Source of the DNA: Curtobacterium sp. L6-1 | Lineage (GTDB): Bacteria > Actinomycetota > Actinomycetes > Actinomycetales > Microbacteriaceae | NCBI RefSeq assembly: GCF_018885305.1 | Contig: NZ_CP076544.1 | Location: 558,001-622,000 of the forward strand | Reading direction: 5' to 3' | DNA length: 64,000 nucleotides | Shown here: positions 1 to 64,000 of the stretch, piece by piece | Layout of the letters: the number at the start of each line of letters is the position of its first letter | Numbering within the stretch: position 1 is the stretch's first letter | Made by a program: the position numbers and the translations under genes | Notes under the pieces: generated by a model | Databases searched by the model: none | What the model was told of the DNA's origin: nothing | What the model saw: the letters and a program-made list of their open reading frames with translations, nothing else

Positions 1-11
1 GGAATCGTCAT
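1..11 (-). CDS. Start of a leftward gene (only the first codons are in the window)
   Basis: An ATG on the minus strand at 11-9 is preceded, on that strand, by GAAAGGAC about 4-6 nt upstream, a good ribosome binding site. The encoded beginning is Met-Thr-Ile-Pro. Only three to four codons are inside the window, so the product cannot be identified from sequence. By synteny with Mycobacterium tuberculosis, where a HAD-type phosphatase gene (Rv3661) diverges from the 6C RNA and tad genes, a HAD-family hydrolase is a reasonable guess. That identity is inference only. Confidence 0.35.
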
Positions 12-344
12 CGATGTCCTTTCGTCTCGTCCGCCCGGGACGCGGTCGGACCACCGAGGCAGACGACGACCGGGCGCAGTCGGAGACTACTCCGGGCGGT
101 GACGTCGGTGGGGGCGGTCCGTGGAGGGCTGTGGACGGATGTCGATCGACGACCCGCTGTGAACGGATCGCCGTCACGTCGGGCGGTCCGTCGGCCGCCG
201 TCACTGCGCGCGGCTCGTCGGCCGCCGCCACTGCGGGGCGGAGCCGCGGCTGTCCGTGCGCAGTCGTGCAGTCGATCTCCGCAGGGCGCCCCCGCACGTG
301 CTCGCAGGTGTCATCGCATCCCGTTCATGGGGTACACTCGTACC
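12..344. other. Non-coding spacer upstream of the 6C RNA
   Basis: I see no convincing coding sequence here; the open frames are chance GC-rich frames. It holds the presumed leader of the leftward gene starting at 11, and the 6C promoter at its right end. Around 189-242 two imperfect direct copies of a roughly 27-bp unit, each containing CGTCGGCCGCCG followed by CACTGCG, lie head to tail. Their role is unknown. Confidence 0.5.
309..338 (+). promoter_or_regulatory. Putative promoter of the 6C RNA
   Basis: A good actinobacterial -10 box, TACACT, lies at 333-338. A weak -35 candidate, TGTCAT, lies at 309-314 with an 18-nt spacer. Transcription would begin near 345, placing both C-loop hairpins at the centre of a transcript of about 100 nt that ends at the terminator-like second hairpin. 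Confidence 0.55.
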
Positions 345-444
345 TGCCGGGCTCGTTCCCGGTGGCGCCGGCAACGATTCCCCCCAATCAGCCGGTGTCC
401 TGGCGGCACCCGTTCCCCCCAACAGGTGCCGCCTCTTCTTTTTC
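345..444 (+). ncRNA. 6C RNA (actinobacterial small RNA with two C6-loop hairpins)
   Basis: Two consecutive stem-loops each present exactly six cytosines in the loop, the defining feature of the 6C RNA family. Hairpin 1 pairs GCCGGC (367-372) with GCCGGT (391-396), with GATT/AATC closing a CCCCCC loop at 380-385. Hairpin 2 pairs GGCGGCACC (402-410) with GGTGCCGCC (425-433), with GTT/AAC closing CCCCCC at 415-420. The TCTTCTTTTTC tract that follows makes hairpin 2 double as an intrinsic terminator. The M. tuberculosis member (B11) lies in the same place beside the tad genes and is reported to act by base-pairing C-rich loops with G-rich mRNA sites. The 5' end is estimated from the -10 box; the 3' end from the T tract. 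Confidence 0.88.
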
Positions 445-733
445 CTGGGTTCCCCTCACCTGCACGAGTGGTCCGGCAGGTGTCGACACGGCGCTCGATC
501 GGTGCAGGGACGCGGCCGGAGTGGACAGACCGGTCCGCCGAACGGCCGACACGGCAATGCTGCCGCGGTCGGGTCGCAGCAGCCCGGCGGAGCGGCGACA
601 CCGGCGCGCCGACCGTCCTGGCCCGCCCCACCGCCCGTCGACTGCAACGGGGTACGGGCGCGCGCTTCGGGGTACAAACGCGCGGTCGCGTTGAGGAGAG
701 CTGCCTTGTCCACCGGCCCGGCCGGGAGGCGCG
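445..733. other. Spacer between 6C RNA and tad operon
   Basis: No supported gene is seen. In M. tuberculosis an ssd/CpaE-like gene sits between the 6C RNA and tadA; nothing resembling it is present here. A TACAAA box near 672-677 could be the -10 of the tad operon. GAGGAGAG at 693-700 is a strong ribosome-binding-like site, but the TTG following at 706 opens a frame with no recognisable protein, so it was not called. Confidence 0.45.
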
Positions 734-2098
734 GTGCGGCCCGACCGGGTCCGTACCGTCCCCGACATGCACCGGCACCGCGCTCCGTTCCTGCCCGGCA
801 CCCCTCAGACCGGCCACCTGCGGCATGCCGCCGCCCTGATCGACTTCGAGGAGCTCGCCCCGCTCGTCGCCGACGACCGGGTGACCGACGTGCTCGTCCT
901 CGGCGGACGTGGCGTCTGGACCGACCGGGGGTCCGGGCTCGACGTCGTCCGGGGCCTCGTCCTGTCCGAGGAGCGGACACGCGATCTCGCGCGGACACTC
1001 GTCGCACGCGGCGGACGACACGTCGACGAGACCACGCCGTGCGCGGACGTCCGGCACGGAGACGGCATCCGGGTGCACGCGGTTCTGGCCCCCGTCTCGG
1101 TGCAGGGGACCGCCATCTCGATCCGGCTGCCCCTGGCCGAACGCCCGACCGTCGCCCGGCTGGCGGCAGGCGGGTTCTTCGAGAAGGTCCCGCGCGCGGT
1201 CGTCGAACGGGCGGTGCGCGAGCGACGCAACATGCTCGTCACCGGAGCGACCGGGAGCGGCAAGACCACGCTCCTCGCCGCGATGCTCGCCCTGGTCCCG
1301 GCCGCCGAACGCGTGATCACGGTCGAGGACGTCGCCGAACTCCGCGTCGACCATCCGCACGTCGTGTCCCTCGAGGCGCGACAGGCGAACGCTGAGGGGG
1401 CCGGGGCGCTCGGGCTCGACCGGCTGCTCCGCGAGGCGCTCCGGATGCGCCCCGACCGGATCGTCGTGGGGGAGTGTCGCGGCGCCGAGATCCGCGAACT
1501 GACCTCGGCGCTGAACACCGGGCACGACGGTGGCGCGGGCACCGTGCACGCGAACGGGCTCGAGGACGTCGCCGCCCGGCTCGAGGCGCTCGGGGCGCTC
1601 GCCGGTCTGGGGGCCGAGGCCCTGGCACGCCAGGCCGCGAGTGCGTTCGACCTGGTGCTGCACGTCGAGCGGCGCGGTGGTGTCCGACGACTGGCGGCGG
1701 TCGGCCGCCTCGGGATCGATCCCGTGGGGCGACTCGAGGTCTCCGCTCTGCACCCGCTGCACGCGCCGCCGGAACGGGCACACCGGGCGCGGACCGCGGT
1801 CGGACGGGATCTGTCGGCACGTCGGACCGCGCCGGACGGGCGGATCTCACCGGACGGGCGGATCTCGCCGGACGTGCGCATCTCGCACGATGCGCGGGTC
1901 CAGACCGGCGGGCACCACGGAGCGTCCGGCGGCGTGCTCGGCGGGACGTCCGGCCTGCGCCCGGGAGGTCCGTCCGGCCTCTCCGGGCTTCCCGGTCCTT
2001 CCCCGGCCGCCGGGTCCTTCGGGGCTGCCGGGTCGTCGACGGCGGCGTCGGGTGGCCGGTCCGGTGGTGCCCATCGCCGGCGACGTGACGGGACGTGA
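734..2098 (+). CDS. tadA: TadA/CpaF-type pilus assembly ATPase
   Basis: Secretion ATPase of the type II/IV family that should power assembly of Flp (Tad) pili from the cytoplasmic face. The frame (454 aa) shows a Walker A motif GATGSGKTT at residues 161-169, a Walker B-like RIVVGECRG around 232-240 and the His box GHDGGAGTVHAN at 253-264. The N-terminal domain lies at about 35-130. The GTG at 734 was chosen because a stop at 692-694 closes the frame upstream and GGGAGG sits 4 nt before it; the ATG about 11 codons later has no visible binding site. After about residue 345 the protein becomes a low-complexity Gly/Ser/Pro tail with repeated GRISPD-like units, not seen in typical relatives. It overlaps the next gene by 4 nt (GTGA), suggesting translational coupling. 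Confidence 0.88.
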   Translation: MRPDRVRTVPDMHRHRAPFLPGTPQTGHLRHAAALIDFEELAPLVADDRVTDVLVLGGRGVWTDRGSGLDVVRGLVLSEERTRDLARTLVARGGRHVDETTPCADVRHGDGIRVHAVLAPVSVQGTAISIRLPLAERPTVARLAAGGFFEKVPRAVVERAVRERRNMLVTGATGSGKTTLLAAMLALVPAAERVITVEDVAELRVDHPHVVSLEARQANAEGAGALGLDRLLREALRMRPDRIVVGECRGAEIRELTSALNTGHDGGAGTVHANGLEDVAARLEALGALAGLGAEALARQAASAFDLVLHVERRGGVRRLAAVGRLGIDPVGRLEVSALHPLHAPPERAHRARTAVGRDLSARRTAPDGRISPDGRISPDVRISHDARVQTGGHHGASGGVLGGTSGLRPGGPSGLSGLPGPSPAAGSFGAAGSSTAASGGRSGGAHRRRRDGT

Positions 2099-3072
2099 GG
2101 GCGACCGGCCGGAGGAATGCTCGGACGAGTGCGGCGCTGGACCGAGCACGCGTGCTGGACCGTGTCGCCGTGCTGGTGAGCGCCGGCGTCCCGCCGCCAC
2201 GAGCCCGGTGGCTCGCCGGGGACCGCACCGGGGAGGACGTTGCCGTCGGCGACGGCACCGCGGGCGCCGCGGATGACCGCGCTGCGGGCCCCGCGGCCGA
2301 CAGGTTCACGGTCGGCACCGGTCGCGCGGTCGGCACCGGTCGCGCGGTCGGCGCCGGTCGCGCGGTCGGCGCCGCAGACCGGGACGTCGAGGGTGTCCTC
2401 GCGGTCGCTGCTCGCACCGGTGCCCCGGTGGTGCCGGCGCTCCGGGCGCTGGCTGCGTCCCTCCGAGACACCGCGGCGGCGGAGCGGTCGGTGCGGATCG
2501 CGCTGGCCGGACCACGGTCGAGTGCGCGGGTGGTGCTGGCGCTCCCGGCGTTCGGCGTCCTGCTGGGCTCGACGTGGGGCGTGGACACGGTCGGCGTGCT
2601 CGTCCGGACACCGGTCGGCTGGGGGTGCCTGGCGGGGGCAGCGCTCCTGGTCGCGGTGGCCGGACGGTGGACCGCGCGCCTCGTCACCGCGGCCGCAGGC
2701 AGACCGGAGGTCCCCGGGCTGCTGCTCGACGTCTGGGCGGTCGCGGTGTCCGGCGGTGGCGCCTGGACCGACGCGGCGTCAACCGTCGAGGCGGTGTTCC
2801 CCGGTCGGCACTGGCCCGCGGAGGACCGCGCCCGGCTGACCGAGACGTTGGCGCTCGCCGAGCGGGCCGGGGTCCCGGCCGCGGCACTGCTCCGCGCCTG
2901 GGCCGTCGACAGCCGTGCGGACGCCGCTGCCGAGGACATCGCCCGGGCGGAGCGGCTCGGGGTCCGGCTCGTCGTGCCGCTCGGGGTCTGCGTGCTGCCC
3001 GCGTTCGTGCTGGTCGGGGTGGTGCCCGTCGTGCTCGCGATCCTCTCCTCCACATCCACTGGCCTCGGATGA
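2095..3072 (+). CDS. Fused TadB/TadC-like pilus inner-membrane protein
   Basis: Type II secretion F-like platform protein of the Tad pilus. Tad loci usually encode two such proteins, TadB and TadC; here a single 325-residue frame appears to carry a remnant of each. Residues about 100-210 hold the first GspF-like segment (ARTGAPVVPALRALA motif) and two hydrophobic stretches. Residues about 210-325 hold a second GspF-like segment (GVPAAALLRAW) ending in a strong membrane segment rich in Val/Leu. Both halves are shorter than a full GspF domain. Starts at a GTG overlapping the tadA stop. The N-terminal 100 residues are low complexity and contain an 18-bp tandem repeat. Position between the ATPase and the pilin supports the call; whether it is a functional fusion or a reduced relic is not clear. 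Confidence 0.7.
   Translation: MRATGRRNARTSAALDRARVLDRVAVLVSAGVPPPRARWLAGDRTGEDVAVGDGTAGAADDRAAGPAADRFTVGTGRAVGTGRAVGAGRAVGAADRDVEGVLAVAARTGAPVVPALRALAASLRDTAAAERSVRIALAGPRSSARVVLALPAFGVLLGSTWGVDTVGVLVRTPVGWGCLAGAALLVAVAGRWTARLVTAAAGRPEVPGLLLDVWAVAVSGGGAWTDAASTVEAVFPGRHWPAEDRARLTETLALAERAGVPAAALLRAWAVDSRADAAAEDIARAERLGVRLVVPLGVCVLPAFVLVGVVPVVLAILSSTSTGLG
2311..2373 (+). repeat. 18-bp tandem repeat inside the TadB/C-like gene
   Basis: Three full head-to-tail copies plus a half copy of an 18-bp unit with consensus GTCGGCRCCGGTCGCGCG (2311-2328, 2329-2346, 2347-2364, then 2365-2373). They encode repeats of Val-Gly-Thr/Ala-Gly-Arg-Ala. The unit is a multiple of 3, so gain or loss of copies keeps the frame. 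Confidence 0.85.
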
Positions 3073-3203
3073 GCCCTCCACCGGATGCGGCAGGGGACGC
3101 CGGCCGGCGGGGCTGCTCGCCGAGACTCGGTCCACCGCCGGGACCGGCACCGACCGCGGGCCCGGCGGAGACACCGTTCGACAGAGAGAAGGAAGGACAC
3201 CAC

Positions 3204-3482
3204 ATGGAAGAGGACTCGGCTGCACCCGTCCGCGGCGGTACCGCCGGACCCGACGCGACCCAGGACACCGTCCGACCCGCGCGCTCGCTGCGGCGTCGGC
3301 CGACGGCGGAGGTCGACGGCCTCCGCGGGCTGCTGCGCGACGACCGCGGCTCGGCGACGGCGGAGTACGCGGTGGTCATCCTGGCGGCGGTCGCCTTCGC
3401 CGGGGTACTCGTCGCGGTGATGCGGTCCGGCGAGGTGCAGGCCATCCTGACCGAGCTCGTGCGGAACGCCCTCACACCGTGA
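3204..3482 (+). CDS. DUF4244 family Flp-pilin-like protein
   Basis: A 92-residue protein with a basic N-terminal half and a single hydrophobic segment near residues 55-80. It contains the DUF4244 signature DRGSATAEYAVVILAAVAFA, in which the Gly-Ser-Ala-Thr-Ala-Glu-Tyr run followed by a hydrophobic helix resembles the processed end of Flp pilins (compare Rv3656c). It is probably the pilus subunit of this locus. The ATG at 3204 is preceded by GGAAGGA about 7 nt upstream, the strongest binding site in the operon, fitting high expression of a structural subunit. The 131-nt gap before it is the largest in the tad operon. Its stop overlaps the next start (GTGA). Confidence 0.85.
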   Translation: MEEDSAAPVRGGTAGPDATQDTVRPARSLRRRPTAEVDGLRGLLRDDRGSATAEYAVVILAAVAFAGVLVAVMRSGEVQAILTELVRNALTP

Positions 3483-3844
3483 CCGGCCCGCGACGTGCCC
3501 GGGGCGACCGGGAGCGGGGAGCCGTGACGGTCGAGTTCGCCGTCGCGCTCCCCGTCGTCGCGGTGGTCGTGGCTGCGGGCATCGCCGGCGTCGTGGTCGT
3601 CGACAGGCAGGGGCGGCTGCAGTCGGCGGCGGCCTCGGCGGCCCGGGCGTTCGGGCGCGGGGACGAGACGGGCGGCCGGAGCGTGCTCGACCGGGCCGCC
3701 GCGGGATCGGTGCGGATCGAGCGTGCGGCGGGCATCGTCTGCGTGCGCGCCACCCGGTCGGCGGGGAGCGGGCCGTTCGTCGGCATCGCGGTCGAGGGGC
3801 GTGCGTGCGCCGTGGACGAGCAGGCTGCCGGGGGACCGCCGTGA
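3479..3844 (+). CDS. TadE-like minor pilin
   Basis: A 121-residue protein with the TadE-type N-terminus: a short basic stretch, then GAVTVEFAVALPVVAVVV (residues 14-31), the conserved Thr-Val-Glu-Phe preceding a hydrophobic helix. It corresponds to Rv3655c. The remainder is a small periplasmic-type domain with two cysteines (IVCVRA and RACAVD) that could form a disulfide. The GTG at 3479 overlaps the pilin stop by 4 nt. The gene in turn overlaps the next gene by 4 nt at 3841-3844, so the three are coupled. Confidence 0.8.
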   Translation: MTGPRRARGDRERGAVTVEFAVALPVVAVVVAAGIAGVVVVDRQGRLQSAAASAARAFGRGDETGGRSVLDRAAAGSVRIERAAGIVCVRATRSAGSGPFVGIAVEGRACAVDEQAAGGPP

Positions 3845-4309
3845 CCCACTCCGACCGGGGTGTCGCTGCCGAACCCGGTCGACGGCCGGACGGCACCGGA
3901 CGCGGTGCGACCGTGCCGGACGAGCCCTCCGGCCCGGTCGGCCGCGCTCCGCGCACTCCGGTGCGGCGCGCCGAGACCGGTTCGGCCGCGGTCGTGCTCG
4001 TCGCGGTGCTCGCCGCCGTCACACTCGTCGTGACGGCGGTGCTGACGGCCGCGGCACACCGCGTCGCGACGGCCCGAGCACAGGGTGCCGCTGACGCTGC
4101 CGCGCTCGCCGCGGCGGCGTCCGCGGTCGGGTTGCTGCCCGGCCGGCCGTGCGCGTCGGCGAGCCGCCTCGTCCGGGCGAACCGTGCCTCCCTCTCGACC
4201 TGCTCGGTGGTGGGCGCAACCGCTGTGGTCGGGGTCGTCGTCGGGTCCGGACCACTGGCTGCTCGCGCGACGGCGACCGCCGGCCCACGCGGCGACGCCG
4301 GGTCGGTGA
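3841..4309 (+). CDS. Rv3654c-like Tad-locus protein, with no in-frame stop codon before topA
   Basis: Small secreted or membrane-anchored protein of the type that closes actinobacterial tad operons (TadG/Rv3654c-like). After a low-complexity leader it has ETGSAAVVLVAVLAAVTLVV, a single membrane segment near residues 43-62. Next come GAADAAALAAAASAV, the helper motif of this family, and two cysteines (GRPCAS and STCSVV). It starts at the GTG at 3841, overlapping the TadE-like stop. The family usually ends near the ATATAGP seen here at about 4275-4295. No stop follows in this frame: it stays open through the topA start at 4495 to the topA stop at 7299. The end given is where a TGA occurs in the +1 frame (4307-4309), so it is nominal. 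A lost stop, an indel or a real fusion are all possible. Confidence 0.6.
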
Positions 4310-4395
4310 TGCGGACGGCGTCGGCCGTCCACCCGGTGCCGTCCCGGGGGAACGGTCCGGGTCGGCCTCCACCGAGGCATCCCCAGCGGAGTGTG

Positions 4396-4401
4396 TATGG
4401 T
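4396..4401 (+). promoter_or_regulatory. Putative topA promoter -10 box
   Basis: TATGGT preceded by TGTG gives an extended -10-like element, with transcription expected near 4408 and a leader of about 85 nt before the topA GTG. Independent transcription of topA would make the missing stop codon upstream less harmful. Confidence 0.4.
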
Positions 4402-4494
4402 GTGCCTGTCGGCCCGCCGGTCACCGAATTCCCGGTCGACCCGGACGCATCGAGACGTCCGTCGGCCGATCAGCACCATCGATCAAGGAGACAC

Positions 4495-7299
4495 GTGCCA
4501 GGCACGAAGAAGCTCGTGATCGTCGAGAGCCCCGCGAAGGCGAAGACGATCGCGCAATACCTCGGCGACGGATACGAGGTCCAGGCGTCCGTCGGCCACA
4601 TCCGTGACCTCGTCGAGCCGAAGAACCTGCCGACCGAGCTCAAGAAGGGCTCCCTCGGCAAGTTCTCGGTCGACGTGGACAACGGGTTCGAGCCGTACTA
4701 CGTCGTCTCCGACGCGAAGAAGAAGACCGTCGCCGACCTCAAGCGAGCCCTCAAGGACGCCGACGAGCTCTACCTCGCAACAGATGAAGACCGCGAGGGC
4801 GAGGCCATCGCGTGGCACCTCCTGCAGGTGCTGAAGCCCAAGGTGCCGGTCAAGCGCATGGTGTTCCACGAGATCACCAAGGAGGCGATCCAGCGCGCCC
4901 AGGAAGCCACCCGCGAGCTCGACACCGCACTGGTCGACGCGCAGGAGACCCGCCGCATCCTCGACCGTCTGTACGGGTACGAGGTCTCGCCGGTGCTCTG
5001 GCGCAAGGTCGGACCCGGCCTCTCCGCCGGTCGTGTGCAGTCCGCGGCGACCCGCCTCGTCGTCGACCGGGAGCGCGAGCGTCTCGCGTTCGTCACCGCC
5101 AACTACTGGGACCTCTCGGCACGCTTCGAGAAGTCCGAGGACGGCTCCTTCGCGGCCAAGCTCGCCCGCATCCACGGCAAGCGCGTCGCCTCCGGTCGTG
5201 ACTTCGACGACCGTGGTGTGACCACCTCCGACGTCGTCCGTCTCGACGAGGCCGCGGCGAACGCCCTCTCGGCCGTGCTCGAGCGCGCCGGGGACGCCGT
5301 CGTCCGCAGCGTCGAGTCGAAGCCGTACACACGCCGTCCGGCCGCACCGTTCACCACGTCGACCCTGCAGCAGGAGGCGGCGCGCAAGCTCCGGTTCTCG
5401 GCTCGCCAGACGATGAGCGTCGCGCAGTCGCTCTACGAGAACGGCCACATCACCTACATGCGGACCGACTCCGCCTCGCTCTCGCAGCAGGCGGTCACCG
5501 CGGCGCGCAAGCAGGCGTCGGCGCTCTACGGTGCCGGTTCGATCCCGGCCAAGCCCCGCTCCTACGCCGGCAAGAGCAAGAACGCGCAGGAAGCGCACGA
5601 GGCCATCCGCCCCGCCGGTGACACGTTCAAGACGCCGTCCCAGATGGAGGGCGTCCTCCGCGGCAACGACCTCCGCCTCTACGACCTCATCTGGAAGCGC
5701 ACCGTCGCCTCGCAGATGGCGGACGCGAAGGGCTCGACCGCCTCGGTCGTCCTGGGCATCACGTCGACCGAAGCGGTCGAGGGGCTGCCGTCCACGGCCT
5801 CCGGCACCGACGTCGAGTTCACGGCCTCGGGAACGGTCATCACGTTCCGCGGCTTCCTCAACGCCTACGAAGAAGGCCGCGACGAAGAGCGCGCCGCGAA
5901 CGACACGAGCGACGACGCGAAGCTGCCGCAGATGGCCGAGGGCGACCACCTCGGCGTGCACGACGTCCTCGCCAAGGGCCACGACACCTCGGCTCCGCCG
6001 CGCTACACCGAGGCCAGCCTGGTGAAGACGCTCGAGGAACTCGGCATCGGTCGTCCGTCCACGTACGCGGCGATCATCTCGACGATCATGGACCGCGGCT
6101 ACGTCACCCAGCGCGGAACCGCCCTCGTGCCGAACTGGATCGCCTTCAGCGTCGTCCGGCTCCTCGAGGACTACTTCGGCGACCTGGTGCAGTACGACTT
6201 CACGGCCGAGATGGAGAGCGACCTCGACCGCATCGCCAGCGGTGACGAGGACCGCGTCGACTGGCTCAAGGGCTTCTACTTCGGCGGCGGCGACCAGCGC
6301 GGTCTGCGGACGGTCATCGACAACCTCGGCGAGATCGACGCCCGCGAGATCAACTCGGTCGAGCTCGCGCCGGGCCTCACCCTGCGCATCGGCCGCTACG
6401 GGCCCTACATCGAGACGCCGAGTGACGACCCCGAGAAGCCGCGTCGCGTCAACGTGCCCGAGGACATCGCACCGGACGAGCTCACGCTCGAGAAGGCCCG
6501 CGAACTCGTCGAGGCGCCCGTGATCGGCGACCGTGTCGTCGGCATCAACCCGGAGACCGGGAAAGAGGTCCTCGCGAAGGACGGCCGCTTCGGACCGTAC
6601 GTCACCGAGCGCACTCCCGAGCCGGAGCCCACCGTGGACCCCGCGACGGGCGAGGTCCTGCCGGCCGCCGCCGGGGCGGAGCCCGAGGCCGCGACGACGA
6701 CCACCGCGACGAAGACCACCGCGAAGTCGACGGCAGCCACGGGGACGAAGACGGCCGCGGCGAAGAAGACGACGAAGAAGGCGGCCGCCCCCAAGGAGCG
6801 CACCGCCTCGCTCTTCAAGTCGATGGACCCGCAGTCCGTCGACCTCGAGACCGCGCTCAAGCTCCTCGACCTGCCCCGGGTGGTGGGCAAGGACCCGGAG
6901 TCCGGCGACGAGATCACCGCACAGAACGGCCGCTACGGTCCGTACCTCAAGAAGGGCACCGACACCCGGACGCTCCCGAGCGAGGACGCGATCTTCGACG
7001 TGGACCTGCCCGGCGCGCTGGAGATCTTCGCCCAGCCGAAGTACGGCGCCAAGCGTGCCGCCAGCGCAGCGCTCAAGGAGTTCGACGCCGACCCGGTGTC
7101 CGGCAAGCCGATCAAGGTCAAGGACGGCCGCTTCGGTCCGTACGTGACCGACGGCGAGACGAACGCCACGATCCCGCGCGGCGAAGAGGTCGAGCAGGTC
7201 GACTTCGAGCGTGCCGTCCAGCTCCTGGCGGACAAGCGCGCCAAGGGCCCGGTCAAGAAGAAGGCACCGGCCCGCCGCGCCCCCGCGAAGAAGAAGTGA
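4495..7299 (+). CDS. topA: DNA topoisomerase I (type IA)
   Basis: Relaxes negatively supercoiled DNA by transient cleavage of one strand. The 934-residue frame begins with the Toprim motif KLVIVESPAKAKTIAQYLG and carries DREGEAIAWHL. The catalytic tyrosine is Tyr321 in YMRTDS. The C-terminal third has four topoisomerase C-terminal repeats recognisable as GRYGPYI, GRFGPYV, GRYGPYL and GRFGPYV. These are split by an Ala/Thr/Lys-rich linker, and the protein ends in a basic Lys/Ala/Pro tail, as in other actinobacterial TopA. The GTG at 4495 is chosen because AAGGAG lies 4 nt upstream and the protein aligns with the family from the first residues. The same frame is open upstream into the preceding gene. 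The tmk start overlaps its stop. Confidence 0.97.
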   Translation: MPGTKKLVIVESPAKAKTIAQYLGDGYEVQASVGHIRDLVEPKNLPTELKKGSLGKFSVDVDNGFEPYYVVSDAKKKTVADLKRALKDADELYLATDEDREGEAIAWHLLQVLKPKVPVKRMVFHEITKEAIQRAQEATRELDTALVDAQETRRILDRLYGYEVSPVLWRKVGPGLSAGRVQSAATRLVVDRERERLAFVTANYWDLSARFEKSEDGSFAAKLARIHGKRVASGRDFDDRGVTTSDVVRLDEAAANALSAVLERAGDAVVRSVESKPYTRRPAAPFTTSTLQQEAARKLRFSARQTMSVAQSLYENGHITYMRTDSASLSQQAVTAARKQASALYGAGSIPAKPRSYAGKSKNAQEAHEAIRPAGDTFKTPSQMEGVLRGNDLRLYDLIWKRTVASQMADAKGSTASVVLGITSTEAVEGLPSTASGTDVEFTASGTVITFRGFLNAYEEGRDEERAANDTSDDAKLPQMAEGDHLGVHDVLAKGHDTSAPPRYTEASLVKTLEELGIGRPSTYAAIISTIMDRGYVTQRGTALVPNWIAFSVVRLLEDYFGDLVQYDFTAEMESDLDRIASGDEDRVDWLKGFYFGGGDQRGLRTVIDNLGEIDAREINSVELAPGLTLRIGRYGPYIETPSDDPEKPRRVNVPEDIAPDELTLEKARELVEAPVIGDRVVGINPETGKEVLAKDGRFGPYVTERTPEPEPTVDPATGEVLPAAAGAEPEAATTTTATKTTAKSTAATGTKTAAAKKTTKKAAAPKERTASLFKSMDPQSVDLETALKLLDLPRVVGKDPESGDEITAQNGRYGPYLKKGTDTRTLPSEDAIFDVDLPGALEIFAQPKYGAKRAASAALKEFDADPVSGKPIKVKDGRFGPYVTDGETNATIPRGEEVEQVDFERAVQLLADKRAKGPVKKKAPARRAPAKKK

Positions 7300-7967
7300 C
7301 CGCAGCGGCAGCGGCACCGGACGACGTCTCCGGTGCCGCCCGCGGCTGGTTCATCACCCTCGAGGGCGGTGACGGCGCGGGCAAGACGACCCAGGCCGAG
7401 CGCCTCGAGCAGTGGCTCGGGGAGCACGGCCGGCACGTGGTCCGCACCCGCGAGCCCGGCGGGACGGAGCTCGGACAGAAGATCCGCGAGATCGTGCTGC
7501 ACGAACGGGGCCACATCACACCCCGCGCGGAAGCGCTGCTCTACGCCGCCGACCGAGCGCACCACGTGGAGACCGTCGTCCGACCGGCCCTCGCTCGCGG
7601 ATCGGTCGTCCTGCAGGACCGGTACATCGACTCGTCGGTGGCGTACCAGGGCGTCGGACGCGGCCTCGGTGCCGAGCAGATCCGCGGGGTGTCCGACTGG
7701 GCCGCCGAGGGGCAGACCCCGGACCTCACCGTCCTGCTCGACCTCGACGTGACCGTCGGACGTGCCCGTGTGGCAGCTGCCCGCGGCGACGTCTTCGACC
7801 GCCTCGAGTCCGAGGCCGAGACGTTCCACGAGACGGTGCGTCGGGCCTTCCTCGCGATGGCCGACGCCGAACCGACGCGGTTCCTCGTCGTCGACGCGGC
7901 GGAACCGGCCGACGTCGTGCAGGAGCGGATCCGCGCTGCCGTGTCGGGCCTCCTCGGGATCGCCTGA
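7296..7967 (+). CDS. tmk: dTMP kinase (thymidylate kinase)
   Basis: Phosphorylates dTMP to dTDP in the dTTP pathway. The 223-residue protein has the P-loop GDGAGKTT (25-32), the TREPGGTELG segment, and the nucleotide-binding DRY motif in QDRYIDSSVAYQG (about 107-119). The LID region follows (AARGDVFDRLE). The first 16 residues are an alanine-rich extension. The GTG at 7296 overlaps the topA stop by 4 nt, and the end is followed directly by the coupled reading frames leading to holB. The topA-tmk-holB order is common in actinobacteria. Confidence 0.95.
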   Translation: MTAAAAAPDDVSGAARGWFITLEGGDGAGKTTQAERLEQWLGEHGRHVVRTREPGGTELGQKIREIVLHERGHITPRAEALLYAADRAHHVETVVRPALARGSVVLQDRYIDSSVAYQGVGRGLGAEQIRGVSDWAAEGQTPDLTVLLDLDVTVGRARVAAARGDVFDRLESEAETFHETVRRAFLAMADAEPTRFLVVDAAEPADVVQERIRAAVSGLLGIA

Positions 7968-8092
7968 TGACGCCGACGCCGACGCCGACGCCCATGCCGA
8001 CGCCGCCGCCGCCGAAGCGGATGGCGACGCCGGGGCCGATGGCGTCGACGACGCCGGCCCCGTCGGTGGGGACTGGCAGGATCATCCCGTGA
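7967..8092 (+). CDS. Possible 41-codon bridging ORF between tmk and holB
   Basis: An ATG at 7967 overlaps the tmk stop (TGATGA), and the frame ends in a TGA at 8090-8092 that overlaps the GTG start of holB (GTGA). The peptide would be Thr/Pro-rich, beginning MTPTPTPTPMPTPPPP. Its codons come from a GACGCC hexanucleotide run. No homology is recognised. It may only serve to carry ribosomes from tmk to holB, or may be a chance frame. Confidence 0.3.
   Translation: MTPTPTPTPMPTPPPPKRMATPGPMASTTPAPSVGTGRIIP
7969..8075 (+). repeat. GACGCC-type hexanucleotide repeat in the tmk-holB junction
   Basis: Starts with several perfect tandem GACGCC units just after the tmk stop and continues as a degenerate version (GCCGACGCC, GGCGACGCC). 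In the holB frame it reads as Asp-Ala repeats. It lengthens the distance between the two genes to 121 nt in a region otherwise packed with overlaps. Confidence 0.7.
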
Positions 8093-9231
8093 GCGTGTGG
8101 GAAGGCCTGACCGGGCAAGAGGAGTCCGTGGCGGCCCTGCGCGCCGCGGCGGAGTCGGTCGACGGCACCGGCGGGATGACGCACTCGTGGCTCATCACCG
8201 GCCCGCCCGGGTCCGGCCGGTCGAACGTGGCAGCGGCCTTCGCAGCAGCCCTCGTCGGGAACGGACCGGACGACGACCACACGCTCCGCCTCATCTCCGC
8301 AGGCACGCACCCCGACGTCGCCCGACTCACCACCCAGCGGGTCATCATCACGATCGACGAGATCCGGCAGCTCGTGACCTCGTCGCAGTTCTCGCCGTCC
8401 GTCGGCCGCTACCGCGTGATGATCGTCGAGGACGCCGACCGCATGACCGAGCGCACCTCGAACCTGCTGCTCAAGGCGCTCGAGGAGCCGCCGGAGCGCA
8501 CGGTCTGGATCCTCTGCGCCCCGAGTGAGGCGGACCTGCTCCCGACGATCCGGTCGCGCGTCCGGTCGGTGCGCCTGCGGGTGCCCGGCATCGAATCCGT
8601 CGCCGACCTCATCGTCGCCCGCACCGGTGTCGACCGCGTCCTCGCGACCGACGCCGCACGACAGGCGCAGAGCCACATCGGGATGGCGCAGCGGCTGGCG
8701 ACGAGCGAGGACGCGCGGGAACGCCGGCGTCGCACGCTGACCACGGTGCTGGCGATCCGCAGCGTGGGCGACGCCGTGAACGCGGCGGCGGCACTGCTCG
8801 CGGTGGCCGACGAGGACGCGAAGGCGATCACCCTCGAACGCGACGCGGAGGAACGCGACGCAGCCCTCCGCTCCCTCGGGGTGCAGCCGGGCGGAACGGT
8901 CCCGCCCGCGCTCCGGTCGCAGCTCCGCGCCCTCGAGGAAGACCAGAAGCGTCGGGCGACCCGGAGCCTCCGCGACGGGCTGGACCGCATCCTGGTGGAC
9001 GTCTCCTCGCTCTACCGCGACCTGCTCCTGCTCGGCCTCGGTGCGCCGACCGAGCCGGTGAACCTCGCGATGCGGCACGAGCTCGAGCGCGCCCTGCCGT
9101 CCGTGCCGCCCGCCGCCGCGCTCGAGGTGCTCGACGCCATCAGCACGGCACGCCAGCGCATCGGTGCGAACGTCGCCGCGCTGCTCGCGCTCGAGGCCCT
9201 GCTCGTCACGGTGGCCCGCGCGGTCCGCTGA
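8089..9231 (+). CDS. holB: DNA polymerase III delta-prime subunit
   Basis: Clamp-loader subunit of the replicative polymerase. The 380-residue protein has an AAA+ fold: P-loop-like GPPGSGRSN (Lys replaced by Arg, as is usual for delta-prime, which does not hydrolyse ATP). The sensor/arginine region MIVEDADRMTERTSNLLLK and the SRC-equivalent TIRSRVRSV follow. The cysteine cluster that usually binds zinc between the P-loop and AGTHPDV is absent; the segment reads GNGPDDDHTLRLISAGTHPD and has no Cys. The GTG at 8089 begins where family similarity starts. The same frame is open upstream but has no start codon between the tmk stop and 8089. Followed by an 86-nt gap. Confidence 0.9.
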   Translation: MSVWEGLTGQEESVAALRAAAESVDGTGGMTHSWLITGPPGSGRSNVAAAFAAALVGNGPDDDHTLRLISAGTHPDVARLTTQRVIITIDEIRQLVTSSQFSPSVGRYRVMIVEDADRMTERTSNLLLKALEEPPERTVWILCAPSEADLLPTIRSRVRSVRLRVPGIESVADLIVARTGVDRVLATDAARQAQSHIGMAQRLATSEDARERRRRTLTTVLAIRSVGDAVNAAAALLAVADEDAKAITLERDAEERDAALRSLGVQPGGTVPPALRSQLRALEEDQKRRATRSLRDGLDRILVDVSSLYRDLLLLGLGAPTEPVNLAMRHELERALPSVPPAAALEVLDAISTARQRIGANVAALLALEALLVTVARAVR

Positions 9232-9317
9232 CGAGCGACCCTCGGCCTGGTGGTCCCGCGTCTCCCCGCACGGGTTCTCATGCCGTCCGCGATGGCGCGC
9301 ATGGGAGGATCGTGCGC

Positions 9318-10049
9318 ATGACCGATGCCGAACCGGGCCTCCGCGAGCGGAAGCGCCGCGCCACCCGCCTCGCGATCCAGCAGGCAGCCCTGCGCGTCGC
9401 GATCGAGCACGGTCTGGCAGCGGTGACGGTCGACGAGGTCTCCCGGCGCGCGGACATCTCCCCACGGACCTTCTTCAACTACTTCCCGAGCAAGGAACAG
9501 GCGATCCTCGGGGACGACCCGACGCTGCCGCAGGGCGACGACGTCGAGGTGTTCGTCGCCGGCGGTCCGACGGGCGACCTGCTGTCGGACCTCGGCGCCC
9601 TGCTCGTGCACTCGGCGCGGGAGCTCATCGAGGAGCGCGGGCTGATCGGGGAGCGGCAGCGGGTGCTCCGTGCCAACCCCGAGCTGTTCAGCCGTCGGAT
9701 GGCGTCGATGAAGGAGTTCCAGTCGGAGATCCAGGCGGTCGTCGAGCGGCGTCTCCGCCGCGAGGCAGGGCTCCCGGACGCACGCTCCGCAGGCGCGGCC
9801 CCCGGGCAGGGCCCCGGCGCGCAGCCCTCCGGGCATGGCCTCGACACGCAGTCCTCCGGGCCGGCGACCGCCCCGGCAGCCGACACGGTCCTCCGCCGTC
9901 GTGCGCGCCTCGCCGCCCTGGTCGGCCTCGCCGCGCTCCGCCACGCCTGGTGGGAGTGGTCCGAGTCGGACGCCGACGCACACCTCGTCGACGAGCTCGA
10001 GCGCTCCTTCGACGACCTCGGCGCGCTCGTTTCGCGCTCGCTCGTCTGA
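9318..10049 (+). CDS. TetR family transcriptional regulator
   Basis: 243-residue regulator. The N-terminal helix-turn-helix (about residues 33-65) has the TetR pattern, with VDEVSRRADISPRTFFNYFP and SKEQAIL. The C-terminal ligand domain is helical, and a Gly/Pro/Ala-rich insert at about 150-185 interrupts it. The ATG at 9318 is favoured over the GTG at 9312 because GGGAGG at 9303-9308 is 9 nt from the ATG and only 3 nt from the GTG. No target gene is adjacent: holB is upstream on the same strand and a tRNA gene follows. The ligand and regulon are unknown. Confidence 0.85.
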   Translation: MTDAEPGLRERKRRATRLAIQQAALRVAIEHGLAAVTVDEVSRRADISPRTFFNYFPSKEQAILGDDPTLPQGDDVEVFVAGGPTGDLLSDLGALLVHSARELIEERGLIGERQRVLRANPELFSRRMASMKEFQSEIQAVVERRLRREAGLPDARSAGAAPGQGPGAQPSGHGLDTQSSGPATAPAADTVLRRRARLAALVGLAALRHAWWEWSESDADAHLVDELERSFDDLGALVSRSLV

Positions 10050-10054
10050 TCCTG

Positions 10055-10060
10055 TACAGT
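10055..10060 (+). promoter_or_regulatory. Putative tRNA-Thr promoter -10 box
   Basis: TACAGT lies about 36 nt before the mature tRNA 5' end, so a short 5' leader would be removed by RNase P. No clear -35 box was identified. Confidence 0.45.
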
Positions 10061-10096
10061 TGCTTCTCGTGCCGCTCCGGTCTGACCGGAGCGTCC

Positions 10097-10172
10097 GCCG
10101 CCTTAGCTCAGTCGGTAGAGCGATTCACTCGTAATGAATAGGTCGTCGGTTCGATTCCGACAGGCGGCTCCA
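10097..10172 (+). tRNA. tRNA-Thr (anticodon CGT), CCA encoded
   Basis: A complete cloverleaf is visible. The acceptor stem pairs GCCGCCT with AGGCGGC, and there is a D-loop TAGCTCAGTCGGTAGAGC. The anticodon stem-loop is ATTCACTCGTAATGAAT with anticodon CGT, and the T-loop is GTCGGTTCGATTCCGAC. The discriminator T and an encoded CCA end at 10172. It reads ACG codons, abundant in a genome of this composition. Confidence 0.96.
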
Positions 10173-10175
10173 CAG

Positions 10176-10206
10176 AACCCCCTCGGTCCCACGGGCCGAG
10201 GGGGTT
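10176..10206 (+). terminator. Hairpin terminator after tRNA-Thr
   Basis: AACCCCCTCGG (10176-10186) pairs perfectly with CCGAGGGGGTT (10196-10206), an 11-bp stem with a 9-nt loop, followed by CTCTCGTTC. The T content after the stem is low, as is usual in high-GC actinobacteria. It starts 4 nt after the tRNA CCA. Confidence 0.75.
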
Positions 10207-10260
10207 CTCTCGTTCCCGGCCCCGCCAGCCCGTCATCGGCACGCGCGGCCGGGAGGCCCG

Positions 10261-11985
10261 TCACCGGCACGCGTGCACGCGCGCCTCCCACGGACGGAGC
10301 AGCGCCGGCACCGGCGGCGCCCCGAGGTTCCCGAGCACGAGGTCACCCGCACGTCCCGCGACATCCGCGGGCAACTCGAGGTCCTGCGCCGACAGGTTCG
10401 CGACGACGACCAGCGGCACCTCGGACGCCGCCGCCCCGTCCGGCAGCGCCCGGGTGAACGCCCACAGCGTCGGGTGCTCGGCCTCGAGCAGCGTGAACGA
10501 CCCGAGCCGCACCGTCCGGGAGCGGTGCCGTAGGTCGATGAGTCGACGGTGGTGCTCGTACACGGACCGCTCCCCGGCCGCCCGGTCGGCGGCGACGGTC
10601 ACCCGCGGCCAGCCCTGGCCCATCCCGATCCACGGTGTAGCGGTCGAGAACCCGCCAGCCGGCTCGGTGTCGTCCCAGGGGATCGGCGTGCGGGCGTTGT
10701 CGCGGCTGCGGAACGACAGGGCCTCCAGCGCCTCGGCGATCGGCATGCCCCGGCCGACGGCTCCGCGGAACCAGTTGAGCGACTCGACGTCGCGGTACTC
10801 GTCGAGCGAGGTGAACCCGGCGTTCACCATGCCGATCTCGTCGCCCTGGTAGACGTACGGGGTGCCGCGGTGCAGGTGCAGGACGGTGGCGAGCAGCGTC
10901 GCCGCCTCGTACCGGTACGCGAACGGATCGTCACCAGCACCAGCACCAGCACCAGCACTCGCACCCGCACCAGCCCCGAGCCCGCCCGGCCCGAACCGGG
11001 ACACCGGACGCGGCTGGTCGTGGTTCGACAGGTACAGCGAGTTCCACCCGCGGTCCTCGAGCCCCGTCTGCCAGCGCGCCAACGAGTGCTTCAGCGTCGG
11101 CAGGTCCGTCGCCTGCCGGGTGAACTTCGACGAGGCCGCGTGGTCCAGCCCGACGTGCTCGAACTGGAACACCATGTCCAGCTCGTGCCGGTCGGGGTCG
11201 GTGAACAGGGCGGCGTCCTCGACGGTCACGCCCGGCATCTCACCGACGGTGAGCAGCGCGTCCCGGCCGGCGAACACCCGCTCGTGCATCTCCTGCAGGT
11301 GGTCGTGGATCCGGGGTTGCATCACGTAGGCGTCGCTGTCGCCGGACAGGGCGTCGGCGTCCTTCGCGATGTGGTTGATGACGTCCATCCGGAAGCCGTC
11401 CACGCCGCGGTCGAGCCAGCGGTTCATCATGTCGTACACGGCGGCGCGCAGGTCCGGGTTGTTCCAGTTCAGGTCGGGCTGCTGCGGCGTGAACATGTGC
11501 AGGTAGTACTGCCGGGTGCCGGGGTCCCACGACCACGCCGGACCGCCGAACGCCGCACGCCAGCCGTTCGGCTCGTGTCCGTCGACCGGGTCGCGCCAGA
11601 TGTACCAGTCGTGCTTCGGGCAGGTGGGGGACTGCAGCGCGGCGCGGAACCACGGGTGCTGGTCGCTGGAGTGATTGACGACGAGGTCCATGACGAGCCG
11701 CATGCCCCGCCGGTGCACCTCGACCAGGAGGGCGTCGAACTCGTCGATCGTCCCGAAGAGCGGGTCGATGTCCTCGTAGTCGGAGATGTCGTAGCCGTTG
11801 TCGGCCTGCGGTGACCGGTACACGGGGGAGAGCCACACGACGTCGACGCCGAGGTCGGCGATGTGGTCGAGGTGCTTCCGCAGCCCGGCGAGGTCGCCCA
11901 CGCCGTCCCCGTCCCCGTCGGCGAAGCTCCGCGGGTAGACCTGGTAGACGACGGCTCCCGTCCACCACGGTTCCGGTTCGGTCAC
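10261..11985 (-). CDS. GH13 alpha-glucosidase (oligo-1,6-glucosidase type)
   Basis: Intracellular glycoside hydrolase of the alpha-amylase family, 574 residues with no signal peptide. The (beta/alpha)8 barrel motifs are clear: DLVVNHSSDQHPWF (100-113), GFRMDV with the nucleophile Asp201, VGEMPG with acid/base Glu249, and SNHDQPR with transition-state stabiliser Asp323. The N-terminal YQVYPRSFADGDGDGVGDL and the overall length match alpha-glucosidases acting on isomaltose, sucrose or maltose-type oligosaccharides; exact specificity cannot be told. An 18-residue Gly/Ala/Ser run (334-351) sits just after the third catalytic residue and looks like an expanded loop coded by a GCACCA-like repeat. 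The start is a GTG with GAGGAG upstream. It is divergent from the oxidoreductase gene at 12175. Confidence 0.9.
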   Translation of the reverse strand: MTEPEPWWTGAVVYQVYPRSFADGDGDGVGDLAGLRKHLDHIADLGVDVVWLSPVYRSPQADNGYDISDYEDIDPLFGTIDEFDALLVEVHRRGMRLVMDLVVNHSSDQHPWFRAALQSPTCPKHDWYIWRDPVDGHEPNGWRAAFGGPAWSWDPGTRQYYLHMFTPQQPDLNWNNPDLRAAVYDMMNRWLDRGVDGFRMDVINHIAKDADALSGDSDAYVMQPRIHDHLQEMHERVFAGRDALLTVGEMPGVTVEDAALFTDPDRHELDMVFQFEHVGLDHAASSKFTRQATDLPTLKHSLARWQTGLEDRGWNSLYLSNHDQPRPVSRFGPGGLGAGAGASAGAGAGAGDDPFAYRYEAATLLATVLHLHRGTPYVYQGDEIGMVNAGFTSLDEYRDVESLNWFRGAVGRGMPIAEALEALSFRSRDNARTPIPWDDTEPAGGFSTATPWIGMGQGWPRVTVAADRAAGERSVYEHHRRLIDLRHRSRTVRLGSFTLLEAEHPTLWAFTRALPDGAAASEVPLVVVANLSAQDLELPADVAGRAGDLVLGNLGAPPVPALLRPWEARVHACR

Positions 11986-12033
11986 GGCGCCTCCTCGCGT
12001 CCGGAGCGCGCCGCGGCGCGCTCACCACCACCT

Positions 12034-12082
12034 GACGGACGGGAGGCCCGCCACACGTCCGGTGTCGCGCCTCCAGACCGTC
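12034..12082. repeat. GACGGACGGGAGGC intergenic hairpin, copy 1 (imperfect)
   Basis: GACGGACGGGAGGC at 12034-12047 pairs imperfectly with a right arm ending GCCTCCAGACCGTC at about 12082. It lies between two divergently transcribed genes, so it is not placed as a terminator for either. Its left arm is shared with the hairpins near 19010, 25019 and 31599. Confidence 0.6.
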
Positions 12083-12174
12083 GCCTGGTCACCCGGAGGC
12101 TACGCCGACGGTCCTGACGACGGCTCAACGCGGGCGGTGCCGCCACCGGCGGGGTCGCCTGGTAGACAGATGAC

Positions 12175-13224
12175 ATGGCCGTTCGATGGGGAGTGCTCGG
12201 GACCGGTGGCATCGCCCGGTCCTTCGTCACCGACTGCAGTGCCGCGGGGGTGGAGTTCACCGCGGTCGGGTCGCGCACCGGGGAGAGCGCCCGCGCCTTC
12301 GCCGCCGAGCACGGGATCGCCCGCGCCCACGGCGACTACCGCTCGCTCGTGGCCGACGACGAGGTGGACGCGGTGTACGTCGCGACGCCGCACTCCCGGC
12401 ACGCCGAGGACGCCCTGCTCGCGATCGAGGCCGGCAAGCACGTCCTGGTCGAGAAGGCCTTCACGATCACGGCCGCCGAGGCGCGACGGGTCCGCGACGC
12501 CGCCCGCGACCGGGGCGTCCTGGTCGTCGAGGCGATGTGGACCCGCTTCCTGCCGCAGACGGCGATGATGCGCCGGGTCCTGGCCGAGGGACGGATCGGC
12601 ACCCCGCGACTCGTCGAGGCCACGCACCACCAGGCGCTCCCGACCGACCCGCGACACCGACTCAACGACCCCGCGCTCGGCGGCGGGGCGCTGCTCGACC
12701 TCGGCGTCTACCCGGTGTCGTTCGCGGTCGACGTGCTCGGGGTCCCGACCTCGCTCGTCGCCGCCGGCACGCTGAGCGACCAGGGTGTCGACACGCAGAT
12801 GGGCATCGTCATGACGCACGAGGGTGGTGCCCAGTCGACGGTGCACTTCGCGCTCGACGTGCGGAGCCCGAACAGCGCGTCGATCATCGGCACCGAGGGG
12901 CGCATCGACGTCGACCCGACCTGGTACACGCCGACGACCTGGCGCATCCGCGACGCCGACGGTGTCACGGTCGAGGAGTTCGACGGCCGCGAGGACCTGG
13001 CCGGCTACGCGCACGAGGCCCGCGCGTTCGAGGCGGCGGTCACCGCGTCCGGCGCCGTGGGCGCGTCCGGCGGTGCGGACGGGGCCGACGGCGGCGGGCG
13101 GATGCCGGCCGAGATCGCCGACGGCGCGACGTGCGGGATCGACCACACGATCGCGGTGATGACGGTCATGGATGAGGCTCGACGACAGGTCGGCGTGCGG
13201 TACCCGGCGGACGACGCGGTCTGA
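12175..13224 (+). CDS. Gfo/Idh/MocA family NAD(P)-dependent oxidoreductase
   Basis: 349-residue dehydrogenase. The N-terminal Rossmann domain opens with GVLGTGGIARSF (6-17). The family Lys lies in EKAF (93-96; the usual form is EKP), and the C-terminal alpha/beta domain contains GGGALLDLGVYPVSF. Members oxidise sugars, inositols or trans-dihydrodiols; the substrate is not apparent. A Gly/Ala insert around 280-305 is low complexity. The ATG at 12175 lies 6 nt after TAGACA, consistent with a leaderless mRNA; no ribosome binding site is visible. The divergent neighbour is an alpha-glucosidase, which hints at carbohydrate metabolism but no more. Confidence 0.88.
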   Translation: MAVRWGVLGTGGIARSFVTDCSAAGVEFTAVGSRTGESARAFAAEHGIARAHGDYRSLVADDEVDAVYVATPHSRHAEDALLAIEAGKHVLVEKAFTITAAEARRVRDAARDRGVLVVEAMWTRFLPQTAMMRRVLAEGRIGTPRLVEATHHQALPTDPRHRLNDPALGGGALLDLGVYPVSFAVDVLGVPTSLVAAGTLSDQGVDTQMGIVMTHEGGAQSTVHFALDVRSPNSASIIGTEGRIDVDPTWYTPTTWRIRDADGVTVEEFDGREDLAGYAHEARAFEAAVTASGAVGASGGADGADGGGRMPAEIADGATCGIDHTIAVMTVMDEARRQVGVRYPADDAV

Positions 13225-13338
13225 CCGGCTCGCCCGTTCCGGCGGTCCGGACCCGGCCCGTCCGCGCGGTCCCGTTCCGCCCGCGCCCACCCAGTCCCGC
13301 CCTGGAGGCCCGGCCGCGCGTCTCGTAGGATCGTCGCG

Positions 13339-14841
13339 ATGTCCGATCAGTCCCCCCAGCCGTCCGCCGGCGGTCCCGTCCGCCGCTCCGTCGCGGCGGT
13401 CCGTGCCTCCGCCAACCGCCGACCGGTGCCCTGGGCGATCGGCGGCCTCGTCGCCGTCCTCGTCGTCGGCTCCGGCGGTGCGGTCGCCGTCGGCGCGGTG
13501 ACGCCGGACCAGCCGGGTGCGACCGTGGCGGCCACCGCCTCCCGGACGCCCACCGCCAGCCCGACCGCCGGGCCCACGCCCACGGCGACCCGGTCGGCCA
13601 CCGCCACCGCGGAGCCGACGGCGACCCCCACGCCGACGCCGACCGCCACCGCCGCGGCCCGCACCTGCTCGATCGCCGGCGCCGCGTCGGCGAGCGGCCT
13701 CGGTCGGTTCGAGGGGTACGTGATGAACGCCTCGACCGGCGAGGAGCTCTTCTCCCGCGACGGCGGCACCCCCGCGCAGACCGGCAGCGTCATGAAGACC
13801 CTCACGAGTGCGACGGCGCTCGCGGTGCTCGGCGGCGGGTACACGATCCCCACCACGGTCACGAACGAGGGCGGCGGCACGATCGCCCTCGTCGGCCACG
13901 GGGACGCCACCCTCTCCGCGGGCCGGGGGAGCGTCTACGCGGGCGCCCCGACGCTCCCGCAGCTCGCGCAGCAGGTGAAGGCGCGCCTCGGCGACAGCCC
14001 CGTCACCACGATCGTCGCCGACGGCACGTGGTGGACCGAGGCCGATGCCTGGCACCCGACCTGGCCGGTCAGCGAGCGGACGATCGGGTACCAGCCCGAG
14101 GTCACCGCCCTCATGGTCGACGGCGACCGGGCGAACCCCGCCGCCGCCACCTCACCCCGGTCCGAGGACCCGATCGGCCGCGCCGGGGAGGCCTTCCGGA
14201 CCGCCCTCGTCGACGCCGGGGTCGTCGGGGCCGCGACGGCGCCGATCGCGAAGCGGGCGACGACCTCGCAGGACGCCATCGCCACCGTGCGCTCGCAGCC
14301 GGTGTCGACGCTCATCGGCCAGATGATCCCGAACTCGGACAACACCCTCGCCGAGATGCTCGCGCGCATCGCGTCGAAGGAGTCGGGCGGGGGCGGGACG
14401 GCTGCCTCGCTCACCGGCGTGTACCAGTCCGCCCTCCGCGGGTACGGCGTCGACCCCTCCGGCACCACGATCATCGACGGCTCGGGGGAGAGCGCCGCGA
14501 ACGCCGTGTCCCCGTCCTTCGTCGCCCACCTCATGGTGCCGGTGACGACGGGCGCGAAGGGCCTCGGCACGCTCGCCCAGGTCCTCCCGGTATCGGGGGT
14601 GTCCGGCACGCTCTCGAGCCGGTTCACCGGGGCGAACGCCGTCGCCCGGGGGAAGGTCCACGCGAAGACCGGCTGGATCGACAGCGCCAACACCCTCGGC
14701 GGGTACATCGACGCGGCGGACGGCACGAAGCTGACGTTCGCGTTCTACGCCATCGGGTCACCGCGGGCGGCAGCGCTCCCGGCGCTCGACGCGGTGACGG
14801 CGGCGGCGTACCGGTGCGGGGGATCGCTCTCCGGGTCCTGA
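13339..14841 (+). CDS. dacB: D-alanyl-D-alanine carboxypeptidase (PBP4/DacB type)
   Basis: Low-molecular-weight penicillin-binding protein that trims or cleaves peptidoglycan cross-links outside the cell. The order is: cytoplasmic N-terminus (1-30), one membrane anchor (about 32-54), a Pro/Thr/Ala-rich cell-wall-spanning linker (60-108), then the S13 peptidase domain. Catalytic motifs are SVMK (150-153, nucleophile Ser150), Ser-Asp-Asn at 333-335, and KTG at 443-445. The 500 residues fit the family. The ATG is preceded by TAGGAT ending 7 nt upstream, the leaderless pattern. A stand-alone gene between an oxidoreductase and a nicotinamidase. Confidence 0.93.
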   Translation: MSDQSPQPSAGGPVRRSVAAVRASANRRPVPWAIGGLVAVLVVGSGGAVAVGAVTPDQPGATVAATASRTPTASPTAGPTPTATRSATATAEPTATPTPTPTATAAARTCSIAGAASASGLGRFEGYVMNASTGEELFSRDGGTPAQTGSVMKTLTSATALAVLGGGYTIPTTVTNEGGGTIALVGHGDATLSAGRGSVYAGAPTLPQLAQQVKARLGDSPVTTIVADGTWWTEADAWHPTWPVSERTIGYQPEVTALMVDGDRANPAAATSPRSEDPIGRAGEAFRTALVDAGVVGAATAPIAKRATTSQDAIATVRSQPVSTLIGQMIPNSDNTLAEMLARIASKESGGGGTAASLTGVYQSALRGYGVDPSGTTIIDGSGESAANAVSPSFVAHLMVPVTTGAKGLGTLAQVLPVSGVSGTLSSRFTGANAVARGKVHAKTGWIDSANTLGGYIDAADGTKLTFAFYAIGSPRAAALPALDAVTAAAYRCGGSLSGS

Positions 14842-14957
14842 GCCGTCCACCGCCCCGCGCCGCGCCGCGCCTCGCACCGCACCCCGCGGCGCCCCGGCTC
14901 GCACCACCGTGCGGCGCCGCTCGGGTCGTGCTGACCCATCGGGTGTTGGATGGACAC

Positions 14958-15578
14958 ATGGCACGGGCACTGCTCATCACCGACGTCCAGAACGACTTCA
15001 CCGAGGGCGGCGCGCTCGGCATCGACGGGGGCACGGCGGTGGTCGAGCGCATCACCGCGTTCCTGCGTCGGCACGCCGGCGAGTACGACCTCGTCGTCGC
15101 CTCCCGCGACTGGCACGACGCCGACGGGGACAACGGCGGCCACTTCGCCGGCGCCACGGGCCCGGACTTCCGGACCTCGTGGCCCGTGCACTGCGTCGCG
15201 GGCACCCCGGGCGCCGAGTACCACCCGGCGCTCGACCTCTCCTTCGTGGACGTCCACGTGCGGAAGGGGCAGGGCGAGCCCGCCTACTCGGCCTTCGAGG
15301 GGACGACCGACACCGGCGCCGACCTGGTCGACGTCTTCTTCGACCGCGACGTGCACGCGGTCGACGTCGTCGGCATCGCGACCGACCACTGCGTGCGGGC
15401 ATCGGCCCTCGACGGAGTACACGCGGGCCTCGACGTGTTCGTCTACGAGGACCTGGTCATCGGTGTCGACCCCGCGGCCAGCGAGGCGGCGCTCGACGAG
15501 GTCCGCGACGAAGGCGGCCACACCGGCCGCAGCGACATGGACGAGGGGCGGCAACGCCCGGGAGGAGCGGTCCTGTGA
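14958..15578 (+). CDS. pncA: Nicotinamidase (isochorismatase family)
   Basis: Hydrolyses nicotinamide to nicotinate for NAD salvage. The 206-residue protein shows the catalytic triad Asp9 (TDVQNDF), Lys103 (VRKGQG) and Cys145 (DHCVRAS), and a metal-site segment SRDWHDADGDNGGHF. The ATG at 14958 starts the conserved MARALLITDVQ core; TTGGAT lies 6 nt upstream, a weak -10 candidate. The last 20 residues are poorly conserved. Its stop overlaps the next start (GTGA), so it is coupled with the dehydrogenase gene. Confidence 0.92.
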   Translation: MARALLITDVQNDFTEGGALGIDGGTAVVERITAFLRRHAGEYDLVVASRDWHDADGDNGGHFAGATGPDFRTSWPVHCVAGTPGAEYHPALDLSFVDVHVRKGQGEPAYSAFEGTTDTGADLVDVFFDRDVHAVDVVGIATDHCVRASALDGVHAGLDVFVYEDLVIGVDPAASEAALDEVRDEGGHTGRSDMDEGRQRPGGAVL

Positions 15579-17095
15579 CCGACACGACCGACACGACCAC
15601 GAGCACGACCACCATCACCACCACCGTCGGCGACGAGCACGTCAGCGTCACCGGCGTCCCCACCGGCCTGTTCATCGGCGGGTCCTGGCGACCGGCATCG
15701 GGCGGCGCGACGTTCGACGTCCGCGACCCCTCGACCGGCGCCGTGCTGGCGAGCGTCGCCGACGCCACCGCCGAGGACGGCCTCCGCGCGCTCGACGCCG
15801 CCGCCGCCGCACAGGAGGACTGGGCCGCGACCGCTCCGCGCCGCCGGTCGGACCTGCTCCGCCGCGCGTTCGACCTGGTGCACGAGCACACCGACGACAT
15901 CGCCGCGATCATGACGCTCGAGATGGGCAAGCCCCTCGCCGAGTCCCGGGGCGAGGTCGTCTACGGCGCCGAGTTCCTCCGCTGGTTCTCCGAGGAGGCC
16001 GTGCGCATCGGTGGTGACTACCGGACCACGCCCGAGGGCACCGGGCGCGGCATCGTGCTCAAGCGTCCGGTCGGGCCCGTCTACGCGATCACCCCGTGGA
16101 ACTTCCCGCTCGCGATGGCGACCCGGAAGATCGCCCCCGCGCTCGCCGCCGGGTGCACGGTCGTGCTGAAGCCCGCCGACCTCACCCCGCTGACGACGCT
16201 GTTCCTCGTCGAGCTGTTCCGTCGCGCCGGGCTGCCGGACGGCGTGCTGAACGTCGTGCCGTCGTCGGACGCGAAGGCCCTGTCGGCCCCGATCATCGAG
16301 GACCGCCGACTCCGCAAGCTCACCTTCACCGGTTCGACGCCGGTCGGGTCCGCGCTGCTCAAGCAGGCGGCCGACTCGGTGCTCAAGACGAGCATGGAGC
16401 TCGGCGGCAACGCCCCCCTGCTCGTGTTCGACGACGCCGACCTCGACCGCGCGGTGGACGCCGCCGTGCAGGCGAAGTTCCGGAACGTCGGCGAGGCCTG
16501 CACCGCGGCCAACCGGTTCTTCGTCCAGGAGGGCATCGCGGACGCGTTCACCGCCGCCCTCACCGAGAAGGTGCGGGCGTTCCGCATCGGCCGGGGCACC
16601 GAGGACGGCACCGACATCGGGCCGCTCATCGACGGTCGTGCTGTCGACAAGGCCGCCGGGCTCGTGGACGACGCGGTCGCCCGCGGCGCGCAGCTCGTCA
16701 CGGGTGGCGAGCGCGTCGACCGGGAGGGCACGTTCTACGCCCCCACCGTGCTCGACGACGTGCAGCCCGGGTCGGACATCCTGACGACCGAGATCTTCGG
16801 TCCGGTGGTGTCGATCACGCGCTTCGCCACCGAGGAGGAGGGCATCCGCCTCGCCAACGACACCGAGTACGGCCTCGTCGCCTACGCCTTCACGGAGGAC
16901 GTGCGGCGCGGGCAGCGACTCGCCGAACGCCTCGAGACGGGCATGCTCGGGTGGAACACGGGTGTGGTGTCGAACGCGGCGTTCCCGTTCGGCGGCGTGA
17001 AGTCGTCCGGTCTCGGCCGCGAGGGGTCGCACGAGGGTCTCGAGGAGTACCTCGAGACGGTCTACGTCCTCACCCCGGACCCCTTCGCCGCCTGA
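15575..17095 (+). CDS. gabD: NAD(P)-dependent succinate-semialdehyde dehydrogenase
   Basis: Aldehyde dehydrogenase superfamily enzyme that would oxidise succinate semialdehyde to succinate. The 506-residue frame has the cofactor segment ITPWNFPLAMATRKIAPALA and the glycine motif FTGSTPVGSALL. The general base is Glu275 in MELGGNAP and the nucleophile Cys309 in GEACTAANR. Several features match GabD rather than general ALDHs, including LGMP-like MLGWNTGVVSNAAFPFGG. An unusual Thr-rich leader of about 25 residues precedes the fold. The GTG at 15575 has GGAGGAG 7 nt upstream and overlaps the pncA stop. No GABA transaminase gene is nearby, so the in vivo substrate is uncertain. Confidence 0.9.
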   Translation: MTDTTDTTTSTTTITTTVGDEHVSVTGVPTGLFIGGSWRPASGGATFDVRDPSTGAVLASVADATAEDGLRALDAAAAAQEDWAATAPRRRSDLLRRAFDLVHEHTDDIAAIMTLEMGKPLAESRGEVVYGAEFLRWFSEEAVRIGGDYRTTPEGTGRGIVLKRPVGPVYAITPWNFPLAMATRKIAPALAAGCTVVLKPADLTPLTTLFLVELFRRAGLPDGVLNVVPSSDAKALSAPIIEDRRLRKLTFTGSTPVGSALLKQAADSVLKTSMELGGNAPLLVFDDADLDRAVDAAVQAKFRNVGEACTAANRFFVQEGIADAFTAALTEKVRAFRIGRGTEDGTDIGPLIDGRAVDKAAGLVDDAVARGAQLVTGGERVDREGTFYAPTVLDDVQPGSDILTTEIFGPVVSITRFATEEEGIRLANDTEYGLVAYAFTEDVRRGQRLAERLETGMLGWNTGVVSNAAFPFGGVKSSGLGREGSHEGLEEYLETVYVLTPDPFAA

Positions 17096-17140
17096 CGTTC
17101 CCCGACAGCCGGAGCGCCCGACGCCGTGGTCCCTCCGGCG

Positions 17141-18976
17141 TCAGACGAGGAGCTGGTGCTTGGCCAGGTCGCGGTACAGCGGCGTGGTCTGCACCAGCTC
17201 CGAGTGCGTCCCGGACCCGACGACGCGACCGTCCTCGAGCACCACGATGACGTCGGAGTCCACCACGGTCGACAGTCGGTGGGCGATGACGAGCAGCGTG
17301 CGGTCCTCGGCGACGGCGTCGATCGCCAGGCGCATCTTCTGCTCGTTCACCCCGTCGAGCGAGGACGTCGACTCGTCGAGGAGCAGGATCGGGGGCGCGG
17401 CGAGCAGTGCGCGGGCGATCGCCAGCCGCTGACGCTCACCTCCGGACAGCATCACGCCGTCCTCGCCGACCTGCGCGTCGAGCCCCCGCGGGTCGCGGTG
17501 CAGCACGTCGCCGAGGTTGACGGCCTCGAGCACCCGGACGCACTCGGGCTCGGACGCGTCGGGCGAGCCGAGCAGCAGGTTCGCGCGGATGGTGCCGGCG
17601 AGCACCGGGGCGTCCTGTTCCACGTACCCGATCTGGGCGCGGAGCTCGGCACGGTCGAGCCCGCGGACGTCGAGCCCGCCGAGGCGGATGACGCCCTCCG
17701 TGGGGTCGTAGAACCGCTCGATGAGGGCGAGGGTGGTCGACTTGCCGGCACCCGACGGTCCGACCAGGGCGACCCGGGAGCCGCGCGGCACCCGGAACGA
17801 CACGTCCTGCAGCACCGGGTGCTCGTCCCCGGGTGCCGGGGCGGGCGCGGACACGTCGGCGGCGCCGGCCGCCCCGTCGGCCCCGACGGCGTCGGGCGAG
17901 GCGGCGTACCGGAAGGTGACGTGCTCGAACGTGATCGCGTCGTCGGTGGCGACCGCAGCGGCCGGACGCACGGCTGCGTCGTCCTGGTCCTCGGTCGGCA
18001 GGTTGAGGATCTCCTCGATGCGGCCAAGCGCGCCGAGCGCCTGGGCGACGGCGACGACCGCGCCGAGCGCCTGCCCGAGCGGCATGACCATCATGAAGAG
18101 CAGGAGGATGAACGTGATGAGCGTGGCGATGGTGATCGTGCCGGCGGCCACCTGGGCGCCGCCGATGCCGAGGACGGCGATGAACGCGACCTGCATGACG
18201 ATGCTCGCGACGGGCACCACGAACGCGGACATCCGCGCGATGACGAGCCCCCGACGGTAGGCCTCCGTCGCGTGCGCGTCGACCTCGCCGACCTCGCGCG
18301 CGGTGGCCCCGGCGGCACGGATGGTGCGCACGGCTCCGATGCCCCGCTCGACCGCGGCGGTGAGGTCGCCGACCTTCTCCTGCGCGGCCTTCGACGCGAC
18401 CCGGATGCGCCGGCTGAGGCCGCCGACGACGACGACCGCGACGATGACGATCACGATCACGACGACGAGCAGCAGGGGGTCGATGACGGCCATCGCGATG
18501 ACGGCACCGACGAACGTGAGCGCACCGCCGATCGACTCGATGAGCCCCTGGGTGAGGACCGCCCGGAGCAGCGTCGTGTCGCTGCCGACCCGCGAGACCA
18601 GGTCACCGGTACGGCGGACGTCGAACTCCGAGATCGGCAGGTTGAGGATCCGGGCGATGAGCTTGCGCCGCGTCGAGAGCACGACGCCCTCGCCGGCGCG
18701 CTGCAGCAGGAAGTGCTGCACGCCGTTCAGGACGCCGGCGACCAGGACGAGGACGACGAGCGCCCAGACCAGGGCGGACATGTCGGTGCCCTGCTGCACC
18801 GCGGTGACCACCTGGTTCACGAGCAGCGGCTGCGCGAGCGACGCGGCGGCGCCCAGGACGCTCAGCACGATGATGACGACCATCGCCGGCTTGTTCTCGA
18901 ACAGGTAGGACAGCAGGCGGCCGAAGGTGGCGCGGGGTCCGTCGGTCTTCTTCGGGCGTGCGAACGGGTTGCTCAT
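17141..18976 (-). CDS. ABC exporter, fused membrane and ATPase domains
   Basis: Half-transporter of the multidrug/lipid exporter type (611 residues), expected to work as a homodimer. Six membrane helices lie within about 30-310. The nucleotide-binding domain has Walker A GPSGAGKST, Q-loop region IGYVEQDAPVLAGTIR, signature LSGGERQR and Walker B ILLLDESTSSLD with the catalytic Glu, then the His switch IAHRLSTV. An Ala/Gly/Pro-rich loop of about 30 residues interrupts the start of the ATPase domain. The substrate cannot be predicted. It is convergent with gabD at its 3' end. The ATG at 18976 follows the family start MSNPFARP. Confidence 0.93.
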   Translation of the reverse strand: MSNPFARPKKTDGPRATFGRLLSYLFENKPAMVVIIVLSVLGAAASLAQPLLVNQVVTAVQQGTDMSALVWALVVLVLVAGVLNGVQHFLLQRAGEGVVLSTRRKLIARILNLPISEFDVRRTGDLVSRVGSDTTLLRAVLTQGLIESIGGALTFVGAVIAMAVIDPLLLVVVIVIVIVAVVVVGGLSRRIRVASKAAQEKVGDLTAAVERGIGAVRTIRAAGATAREVGEVDAHATEAYRRGLVIARMSAFVVPVASIVMQVAFIAVLGIGGAQVAAGTITIATLITFILLLFMMVMPLGQALGAVVAVAQALGALGRIEEILNLPTEDQDDAAVRPAAAVATDDAITFEHVTFRYAASPDAVGADGAAGAADVSAPAPAPGDEHPVLQDVSFRVPRGSRVALVGPSGAGKSTTLALIERFYDPTEGVIRLGGLDVRGLDRAELRAQIGYVEQDAPVLAGTIRANLLLGSPDASEPECVRVLEAVNLGDVLHRDPRGLDAQVGEDGVMLSGGERQRLAIARALLAAPPILLLDESTSSLDGVNEQKMRLAIDAVAEDRTLLVIAHRLSTVVDSDVIVVLEDGRVVGSGTHSELVQTTPLYRDLAKHQLLV

Positions 18977-19009
18977 CGTGTGCCGATTCTCTCACCGCCG
19001 GACCGACAG

Positions 19010-19056
19010 ACGGACGGGAGGCCGCCCACCGGTCCGGTGGACGGCCTCCCGTCCGT
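19010..19056 (-). terminator. GACGGACGGGAGGCC hairpin, copy 2
   Basis: ACGGACGGGAGGCCG (19010-19024) pairs perfectly over 15 bp with CGGCCTCCCGTCCGT (19042-19056), and an inner CCACC/GGTGG extends it. It lies between the start of the leftward ABC exporter gene and the end of the leftward MFS gene, so it probably terminates the MFS transcript. No T tract follows. Same left arm as the other copies in this window. Confidence 0.7.
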
Positions 19057-19091
19057 GTCTGCTCGCGTCCGCGACGCGTCGCCGACGGCCG

Positions 19092-20492
19092 CTAGGAGCC
19101 GACGCGGTCCGGCGCGGTGCCGGCGGCCGTCGCCTCGGCCTCGTCGAGGTCGCGGCCGCGGGTCTCGCGGACCAGGAGCAGCGCGACGAGCGTGACGACG
19201 GCCGCGATCGTCAGGTAGAGGCCGACGAGGAAGATGTCCCCGTCCGGACGCCACAGCGCCAGTGCGATCGTCGGGGCGAGGGAGGCGCCGAGGATCGAGG
19301 CGATGTTGTACGCCAGCGCCGAGCCGGTGTAGCGGACGTTCGTCGGGAACAGCTCCGGCAGCAGCGCGCCCATCGGCCCGAAGGTGAGCCCCATCAGCGA
19401 CAGCCCCACGATGAGGAACGTCACGACGGTGATCGGGCCCTGGGACGCGGCGAACCAGAACTGGAAGGTCAGGCCGAAGAGCGCGATGCCGATCGTGGTC
19501 GGGATGAGGGTGCGACGACGCCCGAACCGGTCGGCCAGGAGCCCGGCGACCGGGGTGAAGACGCCGAAGAACACGACGCCGATCATGAGGAGGGTCAGGA
19601 ACTCGCCGCGGGAGTAGCCGAGCCCGATCTTCGGCACGAGGGACGTCGCCGTGGTGCCGTACGCCAGCGTGAACGTCGTCATGAAGTAGAAGAGGACGTA
19701 CGTGGCGACCATGCCGAAGGTGCCGACGACGACCGCGCGCCACGACGTGCGGAACACGCGGCCCAGCGGGATCTTCGCGACGGAGCCGGACTCCTGCACC
19801 CCGCGGAACACGGGGGACTCGACCAGGCGGAAGCGCACGTAGAGCCCGACGAGCACGAGCACGGCGGACAGCAGGAACGGGATGCGCCAGCCCCACGCCT
19901 GGAAGTCGGCGTTCGGGGTACCGTCCGCGCCCGCGGGCATGGCGGCGTTGATCGCGATGAACAGGCCGTTCGCGAGCAGGAACCCGATCGGTGCGCCGAG
20001 CTGCGGCATCGAGCCGAACACGCCGCGCTTGCCCTCGGGTGCGTTCTCGGTGGCGAGCAGGGCCGCGCCGGACCACTCGCCGCCCAGGCCGACGCCCTGC
20101 GCGAAGCGGAGCACGGCGAGGAGCACCGGTGCCAGCACGCCGACCGAGTCGAAGGACGGCAGGCAGCCGATGAGGAACGTCGCGGTGCCCATCACGAGCA
20201 GGGACGCGACGAGCGTGGTCTTCCGGCCGACGCGGTCACCGAAGTGGCCGAACAGGATCGATCCGACCGGGCGGGCGAAGAACGCCAGCGCGAAGGTCAC
20301 GAACGAGGACAGCTGCGAGGCCACCGGGTCCTCGTTCGGGAAGAAGAGCGTCGGGAAGACGAGGACCGCGGCGGTCGCGTAGACGTAGAAGTCGTAGAAC
20401 TCGATGGAGGTGCCGACGAGGCTCGCGATGACGACCCGCGAGCGCGGGTTCGTCCTCGGGGCGGACGTCGGGGTGGCCGGTGCGGCGGACAT
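19092..20492 (-). CDS. MFS transporter, metabolite:H+ symporter (MHS) family
   Basis: About 466 residues with 12 predicted membrane helices. The MHS hallmark segments are present: GTSIEFYDFYVYATAAVLVF at the first helix, RPVGSILFGHFGDRVGRK between helices 2 and 3, and RFAQGVGLGGEWSGAALL. Relatives (ShiA, ProP, KgtP types) import organic acids, osmolytes or shikimate; the substrate is not determinable here. The frame is open to an ATG at 20660, but a promoter at 20640-20669 would start transcription inside that extension. The ATG at 20492 (MSAAPATP) is therefore preferred. The 56-residue extension is low complexity. Confidence 0.88.
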   Translation of the reverse strand: MSAAPATPTSAPRTNPRSRVVIASLVGTSIEFYDFYVYATAAVLVFPTLFFPNEDPVASQLSSFVTFALAFFARPVGSILFGHFGDRVGRKTTLVASLLVMGTATFLIGCLPSFDSVGVLAPVLLAVLRFAQGVGLGGEWSGAALLATENAPEGKRGVFGSMPQLGAPIGFLLANGLFIAINAAMPAGADGTPNADFQAWGWRIPFLLSAVLVLVGLYVRFRLVESPVFRGVQESGSVAKIPLGRVFRTSWRAVVVGTFGMVATYVLFYFMTTFTLAYGTTATSLVPKIGLGYSRGEFLTLLMIGVVFFGVFTPVAGLLADRFGRRRTLIPTTIGIALFGLTFQFWFAASQGPITVVTFLIVGLSLMGLTFGPMGALLPELFPTNVRYTGSALAYNIASILGASLAPTIALALWRPDGDIFLVGLYLTIAAVVTLVALLLVRETRGRDLDEAEATAAGTAPDRVGS

Positions 20493-20639
20493 GGGCGTGA
20501 GGACACTTTCGCGCGGTGCGCGCTCGGAGGGAGCGCTGCGTGCTGCCGGACGGCGGACACCGACCGGTTCGCGCGGGGTGGCGCGGACACCTGGTCGGCG
20601 TGCGTTCGGGGGAGTGGTCCCGCTCGTGACGGGGTCCTC

Positions 20640-20669
20640 AGTGTACGACGGATGTCGCACACCTGCGAA
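20640..20669 (-). promoter_or_regulatory. Promoter of the MHS transporter gene
   Basis: On the minus strand TTCGCA (20669-20664) is followed after 18 nt by TACACT (20645-20640). Transcription would start near 20633, about 140 nt upstream of the preferred ATG at 20492 and downstream of the alternative ATG at 20660. Confidence 0.5.
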
Positions 20670-20687
20670 TCCGCCCGGAGGACGCCG

Positions 20688-21344
20688 TCAGTTCGCCGCG
20701 CTGGTCCCGAGGTGTGCGGGCAGCTCGTGGCCCATCCGGTCGCGCTTGGTGTCCAGGTACCCGGCGTTCTGCGCGGAGATCCCGACGACGAGCGGCACGA
20801 GCGAGTCGACCGTGATGCCGTGCTCGGTGAGCTGGCGGCGCTTCTCGGGGTTGTTCGACAGGAGCCGCACGCGCGTGATGCCGAGGTCGGCGAGGATGCC
20901 CGCGGCGCCGCCGTACGCGCGGGAGTCGGCGGGGAGCCCGAGCGCCAGGTTGGCGTCGAGCGTGTCGAGGCCGTCCTCCTGCAGGCGGTAGGCCTTGAGC
21001 TTGTTGATGAGGCCGATCCCGCGTCCCTCGTGCCCGCGCAGGTAGACGACGACGCCGCCCTCGGCCGCGATGGTGTCGAGCGCGACGTCGAGCTGCGGGC
21101 CGCACTCGCACTTCAGCGAACCGAACGCCTCGCCGGTCAGGCACTCGGAGTGCACCCGGACGAGGGCGCCGTCGGTCGGAGCGGACCCGTCGGGCGCGGT
21201 GGCGATGACGGCGACGTGCTCCGCGCTCGTGACGAGGTCGCGGTAGGCGCGCATCTCGAAGGTGCCGTGGGTGGTCGGGACGTTCGTCGAGACCTCGAAC
21301 TGGACCGGGCTCCCGGGGGTGGCGGAGGTCAGTGCGTCGGTCAT
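20688..21344 (-). CDS. ribA: GTP cyclohydrolase II
   Basis: First committed step of riboflavin synthesis from GTP. The 218-residue protein is the stand-alone RibA domain without a fused DHBP synthase (RibB). Zinc ligands are Cys68, Cys79 and Cys81 (HSECLTGEAFGSLKCECG). Catalytic-region motifs are RGHEGRGIGL and DTLDANLALG, and RLLSNNPEKR recognises GTP. It overlaps ribD by 4 nt at 21341-21344 and ends the leftward xthA-trpS-GNAT-ribD-ribA run. RibB and riboflavin synthase are not in the window. Confidence 0.94.
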   Translation of the reverse strand: MTDALTSATPGSPVQFEVSTNVPTTHGTFEMRAYRDLVTSAEHVAVIATAPDGSAPTDGALVRVHSECLTGEAFGSLKCECGPQLDVALDTIAAEGGVVVYLRGHEGRGIGLINKLKAYRLQEDGLDTLDANLALGLPADSRAYGGAAGILADLGITRVRLLSNNPEKRRQLTEHGITVDSLVPLVVGISAQNAGYLDTKRDRMGHELPAHLGTSAAN

Positions 21345-22483
21345 GTGGTGCTCCGGTCGGTGGGGGCCCCGTCGACCGGGCTCGTGGTCCGCGGCGGGAC
21401 CGGACGGGCGCGGACCAGCAGGTCGGGGCCGAGGCTGGACGTTGACAGTACACGCAACGACCGCGCACCGTGGATACTTCCCACGCCGATGTCGTCGAGC
21501 GCGACCCGCGGTCCACCGAGGAGCACCGGGGCCAGGTAGACGAGCAGTTCGTCGGCGAGCCCGGCGGCGATGACGGCCGACGCGACGGTGGGGCCGCCCT
21601 CGACCAGGACGCTGTGCACGCCCCGGTCGCGCAGGGACCGCAGGGCGGCCTCGAGGTCGTGCCCGGGGATCGTGACGACCCCGCGCGGGTGCCGCCGGAG
21701 CGCCGCGTCCGCGGGCAGGGGCCGGTCGCCGAGCACGACGGGCAGCGGCTGGTCGGCCAGGAACTCACCGGCGTCCCCGCGGGCGGTGAGGCTCGGGTCG
21801 TCGGCGAGCGCGGTCCCGGTGCCGACGAGCACGGCGTCGTGCGCGGCGCGTTGCTCGTGCACGTGCTGTCGGGCCGCTGCCCCGGTGATCCACCGGCTCG
21901 ACCCGTCGGCCGCGGCGGCCCGCCCGTCGAGGCTCGACGCCCACTTCACGGTGACCCACGGCCGCCCGAGCCGGACGGAGAGCAGCCAGCGTTCCAGGAA
22001 CGCCTCGGCCTGGTCGGCGAGGACCCCGGAGACCACCTGGACACCGGCGGCGCGGAGGCGGTCGGCGCCGCCGTGGGACACGGCACCCGGGTCGTCGACG
22101 GCGTAGACGACGCGGGTCACACCGGCGTCGAGGAGGGCCACCGAGCAGGGCCCGGTGCGCCCGGTGTGGTCGCAGGGTTCGAGCGTCACGACCGCCGTCG
22201 CGCCCCGGAGCTCGGCCGGGTCGACCTGCCGCATCGCGTCGACCTCGGCGTGCGGGGTGCCGGCACCGCGGTGCCAGCCCTCCGCCAGCACGGCACCGTC
22301 AGGGGAGAGCACGACCGCACCGACCCGGGCGTGGTCGCCGACGGCGGGACCGCGGGCGGCGAGTTCGAGGGCCCGGCGCATCGCCCGGACCTCGGCGTCG
22401 GAGACGGGAGCAGCGCCGGCCCCGGTCGCGCTGCGGGGACCGCCCTGCGGCGCCGGGGTCGTGTCGGGTGCGGAGTCGCTCAC
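21341..22483 (-). CDS. ribD: Bifunctional riboflavin deaminase/reductase
   Basis: Carries out the second and third steps of riboflavin synthesis. The N-terminal deaminase domain has zinc motif HAE (78-80) and Cys104 with Cys113 in EPCDHTGRTGPC. The C-terminal reductase domain begins near residue 170 (VTVKWASSLDGR, SRWITG) and contains VLVEGGPTVASAVI. 380 residues. The first 27 residues are low complexity. The GTG start is preceded, on the minus strand, by TAGTCT ending 6 nt upstream, so an internal leaderless transcript is possible inside the end of the GNAT gene. There is no FMN riboswitch between this gene and its upstream neighbour. Confidence 0.93.
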   Translation of the reverse strand: MSDSAPDTTPAPQGGPRSATGAGAAPVSDAEVRAMRRALELAARGPAVGDHARVGAVVLSPDGAVLAEGWHRGAGTPHAEVDAMRQVDPAELRGATAVVTLEPCDHTGRTGPCSVALLDAGVTRVVYAVDDPGAVSHGGADRLRAAGVQVVSGVLADQAEAFLERWLLSVRLGRPWVTVKWASSLDGRAAAADGSSRWITGAAARQHVHEQRAAHDAVLVGTGTALADDPSLTARGDAGEFLADQPLPVVLGDRPLPADAALRRHPRGVVTIPGHDLEAALRSLRDRGVHSVLVEGGPTVASAVIAAGLADELLVYLAPVLLGGPRVALDDIGVGSIHGARSLRVLSTSSLGPDLLVRARPVPPRTTSPVDGAPTDRSTT

Positions 22484-23067
22484 GGAGCGAGACTACCGGC
22501 GGCACCTGCCGTCGACTCGGGCGGCCAAGGCAGGTCCGAGGCGGGCTCGCCGTCCGCGCGGCGGAGCCCGGTCCAGGCGGCGGCGGGGGAGCCGTCACGG
22601 TTCGCCACGAGGGCGTCGGCCGTGCCGGTGTACGCGAAGCCGGCCCGCCGCGCCACCGCCGCCGACGCGGTGTTGCCGACGTAGCACTCCCAGTACACGT
22701 CCGGGGCGCCCTGCTCGAACGCCCACCCGACGACGAGCTCGACGGCCTCGTGCAGGAGCCCCGCGCCGCGGGCCTCCGGCGCGAGCCAGAACCCGAGGTC
22801 CCGGTGCACGGTCCGGTAGCTGATCACGCCCTCGAGCCAGGTCGACCCCTGTCGCCGGATTGCCCAGGTGTACTCACGGTCGGACGCCCAGCCGGGTCCG
22901 ACGAGCGCGTCGACGAACCGCTGCGCGTCGGCGGCCCGGTAGGGGACCGGGATCGTGGTCCACCGCACGACCGCGGGGTCCTGGCAGGCCTCGGTGATCG
23001 CGGCCGTGTCGGCGCGGGTGGGCAGGTCGAGCCGGACCCGCGCCGACTCGAGGGTGACGGGCAGCAC
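22480..23067 (-). CDS. GNAT family N-acetyltransferase (RimJ/RimL type)
   Basis: 195-residue acetyltransferase resembling ribosomal-protein Ser/Ala N-acetyltransferases. It starts with the typical LESARVRLDLPTRAD. The acetyl-CoA motif is FWLAPEARGAGLLHEAVEL, and WECYVGNTASAAVARRAGFA is the later motif in which the Asn and neighbouring residues bind CoA. The Pro/Ala-rich C-terminus overlaps the ribD start by 4 nt. It lies 6 nt downstream of trpS. The acceptor substrate is unknown. Confidence 0.87.
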   Translation of the reverse strand: MLPVTLESARVRLDLPTRADTAAITEACQDPAVVRWTTIPVPYRAADAQRFVDALVGPGWASDREYTWAIRRQGSTWLEGVISYRTVHRDLGFWLAPEARGAGLLHEAVELVVGWAFEQGAPDVYWECYVGNTASAAVARRAGFAYTGTADALVANRDGSPAAAWTGLRRADGEPASDLPWPPESTAGAAGSLAP

Positions 23068-23073
23068 CGTCGG

Positions 23074-24959
<1,886 letters not shown>

Positions 24960-25018
24960 GCAGCAACCCTACCGGCGGTGTCCGACGCGCCTCCGTCCCG
25001 TCGCGGGCGCGACCGGAC

Positions 25019-25055
25019 GACGGACGGGAGGCCCGCCACCGGCTGGTGACCCTCC
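25019..25055 (-). repeat. GACGGACGGGAGGCC hairpin, copy 3 (decayed right arm)
   Basis: GACGGACGGGAGGCCCGCC matches the left arm of the other copies. The inner CCACCGG/CTGGTG pairing is kept, but the right arm (CCCTCCCTCGC) pairs poorly. It sits between the promoter of xthA and the ptsH terminator at 25071-25118. Confidence 0.5.
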
Positions 25056-25070
25056 CTCGCAGGCTCGGTC

Positions 25071-25118
25071 GGCGCGGCCCGCGTGACGCTGGCGCGTCAC
25101 CGCTGAGCGGGCCGCGCC
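25071..25118 (-). terminator. Two-level hairpin downstream of ptsH
   Basis: GGCGCGGCCCGC (25071-25082) pairs perfectly over 12 bp with GCGGGCCGCGCC (25107-25118). Inside it GTGACGC pairs with GCGTCAC (7 bp, loop TGGC). It lies 36 nt past the ptsH stop on the minus strand and is the likely ptsH terminator; there is no T tract. Confidence 0.7.
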
Positions 25119-25153
25119 CGTCGGGTCGTGGTCGCCCGGGCGACCGGCGCGGC

Positions 25154-25426
25154 TCAGGCCGCGTCGTGGTCCGTCTGCAGGAAGTCGACCAGGCTGTCCG
25201 CCGTGGTCTCGGCGTCGTCGCCGGTCACGGTGAGCAGGACCTCGTCGCCGTTCTCCACACCGAGGCCGAGGAGGCCCAGGATGCTGCCGGCGTTCGCCGA
25301 CTTCTCGCCCTTCGCGATGGTGACCTGGTGGCCGGACGCGGTGACGGTCTGGACGAAGAGCGAGGCGGGACGGGCGTGCAGGCCGGACGCGCTCGCGACG
25401 GTGACGGTGCGGGTGGCTTCGGACAT
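25154..25426 (-). CDS. ptsH: PTS phosphocarrier protein HPr
   Basis: Carries phosphate from Enzyme I to the EIIA domains. 90 residues. The phosphorylated histidine is His17 in SGLHARPAS; the serine at the HPr-kinase position (Ser48) lies in SANAGSILGLLG. The ATG is preceded by AGGAGACC 4 nt upstream. TAGCAT (25463-25458, minus strand) is a likely -10 box, giving a short leader. It has its own promoter and terminator and lies beyond the regulator from ptsI, unlike many genomes where ptsH and ptsI are joined. Confidence 0.95.
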   Translation of the reverse strand: MSEATRTVTVASASGLHARPASLFVQTVTASGHQVTIAKGEKSANAGSILGLLGLGVENGDEVLLTVTGDDAETTADSLVDFLQTDHDAA

Positions 25427-25530
25427 CGATGGTCTCCTGTCGACGGGTGGGACGCTCATGCTAGCGAGCGGCTCGCGGGTGGTTCCCGGACTGTTCCCGG
25501 CCGGGGCGGTGGGCTCTGCGGTGGCGGTGG

Positions 25531-26301
25531 TCAGGAGCGTCCGGGCCAGAAGACCTCCGTGCCCGCGGCCTCGACCTCGCGCACCAGGTCCAGGTTGACG
25601 CCCGGGTCCGTGATGATCGTGTCGATGGCGGCGAGCGGTGCGACGCGGCCGAACTCCTCGCGGCCGAACTTGGTGTGGTCGGCGAGCAGGATGCTGCGAC
25701 GGGCGGACTTGATCATCGCGCTCTTCACGGCGGCCTCGGCCATGTTGTGCGTGGTCAGGCCGCGCTCGGGCGTGATGCCGTTGATGCTCACGAAGGCGAC
25801 GTCGACGCTCACCATGCCGATGAGCTGGTGCGTCCACGTGCCGACCCCGGCGAGGGAGTCGCTGCGGATGTTGCCGCCGAGCAGGTGCAGGTCGATGCCG
25901 GGGCGGTTCGCGACCGCCATCGCCACGGGCAGCGAGTGCGTGACGACGGTCAGCCCGCGGTCGGTCGGCAGCAGCTCGGCCAGGCAGATCGTGGACGTGC
26001 CGGCGTCGATCATCACCGAGCCGTTCTCGGGCAGCTCCTCGAGCGCGGCCTCGGCGATCACCATCTTCTCGGTCTGGTTGATGCCGCCGCGGTCGCCGAC
26101 GCCCGGGTGCAGGGTGATCCGCTCGACGGGGATCGCGCCGCCGTGGGCCCGGCGGACGAGGCCCCGTCGCTCGAGGCTCGTGAGGTCGCGGCGGATCGTC
26201 TCCGGCGTGACGGCGAGCAGCTCGGCCAGGTCCTTGACGTCGACCCGGCCGTGGGCGCGCGCCTGCTCGACGATGCGCTGGTGGCGTTCTGGTGCGTACA
26301 T
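25531..26301 (-). CDS. DeoR family regulator, probable controller of the mannitol PTS operon
   Basis: 256-residue DeoR-type repressor. The N-terminal winged helix-turn-helix (residues 3-57) starts APERHQRIVEQARAHGRVDV and has TPETIRRDLTSLERRGL. The sugar-phosphate-sensing domain follows, with the DeoR signature IDAGTSTICLAELL, then HSLPVAMAVAN, LLGGNIR and ADHTKFGR. The ATG at 26301 begins the conserved MYAPERHQ; the longer frame adds an Arg/Pro-rich extension that is not conserved. It is divergent from ptsI-mtlA-mtlF-mtlD with an AT-rich control region between, so it most likely senses a phosphorylated hexitol or hexose and represses this operon (inference). Confidence 0.88.
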   Translation of the reverse strand: MYAPERHQRIVEQARAHGRVDVKDLAELLAVTPETIRRDLTSLERRGLVRRAHGGAIPVERITLHPGVGDRGGINQTEKMVIAEAALEELPENGSVMIDAGTSTICLAELLPTDRGLTVVTHSLPVAMAVANRPGIDLHLLGGNIRSDSLAGVGTWTHQLIGMVSVDVAFVSINGITPERGLTTHNMAEAAVKSAMIKSARRSILLADHTKFGREEFGRVAPLAAIDTIITDPGVNLDLVREVEAAGTEVFWPGRS

Positions 26302-26452
26302 CGGGGCCTCGTCGGATCGGGTCGTGCGCGGTGCGGGTCGTGCTCGTCGCCGTCGGCGGGCGCCGGGGCGCGGGGAAGACGGACGCGGGGCGGAACGGAC
26401 ACGCTCGGGCACGTACTCCGCCGGTGTCCCGCATCCGATCTGGCCAGCAGAC

Positions 26453-26523
26453 GAAAACGGGCATCTGTTTCTGCATTTTTATCCCCGGATGTGTTTGTTT
26501 GTCAACGCGGGTCGATGTACAGT
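26453..26523 (+). promoter_or_regulatory. AT-rich promoter/operator region of the ptsI-mtl operon
   Basis: This is the most AT-rich stretch seen in the window. TTGTTT (26495-26500) and TACAGT (26518-26523) form a -35/-10 pair with a 17-nt spacer, giving a start near 26530. Upstream, GAAAAC (26453-26458) and GTTTCT (26467-26472) form an imperfect inverted repeat, and TGTTT recurs at 26466 and 26492. These are candidate DeoR-family operator half-sites. Confidence 0.55.
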
Positions 26524-26616
26524 GCAGGAGAACCGTCCGGATGCAGCACGCCCCGGACGCAGCACCGCCCCCCGAACCGCCCACCGCTGCTGCGCGTGAG
26601 ATGAAGGAGTCTCCCC

Positions 26617-28275
26617 ATGTCCGATCTGCTCGGAACCGGCGTCGGCCGCGGCGTTGCCCACGGCCCCGTGCTCCGGATGGCGGACCCGCTCGGGGAACCC
26701 TCAACCGCACCCCTCGAGGGCCCCGCCGATGACGCGAAGCACGCCGTCGCCGCAGCGCTCGCCGCCGTCGCAGAGGACCTCACGAAGCGCGGCCAGCTCG
26801 CGGGCGGCGACGCCCAGGCCGTGCTCGAGGCGCAGGCGCTCATGGCGCAGGACCCGACGCTCCTCGACGACGTGCACGCCCGCATCGACGGCGGCACCAA
26901 CGCCGAGCGCGCCGTGTTCGAGGCGTTCGGCCAGTTCCGGGACCTGCTCGTCGGCATGGGCGGCTACATGGGGGAGCGCGCCGCCGACCTCGACGACGTC
27001 GCGCAGCGCATCGTCGCAAAGCTCCGCGGGGTCCCCGCGCCGGGCGTCCCCGAGTCGGCGACCCCGTTCGTCCTCGTCGCCCGTGACCTCGCCCCGGCCG
27101 ACACCGCCCTGCTCGACCTCGACAAGGTCCTCGCCCTCGTCACCCGTGACGGCGGCCCGACCTCGCACACCGCGATCCTGGCCCGCGCGAAGGGCATCAC
27201 CGCGATCGTCGGCGTGACCGGCGCGGACGACCTCGCCGAGGGCCAGCACGTCGTCGTCGATGCCGCGGCCGGAACCGTCGTCACCGACCCGTCCGACGAG
27301 CTCGTCGCCGACGTCGACCAGCGCATCGCCGACCGCCGTGCCGCAGCAGCCGCACCCCTGACCGCCGGTGCCCTCGCCGACGGCCACGTCGTCCCGCTGC
27401 TCGCGAACCTCGGCAGCCCCGCCGACGCCGCCGCGGCCGTGGAGCTCGGCGCCGAGGGCGTCGGCCTGTTCCGTACCGAGTTCCTCTTCCTCGACGCCCC
27501 GACCGCACCCACGGTCGAGTCGCAGCAGCGTTCCTACGAGCAGCTGCTCGCCGCGTTCCCGGGCCGGAAGGTCGTCGTCCGCGCGCTCGACGCCGGCGCC
27601 GACAAGCCGCTGCCGTTCCTCACCGACAAGGACGAGGAGAACCCGGCGCTCGGCCGCCGCGGACTGCGTGCGCTCCGGAACCACGAGCAGGTCCTCCGCG
27701 ACCAGCTCACCGCGCTCGCCCAGGCCGACGCCGCGACGGAAGCCGACCTCTGGGTGATGGCCCCGATGGTCGCCGACGCCGAGGAGACCGAGTACTTCGT
27801 CGACCTGGCCCGCGAACTGGGCATCCGCACCGCCGGCGTGATGGCCGAGGTGCCGTCGCTCGCGCTGATGGCCGAGCAGGTGTTCCAGTCCGCCGACTTC
27901 GTGTCCATCGGCACGAACGACCTGACGCAGTACACGATGGCCGCCGACCGCATGCTCGGCACCGTCGCGCACTACCAGGACCCGTGGCACCCCGCCGTCC
28001 TGCGCCTCGTCGCACAGCTCGGCGCGGCCGGGGCGGACGCCGGCAAGGCGGTCGGCATCTGCGGTGAGGCCGCGGCCGACCCGCTGCTCGCCGTCGTGCT
28101 CGTCGGTCTCGGCGCCACCACCCTCTCGATGACCCCCGCGGCCCTCGCCGACGTGCGTGCCGAACTCGGCACGCACACCCTCGACGAGGCCCGCGAGATG
28201 GCGAAGGCGGCACTGGCCGCGAGCACGGCGGCGTCCGCACGGACCGCCGCCGCCGCTGCGGTCCACGCCGCCTGA
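26617..28275 (+). CDS. ptsI: PTS Enzyme I (phosphoenolpyruvate-protein phosphotransferase)
   Basis: Transfers phosphate from phosphoenolpyruvate to HPr. 552 residues. The phosphorylated His184 lies in GGPTSHTAILAR; the PEP-binding barrel has VGLFRTEFLFLD and the active-site Cys482 in GICGEAAADP. The ATG has AAGGAG 8 nt upstream. It is the first gene of the mannitol operon, so the general PTS enzyme appears to be co-expressed with one sugar-specific system. The Ala-rich C-terminal 15 residues are not conserved. Confidence 0.95.
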   Translation: MSDLLGTGVGRGVAHGPVLRMADPLGEPSTAPLEGPADDAKHAVAAALAAVAEDLTKRGQLAGGDAQAVLEAQALMAQDPTLLDDVHARIDGGTNAERAVFEAFGQFRDLLVGMGGYMGERAADLDDVAQRIVAKLRGVPAPGVPESATPFVLVARDLAPADTALLDLDKVLALVTRDGGPTSHTAILARAKGITAIVGVTGADDLAEGQHVVVDAAAGTVVTDPSDELVADVDQRIADRRAAAAAPLTAGALADGHVVPLLANLGSPADAAAAVELGAEGVGLFRTEFLFLDAPTAPTVESQQRSYEQLLAAFPGRKVVVRALDAGADKPLPFLTDKDEENPALGRRGLRALRNHEQVLRDQLTALAQADAATEADLWVMAPMVADAEETEYFVDLARELGIRTAGVMAEVPSLALMAEQVFQSADFVSIGTNDLTQYTMAADRMLGTVAHYQDPWHPAVLRLVAQLGAAGADAGKAVGICGEAAADPLLAVVLVGLGATTLSMTPAALADVRAELGTHTLDEAREMAKAALAASTAASARTAAAAAVHAA

Positions 28276-28347
28276 GCCGCCCGCACCCAGCACCACAGCA
28301 CCACACCCCGATCCCTGCAGCAGCACCCACACAGAGAGTCAACGCAC

Positions 28348-29904
28348 ATGACAACGTCGTCCGTTGCAGCGCCAGACACCCGCGAGAAGTCGCGGGGAGG
28401 CGCGCGCGTCGCCGTCCAGAAGTTCGGCACGTTCCTGTCCGGCATGGTGATGCCCAACATCGCGATCTTCATCGCGTGGGGCCTCATCACCGCCTTCTTC
28501 ATCGAGACCGGTTGGACGCCCGTCGGCGTCCTCGGCGGCTTCGGTGAGACCGACGGCGTGGCCAACATCGGCCTCGTCGGTCCGATCCTGACCTACCTCA
28601 TCCCGCTCGCGATCGCCTTCCAGGGCGGCCGGATGGTCTACGAGACCCGCGGCGCCGTCGTCGGCTCGATCATGGCCATGGGCGTCATCATCGGCGCCAA
28701 CGGCACGATCATGATCCTCGGCGCGATGATCTGTGGTCCGCTCGGTGCGTACCTCATCAAGCAGATCGACAAGATCTGGGACGGCAAGATCAAGCCCGGC
28801 TTCGAGATGCTGGTGAACAACTACGCGGCCGGCATCCTCGGCTTCGCGCTCGCACTGGTCGGCTTCTTCTGGCTCGCCCCGCTGTTCAAGCTCATCGCCG
28901 AGGGCCTTGGCGCCGCGGTGAAGTTCCTCGTCGACAGCTCCCTGCTGCCGCTCGCCAGCGTCATCATCGAGCCGGCGAAGGTCTTCTTCCTCAACAACGC
29001 CATCAACCACGGCGTGCTCGACCAGCTCGGTGCGCAGCAGGTCCAGGAGTCCGGCAAGAGCATCCTCTTCCTGCTCGAGGCGAACCCCGGCCCCGGTCTC
29101 GGCATCCTCCTCGCCTTCACCTTCTTCGGTGTCGGCATCGCCCGCTCGACCGCCCCGGGCGCCATCCTCATCCAGTTCTTCGGTGGCATCCACGAGATCT
29201 ACTTCCCGTACGTGCTGCAGAAGCCGGTCCTCTTCATCGCCGTCATCCTCGGTGGTGCGACCGGTGTCGCGACGAACGTCGCCTTCCAGTCCGGCCTCGT
29301 CGCCCCGGCCTCGCCGGGCTCGATCTTCGCGGTCCTGACCGCGACGGCGAAGGACAGCTTCCTCGGCGTCATCCTCTCGGTGATCCTGTCGGCGGCAGTC
29401 TCCTTCGCGGTGGCGTCGTTCTTCCTGCTCGCCAGCCGCAAGCGCGACCTGGCCGCGGGCAACGCCGGTGACATGAGCGCCGCGATGGCCAAGCTCCAGC
29501 AGAACAAGGGCCGCGACGTCAACGCCGCGACCTCGGGCCTGCTCGGCGACAACTCCCCGCGCAGCGAGGAGGAGACCGAGGCCGCCTTCGGTGGTGTCGG
29601 CTCCGCGACCGCCACGACGACGCGCGTCGAGAACGTCGTCTTCGCCTGCGACGCCGGCATGGGCTCGAGCGCCATGGGTGCGAGTGTCCTGCGCAACAAG
29701 ATCAAGAAGGCTGGTATCGAGGGTGTCACGGTCGCCAACAAGGCGATCGCGAACCTCTCGGGTGACGAGGACCTCATCATCACCCAGGAGGAGCTCACGG
29801 ACCGGGCGAAGCAGAAGAACCCGAACGCGCAGCACGTGTCGGTCGGCAACTTCATGAACGCGCCGCAGTACGACCAGGTCGTCGACCAGCTGAAGAACCA
29901 GTAA
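28348..29904 (+). CDS. mtlA: Mannitol-specific PTS EIICB component
   Basis: Imports and phosphorylates mannitol. 518 residues: an EIIC membrane domain (about 20-375) with the substrate-site signature [13 protein letters not shown], then a flexible linker, then the EIIB domain (about 425-518) whose phosphocysteine is Cys434 in [13 protein letters not shown]. The EIIA domain is a separate gene (mtlF), as is common in Gram-positive bacteria. 72 nt separate it from ptsI, and GAGAG lies upstream of the ATG. Confidence 0.95.
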
Positions 29905-29918
29905 GGCAAGAGCACGAT

Positions 29919-29950
29919 GGAGGAGGGGACGGGCGACCGTCCCCTCTTCC
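29919..29950 (+). other. GCGA-tetraloop hairpin between mtlA and mtlF
   Basis: GGAGGAGGGGACGG (29919-29932) pairs with CCGTCCCCTCTTCC (29937-29950), 14 bp with one mismatch, closed by a GCGA (GNRA) tetraloop. It starts 14 nt after the mtlA stop and ends before the mtlF ribosome binding site AAGGAG. It may be a partial terminator or an mRNA 3'-end stabiliser that sets the mtlA/mtlF ratio. Confidence 0.65.
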
Positions 29951-29979
29951 GCCGTCACCCACGAACAAGGAGACCCCGA

Positions 29980-30417
29980 ATGCCCGTCCTGCAGGAGAGC
30001 CAGATCCGCATCCACACCGAGGACGCCGCGCCGACCAAGTCGGAGGCGATGAAGGAGGCGGCCGCGATCCTCCAGGAGGTGGGTGCGGTCACCGCCGACT
30101 ACTACCCGGCCATGCTCGAGCGCGAGAAGAGCGTCTCGACGTACATGGGCAACTACCTGGCGATCCCGCACGGCACGAACGACGCCAAGGACGCCATCAA
30201 GGCCTCGGCGCTCTCGTTCGTCCGCTACGCCACCCCGATCGACTGGGACGGCAACGACGTCCGCTTCGTCGTCGGCATCGCGGGCGTGAACAACGAGCAC
30301 CTCGACATCCTCAGCAAGATCGCGATCGTGTTCTCGGACGAGGACCAGGTCCAGGCGCTCACCGACGCCCCCGACGCCGCAGCGGTCCTCGCGATCCTCG
30401 GCGAGGTCAACGAGTGA
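29980..30417 (+). CDS. mtlF: Mannitol-specific PTS EIIA component
   Basis: Accepts phosphate from HPr and passes it to the EIIB domain of MtlA. 145 residues, typical for the EIIA-Mtl/Fru family. The active-site His64 lies in [10 protein letters not shown]. The ATG at 29980 has AAGGAG about 7 nt upstream; the longer open frame starting at 29917 runs through the intergenic hairpin and is not favoured. Its stop overlaps the mtlD start (GTGA). Confidence 0.95.
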
Positions 30418-31565
30418 GCACCGCCGTCCACTTCGGCGCCGGCAACATCGGCCGCGGGTTCGTCGGACTCCTGCTGCACCAGGCGGGCTACGAGGTCGTC
30501 TTCGCCGACGTCGCCGCCCCGCTCATCGACGCCCTGGCCGCCGCGGACTCGTACGCCGTCCACGAGGTCGGCTCGGGCGCCCAGGACCACGAGGTGACCG
30601 GCTTCCGCGCAGTGAACAGCGCGCAGGACGAGGACGGCGTGGTCGCCGAGATCGCCGCCGCCGACATCGTCACCTGTGCCGTCGGGCCGACGGTCCTCAA
30701 GTTCATCGCCCCGGTCATCGCGAAGGGCCTGCAGCAGCGCTCCGCCGACGCCGCACCGCTCGCCGTCATGGCCTGTGAGAACGCGATCAACGCGACCGAC
30801 CGCCTGCGCGAGTTCATCGTCGCCGCACTGCCCGAGGACGAGCGCGACGAGGCGCTGGCGAAGGCCGTGTTCGCGAACACCGCCGTCGACCGCATCGTGC
30901 CGGCACAGCCCGCCGACGGTGGGCTCGACGTCACGGTCGAGACCTACTTCGAGTGGGCGATCGACCGCACGCCGTTCCAGGGCGCCGAGCCGACGATCCC
31001 GGGCGCGCACTACGTCGACGGGCTCGCCGCGTCGATCGAGCGCAAGCTTTTCACGGTGAACACCGGGCACGCCACCGTCGCGTACCACGGGTTCCTCGCC
31101 GGGGCCGACAAGATCTCCGACGCGATCGCCATCCCGGCGGTCCGGTCGGCGCTCGAGGCCGTGCTCGCCGAGACGAGCGACCTGCTGGTCCGCCGGCACG
31201 AGCTCGACCCCGAGGTGCACCGCGCCTACGTCGAGGCGATCATCGGTCGCTTCGAGAACCCGCACCTGCCGGACACGGTCACCCGCGTCGGCCGGCAGCC
31301 GCTCCGCAAGCTGTCGCGCGACGAGCGCTTCGTGTCCCCGGCGGCGGCCCTCGCCGAGCACGGGCCGGAGCCGACCGCGCTCCTCGACGCGATGGGCGCT
31401 GCGCTCCGCTTCGATGTCGCGGACGACGAGCAGAGCGTCGAACTGCAGGCGCTGCTGCGCTCCGACCGGTCGGACGCGGACATCGCGTCCGAGATCACCG
31501 GCCTGGGCGGCGAGCACCCGCTGCACGCCTCGTTCACGGGTCGGGTCGGCGCCGCCCGCGCCTGA
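30414..31565 (+). CDS. mtlD: Mannitol-1-phosphate 5-dehydrogenase
   Basis: Oxidises mannitol 1-phosphate to fructose 6-phosphate with NAD+. 383 residues. The N-terminal NAD-binding motif is GAGNIGRGF (8-16); the catalytic domain has [15 protein letters not shown], matching MtlD. It is the last gene of the operon, coupled to mtlF by a 4-nt overlap. A strong hairpin begins 34 nt after the stop. Confidence 0.95.
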
Positions 31566-31598
31566 TCCGCACCGCGCACGCGGTCCGCACGCGTCCAC

Positions 31599-31650
31599 GG
31601 GACGGACGGGAGGCCCGGTACCAGCTGGTACCGGGCCTCCTGTCCGTCCC
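31599..31650 (+). terminator. 52-bp palindromic terminator of the mtl operon (GACGGACGGGAGGCC copy 4)
   Basis: Positions 31599-31624 and 31625-31650 are reverse complements over all 26 positions but one, and that one can form a G-U pair in RNA; there is no loop spacer. The left arm begins GGGACGGACGGGAGGCCCGG, sharing its core with the hairpins near 12034, 19010 and 25019. It lies directly downstream of mtlD. Confidence 0.85.
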
Positions 31651-31782
31651 GGCCGCGGTCGGCGGGCGCGGTCGCGCGGTCCCACGAGGACGCCCGCCCG
31701 CTCCGGACACCGCCTCGCGCGAGCGCAGGCGTGGGTGCACCGGCGCCCGCGTGCAGCGTTGCCCGCGAGTACCGTCACCGGC

Positions 31783-32715
31783 ATGACGAAGCAATGGGTG
31801 GCGCCGCGCGCCGGCGGCAGCGAGGTGTTCGAGCTGGTCGACGTCGACGTGTCCGCGCCCGGCCCCGGCGAGGTGACCGTCCGCGTCCGCGCCGCCGGTG
31901 TGAACCCCGCCGACGTGAAGCACACGCGGACCGGCGATCCCGGCGACTTCCCCGTCCCGATCGGCTACGAGGTCGCCGGCGTGGTGTCCGCCGTGGGACC
32001 GGACACGACCATCGCCTCCGGACCGGTGACCCCCGGCGACGAGGTGCTCGCGTTCCGGGTGCACGGTGGCTGGACCGAGGAGATCACCCTGCCGGCACGG
32101 GACGTCTTCGCCAAGCCCGCCGGGCTCGGGTTCGCGGAGGCGGCCAACCTGCTGCTCGCGGGTACGACCGCCGCCGACCTGATCCGTGTCACCGCCGTCG
32201 GCGACGGCGACACCGTGCTCGTGCACGGCGCCTCCGGCGCGGTCGGCGTCAGCCTCCTGCAGCAACTCCGGTCGCTCGGCGCCCGGGTGATCGGCACGGC
32301 CTCCGCCGCGAACGCCGACACGGTCCGCCGCTTCGGTGGCGAGTGGGTCGCGTACGGCGACGGCCTGGAGGCGCGGGTCCGCGACCGCGCACCCGACGGT
32401 GTCGACGTGGCCCTGGACTGCGTCGGGTCCGACGAGGCCGTCGACGTCTCGCTCGCCGTGGTCGCCGACCGGGCGCGGATCGCCACCATCGCGGCCTTCG
32501 GCCGGGCGCAGGACGCGGGCATCACGGCCATCGGGGGGACGCAGCCCGAGAGCGCCGCCTTCCGCGACGCCGTGCGACAGCGGCTGGTGGACCTGGCCGG
32601 GAGCGCAGGACTCGTCGTCCCGGTCGCCCGGACCTTCCCGCTCACGGAGGCGCGTGCAGCACTGGAGCTCCTCGAGTCCGGGCACCCGGGCGGCAAGATC
32701 GCACTCCTGCCCTGA
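31783..32715 (+). CDS. Zinc-independent quinone oxidoreductase/alcohol dehydrogenase-like protein
   Basis: 310-residue medium-chain dehydrogenase/reductase. The N-terminal GroES-like domain has [17 protein letters not shown], lacking the zinc-binding Cys/His of true alcohol dehydrogenases. The Rossmann motif is [19 protein letters not shown] near 150-170, pointing to NADPH. The family reduces quinones or enones; the substrate is unknown. The ATG at 31783 is preceded by TACCGT ending 7 nt upstream (leaderless pattern). A stand-alone gene after the mtl terminator. Confidence 0.87.
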
Positions 32716-32878
32716 TGGCGGTCGGCGGCGGCACGGAAGCCCTGGCACACTGGGTGCAGCGCGCGGGGCCAGCGTGCGGGGGAGTGGGGCGGCCGTGACC
32801 GACGTCGCGGCGGGCCCGGCCACCGCCGGCCGCTGGACGGACTCCGGGCGCCTCGACACCGTCTTCGGAAGGAACCCC

Positions 32879-33763
32879 GTGAGCGACCAGTACCCACCGC
32901 AGGACCCCTACGGCAAGCGACCCGGCGACGGGCAGCCCGACGAGCAGTCGTCCGGTGGGCAGGCTCCCGGCGGGCAGGCGCCGTACGGGCAGCCCTCGGG
33001 CCAGTCGCCGTACGGACAGGGCTCGGGGCAGTCGCCGTACGGGCAGCCTTCGGGGCAGTCGCCGTACGGGCAGCCTTCGGGGCAGACGCCGTACGGGCAG
33101 CCTTCGGGGCAGTCGCCGTACGGGCAGGCATCGGGCCAGTCGCCCTACGGCCAGTCGCCCTACGGGCAGTCGGGGTCGCAGGCTCCGTACGGCCAGTCGC
33201 CGTACGCGCAGCCGTCCGGGCAGCAGGCCTCCGGCCCGGGCCAGTACGGCCAGCAGCCGGGCCAGTACGGCCAGCAGCCGGGTCAGTACGGCCAGCAGCC
33301 GGGTCAGTACGGCCAGCAGCCCGGCCAGTACGCGCAGCAGCAGTCGTACGGCCAGCAGGCGGCCACGCAGGGTGAGCCGCCGCTCTGGGCCCCCTGGTAC
33401 GGCATCCCGTTCCCGAAGGCGTTCACCCGTTTCTGGAAGAAGTACGTCCGCTTCGACGGCCGTGCCAGCCGCAGCGAGTTCTGGTTCTGGGCGCTCTGGT
33501 GGGTCCTCGGCAACATCGTCACCAACCTCATCGACACCGTCATCGGCGGGAGCGACTCGAACGTGGTCGGCGGCATCTGGGCGATCGCGACGTTCGTGGG
33601 CTTCATCGCGCTGACCGTGCGTCGCCTGCACGACCTGAACTTCTCGGGTCTCCTCGCCCTGCTGTTCATCATCCCGCCGATCGGGGCGCTCTTCGCCGTC
33701 GTGATCGGCTGCATCCCGTCCGTCCGCGAGGGCGCACGCTTCGACCAGCCGCACCGAGGCTGA
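32879..33763 (+). CDS. DUF805 membrane protein with a long Tyr/Gln/Gly repeat tail (copy 1)
   Basis: 294 residues in two parts. Residues 1-165 are a low-complexity cytoplasmic-type tail made of repeats such as SGQSPYGQP (about nine units) and GQYGQQP (five units), with almost no charged or aliphatic residues. Residues 166-294 are a DUF805 domain: [27 protein letters not shown], then about four membrane helices and the family motif [13 protein letters not shown]805 proteins have no firmly known role. The tail composition resembles phase-separating domains of FUS-type proteins. The GTG at 32879 has GGAAGGAA 5 nt upstream. The paralogue at 33888 follows on the same strand. Confidence 0.88.
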
Positions 33764-33887
33764 CCACGACCGAGCGGTCCGCAGCAGCATCGGACCGCCC
33801 TCGTTCGGGGGCCGGGGACGTCGACCACCACGGTCGCGGCCCTGGTTGACTCGGACCCGAGCACTACTCGACACCAGGGAGACGACC

Positions 33888-34571
33888 GTGACCGACAACC
33901 CGCAGCAGCCGTACGGCAAGCGCGACGACGAACAGCCGTACGGCCAGCAGGGCCAGTACGGCCAGCAGCAGGGTGGCCAGCAGCCGTACGGTCAGCAGCC
34001 GTACGGTCAGCAGCAGTACGGCCAGCAGCAGTACGGTCAGCAGCCGTACGCCCAGCAGGGCACCGGCCAGCAGGGCTACGGCCAGGCCGTGCCGACCGGA
34101 CCGAACGGCCAGCCGCCGCTGTGGGCGCCGTGGTACGGCATCTCGCTCCCGAACGCGGTCAAGCGCTTCTTCACGAAGTACATCCGCTTCGACGGCCGTG
34201 CCAGCCGCAGTGAGTTCTGGTGGTGGTTCCTCGTCCACTCCGTCGTGCTGACGGTCCTCTGGATCCTGGTGGGCGTGGGCTTCGCGATGTCCGAGCGCCA
34301 GACGGTGACCACGGGCTACAGCGTGACGTCCGTGATGACGTCGCCCTCGCCGCTGTACCTGATCGCCTACTCGCTCGTGGGCCTCTTCGGACTCGCGACG
34401 ATCGTGCCGTTCCTCGCGCTCGCGTGGCGGCGTCTGCACGACGCGAACTTCGCCGGCCCGCTGTACCTGCTCGTGCTGATCCCGTTCGTCGGCGCGGTCA
34501 TCGTCCTCGTGCTCCTGCTGATGCCGTCGAAGCCCGAGGGGCAGCGGTTCGACCGTCCCGAGCGCGGCTGA
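33888..34571 (+). CDS. DUF805 membrane protein with Tyr/Gln/Gly tail (copy 2)
   Basis: 227 residues, a tandem paralogue of the gene at 32879. The tail (about 1-75) is built of PYGQQ and QYGQQ units; the DUF805 domain then has [24 protein letters not shown], four membrane helices and [10 protein letters not shown]. The loop between helices 1 and 2 differs from copy 1 (a Thr/Ser-rich insert), so the copies have diverged. The GTG at 33888 starts the repeated part, with AGGGAGA about 7 nt upstream; an in-frame TTG at 33846 is less likely. A bidirectional terminator follows. Confidence 0.88.
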
Positions 34572-34590
34572 CGGCCACCCGGCAGTGACG

Positions 34591-34623
34591 ACGAAGCCCT
34601 CCCCGGATCGGGGAGGGCTTCGT
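34591..34623. terminator. Bidirectional hairpin terminator
   Basis: ACGAAGCCCTCCCC (34591-34604) pairs perfectly with GGGGAGGGCTTCGT (34610-34623), 14 bp with a GGATC loop. It lies between the convergent DUF805 gene and TNT-domain gene, 19 nt from the first stop and 14 nt from the second, so it can end both transcripts. Confidence 0.85.
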
Positions 34624-34637
34624 CGTGTGCGGCGGGG

Positions 34638-35279
34638 TCAGACCACGCGGACGCGGGCGAGCGAGCCGTCGACGACGAGGTCGCGGATCGTCGAGGCCGG
34701 GTTCGTGATCTCGAAGCGCAGGGCGCCGCCGGGCTGGTCGAACCAGGGCCGGACGAACCGGACGGTGACCAGGAACGGACGCTCGACGACGTAGCGGTGC
34801 ACCTCCGGCGACGCGGCGGTGTGCGGCGGCAGGGAACGCGCGGGCAGCGGCGTCTCGAGCGGGTGCAGCAGGTAGCCGTCCGGACCACCGATGCGGTCGA
34901 CGGGGACACCCGCCGGGATCTGGATGGTCAACCCGGCGTCCCCCGTCGCGGCGACCTGCTGCGCGAGCTGCGGGTACGTGGACGCGGAGCGGTCGCGCAT
35001 GTGGTCGAGGTCCGACCGGCGGACGTCGCGGGGGTCGGGGAACGGCCGGTTGAGGAAACGGCGGAGCATCTCGACCGCGTCGGCTTCGCCCCGGACGGTG
35101 GCCAGGCGGCGTGCGGTGCCGTAGTCCACGACCTCGAGCGCGAACGAGTCGGCATCGACCGGGACGACCCGCAGGGCACCCTCGACCGGCGGTTCGTGCA
35201 GGGTCTCGCCCGGGAGCTGCACGTAGCGGACCGTGTAGCCGAGCTGGTCGAGGATGGGACGGGTCTCCGCGAACGTCAT
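34638..35279 (-). CDS. TNT-domain protein (putative NAD+ glycohydrolase, DUF4237)
   Basis: 213 residues. The C-terminal half matches the tuberculosis necrotizing toxin fold: VDRIGGPDGYLLHPLETPLP, ARSLPP, and then PWFDQPGGALRFE, which contains the Gln of the TNT active site and the conserved Gln-Pro-Gly-Gly. In CpnT this domain hydrolyses NAD+. The N-terminal 90 residues are a small unrelated domain with no signal peptide, WXG motif or membrane segment. The ATG at 35279 is chosen because TAGGCT ends 7 nt upstream (leaderless); the frame is open to 35306. No neighbour looks like an immunity protein. Catalysis was shown in other TNT proteins, not here, and the call rests on motif recognition. 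Confidence 0.75.
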   Translation of the reverse strand: MTFAETRPILDQLGYTVRYVQLPGETLHEPPVEGALRVVPVDADSFALEVVDYGTARRLATVRGEADAVEMLRRFLNRPFPDPRDVRRSDLDHMRDRSASTYPQLAQQVAATGDAGLTIQIPAGVPVDRIGGPDGYLLHPLETPLPARSLPPHTAASPEVHRYVVERPFLVTVRFVRPWFDQPGGALRFEITNPASTIRDLVVDGSLARVRVV

Positions 35280-35330
35280 GAGTGGGAGCCTAGCGCGCCC
35301 GCCCATGACGTTGCTGGCCGATCGGCGCCG

Positions 35331-36104
35331 CTACGCCCGCCCGCGCATGACGGCCTGCTTGACCTCGGAGATGGCCTTCGTCACCTGGATGCCACGGGGG
35401 CAGGCGTCGGTGCAGTTGAAGGTCGTGCGGCAGCGCCAGACGCCCTCCTTGTCGTTCAGGATGTCGAGGCGCACGTCGGCGGCGTCGTCGCGCGAGTCGA
35501 AGATGAAGCGGTGCGCGTTCACGATCGCGGCCGGGCCGAAGTACTGGCCGTCGGTCCAGAACACCGGGCACGAGGACGTGCACGCGGCGCAGAGGATGCA
35601 CTTCGTGGTGTCGTCGAACCGGGCGCGGTCGGCGACGGACTGGATGCGCTCCTTGCCCTTCTCCGGCGCGGACTTCGGCTGCAGGAACGGCTGGACCTCG
35701 CGGAACGACGTGAAGAACGGCTCCATGTCGACGATGAGGTCCTTCTCGAGCGGCAGGCCCTTGATCGCCTCGACGTAGATCGGCTTCGAGATGTCGAGGT
35801 CCTTGATCAGCGTCTTGCACGCCAGACGGTTGCGACCGTTGATGCGCATCGCGTCGGAGCCGCACACGCCGTGGGCGCAGGAACGACGGAACGTCAGCGA
35901 ACCGTCCTGCTCCCACTTGATCTTGTGCAGGGCGTCGAGGATGCGGTCGGTCGGCAGCATCATGACGTCGAAGTCCTGCCAGCGCGGCTCGTCGTCGACG
36001 TCCGGGTCGAAGCGGCGGACGATCACCGTGACGGAGAACGATCCGGGAGGGGCGTCCTGCACGGTGTCGGTGCGGGGTGCGTCGGAGACCAGGGTGTCGG
36101 TCAT
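35331..36104 (-). CDS. sdhB: Succinate dehydrogenase iron-sulfur subunit
   Basis: Electron-transfer subunit of complex II, 257 residues. The [2Fe-2S] ligands lie in SCAHGVCGSDAM and LACKTL. The [4Fe-4S] and [3Fe-4S] ligands lie in CILCAACTSSCPV and CTDACPRG. Usual length. The leftward order is sdhC-sdhD-sdhA-sdhB; sdhB starts 1 nt after the sdhA stop region, so the two are translationally linked. Confidence 0.97.
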   Translation of the reverse strand: MTDTLVSDAPRTDTVQDAPPGSFSVTVIVRRFDPDVDDEPRWQDFDVMMLPTDRILDALHKIKWEQDGSLTFRRSCAHGVCGSDAMRINGRNRLACKTLIKDLDISKPIYVEAIKGLPLEKDLIVDMEPFFTSFREVQPFLQPKSAPEKGKERIQSVADRARFDDTTKCILCAACTSSCPVFWTDGQYFGPAAIVNAHRFIFDSRDDAADVRLDILNDKEGVWRCRTTFNCTDACPRGIQVTKAISEVKQAVMRGRA

Positions 36105-36105
36105 C

Positions 36106-37899
36106 TCAGTACTTCCTCTCCATCGGCTGGTACCGGGTGATCACGACCGGCTTCCAGTCGAGCGTGATGTGGTCGTCGGCGAGGGACGAGTGCGGATCGC
36201 CCGTCAGGTACGCCATGGTGTGCTGCATGTAGTTCTCGTCGTCGCGCTTCGGGAAGTCGTCGCGCATGTGCCCGCCGCGGGACTCCTTGCGGTTCCGGGC
36301 GGAGTAGACGACGACCTCGGCCAGGTCGAGCAGGAAGCCGAGCTCGACGGCCTCGAGCAGGTCGGTGTTGAACCGCTTGCCCTTGTCCTGCACGGACACC
36401 TGCATGAACCGGTTCCGCAGCGTGTGGATCGTCTCGGTGACCCGGGCGAGGGACTCGTCGGTGCGGAACACCTGCGCGTTCTTGTCCATCTCCTCCTGCA
36501 GCTCCTTGCGGAGCACCGAGACGCGCTCGGTCCCGCTGGAGGCGCGGAGCTGCTCGAGCATGCCGCGCACGTTCGCCGCCGGGTCCTCGGGCAGCGGCAG
36601 GAACTCCGCCGTCTGCACGTACTCGGCCGCGTTGTTGCCGGAGCGCTTGCCGAAGACGTTGATGTCGAGCAGCGAGTTCGTGCCGAGCCGGTTCGAGCCG
36701 TGCACGGAGACGCAGGCGCACTCGCCGGCGGCGTACAGGCCCGGCACCACGGTCGTGTTGTCGGAGAGCACCTCGGCCTTGACGTTCGTCGGGATGCCGC
36801 CCATGGCGTAGTGCGCGGTCGGCATGACCGGGACCGGCTCGACGACCGGGTCGACACCGAGGTAGGTGCGGGCGAACTCGGTGATGTCCGGCAGCTTCGT
36901 CTCGAGCACCTCGGCACCGAGGTGGGTGCAGTCGAGCAGCACGTAGTCCTTGTTCGGTCCGGCACCGCGGCCCTCCGCGACCTCCTGCACCATGCACCGG
37001 GCGACGATGTCACGCGGCGCGAGGTCCTTGATGGTCGGGGCGTAGCGCTCCATGAACCGCTCACCCGAGGCGTTGCGGAGGATGGCGCCCTCACCGCGGG
37101 CACCCTCGGTGAGCAGGATGCCGAGGCCGGCGAGCCCGGTCGGGTGGAACTGGAAGAACTCCATGTCCTCGAGCGGCAGGCCCGTCCGCCAGACGATGCC
37201 GACGCCGTCGCCGGTCAGGGTGTGGGCGTTGGACGTGGTCTTGAACATCTTGCCGAAGCCACCGGTCGCGAAGATCATCGCCTTCGCGTGGAACACGTGC
37301 AGCTCACCGGTCGCGAGCTCGAAGGCCACGACGCCGGCGGGCTGCTTGCGGGTGACGCCGTCGTCGCCCACGACGTCGACCATGATGAGGTCGAGCGCGT
37401 AGAACTCGTTGTGGAACTCGACGCCGAGCTTCACGCAGTTCTGGAACAGCGTCTGCAGGATCATGTGGCCGGTGCGGTCGGCGGCGTAGCAGGCCCGGCG
37501 GACCGGGGCCTTGCCGTGGTCGCGCGTGTGGCCGCCGAAGCGCCGCTGGTCGATCTTGCCCTCGGGCGTGCGGTTGAACGGCAGGCCCATGTTCTCGAGG
37601 TCGATGACGGCGTCGATCGCCTCCTTCGCCAGGATCTCGGCGGCGTCCTGGTCGACCAGGTAGTCGCCGCCCTTGATCGTGTCGAAGGTGTGCCACTCCC
37701 ACGAGTCCTCTTCGACGTTCGCGAGCGCCGCCGCCATGCCGCCCTGCGCGGCACCGGTGTGGGAGCGCGTCGGGTACAGCTTCGAGATGACGGCGGTCTT
37801 CGCCTTCGGGCCGGCCTCGATGGCGGCCCGCATGCCGGCGCCTCCGGCGCCGATGATGACGATGTCGTACTGGTGGTGGTGGACGGTGATGTCGGTCAC
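36106..37899 (-). CDS. sdhA: Succinate dehydrogenase flavoprotein subunit
   Basis: Catalytic subunit that oxidises succinate to fumarate, 597 residues. The N-terminal FAD motif is [12 protein letters not shown]; covalent FAD attachment is expected at His47 in [11 protein letters not shown]. The dicarboxylate-binding segments follow ([20 protein letters not shown] and [13 protein letters not shown]). The start is a GTG at 37899 with GAAAGA upstream. 57 nt separate it from sdhD. Confidence 0.97.
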
Positions 37900-37956
37900 A
37901 GGGGTCTTTCGATCAGGAGGTGGAGCGTGCAGGACGGCGCGTGCGGGAGGTCGTCG

Positions 37957-38403
37957 CTACTGCGCGGGGCAGAACGACGGCAGGTCCGCGGCGGCAGCGC
38001 CGGCGGGGCACGGGTCGAACGTCCAGCACACGAGCGTGCCGAGGACGATCAGGAGCACGCAGGCGACGAGCACGGCGCCGAGCAGGGTCTTGCGCACGGC
38101 GGGCTTGGCCACGTAGTCGTTGATGATCGTGCGCATGCCGTTCGAGCCGTGGATCAGCGCGAGCCAGAGCATGAGCGTGTCCCAGATGCGCCAGAACGGG
38201 CTTGCCCACTTGCCGGCGACGAAGGCGAAGTCGATCTGCTTCACGCCTTCGCCGGCGACCATGTTGACGAACAGGTGGCCGAAGATGAGCACGACGAGCA
38301 GGACGCCCGACGCGCGCATGTAGATCCAGCCCCACTTCTCCCAGTTGGTGGTGCGGCGGGCGGCGTCGGCGCTGCGGGGCGGTGCGATGGTCTCGGTGGT
38401 CAT
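37957..38403 (-). CDS. sdhD: Succinate dehydrogenase membrane anchor subunit
   Basis: 148-residue hydrophobic protein with three membrane helices. The first is preceded by NWEKWGWIYMRASGVLL; the segment LFVNMV in helix 1 and ALIHGSNGMRTIINDY in helix 2 include the expected haem/quinone-site His and Arg-Asp/Tyr residues. The Cys/Pro-rich C-terminus is unusual. It lies 13 nt downstream of sdhC. Confidence 0.92.
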   Translation of the reverse strand: MTTETIAPPRSADAARRTTNWEKWGWIYMRASGVLLVVLIFGHLFVNMVAGEGVKQIDFAFVAGKWASPFWRIWDTLMLWLALIHGSNGMRTIINDYVAKPAVRKTLLGAVLVACVLLIVLGTLVCWTFDPCPAGAAAADLPSFCPAQ

Positions 38404-38416
38404 GACTGCCCTCGGT

Positions 38417-38878
38417 TCAGTTGAAGTCGGCGACGAGGTTCATGAGCTGACGCGGCAGGAAGCCCGCGATCGCCACGGCCCAGAGCACGAGGACGACCCA
38501 GAACATGGCCCGCTGGTACTTCGGTCCCTTCGACCAGAAGTCGATGAGGATGATCCGCAGCCCGTTGAACGCGTGGAACACGATGGCGCCGACGAGGGCG
38601 ATCTCGCCGAGGTTCATCAGCGGCGTCTTGTACGTGCCGATGACCGCGTTGTAGGCCTCGGGCGAGAGCCGGACCAGCGCGGTGTCGAGGATGTGCACGA
38701 GCAGGAAGAAGTAGATCGCGACACCCGTGATGCGGTGCAGCACCCACGACCACATCCCGATCGAGCCGCGGTACAGCGTTCCCTGTGGGACGCGTGTCCG
38801 AGGTGCGTCGATCGACGTACCGTCGATGGTCACCTGCGGGGTGGCTGTCGCCGTCCCGCCTGCGGTCTGCTCGGCCAT
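38417..38878 (-). CDS. sdhC: Succinate dehydrogenase cytochrome b556 subunit
   Basis: 153 residues with three membrane helices after a 35-residue polar leader. The family signature is clear: GMWSWVLHRITGVAIYFFLL (Ser, Arg and His at the quinone/haem sites), then LVHILDTAL and VFHAFNGLRIILID with the haem-ligand His. It is the first gene of the sdh operon, reading leftward. A 17-bp palindrome lies about 52 nt upstream of the start. Confidence 0.93.
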   Translation of the reverse strand: MAEQTAGGTATATPQVTIDGTSIDAPRTRVPQGTLYRGSIGMWSWVLHRITGVAIYFFLLVHILDTALVRLSPEAYNAVIGTYKTPLMNLGEIALVGAIVFHAFNGLRIILIDFWSKGPKYQRAMFWVVLVLWAVAIAGFLPRQLMNLVADFN

Positions 38879-38929
38879 GAGCTCGCCTTCCCGTAGGGCC
38901 GGCGCACCGATCGGCGCGCCGTTGCCGTC

Positions 38930-38946
38930 GTGTTCGTGTGGAACAC
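38930..38946. promoter_or_regulatory. Palindrome GTGTTC-N5-GAACAC upstream of sdhC
   Basis: A perfect 6-bp inverted repeat with a 5-nt centre (GTGTG). On the minus strand it follows TAGGAT (38956-38951), a possible -10 box for sdhC, so it would overlap the transcription start. It also touches the 3' end of the glycosyltransferase gene (stop at 38954). A candidate operator; the regulator is unknown. Confidence 0.5.
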
Positions 38947-38953
38947 GTCCATC

Positions 38954-40195
38954 CTACGTCCGAGCACCGACCTTCTCGTTCCACCCGGTCTTGGCAGCGC
39001 GCGCGAGGGCGGGGGGAGCGCCGACCGCGCGGGCCGTCTCGTGGTGCGCGAGGAGCTCGTCGCCGACCGCCTCCCACGTGGTGCCCTCGACGCGGAGGCG
39101 ACCGGCGGACCCCATCCGCTCGGCGAGCGCGCGGTCGGCGTGGAGCCGGGCGACCGCAGCGCGCAGGGCCAGCGGTTCGTCGGGGTCGTAGAGCTCGCCG
39201 TCGAGACCCGGGGCGACGAGGTCGAGCGGCCCGCCGGAGGCCGGCGCGACGACCGGCAGGCCGGCAGCGTGGGCCTCCTGCAGGGTCTGCCCGAACGTCT
39301 CCGCCGCCCCCGTGTGCACGAAGACGTCGAGCATCGCGTAGGCGTCCGCCAGGGCCTCGCCGCGCAGCGGCCCCGTGAAGGTCACGTCGAGGTGCCGGAG
39401 CCGACGTTCGAGGAACGGCCGGGAGGGTCCCCCTCCTGCGACCACGACCCGGATGCCCGGCATGCCGCCGAGTTCGGCGAGCCGCTCGACCTCCTTTTCC
39501 GGTGCCAGCCGACCCACGTAGCCGACGATCGTCTCGCCGCGCGGCGCGATGCGGCGGCGCATCGCGCGGACGTGGGCGGACGAGCGGCGAGCCGGGTGGA
39601 ACAGCGCCGTGTCGACGCCGCGCCCCCACCTGGCGACGCGCGGCACGCCCTCCTCTGCGAGCATCGCCGCGGTCGCGGAGGACGGCGCGAGCGTCAGCGA
39701 GGCGCCGGCGTGGATCCGCCCGAGCACCCGTCGGACCAGCGGGGCGGCCGCGGAGAGCCCGTTGCGGCGTGCGAACCCGGCCACGTCGGTCTGGAAGACG
39801 GCGACGGAGGGGATGCCGAGCCTCCCGGCCGCGGTGATCGCGCGACCGCCGAGCAGGAACGGGCTGGCCGCGTGCAGGACGTCGGCACCGGAGGCGGCGA
39901 GGATCGTGTCGAGGACCGGGTGGGGGAGGGCGACCGGGAACTGGCGGTAGGCGACGGCCGGGATCCGGTGCACGTCGAAGCCGAGGTGCCGTTCCTGTTC
40001 GGTCCGCGACCGACGGGCGCTCTGCCCAGGGGTGTCCGGGGCGATGACCACGGCACGGTGGCCGCGTCGTCGGAGGTGTTCGAGCACCGCGAGGACGCTC
40101 GTGGTGACGCCGTTGAGGGTGGGCAGGAAGCTCTCGGTCACGACGGCGACGGTCCGGGGGGACTCGGTGCCTCGCTCCACGCTGCGTGCGTTCAT
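38954..40195 (-). CDS. GT4 family glycosyltransferase (mannosyltransferase-like)
   Basis: 413 residues, GT-B fold. The N-terminal acceptor half has VTESFLPTLNGVTTSVLAVL, typical of PimB/MgtA-type GDP-mannose-dependent transferases. The donor half has VGRLAPEKEVERLAEL, then the E-x7-E motif region AAETFGQTLQEAHAAGLPVVAP with the catalytic Glu pair. It lies beside manC, which makes GDP-mannose, so a mannose donor is plausible (inference). The ATG at 40195 starts MNARSVERG; the frame is open far upstream through manC but without similarity. Confidence 0.88.
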   Translation of the reverse strand: MNARSVERGTESPRTVAVVTESFLPTLNGVTTSVLAVLEHLRRRGHRAVVIAPDTPGQSARRSRTEQERHLGFDVHRIPAVAYRQFPVALPHPVLDTILAASGADVLHAASPFLLGGRAITAAGRLGIPSVAVFQTDVAGFARRNGLSAAAPLVRRVLGRIHAGASLTLAPSSATAAMLAEEGVPRVARWGRGVDTALFHPARRSSAHVRAMRRRIAPRGETIVGYVGRLAPEKEVERLAELGGMPGIRVVVAGGGPSRPFLERRLRHLDVTFTGPLRGEALADAYAMLDVFVHTGAAETFGQTLQEAHAAGLPVVAPASGGPLDLVAPGLDGELYDPDEPLALRAAVARLHADRALAERMGSAGRLRVEGTTWEAVGDELLAHHETARAVGAPPALARAAKTGWNEKVGART

Positions 40196-40354
40196 GGCAC
40201 GCCCATGCTCACGACCGAGCGTGGACGACCGGGGGGCGTGGCGTGAACGCGGCGCACGCGCGGGGTGAACAGACCGTGCGCGTCCGGCGCTGCTGCTCAC
40301 GACACGTCCAGGCGACGCGCAGGTCCTTCCCCGGCTCGCCGGTACGGTGGGCGC

Positions 40355-41470
40355 GTGACGGACGCACTCGACGACTTCTACGCGATCATCCCCGCCGGCG
40401 GGATCGGATCGCGCCTGTGGCCGCTCTCGCGCGCCGACGCCCCGAAGTTCCTGCACGACCTGACCGGCTCCGGCTCGTCCCTGCTCCGGCAGACGTGGGA
40501 CCGTCTCGCCCCGCTCGCCGGACCGGACCGCATCATGGTCGTGACCGGGCGCGCACACCGTGCCGCGGTCGAGTCGCAGCTGCCGGGTGTCGAGGACCAC
40601 AACGTCGTGCTCGAGAGCGAGCCGAAGGACTCCACCGCGGCGATCGGCCTCGCTGCGGCCATCCTGCGACGTCGTGAGCCGGGCGTCGTCATCGGGTCGT
40701 TCGCCGCCGACCACGTCATCAACGACGCCCGTGGCTTCCGCCGGTCCGTCCGCGAGGCCGTCGCGGCAGCCCGCGCCGGGTACATCAGCACCATCGGCAT
40801 CACGCCCTCCGAGCCGGCCATCGGGTTCGGGTACATCCACGCGGCCGACGACTCGCTCGGCGTCGACGGTGCACCGACCGCGCACGCCGTCCGGTCCTTC
40901 GTCGAGAAGCCCGACCTGTCGACGGCGAAGCAGTACCTGTCGAACGGGTCGTACCTGTGGAACGCCGGCATGTTCATCACGCGGGCCGACGTCCTGCTCG
41001 CCGAGATCGGCCGCAACGAGCCCGAGCTGCTCGCCGGGATCGAGGAACTCGCCGCCGCGTGGGACACCCCGGCCCGCGGCGCCGTGGTCGACCGCGTCTG
41101 GCCGGCGCTCAAGAAGATCGCGATCGACTACACCGTCGCCGAGCCCGCCGCAGCAGCCGGTCGGATGGCGGTCGTCCCGGGCGACTTCGACTGGGACGAC
41201 GTGGGCGACTTCGCCTCGCTCGCGAAGCTGCAGTCCGGCGGTCGCCAGAACAACCTGGCGGTGCTCGGCGACAACGCCCGCATCCTGGCCGACTCGGCGA
41301 GCGGCATCGTCGTCTCGCAGAGCAACCGGCTCATCTCGCTCATCGGGGTCGAGGACATCGTCGTCGTCGACACCCCGGACGCGCTGCTCGTCACCACGAG
41401 CGCGAACGCGCAGCGGGTCAAGGGCGTGGTGGACGCGTTGAAGATCAGCGGGCGGGACGACGTGCTCTGA
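40355..41470 (+). CDS. manC: Mannose-1-phosphate guanylyltransferase
   Basis: Makes GDP-mannose from mannose 1-phosphate and GTP for glycan and glycolipid synthesis. 371 residues. The pyrophosphorylase signature GGIGSRLWPLSRADAPKF lies at 11-28; FVEKPD and YLWNAGMFITRADVLL follow, and WDDVGDFASL is in the C-terminal part. No isomerase domain is fused. The GTG at 40355 is preceded by TACGGT ending 6 nt upstream (leaderless pattern). Divergent from the glycosyltransferase. Confidence 0.94.
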   Translation: MTDALDDFYAIIPAGGIGSRLWPLSRADAPKFLHDLTGSGSSLLRQTWDRLAPLAGPDRIMVVTGRAHRAAVESQLPGVEDHNVVLESEPKDSTAAIGLAAAILRRREPGVVIGSFAADHVINDARGFRRSVREAVAAARAGYISTIGITPSEPAIGFGYIHAADDSLGVDGAPTAHAVRSFVEKPDLSTAKQYLSNGSYLWNAGMFITRADVLLAEIGRNEPELLAGIEELAAAWDTPARGAVVDRVWPALKKIAIDYTVAEPAAAAGRMAVVPGDFDWDDVGDFASLAKLQSGGRQNNLAVLGDNARILADSASGIVVSQSNRLISLIGVEDIVVVDTPDALLVTTSANAQRVKGVVDALKISGRDDVL

Positions 41471-41557
41471 GGAGCGCCCGTCCGACCACCAGGAGCGGCA
41501 TGCTGCGTTATCGTGGGTGGTCGCAGCGGGGGCTGCGGGGGAGCCTGGGGAGAACAA

Positions 41558-43523
41558 ATGGTGGACATCAAGTACGACGCGGGGGACGCGTCAGCGTTGA
41601 GCAATGCGCTGCGTACCGCGGATGGCGTCCTGCGCGGGCAAGCGTTCCGGGGCGGTGCCGACTGGTCTGCAGGACTTCTCCGGGGCCTACGCGAAGCGGT
41701 TCCAGGAAGCCGCGATGATCGAGGCCGAGGACCGGGGCAAGCTCGCCGGGGTCCTCGCCGACTTCGCTGATGACATCGATGCAGTGAGTCGCCAGGCCGT
41801 GGAGGAACGTCAGCGGATCAGCGACCACGATGCGTGGAAGCAGCGAGAAGCACAACGCAACGCTTTCGTCCAGGCGTCCGGTGGCGGCGTCGCGGGGGTG
41901 GCAGTACCGCTGTGGGAGTTCGTCACGGACCACGAACCCTCGACCACGCCGATCACCCCGAAGCCGCTGACGGCGGCCTTCCACGCACGGCAGCGTCCGC
42001 ACTCGGCCGGCGGCGATGGCAGCGGGAAGAGTTCGGCAGACCCGACCCACCTGCGCACCTTCGTGTCCACCACCCGCTCGGCCGACAGTGACGCCGACAC
42101 CGAGCTGCAGCGGCTGCAAACCGCATGGTCGAGCTTCAAGGCATCGTGCAGCTGGGCGGTCGTGGACGGGCAGAGCGCGCTCTCCGGGTTCCGCCAGTAC
42201 CTGCAGCACAACGAGTCGGACTGCACGTGGAGCGAGCACGTCGCCAGCGCCTTCGAGAAGGCAGGGGGAGCCGGAGCGCTCCCCGACATGGTGCTCGCCG
42301 TCGCCACGAACGGGCGGACGCCACCGGTGCTCGATGCGTTGTTCGCGGAGGGTCTGACCCCGGCCGAGGTCGCGAAGCGGTGGGCAGCGCTGGGGCTGTC
42401 GAAAGCCGATGCGCCGGCACTCCGCGCTCTACCGCAGTCGGTGCTCGAGAAGCTGGGCAACCTCGAGGGCGTTGCCTACTGGGCACGAGACACGGCCAAC
42501 CGATCGGTGCTCGGTCTCCGCATCGACCAGGTCCAGAGCCAGCTGGTGACCGCGCAGACCGGGTCCGCCTGGTCGGGTCAGTACGGGACGCCGTTCCAGC
42601 AGCAGATCGCCTCGCTCGAGAAGGAGTTGAAGGCCTTGCTCAACATCGAGGCAACCCTGGGGAAGAAGGGCGAAGGCGCCCGGTCCCTGGTGTCCCTGAC
42701 CGACGACGTCCCGCCGCTTGCAGCCGTCTCGATCGGTGACCTCGACACGGCGGACAACGTGACCTGGGCGGTGCCGGGGATGAACACGACGACTGCTGAC
42801 ATGTCGTCGTGGACGAACGCCGCACAGAACATCTACAACCAGCAGATCGTCGCCGCTGGCGAAGGCGAGCGTGCGGTCATCTCCTGGATCGGGTACGAGA
42901 CCCCCGGTGTGACAACCGTCCTCGGCATGGACAAGGCGGAAGCCGGCGCCGAGAAGCTGGCGGCGTCAGTACGCGGGCTGGATGCCGTCCGGGCTGACGA
43001 CATGCCCACCACGAACATCGTCGCGCACTCGTACGGTACGACGACAGCCGGGGTCACACTCTCACGATCGGACATCCACGTCGACAGGTTCGTTGCCCTG
43101 GCGTCCGCTGGTCTGCCGGACACGGTCGATGCGGCCGACGACCTGCACGCTAGCGAGGTGTACGCCGGACAGGCGCGGAACGTGCTCTTCGACGAGGGCG
43201 GTAAGGGTGACGAGCTGGCGACGGTGGGTCGGAGCTTTAGCCAGAGCCATCACGTCGACCCGTCGAAGCCGGGCTTCGGTGCGATGACGTTCGGGGCGAA
43301 CGGCGGTACTGCGGCTGACGGCACCACGACGAACCCGGTCCTGCACCACGATCCGTTGAACGCGGATGGTGGCGGGTACCTCGACCAGAACACCGAGACC
43401 CTCTACAACGTGGGCGCGGCGACGACCGGACGGAAAGACAAATTGACGGAATTCGATCCGACGCCTCCGACCGTGCGAGACCAGTGGCTGTTGGGCGTCA
43501 GAGATCCCGACGGCGGAGAGTGA
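41558..43523 (+). pseudogene. DUF1023 alpha/beta-hydrolase-like protein with WXG-like N-terminus, frameshifted near the start
   Basis: Encodes about 650 residues if the frame is repaired. The start at 41558 (MVDIKYDAGDASAL, GGGGAGA upstream) reads in one frame for about 27 codons. The rest of the protein (LQDFSGAYAKRFQEA onward) is in the next frame, whose own first ATG (41604) has no binding site and follows a TGA at 41598. The shift lies between about 41605 and 41660. The first 100 residues are helical like WXG100/ESX-type proteins. The C-terminal 250 residues are a DUF1023 hydrolase with the nucleophile elbow HSYGTT (Ser in GHSxG-like context), preceded by ISWIGYETPG. Such proteins are thought to be secreted by or linked to type VII systems, but their function is unknown. 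The first lipoprotein gene overlaps the stop. Confidence 0.75.
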
Positions 43524-44026
43524 TGTCGATGCGTACACGTGGTGTTCGGTTGGCCGGGATGCTTCTCCTCCTCGCGCTGTTCGGCGGATCGGCTGTCGGC
43601 TGTGCACAAAGTCCGGCCCCTGAACCGCAAGCAGAGAGGACACCCGCGGTGGATTCCGAGAGCGCGCAGCAACGAATGGTCGACGTCGTGAAGGACGCGA
43701 CGGAGAGCCTCGGTGGTGACTGGAAAGTCCGGTCTGGGCCGGACTACGCAGAAGCCTGCCGATTACCCGGCGGGGACACCGGAGCGAAGTGGACGTACTT
43801 CCTCACCCGCGCGCAGACCGGCGACGTCTCTGCCGACGCAGCCAAGGTCGAAGCTCGTTGGAAGGCCCTGGGAATGTCCATCGAACACCTGGGCACGAAG
43901 ACGGAGCCGACAGTCATCGGGCGGGGCGGCGATCGCACCGATTCCATCAGCTTCTCCATCGCGCCTGGGCTCTACGCCATCCAGAGCGTTTCGCTTTGCT
44001 TCCCGGGTGATGCAGACCAACTCTGA
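43523..44026 (+). CDS. Lipoprotein, paralogue 1 of 4
   Basis: 167 residues. Signal peptide with lipobox AVGC (Cys27), then a Pro/Glu-rich spacer and a domain of about 125 residues shared by all four tandem genes. Its conserved points are QQRMVDVV, SGPDYAEACRLPGG, WKALGMSIEH, PTVIGRGGDRTDSIS and SLCFPGDAD. The two non-lipobox cysteines (ACRL and SLCF) are invariant and could form a disulfide. The ATG overlaps the stop of the DUF1023 gene (TGATG), so the two are coupled. I do not recognise the family with confidence; it is weakly reminiscent of mycobacterial LppA-type lipoproteins. Confidence 0.8.
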   Translation: MSMRTRGVRLAGMLLLLALFGGSAVGCAQSPAPEPQAERTPAVDSESAQQRMVDVVKDATESLGGDWKVRSGPDYAEACRLPGGDTGAKWTYFLTRAQTGDVSADAAKVEARWKALGMSIEHLGTKTEPTVIGRGGDRTDSISFSIAPGLYAIQSVSLCFPGDADQL

Positions 44027-44050
44027 ACGAACGCGCTGCCGGACTGACGG

Positions 44051-44553
44051 ATGACCGGCAGTTCCGGCCTGCGTCGGAGCGCGGTGTGCGCACTGGTACT
44101 CGTTCCGATCGAACTGATTGTCGCCGCTTGTGCGCAGCACCCATCGGTCACGACCACCCCGCTCGCGACGGCGGCTGTGACGCCTGCAGCCGCGAAGCAG
44201 CAGATGGTCGGTGCGGTGGACGACCTCACCGGACGGCTCGGCGGGGACTGGGAACAGGGCACGGGTCCGGACTACGCCGATGGTGCGCCCTGCCGGGCGG
44301 ACAGCCGGGTGCGCAGTGGGTGGACGTCCGGACGCGTCCGTCGGTCGGGGCCGTCGCGGAGGACCTGTCCGCGGTCGAGGCGCAGTGGAAGCGGCAGGGC
44401 ATGACCATCGACCGGTGGGGTTCCACGGCTCATCCGACCCTCGTCGGCTGCGGCGGCGCGGCGACCCACTCGATCAGCCTCTCGGTCGCTGACGACCAGT
44501 ACGGAGTCCGGGCGCTGTCGCGGTGCTTCCCCGGGGACCCCGATGAGCTCTGA
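44051..44553 (+). pseudogene. Lipoprotein, paralogue 2 of 4, frameshifted
   Basis: Starts with a normal lipoprotein signal (lipobox VAAC) and follows the shared domain through TGPDYADG. A one-base loss near 44283-44286 then moves the frame. The continuation (CALPGGQPGAQW, then QGMTIDRWGS, PTLVGCGG and SRCFPGDPDEL) is intact in the next frame up to the TGA at 44551-44553. Restoring one base after GATGG would rebuild a protein of the same length as its neighbours. The last 11 nt overlap the start of paralogue 3. It may be a pseudogene, a phase-variable copy or an assembly error. Confidence 0.8.
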
Positions 44554-45049
44554 CACGATCACCGCACGCCGATGGACCGCGGCCACGATCGGTGTGCTCG
44601 TCGTCGGCGCGCTCGTCGGCTGTGCGACGCCCGCTCCGACACCGACACCGAGCGAGACGGCGACACCGGTGCTCGACGCGGACACCGCGCAACGGCAGAT
44701 GGTCGATGCCGTCGACCAGGTGACCACCGCGTTGGGCGGCACGTGGCAGCACGAGACCGGTCCCGACTACGCGGAGGACTGCCGGTTGTCGAACGGCGAG
44801 CCGGGTGCGCAGTGGCGCTTCCTCGTCACACGCGGCTCGATCGGGGACGTACCCGCGGACGTCGCCGCGGTGACGGCACGGTGGAAGGGAGAGGGCATGT
44901 CGCTGGACCGGTGGGGCATGCGGCACGAGCCCACGATCACAGGCCGCGGCGGTGGGACGACGAGGTCCATCAGTCTCTCGGTCGCCCCGGACCTGTACGG
45001 CGTCGAGGCCGTCTCGCTGTGCTTCCCCGGAGACGCTGATGCGCTCTGA
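44543..45049 (+). CDS. Lipoprotein, paralogue 3 of 4
   Basis: 168 residues. Lipobox LVGC, a Thr/Pro-rich spacer, then the shared domain with RQMVDAVDQV, TGPDYAEDCRLSNG, WKGEGMSLDRWG, PTITGRGGGTTRSIS and SLCFPGDAD. Intact. The ATG lies 11 nt inside the end of paralogue 2 (ATGAGCTCTGA). The same architecture recurs at the next junction (ATGCGCTCTGA), evidence of unit duplication. Confidence 0.82.
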   Translation: MSSDTITARRWTAATIGVLVVGALVGCATPAPTPTPSETATPVLDADTAQRQMVDAVDQVTTALGGTWQHETGPDYAEDCRLSNGEPGAQWRFLVTRGSIGDVPADVAAVTARWKGEGMSLDRWGMRHEPTITGRGGGTTRSISLSVAPDLYGVEAVSLCFPGDADAL

Positions 45050-45554
45050 GCGCAGGCTGCGACGATGCGCCGGGGTCCTCGGGACCGGTGTGCTCGTCGT
45101 CGGTGTGCTCGTCGGCTGCGCGGCAGCTCCGGCCCCCGCACCGGCACCGACGTCCGAGCACGCTGTCCCGGCCGTCGACCGGGACGTCGCGCAGCAGCAG
45201 ATGGTCGACGCCGTCGAGGCGGTCACCGGTCGACTCGGTGGGACGTGGCAGCCGCGGACCGGCCCCGACTACCTGGAGGACTGCCGGCTCCCCGACGGAG
45301 ACCAGGGCGCGAAGTGGCGGTACCTCGTCACCCGTTCGGGCACCGGCGACATCGCCGGCGACGTCGCTGCGACCGAGGCACGGTGGACGGAGCAGGGGAT
45401 GACGATCGACCACTGGGGGACGGAGGACCGACCGACCATCGTGGGGCGTGGTGGCGGGCGGACCGACTCCGTCCGGTTGACGGTGTCGGACGGACAGTAC
45501 GCGGTCCAGGCTCTCTCGCTGTGCTTCCCCGGCGACGCGGACGAGGACTTCTGA
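45039..45554 (+). CDS. Lipoprotein, paralogue 4 of 4
   Basis: 171 residues. Lipobox LVGC, an Ala/Pro repeat spacer, then the shared domain (QQQMVDAVEAV, TGPDYLEDCRLPDG, WTEQGMTIDHWG, PTIVGRGGGRTDSV and SLCFPGDAD). It begins at the ATG 11 nt inside paralogue 3. It is closest to paralogue 3 in the signal and spacer region. The likely end of the DUF1023-lipoprotein transcript. Confidence 0.82.
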   Translation: MRSERRLRRCAGVLGTGVLVVGVLVGCAAAPAPAPAPTSEHAVPAVDRDVAQQQMVDAVEAVTGRLGGTWQPRTGPDYLEDCRLPDGDQGAKWRYLVTRSGTGDIAGDVAATEARWTEQGMTIDHWGTEDRPTIVGRGGGRTDSVRLTVSDGQYAVQALSLCFPGDADEDF

Positions 45555-45621
45555 ACCACACTGCGGACCGGTGGGTGTGGGGGATGCCTGCACGATCCTC
45601 CAGACCGGCGCCCGGCTGTAG

Positions 45622-45661
45622 CGCTCCATCACGAAACCCCTCGAACTGGGGTCATGGAGCG
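45622..45661 (+). terminator. Hairpin after the lipoprotein array
   Basis: CGCTCCAT (45622-45629) pairs with ATGGAGCG (45654-45661), and an inner ACCCC (45636-45640) pairs with GGGGT (45648-45652). It is the only clear structure in the 271-nt gap before the BMP lipoprotein gene and probably ends the lipoprotein transcript. Confidence 0.6.
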
Positions 45662-45751
45662 GCAGCCGCGTTTCCGGCGCGTTACGGCGCGGTCGCGATC
45701 ACGTAACCGATCCCGGAGGGGCTCCGGACCGGTCCTGTACCGCCCGGCCGG

Positions 45752-45786
45752 TCGTGTACTGTCCTCACGATCGCCCGGTGCGCAGT
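45752..45786 (+). promoter_or_regulatory. Putative promoter of the nucleoside transporter gene
   Basis: TACTGT at about 45757-45762 fits the actinobacterial -10 consensus, giving a start near 45770 and a leader of about 55 nt ahead of the GTG at 45826. A second box, TACCGC, lies some 20 nt upstream. No -35 box is clear. Confidence 0.35.
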
Positions 45787-45825
45787 GACTCCGGGCCGAC
45801 TCCCGATCTCCCCGGAGGAACCCCC

Positions 45826-46899
45826 GTGTCATCTCGTACCCGCCGCGTCGCCATGAGCGGCCTCGCGCTCGTCGGCACCGTCGCCGTGCTCGCCGGCTGT
45901 GCGTCCGCCCCGTCGGACTCCGCCTCGTCCAAGAAGTCCGACTTCCTGCCCTGCATGGTCTCCGACGCCGGTGGCTTCGACGACAAGTCGTTCAACCAGC
46001 TCGGCTTCGAGGGCATGAAGGACGCCGCTGCCGAGATCGGTTCGAAGTTCAAGCAGGCCGAGTCCAAGGACGCCACGGTCTACGACTCGAACATCCAGCA
46101 GCTCGTGAACCAGAACTGTGGCCTCATCGTCACGGTCGGCTTCAACCTCGCCGCCTCGACCAAGAAGCAGGCCGCGGCCAACCCCGACACCGACTTCGCG
46201 ATCATCGACGACAACTCGATCGACGCGGAGAACGTCAAGCCGATCACCTTCGACACCTCGCAGGCCGCCTTCCTGGCCGGCTACGCGGCGGCGTCCTACT
46301 CGAAGTCCGGCACGGTCGGCACCTTCGGCGGCATGCAGATCCCGACCGTCACCATCTTCATGGACGGCTTCGCGGACGGCGTCGAGTACTACAACGAGCA
46401 GAAGAAGAAGGACGTCAAGGTCGTCGGCTGGGACGTCAAGAGCCAGAAGGGCTCCTTCACCGGTGGCTTCGAGGCCGGCACCCAGGCGAAGTCGGTCGCG
46501 CAGTCGCTGCTCGACCAGGAGGCCGACGTGATCCTGCCCGTCGGTGGCCCGATCTACCAGTCCGCCGCAGAGGCCATCAAGGACGCCGACAACGGCTCCG
46601 TCCTCATCGGTGCGGACAGCGACCTCTACGAGGCCGACCCCCGCTACAAGGACATCGCCTTCACCTCGATCGAGAAGGGCATGCGCCCCGCGGTCAAGGA
46701 CGTCGTCGAGCAGGCGTCGAAGGGCGACTTCGCGAAGACCCCGTACGTCGGCACGCTGAAGAACGACGGCGTCGGCATCGCGCCGTTCCACGACTACGAG
46801 TCGAAGGTCGACTCGGGTCTGCAGGGCGAGCTCGACGAGATCAAGTCGGGCATCATCGACGGCTCGATCACCGTCGAGACCGAGGCATCCGTCAAGTAG
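45826..46899 (+). CDS. BMP family nucleoside-binding lipoprotein
   Basis: Extracellular solute-binding lipoprotein (357 residues) of the BmpA/PnrA/Med family, which binds purine and other nucleosides for an ABC importer. Lipobox LAGC lies near residue 25. The family motifs are VSDAGGFDDKSFNQLGFEGM, GFNLAASTKKQA, GGMQIPTVTIFMDGF and VILPVGGPIYQSA. The GTG at 45826 has GGAGGAA 6 nt upstream. The following ATPase, two permeases and nucleoside-salvage enzymes support the substrate class. A terminator-like hairpin separates it from the ATPase gene, so it may be made in excess. Confidence 0.92.
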   Translation: MSSRTRRVAMSGLALVGTVAVLAGCASAPSDSASSKKSDFLPCMVSDAGGFDDKSFNQLGFEGMKDAAAEIGSKFKQAESKDATVYDSNIQQLVNQNCGLIVTVGFNLAASTKKQAAANPDTDFAIIDDNSIDAENVKPITFDTSQAAFLAGYAAASYSKSGTVGTFGGMQIPTVTIFMDGFADGVEYYNEQKKKDVKVVGWDVKSQKGSFTGGFEAGTQAKSVAQSLLDQEADVILPVGGPIYQSAAEAIKDADNGSVLIGADSDLYEADPRYKDIAFTSIEKGMRPAVKDVVEQASKGDFAKTPYVGTLKNDGVGIAPFHDYESKVDSGLQGELDEIKSGIIDGSITVETEASVK

Positions 46900-46905
46900 T
46901 CCGTC

Positions 46906-46941
46906 GAACGCGGGCGGGGGATCACTCCTCCGCCCGCGTTC
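46906..46941 (+). terminator. Hairpin between binding-protein and ATPase genes
   Basis: GAACGCGGGCGG (46906-46917) pairs perfectly with CCGCCCGCGTTC (46930-46941), 12 bp with a 12-nt loop that can extend it. It lies 6 nt after the BMP lipoprotein stop and before the separate leaderless-type promoter of the ATPase gene (TAGACT, 46978-46983). Confidence 0.8.
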
Positions 46942-46990
46942 TCGCGCGCACGGACCGGTGCGCGCCCGAGACAGAAATAGACTCACCGAC

Positions 46991-48511
46991 ATGAAGCTCG
47001 AACTCCGCGGCATCACGAAGCGGTTCGGCAGCCTGGTCGCCAACGACCACATCTCGATCACCGTCCAGCCGGGCGAGGTGCACTGTCTCCTCGGCGAGAA
47101 CGGTGCGGGCAAGTCGACCCTGATGAACGTCCTCTACGGCATGTACCAGGCCGAGGAGGGCGAGATCCTGCTCGACGACGTCGTCCAGCACTTCGACGGA
47201 CCGGGTGACGCCATGCGCTCCGGCATCGGCATGGTGCACCAGCACTTCATGCTCGTCCCCGTCTTCACCGTGGCCGAGAACGTCATGCTCGGACAGGAGG
47301 AGACGGCCTTCGGCGGACGTCTCGACCTCGCCGGCGCCCGCAAGCGCGTCCGGGAGATCTCCGAGCGCTTCGGCTTCGACGTCGACCCCGACGCCCGTGT
47401 CGAGGACCTGCCCGTCGGCGTGCAGCAGCGCGTCGAGATCATCAAGGCGCTGTCCCGCGACGCCTCGGTCCTGGTCTTCGACGAGCCCACGGCCGTCCTG
47501 ACCCCGCAGGAGACCGACGAGCTGATGGGCATCATGCGCCAGCTCCGTGCCGCCGGCACCGCGATCGTCTTCATCACCCACAAGCTCCGCGAGGTCCGTG
47601 AGGTCGCCGACCGCATCACGGTGATCCGTCTCGGCAAGGTCGTCGGCGAGGCGTCCCCGGCCGCGTCGAACAGCGAACTCGCCGCCCTGATGGTCGGCCG
47701 CAGCGTCGAGCTCGTCGTCGACAAGGCACCGGCGACCCCGGGGGAGGCCGCCCTCGTCGTCGAGGACGTCACCGTCACCGACGCCACCGGCCACGTGCTC
47801 GTCGACGACGTGTCGTTCACGGTCCGCCGCGGCGAGGTGCTCGCCATCGCCGGCGTGCAGGGCAACGGCCAGACCGAGCTCACCGAGGCGATCATGGGCC
47901 TCGAGCCGGTCCGCTCCGGCCGCATCACGCTCGACGGCCGCGAGGTCACCGGGCGCAGCGTCAAGCAGATCCTCGACGCCGGTGTCGGGTTCGTGCCCGA
48001 GGACCGCAAGGAGGACGGGCTGGTCGGCGAGTTCACGATCGCCGAGAACCTCATGCTCGACCGTGCCGACGCCGCCGAGTTCGTCCGCGCCGGCACGATC
48101 CGCGCCGCCGAGCGGGACAGCTTCGCCGACGAGAAGATCGCCGAGTTCGACATCCGCACGCCTGGTCGCACCACGGCGGCCGGCCGGCTGTCCGGCGGCA
48201 ACCAGCAGAAGATCGTCCTCGCCCGCGAACTGAGCCGTCCCCTGCGGCTGTTCGTCGCCGCGCAGCCCACGCGCGGCATCGACGTCGGGTCGATCGAGTT
48301 CGTGCACAAGCGCATCGTCGAGACCCGCGACAGCGGCGTCCCGGTGATCGTCGTCTCCACCGAGCTCGACGAGGTCGTCGCGCTCGCCGACCGGATCGCC
48401 GTGATGTACCGCGGCACGATCGTCGGCATCGTCCCCGCGTCCACCCCCCGGGACGTCCTCGGACTCATGATGGCGGGCGAACTGCCCGCAGGAACGGAGC
48501 TCGCCGCGTGA
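46991..48511 (+). CDS. Nucleoside ABC importer ATPase (two nucleotide-binding domains)
   Basis: 506 residues, NupA/RbsA type. The first domain has Walker A GENGAGKST and signature region LPVGVQQRVEI, with Walker B VLVFDEPTAVLT. The second has the degenerate Walker A GVQGNGQTE and a strong signature LSGGNQQKIVLARELSRP. That asymmetry is usual in this class. The ATG at 46991 is preceded by TAGACT ending 7 nt upstream (leaderless pattern). It overlaps the first permease gene by 4 nt. Confidence 0.94.
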   Translation: MKLELRGITKRFGSLVANDHISITVQPGEVHCLLGENGAGKSTLMNVLYGMYQAEEGEILLDDVVQHFDGPGDAMRSGIGMVHQHFMLVPVFTVAENVMLGQEETAFGGRLDLAGARKRVREISERFGFDVDPDARVEDLPVGVQQRVEIIKALSRDASVLVFDEPTAVLTPQETDELMGIMRQLRAAGTAIVFITHKLREVREVADRITVIRLGKVVGEASPAASNSELAALMVGRSVELVVDKAPATPGEAALVVEDVTVTDATGHVLVDDVSFTVRRGEVLAIAGVQGNGQTELTEAIMGLEPVRSGRITLDGREVTGRSVKQILDAGVGFVPEDRKEDGLVGEFTIAENLMLDRADAAEFVRAGTIRAAERDSFADEKIAEFDIRTPGRTTAAGRLSGGNQQKIVLARELSRPLRLFVAAQPTRGIDVGSIEFVHKRIVETRDSGVPVIVVSTELDEVVALADRIAVMYRGTIVGIVPASTPRDVLGLMMAGELPAGTELAA

Positions 48512-49938
48512 GCGACACCACGCCGGAGCACGGCGGCGCCACCCCGCCGTCGGACCGCACCCAGCCCGCCGACGCCACCACGGGCCTCCCGGCCGGTGCC
48601 GGGACCGCCGCGGACGCGACCACCGCGACCACCGCGGCCGACGCATCCACGCCGGCCGTCGACGACCGCCTGCAGGAGGTGTCGGGCGCCCCGCACCTGA
48701 TGACCGACTCGGCGACCGACAGCGAACGCCGCGAGGGCCGCTGGAGCGACGCGCTCCGGAGCATCGTGAACGGCTCGGTCCTGACGACCGTGCTCGCCGT
48801 CGTCCTCGCCCTCGTCGCGAGCGGTGTCCTCATCGCCCTCACCGACAAGGACGTGCAGGCCGCGGCCGGGTACTTCTTCGCCCGGCCCGTCGACACCCTG
48901 CGCGCGATCGGCACGGCCGTCGGCGGCTCCTACTCGTCGCTCTTCCAGGGCTCGGTCGTCAACTTCGGCGCACCGTCCGCCGCCGCCGCGATCGCCCCGA
49001 TCACGCGCTCGGTCGACTACGCCGTCCCGCTCGTGGTCGCCGGACTCGGCGTCGCCGTGGCGTTCCGCACCGGACTGTTCAACATCGGCGGTCAGGGGCA
49101 GGTCCTCGTGGCCGCCGCGGCCGCCGGCTGGGTCGGGTTCTCGTTCGACCTGCCCGCCGCGGTCCACATCCCGCTCACGATCGTCGCCGGCATCGTCGGC
49201 GGTGCGGTCTGGGCGGGGATCGTCGGACTCCTCAAGGCGCGCACCGGTGCCAACGAGGTCGTCCTCACGATCATGCTCAACTACGTCGCCCTGTACCTGG
49301 TGAGCTTCATGCTCCGCACCCCGGGGCTCCTGCAGGCCGGCGGCAGCCCGAACCCGATCTCGCCGCCCACGCGCGACTCCGCGGTGCTCCCGGCACTGTT
49401 CGGCGAGCGGTACGGCATCGACCTCGGGTTCGTCGTCGCCCTCGCCGCCGTCGTCGCGGTGTGGTGGCTGATGAACAAGTCGTCGCTCGGCTTCCGGTTC
49501 CGCACCGTGGGCGAGAACCCGCGTGCCGCCCGGGTGGCCGGCATGAGCGTGCCGATGCTGACCATCTGGGTGATGGTCATCTCCGGTGGCCTCATCGGCA
49601 TCGCCGGCGCCTACCAGGTCGAGGGCGCGGTCACGACCGGGTTCACGTCGGGCATCGACGCCGGCATCGGCTTCGACGCGATCACCGTGGCCCTGCTCGG
49701 CCGGTCCAAGCCCTGGGGTACCTTCTGGGCGGCGATCCTGTTCGGCGTGCTGAAGAACGGCGGCTACGCCATGCAGGCCGCCAACGGCATCCCGATCGAC
49801 ATCGTCAGCGTCATCCAGGCCCTCATCGTCCTGTTCATCGCGGCCCCGCCGCTCGTCCGCGCGATCTTCCGGATCCCGCAGCCGGGCGCCCGTCGACGCA
49901 CCAAGCAGAGCACCAAGCGGAAGGCAGTCGCCGCGTGA
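48508..49938 (+). CDS. Nucleoside ABC importer permease, subunit 1
   Basis: 476 residues, NupP/YufP-like. An N-terminal cytoplasmic extension of about 80 residues, rich in Thr/Ala, precedes about ten membrane helices. The family segment GLGVAVAFRTGLFNIGGQGQ is present, as is GENPRAARVAGM, the coupling region for the ATPase. It ends in a basic tail. It overlaps both neighbours by 4 nt. Confidence 0.93.
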   Translation: MSDTTPEHGGATPPSDRTQPADATTGLPAGAGTAADATTATTAADASTPAVDDRLQEVSGAPHLMTDSATDSERREGRWSDALRSIVNGSVLTTVLAVVLALVASGVLIALTDKDVQAAAGYFFARPVDTLRAIGTAVGGSYSSLFQGSVVNFGAPSAAAAIAPITRSVDYAVPLVVAGLGVAVAFRTGLFNIGGQGQVLVAAAAAGWVGFSFDLPAAVHIPLTIVAGIVGGAVWAGIVGLLKARTGANEVVLTIMLNYVALYLVSFMLRTPGLLQAGGSPNPISPPTRDSAVLPALFGERYGIDLGFVVALAAVVAVWWLMNKSSLGFRFRTVGENPRAARVAGMSVPMLTIWVMVISGGLIGIAGAYQVEGAVTTGFTSGIDAGIGFDAITVALLGRSKPWGTFWAAILFGVLKNGGYAMQAANGIPIDIVSVIQALIVLFIAAPPLVRAIFRIPQPGARRRTKQSTKRKAVAA

Positions 49939-51224
49939 GCACCCTCAGCCCCACGGCGGTCCCGGCGACCCCCGTCGACGGCCGCCCGGTCGAGACCACC
50001 CGGAGCTGGAAGGCGCCCGTCGCCTTCGCCGTCTTCACGGTGCTCGCCGGCGTCCTGTTCCTCATCGTCGGCGGTGACGGGACCACCACGTTCCGGCTCG
50101 CGAACGCTGGCGACTTCGTGCAGCTGCCGAACGTCGGCCTGCCCGCCCGGGCGACCGGCGTGGTCGTCGTCGTGCTCCTCGCCGCCGTGACGGCGGCCGC
50201 CTTCGCCCTGGTTGGCAACCACCGTCCGGTGCCGCTCTGGCTGACGAGCGTGTTCGCCGTCCTGTTCGTCGTCGGCTTCCTCACCTGGTCGGCCGCAGGC
50301 AAGACCATCCCCCTGCCGGGTCTGCTCGTCGGTGCGATCGGCCTGAGCGTGCCGCTCGTGTTCGGTGCGCTCGGCGGCGTCATCTCGGAGCGCGTCGGTG
50401 TCGTGAACATCGCGATCGAGGGCCAGTTCCTCGCCGGCGCCTTCACGTCGGCGCTCATCGCGTCGATCACCGGCTCGGCCTGGGTCGGTCTGGTCGGGGC
50501 GCTCGTCGCCGGCGTGCTCGTCTCGTTCGTCCTCGCGGCGTTCAGCATCAAGTACCTCGTCGACCAGGTCATCGTCGGTGTCGTCATCAACGCGTTCATC
50601 TCCGGTCTGACCGGGTTCCTGTACTCGCAGGTGCTGTCGCCGGCCGAGACGACCCTGAACGTCGGCATCCGCTTCCCGAAGGTCGAGATCCCGGTGCTGC
50701 ACCAGATCCCGGTCATCGGCCCGGTGTTCTTCGAGCAGACGGTCATCGTCTACCTGGCCTACGTCGCGGTCGCGGTCGTCACCTTCGCGCTGTTCAAGAC
50801 CCGCTGGGGCCTGCGCCTCCGTGCGGTTGGCGAGCACCCGGAAGCGGCGGACACCGTCGGCATCAACGTCACCGGCACCCGGTTCTGGAACGTCTCGCTC
50901 GCGGGCGCGATCGCGGGTCTGGGCGGCGCGTACTTCACGCTCGACGCCGTCGGCCCCTTCACGAAGGACATGACCGCGGGTGCCGGCTACATCGCCCTGG
51001 CCGCCGTCATCTTCGGCCGCTGGGACCCGATCAAGGCGACCCTCGCGGCCCTGCTGTTCGGCTTCGCGTCGAACCTGCAGAACACCCTCGGCGCGATCAA
51101 CTCGCCGGTGCCGAGCGAGTTCCTGCTCATGCTGCCCTACGTCGTGACGATCTTCGCGGTCGCCGGCCTGGTCGGGCAGTCGCGCGGACCGGCGGCGTCC
51201 GGCAAGCCGTACATCAAGAACTAG
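49935..51224 (+). CDS. Nucleoside ABC importer permease, subunit 2
   Basis: 429 residues, NupQ/YufQ-like. Eight to ten membrane helices; GGVISERVGVVNIAIEGQFL is the family motif, and GEHPEAADTVGINVTGTRFW the coupling loop. The GTG at 49935 overlaps the previous stop. Cytidine deaminase starts 16 nt after its stop, so import and salvage genes appear to be one transcription unit. Confidence 0.93.
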   Translation: MSTLSPTAVPATPVDGRPVETTRSWKAPVAFAVFTVLAGVLFLIVGGDGTTTFRLANAGDFVQLPNVGLPARATGVVVVVLLAAVTAAAFALVGNHRPVPLWLTSVFAVLFVVGFLTWSAAGKTIPLPGLLVGAIGLSVPLVFGALGGVISERVGVVNIAIEGQFLAGAFTSALIASITGSAWVGLVGALVAGVLVSFVLAAFSIKYLVDQVIVGVVINAFISGLTGFLYSQVLSPAETTLNVGIRFPKVEIPVLHQIPVIGPVFFEQTVIVYLAYVAVAVVTFALFKTRWGLRLRAVGEHPEAADTVGINVTGTRFWNVSLAGAIAGLGGAYFTLDAVGPFTKDMTAGAGYIALAAVIFGRWDPIKATLAALLFGFASNLQNTLGAINSPVPSEFLLMLPYVVTIFAVAGLVGQSRGPAASGKPYIKN

Positions 51225-51240
51225 CCGGGAGGCCCGCCAC

Positions 51241-51753
51241 ATGACCGACACGAACGCTGCGGACCGCGACCAGGTCGCGGACGCGACCGCCTGGACGGAC
51301 CCGGCCACGAGCCTCCCGTCCGACCCGGACGCCGTGATCGACGGGAGCGTCGACGTCGACTGGGACGCCCTGCGCGATGCGGCGACGACCGCCATGGGTC
51401 GGGCGTACGCGCCGTACTCCTCGTTCCCGGTCGGGGCCGCGGCGCTCACCGACGACGGCCGGATCGTGTCCGGCTGCAACATCGAGAACGCGTCGTACGG
51501 GGTCACCCTGTGCGCCGAGTGCTCGCTCGTCTCGCAGCTGCACATGACGGGTGGCGGCAAGCTCGTCGCGTTCACCTGCGTGGACGGCGACGGCGCGACC
51601 CTGATGCCGTGCGGCCGCTGCCGGCAACTGCTGTTCGAGCACTCGACCGAGGGCATGCTCCTCGAGACCGTCTCGGGCATCCGCACCATCGACGAGGTCC
51701 TGCCGGACGCCTTCGGGCCCCGCACCCTCGCCACGTACCGACAGGAGCACTGA
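51241..51753 (+). CDS. cdd: Cytidine deaminase
   Basis: Deaminates cytidine and deoxycytidine to uridine and deoxyuridine. 170 residues; the first 45 are an acidic extension, and the conserved fold starts at RAYAPYSSFPVGAAAL. The zinc ligands lie in LCAECSL and MPCGRCRQ. GGGAGG lies about 10 nt before the ATG. Followed after 3 nt by deoA. Confidence 0.94.
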   Translation: MTDTNAADRDQVADATAWTDPATSLPSDPDAVIDGSVDVDWDALRDAATTAMGRAYAPYSSFPVGAAALTDDGRIVSGCNIENASYGVTLCAECSLVSQLHMTGGGKLVAFTCVDGDGATLMPCGRCRQLLFEHSTEGMLLETVSGIRTIDEVLPDAFGPRTLATYRQEH

Positions 51754-51756
51754 ACC

Positions 51757-53043
51757 ATGGCAGTCGAGCCGTTCGACACCGTCGACCTCATCCGCACGAA
51801 GCGGTCGCACGGGACGCTGTCCACCGCCGAGATCGACTGGCTGGTCGACGCCTACACGCGCGGCTACGTCGGCGACGAGCAGATGGCCGCCCTGGCGATG
51901 GCGATCTTCCTCAACGGCATGGAGCGTCGCGAGATCAAGGACCTGACGCTCGCGATGATCGCGTCGGGGGAGCGGATGTCGTTCGGCTCGCTCGGCAAGA
52001 CGACCGTGGACAAGCACTCGACCGGCGGTGTCGGCGACAAGATCACCCTGCCGCTCGCCCCCCTCGTCGCCACGTTCGGCGTCGCGGTGCCGCAGCTGTC
52101 CGGCCGCGGGCTCGGCCACACCGGCGGGACGCTCGACAAGCTCGAGTCGATCCCCGGCTGGCAGGCCGCGGTCTCGAACGAGCGCATGACCGAGATCCTC
52201 GACCAGGTCGGCGCCGTCATCTGCGCCGCCGGTTCGGGTCTGGCCCCGGCCGACAAGAAGCTCTACGCCCTGCGGGACATCACCGGCACGGTCGAGTGCA
52301 TCCCGCTCATCGCGTCGAGCATCATGTCGAAGAAGATCGCCGAGGGCACGGCCGCGCTCGTGCTCGACGTGAAATTCGGTTCGGGCGCGTTCATGGCGGA
52401 CTTCGAGCAGTCGAAGCTCCTCGCCCAGACGATGGTCGACCTCGGCAAGGACGCGGGCGTCGCGACCTCGGCGCTGCTCACCGACATGGAGGTCCCGCTC
52501 GGTCTGACGATCGGCAACGCCCTCGAGGTCCGGGAGTCCGTCGAGGTCCTCGCCGGCGGCGGCCCCGCCGACGTGGTGGAGCTGACGGTGTCCCTGGCGG
52601 AGGAGATGCTGCGACTGGCCGGCGTCCCCGACGCCGACCCCGCCGCCGCCCTCGCCGACGGCCGTGCGATGGACACGTGGCGACGCATGATCGAGGCCCA
52701 GGGCGGTGACGCCTCGGCCACGCTGCCGGTCGCCGCGGAGTCGCACGTCGTCACGGCGACCGAGTCCGGCGTGCTCGCGACGCAGGAGGCGCTGCCCTTC
52801 GGCATCGCCGCCTGGCGTCTCGGCGCCGGCCGCGCCCGTGCGCAGGACCCGGTGCAGGCCGGCGCCGGCATCGAGCTGCACGTCAAGCCGGGCGACACCG
52901 TCACGGCCGGGCAGCCGCTGTGGACGCTCCACACCGACGAGCCCGCCCGGTTCGAGCGCGCGCTCGAGTCGCTGGAGGGCGCCTGGTCGATCGGCGACGC
53001 CGCGCCGGAGCGCGGGCCGATCGTGCGCGAGCGGATCCAGTAG
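51757..53043 (+). CDS. deoA: Thymidine (pyrimidine-nucleoside) phosphorylase
   Basis: Phosphorolyses thymidine and deoxyuridine to base plus deoxyribose 1-phosphate. 428 residues. KTTVDKHSTGGVGDKITLPL is the phosphate-binding family signature, and SGRGLGHTGGTLDKLESIPG follows. The C-terminal domain has RMIEAQGGD. The ATG starts 3 nt after cdd. A strong hairpin follows, closing this operon. Confidence 0.95.
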   Translation: MAVEPFDTVDLIRTKRSHGTLSTAEIDWLVDAYTRGYVGDEQMAALAMAIFLNGMERREIKDLTLAMIASGERMSFGSLGKTTVDKHSTGGVGDKITLPLAPLVATFGVAVPQLSGRGLGHTGGTLDKLESIPGWQAAVSNERMTEILDQVGAVICAAGSGLAPADKKLYALRDITGTVECIPLIASSIMSKKIAEGTAALVLDVKFGSGAFMADFEQSKLLAQTMVDLGKDAGVATSALLTDMEVPLGLTIGNALEVRESVEVLAGGGPADVVELTVSLAEEMLRLAGVPDADPAAALADGRAMDTWRRMIEAQGGDASATLPVAAESHVVTATESGVLATQEALPFGIAAWRLGAGRARAQDPVQAGAGIELHVKPGDTVTAGQPLWTLHTDEPARFERALESLEGAWSIGDAAPERGPIVRERIQ

Positions 53044-53058
53044 GGGCGGTCACGTCCC

Positions 53059-53115
53059 GACCGACCGCCGGACCGGAGGCTCCCCGCGCGCGGTGTGGGG
53101 AGCCTCCAGTCGGTC
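53059..53115 (+). terminator. Terminator after deoA
   Basis: GGAGGCTCCCC (53075-53085) pairs perfectly with GGGGAGCCTCC (53097-53107), and outer GACCGAC (53059-53065) pairs with GTCGGTC (53109-53115). It shares the GGAGGC core with the GACGGACGGGAGGCC hairpins elsewhere in the window but has a different outer arm. Confidence 0.8.
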
Positions 53116-53143
53116 GTCCACAGCGTTGTGGCCGTCCCCCTGC

Positions 53144-53168
53144 GGTGGTCGGTGACCACCGCTAGCCT
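53144..53168 (+). promoter_or_regulatory. Palindromic operator plus leaderless -10 box of the add-PTS operon
   Basis: GGTGGTC (53144-53150) and GACCACC (53154-53160) form a perfect inverted repeat around GGT. The -10 box TAGCCT (53163-53168) starts 2 nt later, and the add ATG lies 6 nt beyond it. A protein bound to the palindrome would block RNA polymerase, so this looks like a repressor site for add and the genes that follow. Confidence 0.6.
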
Positions 53169-53174
53169 GGGGGC

Positions 53175-54287
53175 ATGAGCGACGCCGCCCCCATCTACCG
53201 CCTGCCCGACGCCGGAGCGGTCATCAACGACCTGCCCAAGGTCTCGCTGCACGACCACCTGGACGGCGGCCTCCGACCGGCCACGATCATCGAGCTCGCG
53301 GCGGCGGACGGCGTCGACCTCCCGACCACCGACGCGGCCGAGCTGGCCACCTGGTTCGCCGAGCAGTCGAACTCCGGGTCGCTCGTCGAGTACCTGAAGA
53401 CCTTCGACGTCACCACGGCCGTCATGCAGACCGCGGCGGGCCTGACGCGCGTCGCTCGCGAGTTCGTCGAGGACCTCGTCGCCGACGGTGTCGTCTACGG
53501 CGAGATCCGCTGGGCGCCCGAGCAGCACCTGCAGCGCGGGCTCACGCTCGACCAGACCGTCGAGGCCGTGCAGGCGGGCATCGAGGAAGCGGTCGACGCC
53601 GCCGGTGGCTCCATCCGCATCGGCCAGCTCGTCACCGCCATGCGCCACGCCGACCGCGCGATGGAGATCGCCGAGCTGGCCGTCCGCCACCGCGACCGCG
53701 GCGTCGTCGGGTTCGACATCGCCGGGGCCGAGGCCGGCTTCCCGGCGTCGAACCACCGCGCCGCGTTCGACTACCTGGCGTCCGAGCTCTTCCCCGTCAC
53801 GGTGCACGCCGGAGAAGCCGACGGGCTCGCCTCCATCCGCTCGGCGCTCGTCGACGGTCGGGCGCTCCGCCTCGGCCACGGCGTCCGCGTCTACGAGGAC
53901 GTCACGCTGACCGACGGCGGCGACGGGTCCATGCTCGCCACCCTCGGCGAGGTGGCGTCCTGGGTGCGCGACCGCGAGATCCCGCTCGAGGTCTCGCCGC
54001 AGTCGAACCTGCAGACCGGCGCCGTCGCAGCGTGGGGCGACGACCTGGCGGACCACCCGATCGACGTGCTCTACCAGCTCGGCTTCCGGGTCACCGTGAA
54101 CACCGACAACCGCCTGATGAGCAACACGTCGCTGTCGAAGGAGCTCGCGCTCCTCGCGGGCACGTTCGGCTACGACCTCGACGACCTGGCCGCGTTCCAG
54201 ATCAACGCCGCGTTGGGCTCCTTCCTGCCGCTCGAGGACCGCGAGGAGATCATCGCCGCGATCACGGCCGGGTACGCGGAGGCCTGA
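53175..54287 (+). CDS. add: Adenosine deaminase
   Basis: Converts adenosine and deoxyadenosine to inosine and deoxyinosine. 370 residues. The zinc-binding His-x-His is at 26 and 28 (LHDHLDGG); later motifs are VTVHAGEADG, LGHGVRV and NTDNRLMSNTSL with the metal-binding Asp. The ATG is 6 nt after TAGCCT, so translation probably starts on a leaderless mRNA. Followed after 4 nt by the PTS IIA gene. Confidence 0.94.
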   Translation: MSDAAPIYRLPDAGAVINDLPKVSLHDHLDGGLRPATIIELAAADGVDLPTTDAAELATWFAEQSNSGSLVEYLKTFDVTTAVMQTAAGLTRVAREFVEDLVADGVVYGEIRWAPEQHLQRGLTLDQTVEAVQAGIEEAVDAAGGSIRIGQLVTAMRHADRAMEIAELAVRHRDRGVVGFDIAGAEAGFPASNHRAAFDYLASELFPVTVHAGEADGLASIRSALVDGRALRLGHGVRVYEDVTLTDGGDGSMLATLGEVASWVRDREIPLEVSPQSNLQTGAVAAWGDDLADHPIDVLYQLGFRVTVNTDNRLMSNTSLSKELALLAGTFGYDLDDLAAFQINAALGSFLPLEDREEIIAAITAGYAEA

Positions 54288-54291
54288 GCTG

Positions 54292-54741
54292 ATGGGGCTG
54301 CCGCCGCTGCCGGACCACGCCGTCGTGCTCGGGGCGTCCGCGTCGTCGTGGCGTGATGCGCTGCGGACGGTCGGCGGCGCCCTCGTGACCTCCGGGGCGA
54401 CCACGGACGCGTACACCGACGCCATGGTCGACATGGTGGAGGAGCACGGGCCGTACATCGTCATCTCGCCCGGGCTGGCCTTCGCCCACGCCCGACCTGG
54501 GGCGAGCGTGCTCCGGGACGGGTTGGCGGTCGTCACGCTCGCCGGGCCCGTCGCCTTCGGGCACCCGCACAACGACCCCGTCTCGGTGGTGCTCGGGCTC
54601 GCCGTCGCCGAGGTCGGCACCCACCTCGAGTCCATCGGGGCGATCGCGAACCTGTTCAACGACGCCTCGGTCACCGGACGGCTGGCCGCCGCGACGACGC
54701 CTGAACAGGTCCGGACCATCATGGGAGTGACGAACGCGTGA
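54292..54741 (+). CDS. PTS EIIA component (ascorbate/mannitol-fructose superfamily)
   Basis: 149 residues. The putative phosphorylated histidine is His66 in LAFAHARPG, and VAFGHPHNDPVSVVLGLA includes the second conserved histidine of UlaC-type EIIA proteins. It lies between add and a EIIB gene and overlaps the latter by 4 nt. No EIIC permease gene is in the window. Its neighbours suggest a link to nucleoside or pentose metabolism, but the sugar and even a transport role are unproven. Confidence 0.88.
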   Translation: MGLPPLPDHAVVLGASASSWRDALRTVGGALVTSGATTDAYTDAMVDMVEEHGPYIVISPGLAFAHARPGASVLRDGLAVVTLAGPVAFGHPHNDPVSVVLGLAVAEVGTHLESIGAIANLFNDASVTGRLAAATTPEQVRTIMGVTNA

Positions 54742-55010
54742 AGATCGTGACCATCTGCGGCGCCGGCATCGGCGCGAGCGGCATCCTCAAGGTCAACGCC
54801 GAGAAGGCGCTCGGCTCGCTCGGGCTCTCGGCCGAGGTCGTCGCGGCCGACGTCGCGTCGGTGCGACAGGTCTCCGACGACGCCAACGTGATCCTCACCA
54901 GCCAGGAGTTCGTCGAGGCGATCGGGACCACCTACGCCGAGGTGATCGTCATCCGGAACCACTTCGACCAGAGCGAGATCACGGCGGCCGTTGAGAAGGC
55001 GCTGGGGTAG
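54738..55010 (+). CDS. PTS EIIB component (ascorbate/lactose type)
   Basis: 90 residues, a complete stand-alone IIB domain. The phosphocysteine is Cys7 in TICGAGIGASG. It follows the IIA gene with a 4-nt overlap. It is most like UlaB/SgaB-type IIB proteins, which normally work with an UlaA-type EIIC; none is present here. Confidence 0.88.
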   Translation: MKIVTICGAGIGASGILKVNAEKALGSLGLSAEVVAADVASVRQVSDDANVILTSQEFVEAIGTTYAEVIVIRNHFDQSEITAAVEKALG

Positions 55011-55034
55011 GTCCCGGCCCGGTACGATCGGCGC

Positions 55035-55865
55035 ATGGTCAGCACCGACAACCCCCTGAACGACCCCGCCGTCGACCCGTTCGACGTGGCTCGCGACGCC
55101 GCAGCCGTCATCGCGTCCCGCTCCGGCATCGAACGGCACGACGTCGCCCTGACGCTCGGTTCCGGCTGGGGGAAGGCCGCCGACCTGCTCGGCGAGACCG
55201 TGTCCGAGATCCCGGCGTCCGACGTCCCCGGGTTCAGTGCCTCCGCCGTCCCCGGGCACTCCGGCACGGTGCGGTCCATCCGCCTCGAGGACGGTCGCCA
55301 CGCACTCGTGATCGGCGCCCGCACCCACTACTACGAGGGCCACGGCGTGCGTCGCGTCGTGCACAGCGTCCGCACCGCCGCGGCGACCGGTGCGTCGGTC
55401 ATGGTGCTCACGAACGGCGCCGGCGGCATCAAGGAGACCTGGACGCCGGGCACCCCGGTCCTCATCAGCGACCACATCAACCTGACGGCCGACAGCCCGC
55501 TCGAGGGCGCGACGTTCATCGACCTGACGGACCTGTACTCGGCCCGCCTCCGCGCGGTCGCGAAGACGGTCGACCCGTCCCTCGACGAGGGCGTCTACAC
55601 GCAGTTCCGCGGCCCGCACTACGAGACCCCGGCCGAGGTCCAGATGGCGAAGGCGATCGGCGGCCACATCGTCGGCATGTCCACCGCGCTCGAGGCCATC
55701 GCCGCCCGCCAGGCCGGGATGGAGGTGCTGGGCTTCTCGCTCATCACGAACCTCGCCGCCGGCATCCAGAAGACGCCGCTGTCCCACACCGAGGTGCTCG
55801 AGGCCGGCAAGCAGGCCGAGCCGGTCATCGCCGACCTCCTCGCCCGCGTGGTGGCGGCACTGTGA
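55035..55865 (+). CDS. punA: Purine nucleoside phosphorylase (trimeric type)
   Basis: Phosphorolyses inosine and guanosine, and their deoxy forms, to base plus ribose 1-phosphate. 276 residues. Motifs: LGSGWGKAADLL (phosphate loop), PGHSGTV, RTHYYEGH, LTNGAGGI, QFRGPHYETPAE and GMSTALEAIAAR with the purine-site region LITNLAAGI. The ATG is 6 nt after TACGAT, so it can be transcribed on its own as a leaderless mRNA. It overlaps the phosphomutase gene by 4 nt. Confidence 0.95.
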   Translation: MVSTDNPLNDPAVDPFDVARDAAAVIASRSGIERHDVALTLGSGWGKAADLLGETVSEIPASDVPGFSASAVPGHSGTVRSIRLEDGRHALVIGARTHYYEGHGVRRVVHSVRTAAATGASVMVLTNGAGGIKETWTPGTPVLISDHINLTADSPLEGATFIDLTDLYSARLRAVAKTVDPSLDEGVYTQFRGPHYETPAEVQMAKAIGGHIVGMSTALEAIAARQAGMEVLGFSLITNLAAGIQKTPLSHTEVLEAGKQAEPVIADLLARVVAAL

Positions 55866-57580
55866 CCCGGCACGACGGGGGAGCGAGCGACGGCGCGATC
55901 GCGGACGGCGACCTGGCAGACGGCGCGGTGTCCGAGCAGACCGCGGGCACCGATGTGCTCGTGACCGCCCGTGCCTGGGTCGAACAGGACCCGGACGCCG
56001 AGACCCGTGCCGAGCTCCAGCAGCTCATCGACGCCGGGGACACCGACGAACTCACCGCCCGCTTCGCCGGACGCCTGCAGTTCGGGACCGCGGGGCTCCG
56101 TGCCGAGCTCGGTGCCGGTCCGCTCCGGATGAACCGGGTCGTCGTCACGCAGGCCGCCGCCGGACTCGCACGGTTCCTCATCGACTCGGGGCGCGACCGC
56201 AGCGTCGTCATCGGGTACGACGGCCGCGTCAACTCCGACGTCTTCGCGCGGGACTCGGCCGAGGTCATGCGCGGGCTGGGCCTCGACGTCACGCTGCTGC
56301 CCGGTGCGCTGCCGACCCCGCTCGTCGCCTTCGCCGTGCGGCACCTCGGCGTCGGTGCGGGCGTCATGGTCACGGCGAGCCACAACCCGCCGCGGGACAA
56401 CGGCTACAAGGTGTACCTCGGCGGTGACGACGAGGGTTCGCAGATCGTGCCCCCGGTCGACGCCGAGATCGCGGCGGCCATCGACGTCGTCGCCGCCGGG
56501 GACGTCCGGTCGCTCGACCGGGCCACGGACTACACCGTCGCCGACCAGGCGCTCGTGCAGGCCTACGTGGACGCGACGGCCGCGACGGTGCCGGCCCCGG
56601 GCCTCCCGGCCGACGCACAGCCGTCCGTCGTCTACACGGCGATGCACGGGGTCGGGTGGGAGACCGCCCGCGCCGTCTTCGCCGCCGCCGGGTTCCGTGA
56701 GCCGGCCGTCGTCCCCGAGCAGATCGAGCCGGACGGCGCCTTCCCGACCGTGTCCTTCCCCAACCCGGAGGAGCCGGGCGCGATGGACCTGTCGATCGCC
56801 CGCGGCGTCGCGGTCGGCGCCGACCTGGTCATCGCCAACGACCCGGACGCCGACCGCCTGGCGCTCGCGATCCCGGACGGCGCCGGGTCCTTCCGACGGC
56901 TCTCCGGCAACGAGGTCGGGTGGCTGCTGGGGTGGCGCGCCGCTGCCCGCGCTGCCGCCGCCGGCACCACGGGCGTGCTCGCCGCGTCGATCGTCAGCTC
57001 GCCGGCGCTGTCCCGCGTGGCCGAGCAGTACGGGCTCGGGTACCGGGACACCCTGACCGGCTTCAAGTGGGTCTCGCGCGTACCCGACCTGCTGTTCGGG
57101 TACGAGGAGGCGCTCGGCTACCTCGTCGACCCGCAGGTCGTCCGCGACAAGGACGGCATCTCCGCGGCGCTCGAGCTGCTGTCCCTGGCCACCGAGCTCG
57201 CGGCCGACGGCAGGACCATCGCCGACCAGCTCGACGCGTTCGCCGAGCGGTTCGGGGCGTTCGCGTCCGGGCAGGTCGCCACGCGCGTCGACGACCTCGC
57301 GCGCATCGGGGAGATCATGGCGTCGCTGCGGTCGGCCGCGCCCACCGAGCTCGGTGGGGTGGCGGTGACGGCGACGACGGACTTCCTCGACGGTGTCGAG
57401 GGCTTCCCACCGTCGGACATCCTGCGCTTCGACCTGGACGGTGGCGCGCGCGTCATCGTCCGCCCGAGTGGCACCGAGCCCAAGGTGAAGGTCTACATCG
57501 ACACCGTCGCGGCCACGCCGGCCGAGGCGTCCGCGCTCGCCGACCGCCTGGCCGCCGCGGTGCGCCCGCTCGTCTCGTAG
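55862..57580 (+). CDS. Phospho-sugar mutase (PGM2/PmmB type), probable phosphopentomutase role
   Basis: 572 residues of the alpha-D-phosphohexomutase superfamily. The phosphoserine Ser173 lies in TASHNPPRDNGYKVY; the metal site is ANDPDADRLALA; the sugar-binding loop is GYEEALGYLV; the phosphate-binding loop is RPSGTEPKVKVY. The N-terminal 45 residues are an acidic extension. Length and DNGYKVY match PGM2/PmmB-type enzymes, which in other organisms can convert (deoxy)ribose 1-phosphate to the 5-phosphate. Overlap with the purine phosphorylase gene, and the absence of a DeoB-type gene here, make that role likely (inference). Confidence 0.9.
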   Translation: MTRHDGGASDGAIADGDLADGAVSEQTAGTDVLVTARAWVEQDPDAETRAELQQLIDAGDTDELTARFAGRLQFGTAGLRAELGAGPLRMNRVVVTQAAAGLARFLIDSGRDRSVVIGYDGRVNSDVFARDSAEVMRGLGLDVTLLPGALPTPLVAFAVRHLGVGAGVMVTASHNPPRDNGYKVYLGGDDEGSQIVPPVDAEIAAAIDVVAAGDVRSLDRATDYTVADQALVQAYVDATAATVPAPGLPADAQPSVVYTAMHGVGWETARAVFAAAGFREPAVVPEQIEPDGAFPTVSFPNPEEPGAMDLSIARGVAVGADLVIANDPDADRLALAIPDGAGSFRRLSGNEVGWLLGWRAAARAAAAGTTGVLAASIVSSPALSRVAEQYGLGYRDTLTGFKWVSRVPDLLFGYEEALGYLVDPQVVRDKDGISAALELLSLATELAADGRTIADQLDAFAERFGAFASGQVATRVDDLARIGEIMASLRSAAPTELGGVAVTATTDFLDGVEGFPPSDILRFDLDGGARVIVRPSGTEPKVKVYIDTVAATPAEASALADRLAAAVRPLVS

Positions 57581-57628
57581 CGGCGCGGCGCGGCGCGGCG
57601 CGGCCTGCGCGGCGCGGCCTGCGCGTTC

Positions 57629-57688
57629 GCGCCCCGCTCCGAACATCGCGCCCCGTTCCGACGGGGCGCGATGTTCGTTCGGGGGCGC
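57629..57688. repeat. Left flanking palindrome of the AbiEi/DUF559-like gene
   Basis: The core, CGAACATCGCGCCCCGT (57640-57656), TCCG loop, ACGGGGCGCGATGTTCG (57661-57677), is a perfect 17-bp stem. An outer GCGCCCC (57629-57635) pairs with GGGGCGC (about 57682-57688). Its core is the inverted copy of the palindrome at 58749-58786, differing only at one base pair. Just upstream (57580-57625) is a GGCGC/GCGGCCT short-repeat tract. Confidence 0.85.
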
Positions 57689-57791
57689 GGGGCAGGGCCG
57701 CTCGTCCTGCACCGCGGGACACCGCACACGAACTCTCCACAGCAGTCGGCTCGACGACCCACGGCGCCGCCGCCGCAACGATGCTCGTGAC

Positions 57792-58748
57792 ATGCATCTC
57801 GACGTCGTCTCGACCGGAGCGGAGCTCGATCCGGCCGCCGCCGTTCGACTGCGTCGCGCTGCGGAAGCCGGTTCGCTCGTCCGGGTCGCGCGTGGTGCGT
57901 TCACGGACCGGCAGGCCTGGGACGCCGCAGACGCGCGCGAGCGGCACCGCGCGTTGATCCGCGCAGTCATGCCCCGCGATCGGCAGGGGCTCGTCCTCTC
58001 ACACGCATCCGCCGTGGCGGTGCACGGTCTCCCGTGGATCGGGTCGTTCGGGGACCGCGTGGTCGTCACGGACCCGGGCCGTGATCGAGGACAGGTCAAA
58101 GCGTCGATCCAGCGTGTCGGCGGCAGGGGACGAAGCCTCGCGACGGTGTCGATCGACGGGCTGCGGGTGACCAGCCTGGCGGCGACCGCCGTCGACGTCG
58201 CGATCCGCGAGCACCCCTGGCGCGCGATCGCGGTTCTCGACGCCGCGCTGCGTCGAGGCGTGACCAGGACGGAGCTCGGCGCCGAACTCGAGGGACGACG
58301 CATGCGCAACCCACGCGTCGTCCGTGCGCTCGTCCGATCCACTGACGGTGATGCGGAATCCGTCGGTGAGAGCATCACCCGCTGGGGAGCCGTCGTGCTC
58401 GGAGCGCCGCCGTTGGCGTTGCAGCACGAGTTCCGGCACGAGGACGGAACGGTCGATCGCGTGGACCTGTGGCAGCCCGACCTCGGGGTCGTCATCGAGT
58501 TCGACGGGCTCGTGAAGTACTCCGACCCGGCCATGCAGCGCGGGCGGGCGCCGCACGAGATCGTGGTCGAGGAGAAGCGCCGCGAGGACCGACTCCGCCG
58601 CCACCGCGACGTCACCGGAGTCGGACGGGCGACCTGGCGAGAGGCGATGCCGGGCGGGCTGCTCCCACGGATCCTGCTCGACGCGGGCCTCCCGCTCGGC
58701 GACCGGTGGCCCGCCGCCTGGCGCGCGGCTGCCATTCGCGCCCTGTAA
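57792..58748 (+). CDS. AbiEi/DUF559-like protein with a C-terminal nuclease-like domain
   Basis: 318 residues. The N-terminal part resembles AbiEi-type antitoxin/transcription factor proteins of actinobacteria: RRAAEAGSLVRVARGAF as a winged-helix stretch, then SHASAVAVHGLPW. The C-terminal part has a restriction-endonuclease-like (PD-(D/E)XK, DUF559) pattern: DRVDLWQPDLGVVIEFDG with Asp and Glu, then VVEEKRREDRLR with Glu-x-Lys. Proteins of this build are commonly annotated as type IV toxin-antitoxin AbiEi domain proteins, but no AbiEii toxin gene is adjacent and the function is unknown. No binding site is seen before the ATG. Codon use is slightly less GC-biased (CGATCC, GTTCTC, TTGGCG codons) than its neighbours. 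It is flanked by inverted 38-bp palindromes. Confidence 0.78.
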   Translation: MHLDVVSTGAELDPAAAVRLRRAAEAGSLVRVARGAFTDRQAWDAADARERHRALIRAVMPRDRQGLVLSHASAVAVHGLPWIGSFGDRVVVTDPGRDRGQVKASIQRVGGRGRSLATVSIDGLRVTSLAATAVDVAIREHPWRAIAVLDAALRRGVTRTELGAELEGRRMRNPRVVRALVRSTDGDAESVGESITRWGAVVLGAPPLALQHEFRHEDGTVDRVDLWQPDLGVVIEFDGLVKYSDPAMQRGRAPHEIVVEEKRREDRLRRHRDVTGVGRATWREAMPGGLLPRILLDAGLPLGDRWPAAWRAAAIRAL

Positions 58749-58786
58749 CGCACATCGCGCCCCGTCGGAACGGGGCGCGATGTGCG
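58749..58786. repeat. Right flanking palindrome of the AbiEi/DUF559-like gene
   Basis: CGCACATCGCGCCCCGT (58749-58765), loop CGGA, ACGGGGCGCGATGTGCG (58770-58786): a perfect 17-bp stem that begins at the base after the stop codon. The loop CGGA is the reverse complement of the TCCG loop at 57657, so the two palindromes form a 38-bp inverted repeat around the gene. A third partial copy (GCGGGGCGCGATGCGCGG) follows at about 58789-58805. It can also act as a terminator. Confidence 0.88.
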
Positions 58787-58850
58787 TAGCGGGGCGCGAT
58801 GCGCGGGCTCGGCGGGGCGCGGCGAGAGGCGGCGAGAGCGGCGGGGCGCG

Positions 58851-60623
58851 CTACGCGAGCTCGAGCAGGACGTGGCCGGAGGAGACCGTCTGGCCGACGG
58901 GGGCGTTCAGCCCGGTGACGACGCCGTCCTTGTGCGCCTGGACGGGCTGCTCCATCTTCATGGCCTCGAGGACGACGAGCAGGTCGCCCTTCACCACGGT
59001 GTCACCCTCGGCGACCGCGAGCTTCACCACGGTGGCCTGCATCGGCGACGCCACCGACGAGCCCGAGGCCGCACGCCCGCCCTTGACCGCGGAGGAGCGG
59101 CGCTTCGGGGGAGCGGAGGGCCCGGCCGGACGACGGGCACCGGCGGAGCCGCCGACGATCGACGGCATGGTGACCTCGATGCGCTTGCCCTGCACCTCGA
59201 CCACGACGCTGTCGCGCTCGGCGGGGACGGGGAGCTCCTCCGGGGAACCGCTCCACGCGGGGATGTCGTTGTCGAAGTCGGTCTCGATCCACTGCGTGTA
59301 GACGGAGAACGGGGTGGCGTCGTCGGTCGCGAACGCCGGGTCGGCGACCACGGCACGGTGGAACGGGATGACGGTCGGCAGACCGGCGACCTCGAACTCG
59401 GCGAGGGCGCGGCGGGAGCGCTCGAGCGCCTCGGCGCGAGTGGCACCGGTCACGATGAGCTTGGCGAGCATCGAGTCGAACGAGCCGGAGACGACGTCGC
59501 CGGAGACCACGCCGGAGTCGACGCGGACACCGGGGCCGGACGGCGCGTTGAACACGTGCACGGGGCCCGGTGCGGGGAAGAAGTTGCGGCCCGGGTCCTC
59601 GCCGTTGATGCGGAACTCGAACGAGTGGCCGCGCGGGGTCGGGTCCTCGTAGTCGAGCACGCCGCCCTCGGCCAGTCGGAACTGCTCGCGCACCAGGTCG
59701 ATGCCGGTGACCTCCTCGGAGACGCAGTGCTCGACCTGCAGGCGGGTGTTCACCTCGAGGAACGACACCGTTCCGTCGGCGCCGATGAGGAACTCGCACG
59801 TGCCCGCACCGACGTAGCCGACCTCGCGCAGGATCGCCTTCGACGCCGAGTACAGCCGCTCGGTCTGCGCGTCGGTCAGGTAGGGCGCGGGGGCCTCCTC
59901 GACGAGCTTCTGGTGGCGACGCTGCAGCGAGCAGTCGCGCGTGGACACGACGACGACGTTGCCGTGCACGTCGGCGAGGCACTGGGTCTCGACGTGGCGC
60001 GGCTTGTCGAGGTACTTCTCGACGAAGCACTCGCCGCGGCCGAAGGCTGCGATGGCCTCGCGCGTCGCAGACTCGAACTGGGACTCGATCTCGTCGCGGG
60101 TGCGGGCGACCTTGAGCCCGCGGCCACCGCCACCGAACGCGGCCTTGATCGCGACCGGCAGGCCGACCTCGTCGGCGAAGGCGACGACCTCGGACACGTC
60201 CTGAACGGGCTCGATGGTGCCCGGGGCGAGCGGCGCCCCGACGGCCTCGGCCACGTGACGGGCGGACACCTTGTCGCCAAGCCGCTCGATCGATTCCGGG
60301 GACGGCCCGATCCAGGTCAGCCCGGCGTCGATGACGGCGCGGGCGAAGTCGGCGTTCTCGGCGAGGAAGCCGTAGCCCGGGTGCACGGCGTCGGCACCGG
60401 AGCGGCGAGCGACCGAGATGATCTTCTCGATGACCAGGTAGGTGTCGGCGCTCGTGGTGCCGTTCAGCGCGTACGCCTCGTCGGCGAGGCGTGCGTGCAG
60501 GGCGTCACGGTCCTGGTCGGCGTAGACCGCGACCGAGGCCTTGCCCGCGTCGCGAGCCGCGCGGATGATGCGGACGGCGATCTCGCCACGGTTCGCGATG
60601 AGGACCTTGCTGATGCGGGGCAT
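58851..60623 (-). CDS. accA3: Acyl-CoA carboxylase alpha subunit (biotin carboxylase plus BCCP)
   Basis: 590 residues. The biotin carboxylase part (1-450) has [13 protein letters not shown], the ATP loop [26 protein letters not shown], and catalytic [12 protein letters not shown]. An Ala/Pro/Lys-rich linker (about 480-520) leads to the biotinyl domain with the biotinylated Lys in EAMKMEQP. This two-in-one subunit is typical of actinobacteria and partners separate beta subunits, not in the window, to make malonyl-CoA or other acyl-CoAs. The ATG is 8 nt downstream of TACGCT (leaderless pattern). Confidence 0.95.
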
Positions 60624-60702
60624 GGAACATCAGCGTATTCGTGCGCACCGGTCGTGTTTTGAGCGGCATCCACAAGAAACCACGCCGGGAGCAGGTGGAT
60701 GT

Positions 60703-61428
60703 CTACAGTGACCAGAGGTCGTGCCAGGCGATGCCGAACCCCCGCAGCAGCATGGAGCGGAGGACCGGGAGCGACAGCCCGACGACGGCCGAGGGCGCGC
60801 CGTCGATGCGGGTGATGTACGCCGCAGCCCGTCCGTCGATGGTGAAGGCACCGGCGACCTCGAGCGGTTCGCCCGTGGCCACGTAGGCGTCGATCTCCTC
60901 GGGCGTCAGGTCGTCGGCGAACGTCAGGACGGCGCTGTCGACGGCCACGACGTGGTCCCCGTCGGCGACGAGTGCGGACCCGCCCGGCGCGACGGCGCCG
61001 AGGGACGGGACCGCGTGCGAGCCGGCCGAGGTGCCGGACCCCGCGATGCGTCGGTCGATCACGCAGTGCCCGCTCCACAGCGTCCCGCCCCCGGCGGCGA
61101 GCATGCCGCGCCAGCGCTCCCGCGCGACGGCGGGGTCGTGCGGCTTGCCGTACAGCTGCCCGTCCACCTCGAACGCGGAGTCCCCGCCGAACACGACCCC
61201 GTCGAGCGGTCCGTCCGCGGCGACCGTGCCGTCCGCGACGGCGCGCGCCTTCGCGACGGCGAGCAGCGCGACGAGCTCCGGACCGGTGAGGGGCCGCCCG
61301 AGGCGCTCCTGCTCGGCCAGCGCGACCGCGTCCTCGTCGACACCCGGCGACACGAGCACGGGATCGATGCCGGACTGCGCCAGGAGGGCGCGACGGGCGG
61401 GGGAGGTGCTCGCGAGGTACAGACGCAT
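60703..61428 (-). CDS. maf: Maf family nucleoside triphosphate pyrophosphatase
   Basis: 241 residues. The family start RLYLASTSPARRALLAQSGI and the catalytic FGGDSAFEVDGQLYGKP are clear (the usual motif is GxDTxV; here Asp-Ser-Ala). Maf proteins hydrolyse modified or non-canonical NTPs and are tied to septum regulation. An insert of about 35 residues (around 128-162) enlarges the protein compared with the usual 200 residues. The ATG at 61428 begins the conserved sequence; the longer frame to 61464 overlaps the divergent methyltransferase start. Only 14 nt separate the two divergent starts. Confidence 0.92.
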   Translation of the reverse strand: MRLYLASTSPARRALLAQSGIDPVLVSPGVDEDAVALAEQERLGRPLTGPELVALLAVAKARAVADGTVAADGPLDGVVFGGDSAFEVDGQLYGKPHDPAVARERWRGMLAAGGGTLWSGHCVIDRRIAGSGTSAGSHAVPSLGAVAPGGSALVADGDHVVAVDSAVLTFADDLTPEEIDAYVATGEPLEVAGAFTIDGRAAAYITRIDGAPSAVVGLSLPVLRSMLLRGFGIAWHDLWSL

Positions 61429-61442
61429 GGGAACATCGAACC

Positions 61443-62702
61443 ATGGGTGAATCCGTCGGCACACTGCTCGAACTCGACGTCACCGGGATCGCCCACGGCG
61501 GCATCTCGGTGGCACGGCACGAGGGGCGCGTGGTGTTCGTCACGGACGCGGTCCCGGGGGAGCGGGTCGTGGCGCGGGTGACCGAGGACCGGAAGAAGTC
61601 GTTCTGGCGCGCCGACACCGTGCGGGTACTCGAGCCGAGCGAGCACCGCGTGGACCACGTCTGGGCCGAGGCCGGCCTCGACCGCGACCCCGCTGAGCGT
61701 CCCGGTGGGGCGGAGTTCGGGCACATCTCCCTCGGCCACCAGCGCACCCTGAAGCGCGACGTGCTCGTCGACTCCTTCAGCCGGTTCGGTCGGATCGACC
61801 TCGACGCCGTGCTCGGCGCGCCGGTGGTCGTCGAGGCCGCGCCCGGCGACGACGAGGCGAACGGCCTCGGCTGGCGCACCCGCCTCCGCCTGCACGTGGA
61901 CGCCGACGGCACCCCCGGTCCCTTCGCCGCCCGCTCCCACACGGTCGTGCCCGTGACGAGCCTGCCGCTCACCACCGCGGCCGTCCAGGAGTCCGCCCCG
62001 ACCGCCCGCGGCTCGATGCCCGGTGCCGAGGTCATCGACGTCCTCAGCCCGAGCGGCTCCGCCGGCGCCCGCCTGGTCATCGACGCCCAGCGGCCCACGG
62101 TCGTCACCGAGCTGGTGGGCGAGCGTCGCTTCGCCGTCGACGACACCGGGTTCTGGCAGGTGCACCGACAAGCCCCCGCCGTCCTCACCGCCGCCGTCCA
62201 GGACGCGCTCGACCGCGAGCGACTCGACCCGGAGGGGCAGCACCTCGACCTCTACGGCGGCGTCGGGCTGCTCGCCGCGGCGCTCGCCGACGTGGCCGGC
62301 CCCCGTGCCCGGGTGACGAGCGTCGAGAGCGCGGCCCGCGCCACCGAGCACGCGCAGGAGAACCTGTCCGAATGGATCGGCGCCCGCGCCGAGACGGCCC
62401 GCGTCGACCGGTGGCTCGCCCGGACCGTCGACACCGCCTCCCGACCCGAGCGGGAGCGCTTCCGCGCCGGCACCGTCGTCCTCGACCCGCCCCGCGCCGG
62501 TGCCGGTCGCGACGTCGTCGTGTCGGTCGCGGCCCTGCAGCCGGCGCAGGTCGTCTACGTCGCCTGCGACCCCGTCGCGCTCGCCCGGGACGTCGCCACC
62601 TTCGCCGACCTCGGCTACCGCCTGGAGGCCCTCCGCGCCTTCGACCTCTTCCCGCACACCCACCACCTGGAGGCCGTGGCGCGACTGGTCCCGGTCGACT
62701 GA
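61443..62702 (+). CDS. TrmA-like class I SAM-dependent RNA methyltransferase
   Basis: 419 residues. An N-terminal TRAM domain (GTLLELDVTGIAHGG, residues 6-20 onward) is followed by the TrmA/RumA catalytic domain with DLYGGVGLLAAAL (SAM motif I), VLDPPRAGAG (motif IV) and YVACDPVALARD, where the Cys is the expected nucleophile for uridine C5 methylation. The [4Fe-4S]-binding cysteines of RumA are missing: the region reads GGAEFGHISLGHQR. The target (tRNA or rRNA uridine) is not determinable. Divergent from maf. Confidence 0.9.
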   Translation: MGESVGTLLELDVTGIAHGGISVARHEGRVVFVTDAVPGERVVARVTEDRKKSFWRADTVRVLEPSEHRVDHVWAEAGLDRDPAERPGGAEFGHISLGHQRTLKRDVLVDSFSRFGRIDLDAVLGAPVVVEAAPGDDEANGLGWRTRLRLHVDADGTPGPFAARSHTVVPVTSLPLTTAAVQESAPTARGSMPGAEVIDVLSPSGSAGARLVIDAQRPTVVTELVGERRFAVDDTGFWQVHRQAPAVLTAAVQDALDRERLDPEGQHLDLYGGVGLLAAALADVAGPRARVTSVESAARATEHAQENLSEWIGARAETARVDRWLARTVDTASRPERERFRAGTVVLDPPRAGAGRDVVVSVAALQPAQVVYVACDPVALARDVATFADLGYRLEALRAFDLFPHTHHLEAVARLVPVD

Positions 62703-62831
62703 CGGAGACCGTCCGGACGGCCCGGACGGACTTCCGTGGCGGGGTACGAAGCTGAGGCTGACCTGGGTATCCTTGGAGGCTGACGGCACCCGGGATCAGG
62801 GCCCGGAGCGTCGTCGGAGCGAGAGGCAACC

Positions 62832-63557
62832 GTGGACACCACCACCAGCACATCGACCGGTCCGACAGGGGCAGCCGGTCTCGAGACGCGGCCCGTCCGC
62901 GTCGCCATCGTCGACGACCACGAGTCCGTCCGACTGGGCATCCAGGCCGCGTGCCAGAACGAGGGGTTCGAGGTGGTCCTCACCGCCGCGAGCGTCCCGG
63001 AGTACATCGCGCAGCTGAACGGTCGCGAGGTCGACGTCGTCGTCCTCGACCTGTCGCTCGGGGACGGCTCGACCGTCACCGAGAACGTCAAGGGCGTGCA
63101 GGGCACCGGGTCCGCAGTCCTCGTGCACAGCATCGCCGACCGGGTCGCGAACGTGCGGGAGGCGCTGGCCGCAGGGGCCGCCGGCGTCATCCCGAAGTCG
63201 TCCGCGACGAAGACCGTGATGGCCGCCGTCGCGACCGTCGCACGCGGTGACGTCCTCAACAACCTCGAGTGGGCCAGCGCGATCGACGCCGACCGGGACT
63301 TCGCGAAGGCCCAGCTCGGTCGCCGCGAACGCGAGATCCTGCACCTGTACGCCTCGGGGCTGCCGCTCAAGCTCGCGGCCCAGCAGCTCGGGATCGGGTA
63401 CTCGACCGCACGGGAGTACCTCGACCGCATCCGCGTGAAGTACGTCGAGGTCGGTCGTCCCGCCCCGACCAAGGTCGACCTGCTGCGTCGCGCGGTCGAG
63501 GACGGGATCCTGCCGGGGCTCGACTCCGGCATCGACCCCGACGGCGATGGTCGCTGA
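62832..63557 (+). CDS. Response regulator, NarL/FixJ-like
   Basis: 241 residues. The receiver domain (about 22-140) has the acidic pair in IVDDHESVRLG, the phosphorylated Asp73 in VVLDLSLGDG and the conserved Lys in GVIPKSSATK. The C-terminal LuxR-like HTH (about 165-225) has LGRREREILHLYASGLPLKL and IGYSTAREYLDRIR. A TATCCT box near 62770 could be its promoter. The GTG has GAGAGG 5 nt upstream. A membrane protein begins 24 nt downstream, probably the partner kinase. Confidence 0.88.
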   Translation: MDTTTSTSTGPTGAAGLETRPVRVAIVDDHESVRLGIQAACQNEGFEVVLTAASVPEYIAQLNGREVDVVVLDLSLGDGSTVTENVKGVQGTGSAVLVHSIADRVANVREALAAGAAGVIPKSSATKTVMAAVATVARGDVLNNLEWASAIDADRDFAKAQLGRREREILHLYASGLPLKLAAQQLGIGYSTAREYLDRIRVKYVEVGRPAPTKVDLLRRAVEDGILPGLDSGIDPDGDGR

Positions 63558-63581
63558 CGACGGCTGCGTCGGACGGTCCTC

Positions 63582-64000
63582 GTGACCGTCGACGCCGCGA
63601 CGGACGCCGGGTCGGGAGCGGCCCGGCGTCCGCCGTCCCCGGGGACGGTGCCGTCCGTCGTCGACGGCGCCGGCATGCTCGATCCGTCGCGGTCCGTCCG
63701 TGCGTCGATCACCCAGGCGTCCCTCGAGCGGGCCTTCACGATCCTCATGGCGATCGCCGCCGTCGGGTTCGGCGCCGCGAACACCACCTCGTTCTTCCGC
63801 CAGCTGCCGTTCCTCGACCCGTTCTGGGGTCCGGCGACCGCGAGCGTCGTCGCGCTGTCGTTGCTCGCCGTGGGTGCCTCGGCCGCGCTGCAGCGGTGTG
63901 CGCAGGCCGCGCAGGCCGCCTGTGCGCTCCTGTTCCTCGTCGCGCTGGTCACCTTCCCGCTGACCGTCCGTGACGCGCTCCCGCCGGCGCAGTCGCCCTG
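63582..64000 (+). CDS. Membrane protein, N-terminal part only (probable sensor histidine kinase)
   Basis: Open from a GTG at 63582 to the end of the window (139 codons, no stop). A Pro/Gly-rich cytoplasmic leader is followed by hydrophobic segments ERAFTILMAIAAVGFGAANT, ATASVVALSLLAVGASAAL and ACALLFLVALVTFPLTV, consistent with three membrane helices. The kinase part would lie beyond the window; the assignment rests only on position directly after a response regulator gene. Confidence 0.55.
   Translation, partial: MTVDAATDAGSGAARRPPSPGTVPSVVDGAGMLDPSRSVRASITQASLERAFTILMAIAAVGFGAANTTSFFRQLPFLDPFWGPATASVVALSLLAVGASAALQRCAQAAQAACALLFLVALVTFPLTVRDALPPAQSP

Follow-up and report, generated by a model that had tools for sequence, protein, structure and literature searches.

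A 318-aa gene (57792-58748, forward strand) of the 64-kb window, i.e. the whole stretch of DNA analyzed here, is enclosed by two 60-bp palindromic units, and our main reading is that its protein recognises its own palindrome and also spreads it. We put the probability of this full statement at roughly 0.6. Recognition taken alone is very likely, since matched flanks, co-inheritance of palindrome class and protein, a geometry that recurs while the sequence changes, and class-linked dispersal of the palindromes all point to it; mobilisation is proposed less firmly. Binding of the protein to the palindrome, DNA cleavage and protein-caused spreading are what we infer from these sequence comparisons.

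According to this reading the protein, with its AbiEi-type winged helix and DUF559-like domain, would be a sequence-specific DNA-binding, nuclease-like protein whose cognate site is a palindrome of 60-70 bp flanking the gene on both sides, the half-site often occurring twice per arm, 19 nt apart, and giving four sites per palindrome. It would act in trans on palindromes of its own class, multiplying them at intergenic sites much as a RAYT does for REPs, and the gene together with its two palindromes would pass between species, displacing other alleles at the same chromosomal place.

The upstream unit spans 57629-57688, with outer arms at 57629-57636 and 57681-57688 and an inner hairpin, CGAACATCGCGCCCCGT-TCCG-ACGGGGCGCGATGTTCG, at 57640-57677; the downstream unit, in inverted orientation, spans 58738-58797, with the inner hairpin CGCACATCGCGCCCCGT-CGGA-ACGGGGCGCGATGTGCG at 58749-58786. 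The gene's last codons and its stop fall within the left arm of the latter. Direct reading confirmed the open reading frame and the description given in the earlier note of perfect 17-bp stems, loops that are reverse complements of each other and two cores one base pair apart. The 38-bp palindromes described there are indeed present, but as cores: comparison of 16 copies in the own genome puts the real unit at 60 bp, because outer arms GCGCCCCG...GGGGCGC extend the palindrome beyond a short mismatch, and what was taken for a partial third copy belongs to the downstream unit as its right outer arm. The own-genome consensus reads GCGCCCCG-nnnCG-nACAwCGCGCCCCGT-4-ACGGGGCGCGwTGTnCG-nnn-GGGGCGC. 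Chance is excluded as the origin of the palindromes because within the window the exact 14-mer ACATCGCGCCCCGT is confined to their four arms, because no more than five hairpins in the 64 kb score ≥14 and both palindromes are among these, and because the similarity between the two flanks of the gene (330 bp upstream against 330 bp downstream) scores 44.5, whereas 33 other genes of this one window average 12.3 and reach at most 16.5.

The window protein matched AbiEi in PADLOC (1.8e-8, residues 17-175), an N-terminal winged helix, while Pfam AbiEi_4 remained below cut-off (it matches 6 of 31 relatives at E<=0.01), NCBIfam gave no match and Pfam DUF559 (PF04480) gave none either. No transposase was detected in it by Pfam, PADLOC or NCBIfam, the AbiEi match being the sole supported one. 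The former label "AbiEi/DUF559-like" has weak matches behind its AbiEi half and is not borne out by Pfam for the other. DUF559 does exceed the Pfam cut-off in four distant homologues (G250, G252, G286 and G308), in the same ORF and frame and overlapping the aligned part. The residues invariant in 31 aligned relatives are S190, G192-E193-S194, Q211, D225, E236, D238-G239, K242-Y243, E261-K262, R264-E265-D266 and R279; the C-terminal motif among them, D225, E236-F-D238-G239-x2-K242, resembles the DUF559/Vsr motif D..E-x-D-G-x-x-H, with K in place of the H in this group. In hhalign the motif was aligned, weakly (probability 5%, P 0.007), with three stand-alone DUF559 proteins, taken from five DUF559 loci of which the other two lacked the motif sought. 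A nuclease activity of this C-terminal DUF559/Vsr-like domain is therefore suggested as a prediction. By tblastn the protein was found in 1 of 72,556 plasmid records (56% covered) and in 0 of 50,697 phages, searches which diverged homologues might escape, and this near-absence from plasmids and phages fits a resident helper.

The gene is a chromosomal resident. Homologues occur in 64 of 66 genomes of the genus, and in 63 of the 66 the gene or its remains lies beside pmm (phosphoglucomutase/phosphomannomutase; 55862-57580, forward strand in the window); acc (biotin carboxylase/BCCP; 58851-60623, reverse strand) is on the opposite side in 60 of those 63, the exceptions being G042, G043 and G023. 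Both borders were identified by Pfam and by conserved adjacency. Beside pmm the gene is missing in G040 and G001, and in G010 the contig ends there; the gap of G040 retains one palindrome and some sequence after it, and is read as a probable deletion scar. Broken or truncated copies were found in G009, G017, G030, G038 and G045, four of which keep both palindromes. In Microbacteriaceae bacterium PS02332 a protein 82% identical is encoded at the same locus, with a unit of class C1 (see below) upstream and, directly behind the gene, a second C1 unit that is imperfect.

Two candidate descriptions were rejected. A mobile single-gene transposon was ruled out by the shared locus in 63 of 66 genomes and by own-genome paralogues that are only 38 and 40% identical; insertion sequences differ likewise, no near-identical gene copies being present at other loci here. 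A toxin-antitoxin operon was ruled out as no partner was present among the four neighbours scanned with Pfam (PNP, PGM/PMM, biotin carboxylase and Maf), in particular no AbiEii (DUF1814) toxin, and the addiction role suggested earlier finds no support in these neighbours. The mobile cassette proposed in the earlier note survives in part: gene and palindromes are exchanged as a cassette, as described next, but this cassette does not hop about the genome, since 63 of 66 genomes keep the gene, or what is left of it, at one locus.

At least six alleles, divergent from one another, occur at the pmm locus, and every one of them goes with a palindrome class of its own. The six classes of the genus, told apart by inspection and labels, carry GCGCCCC, AGCACC, CACCGGTG, GCACAAC, GAACCACG or GTGTTC; the labels are hand-made motifs, and C4 pools several subtypes. 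The same class is found on both flanks in 59 of 63 loci and mixed classes in none, a count in which L147 and L148 (C4 on both sides) and the second palindromes of L137, L146 and L153 were settled by inspection; a palindrome on one side was seen at L039 and L145, and at L124 and L128 none was found. Relatives thus carry flanking palindromes, contrary to the possibility raised beforehand that every close relative would have the gene without them.

Placed on a protein tree built from 56 loci, the seven labels (the six classes and "none") are explained by 6 changes, the fewest possible, and each label found in two or more rows forms one side of a branch (SH-aLRT 98-100). In the pmm tree of the same size they need 25 changes, against a shuffled mean of 32.1, so the labels are partly clustered there too; resolution in that tree is weak, with stars on 15 of its 53 inner branches, but these starred branches by themselves require at least 5, 6, 3, 6 and 3 changes for C1, C4, C2, C3 and C5, respectively. 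Both are quick trees (LG+G4) excluding 7 of the 63 proteins as broken, truncated or misread in frame (L051, L129, L145, L149, L150, L152 and L153), and pmm is represented in its rows by no more than the portion that lies on the fetched stretch. Since class is exact on the protein tree and poor on the pmm tree, gene and palindromes have been exchanged as one cassette, and the view that the palindromes belong to the gene and behave like its cognate sites gains from the match of class to protein clade. The window genome is itself an instance: by pmm, its closest genomes carry C4 and C3 alleles (G044 at 93%), yet its AbiEi-like (abi) protein falls among those of the C1 group. When G053 is set against G052 and G002 against G006, identity per 100 bp is 91-98% in the pmm and acc ends as far as the stops, and everything between them differs; in the other pairs shown the ends are 76-100% identical per 100 bp, short end windows aside.

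Such exchange is also what the main rival would produce. A homing or defence cassette, in which the nuclease cuts incoming DNA or a locus bearing a different allele, and gene and palindromes enter through repair off the pmm and acc flanks of the donor, the palindromes mainly marking or protecting self with dispersal as a secondary matter, is unlikely as the whole account, though it deserves more weight than the other alternatives considered here. Vsr-like (EDxHD) homing endonucleases, e.g. I-Bth0305I, combine a Vsr/DUF559-type nuclease with invasion of a fixed locus, which would explain the swapping of divergent alleles at one place; the pattern of exchange is compatible with this, and cleavage of the cognate site is only predicted. 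Homing genes pass through a cycle of gain, decay and loss, to which the broken or truncated copies and the absences in G040 and G001 are similar, and the in-place class changes at orthologous sites with single palindromes (below) would agree as well. However, a homing gene is expected to interrupt its own target, whereas no interrupted target site was seen here and the cognate palindromes stand intact on both sides of the gene; moreover, the class-specific copies located away from abi genes are left unexplained. Homing-like or defence-driven allele replacement may nonetheless act in addition to recognition and spreading of the palindrome by the protein.

Matching of the two flanks extends beyond the class labels. 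At the pmm locus (site 1), 54 of 63 loci exceed the control maximum, with a median of 37, as do 12 of 20 hand-chosen other abi loci of the genus, the remaining 8 not being above it. When flanks of different abi genes within one genome were compared, cross scores of 11.5-21.5 were obtained (17 of 20 not above 16.5, three above), suggesting that different abi genes of one genome mostly carry different palindromes. Homologues were found in 96 of 150 Microbacteriaceae genomes, representing 62 of 85 genera, and in genera other than that of the window 17 of 26 loci exceed the control maximum and 9 do not; one of 27 loci, L239, was dropped from this count (contig end, overlapping flanks, score 284), and L220 lies on a short contig. 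The family scores have a median of 21.5 vs 11 for 650 mismatched pairs, 21 of which are above 16.5 (maximum 59; 9 involve L230); 15 of the 26 loci score highest with the downstream flank of their own, and 0 of 20,000 permuted pairings reached the observed sum. In the Actinomycetota sample homologues at 1e-20 are present in 30 of 296 genomes, and 19 of 29 loci exceed 16.5 while 10 do not, with flanks of 350 bp here against 330 bp in the control, L242 and L245 belonging to the same family, and the score of L248 being due to a repeat without clear palindromic form.

Outside the genus the palindrome sequences are new and their 19-nt internal spacing is often kept. When direct repeats were sought within the arms of 33 hand-chosen palindromes 55-76 bp long, the best one had a lag of 19 nt in 19 of them, including 14 of the 16 with p<=0.1; the C3 matches listed span, by eye, 60 bp though 48-72 was allowed. 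The position relative to the gene was measured with 10 of the 63 loci left out: from the end of the upstream unit to the start codon the median is 102 bp (68-171, n=53), and from the stop to the start of the downstream unit 5 bp (maximum 41, n=51).

Three loci of larger-genome actinobacteria with several homologues (L262, L265 and L266; family code f6, genus code g91) also have matched palindromes, the four g91 genomes holding 3-6 homologues each. The palindrome of L265 (GAGCAGACGCGAAAGCCCCC) may resemble an intergenic repeat of mycobacteria.

Copies of the unit are also dispersed through genomes away from the gene. The own genome, a single 3.40-Mb contig, has 16 units, two at the gene and 14 at 11 other sites, as determined by pattern searches and inspection; imperfect copies include L006, L026 and L027, and one extra pattern match, L019, is not of the 60-bp-unit family. 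Of these units, 14 lie away from the three AbiEi-like genes found in this genome, and it is thus not so that the palindromes always flank such genes. This distribution, together with stable GC hairpins near gene ends, is what ordinary strong hairpin terminators standing at gene ends by chance would give, and the earlier note had indeed named wide occurrence after unrelated genes as the mark of a plain terminator family. The wide occurrence was found, but as a full account terminators are contradicted by the match of class to protein clade, and we regard them as very improbable: class differs between abi genes of one genome, the geometry recurs, and, in contrast to intrinsic terminators, no T-run follows the hairpins in the window on direct reading. 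The palindromes may of course serve as transcription terminators in addition.

Regarding the numbers of copies, class by class, genomes that carry a class at the locus have more of it elsewhere. C1 copies have a median of 6.5 in 18 carriers vs 1.0 in 48 others (p 6e-8), C3 copies 16 in 8 carriers vs 0 in 58 others (p 1e-7) and C2 copies 2 in 11 carriers vs 0 in 55 others; with the two flanking copies of the carriers subtracted, p is 3e-5 for C1, 2e-7 for C3 and 0.08, not significant, for C2, all these p-values overstating the significance because related genomes are not independent. At the low end, the only two C1-pattern matches of G002, and the only two C2-pattern matches of G003, G050, G055 and G065, are those flanking the gene. 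At the other end there are genomes with many copies of a class absent from their own locus: C1 in G019 (15), G033 (7) and G037 (7), C2 in G051 (10), and C3 in G002 (22), G014 (27), G011 (14), G059 (8) and G044 (7). By kinship in the pmm tree, G002 and G014, which now have C1, are near C3 genomes, and G011 and G044, now with C4, are near G020, as if the C3 copies of these four genomes were relics of an earlier allele; such an explanation is lacking for C1 in G019, G033 and G037, C2 in G051 and C3 in G059.

Solo sites of the own genome were compared with five kin; among the matches listed 8 of 11 sites are covered, by 1 to 5 kin each, with no kin locus for L006, L023 and L028. Close species differ from one another in whether they have a given unit. 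The unit of L024 is missing in G040, where 2 bp stand against 84 bp of own sequence, and G044 has a C1-like hairpin at this place; that of L031 is missing in G035 and present in the four other kin. No target-site duplication was seen at the empty sites compared. The gap L020 holds a C1-type palindrome in the own genome, the CACAACAGGAACC type of C4 in G035, G040 and G044, and C3 in G020 and G011. Similarly, 4 of 10 C3 sites of G007 could be aligned in G006, one having C3 and three other hairpins (two of them C2) with none empty, in a small sample picked for lacking a C3 match and with the other six regions, placed by extrapolated synteny, unaligned. Such a change of class at orthologous sites suggests replacement at existing sites or insertion hotspots.

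Two observations were made beside these comparisons. In G024 (L157, G024:C8) an island of 3.3 kb, made up of two ORFs besides a gene resembling cytosine methyltransferases, occupies the gap which in the closely related G025 holds a solo palindrome (L156, G025:C1:1125954), the flanks being 98% identical; a comparison of G025 with G024 for insertion is uninformative because the gap is filled by the island. L309 (G006:C35) and L188 (G044) carry palindromes of other classes, GAGCAGAAATGGTCGGGT and GTCACGAAACGTCGCTCC, respectively, whose short cores were looked for among the abi flanks of the genus and family sets and not found, which suggests unseen partners or lost alleles.

The arrangement of the solo sites bears on a purely regulatory account, in which an AbiEi-like repressor uses the palindromes as operators, perhaps with a loop of the gene between the two sites, and the solos are a regulon or noise. 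The AbiE type IV toxin-antitoxin system has an apparently related winged-helix domain, and the promoter of AbiEi contains long inverted repeats (23+3+23 bp) to which this protein binds (PMC3985639); a repressor would, in addition, need matched, coevolving sites. Nevertheless, autoregulation alone is improbable, more so than homing: a second full palindrome follows right after the stop. Besides, by our gene calls the 11 solo sites are 6 convergent gaps, 4 tandem and 1 divergent, L028 being ambiguous because an ORF call overlaps the unit, so that few solos lie at shared promoters; the differences in solos between close species also speak against it. From AbiE the gene is set apart by the lack of an AbiEii next door, the second palindrome downstream of it, the dispersed copies and other C-terminal motifs.

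Recognition and spreading of the palindrome by the protein would be closest in its working to the REP/REPIN-RAYT systems, presented in PMC3116915 and PMC3733652 as a resident gene with flanking palindromes dispersed in the same genome, a class-specific partnership and proposed coevolution, and as the best-studied protein partner of extragenic palindromes. Here, too, the gene is flanked by palindromes which are dispersed through its own genome, and likewise in the genus. The likeness is one of working and not of membership, because the proteins are unrelated: RAYTs are IS200-like tyrosine transposases, whereas here a winged helix of AbiEi type is joined to a DUF559-like domain, and the unit has 60-70 bp, often four half-sites and no GTAG tag. 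A further difference lies in the frequent allele swapping at one locus, the RAYT phylogeny being reported as largely congruent with species relationships (PMC3116915). TIRtrons (TIRYT), as described in PMC3733652, are genes flanked by long terminal inverted repeats, some forming repeat families; the flanking repeats are alike, but those proteins are tyrosine transposases, and here each flank is a complete palindrome. The gene-palindrome system looks like an undescribed actinobacterial counterpart of REP/RAYT; among the matches listed in the open-licence literature, none was seen that connects dispersed palindromes with genes of the AbiEi or DUF559 type.

A wider version, in which selfish palindrome systems would exist across the phylum, the nuclease, which has no kinship to any transposase, copying its cognate four-site palindrome around the genome, replacing other classes where palindromes already stand and driving replacement of rival alleles at the home locus, with many Actinomycetota repeats as its products, is put forward tentatively, at somewhat less than even odds. 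If it were true, many lineage-specific palindromic repeats of Actinomycetota would be products of a winged-helix/DUF559-like nuclease. Independently of it, many lineage-specific palindrome families seem to be linked with a protein family other than that of the RAYTs, a candidate cause of such repeats. The alleles also provide a natural series of protein/site pairs for the study of DNA recognition, and they illustrate clearly how one place in the chromosome can have its allele replaced again and again.

The two AbiEi-like paralogues of the own genome lie at G000:C1:519046-519864 (L179) and 3180471-3181304 (L180), with weaker flank pairs (scores 17 and 25), and L179 shares the palindrome core CTCAGCGAC with a second abi locus of relatives, e.g. 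L162, L163, L169 and L170. Finally, a second hairpin family with GACGGGAGGC...GCCTCCCGTC-type arms, distinct from the 60-bp units, was seen at gene ends in the window (19010-19056 and 31598-31651), at L030 of the own genome and at L194, L196, L198 and L210 of kin; these hairpins are possibly ordinary terminators.
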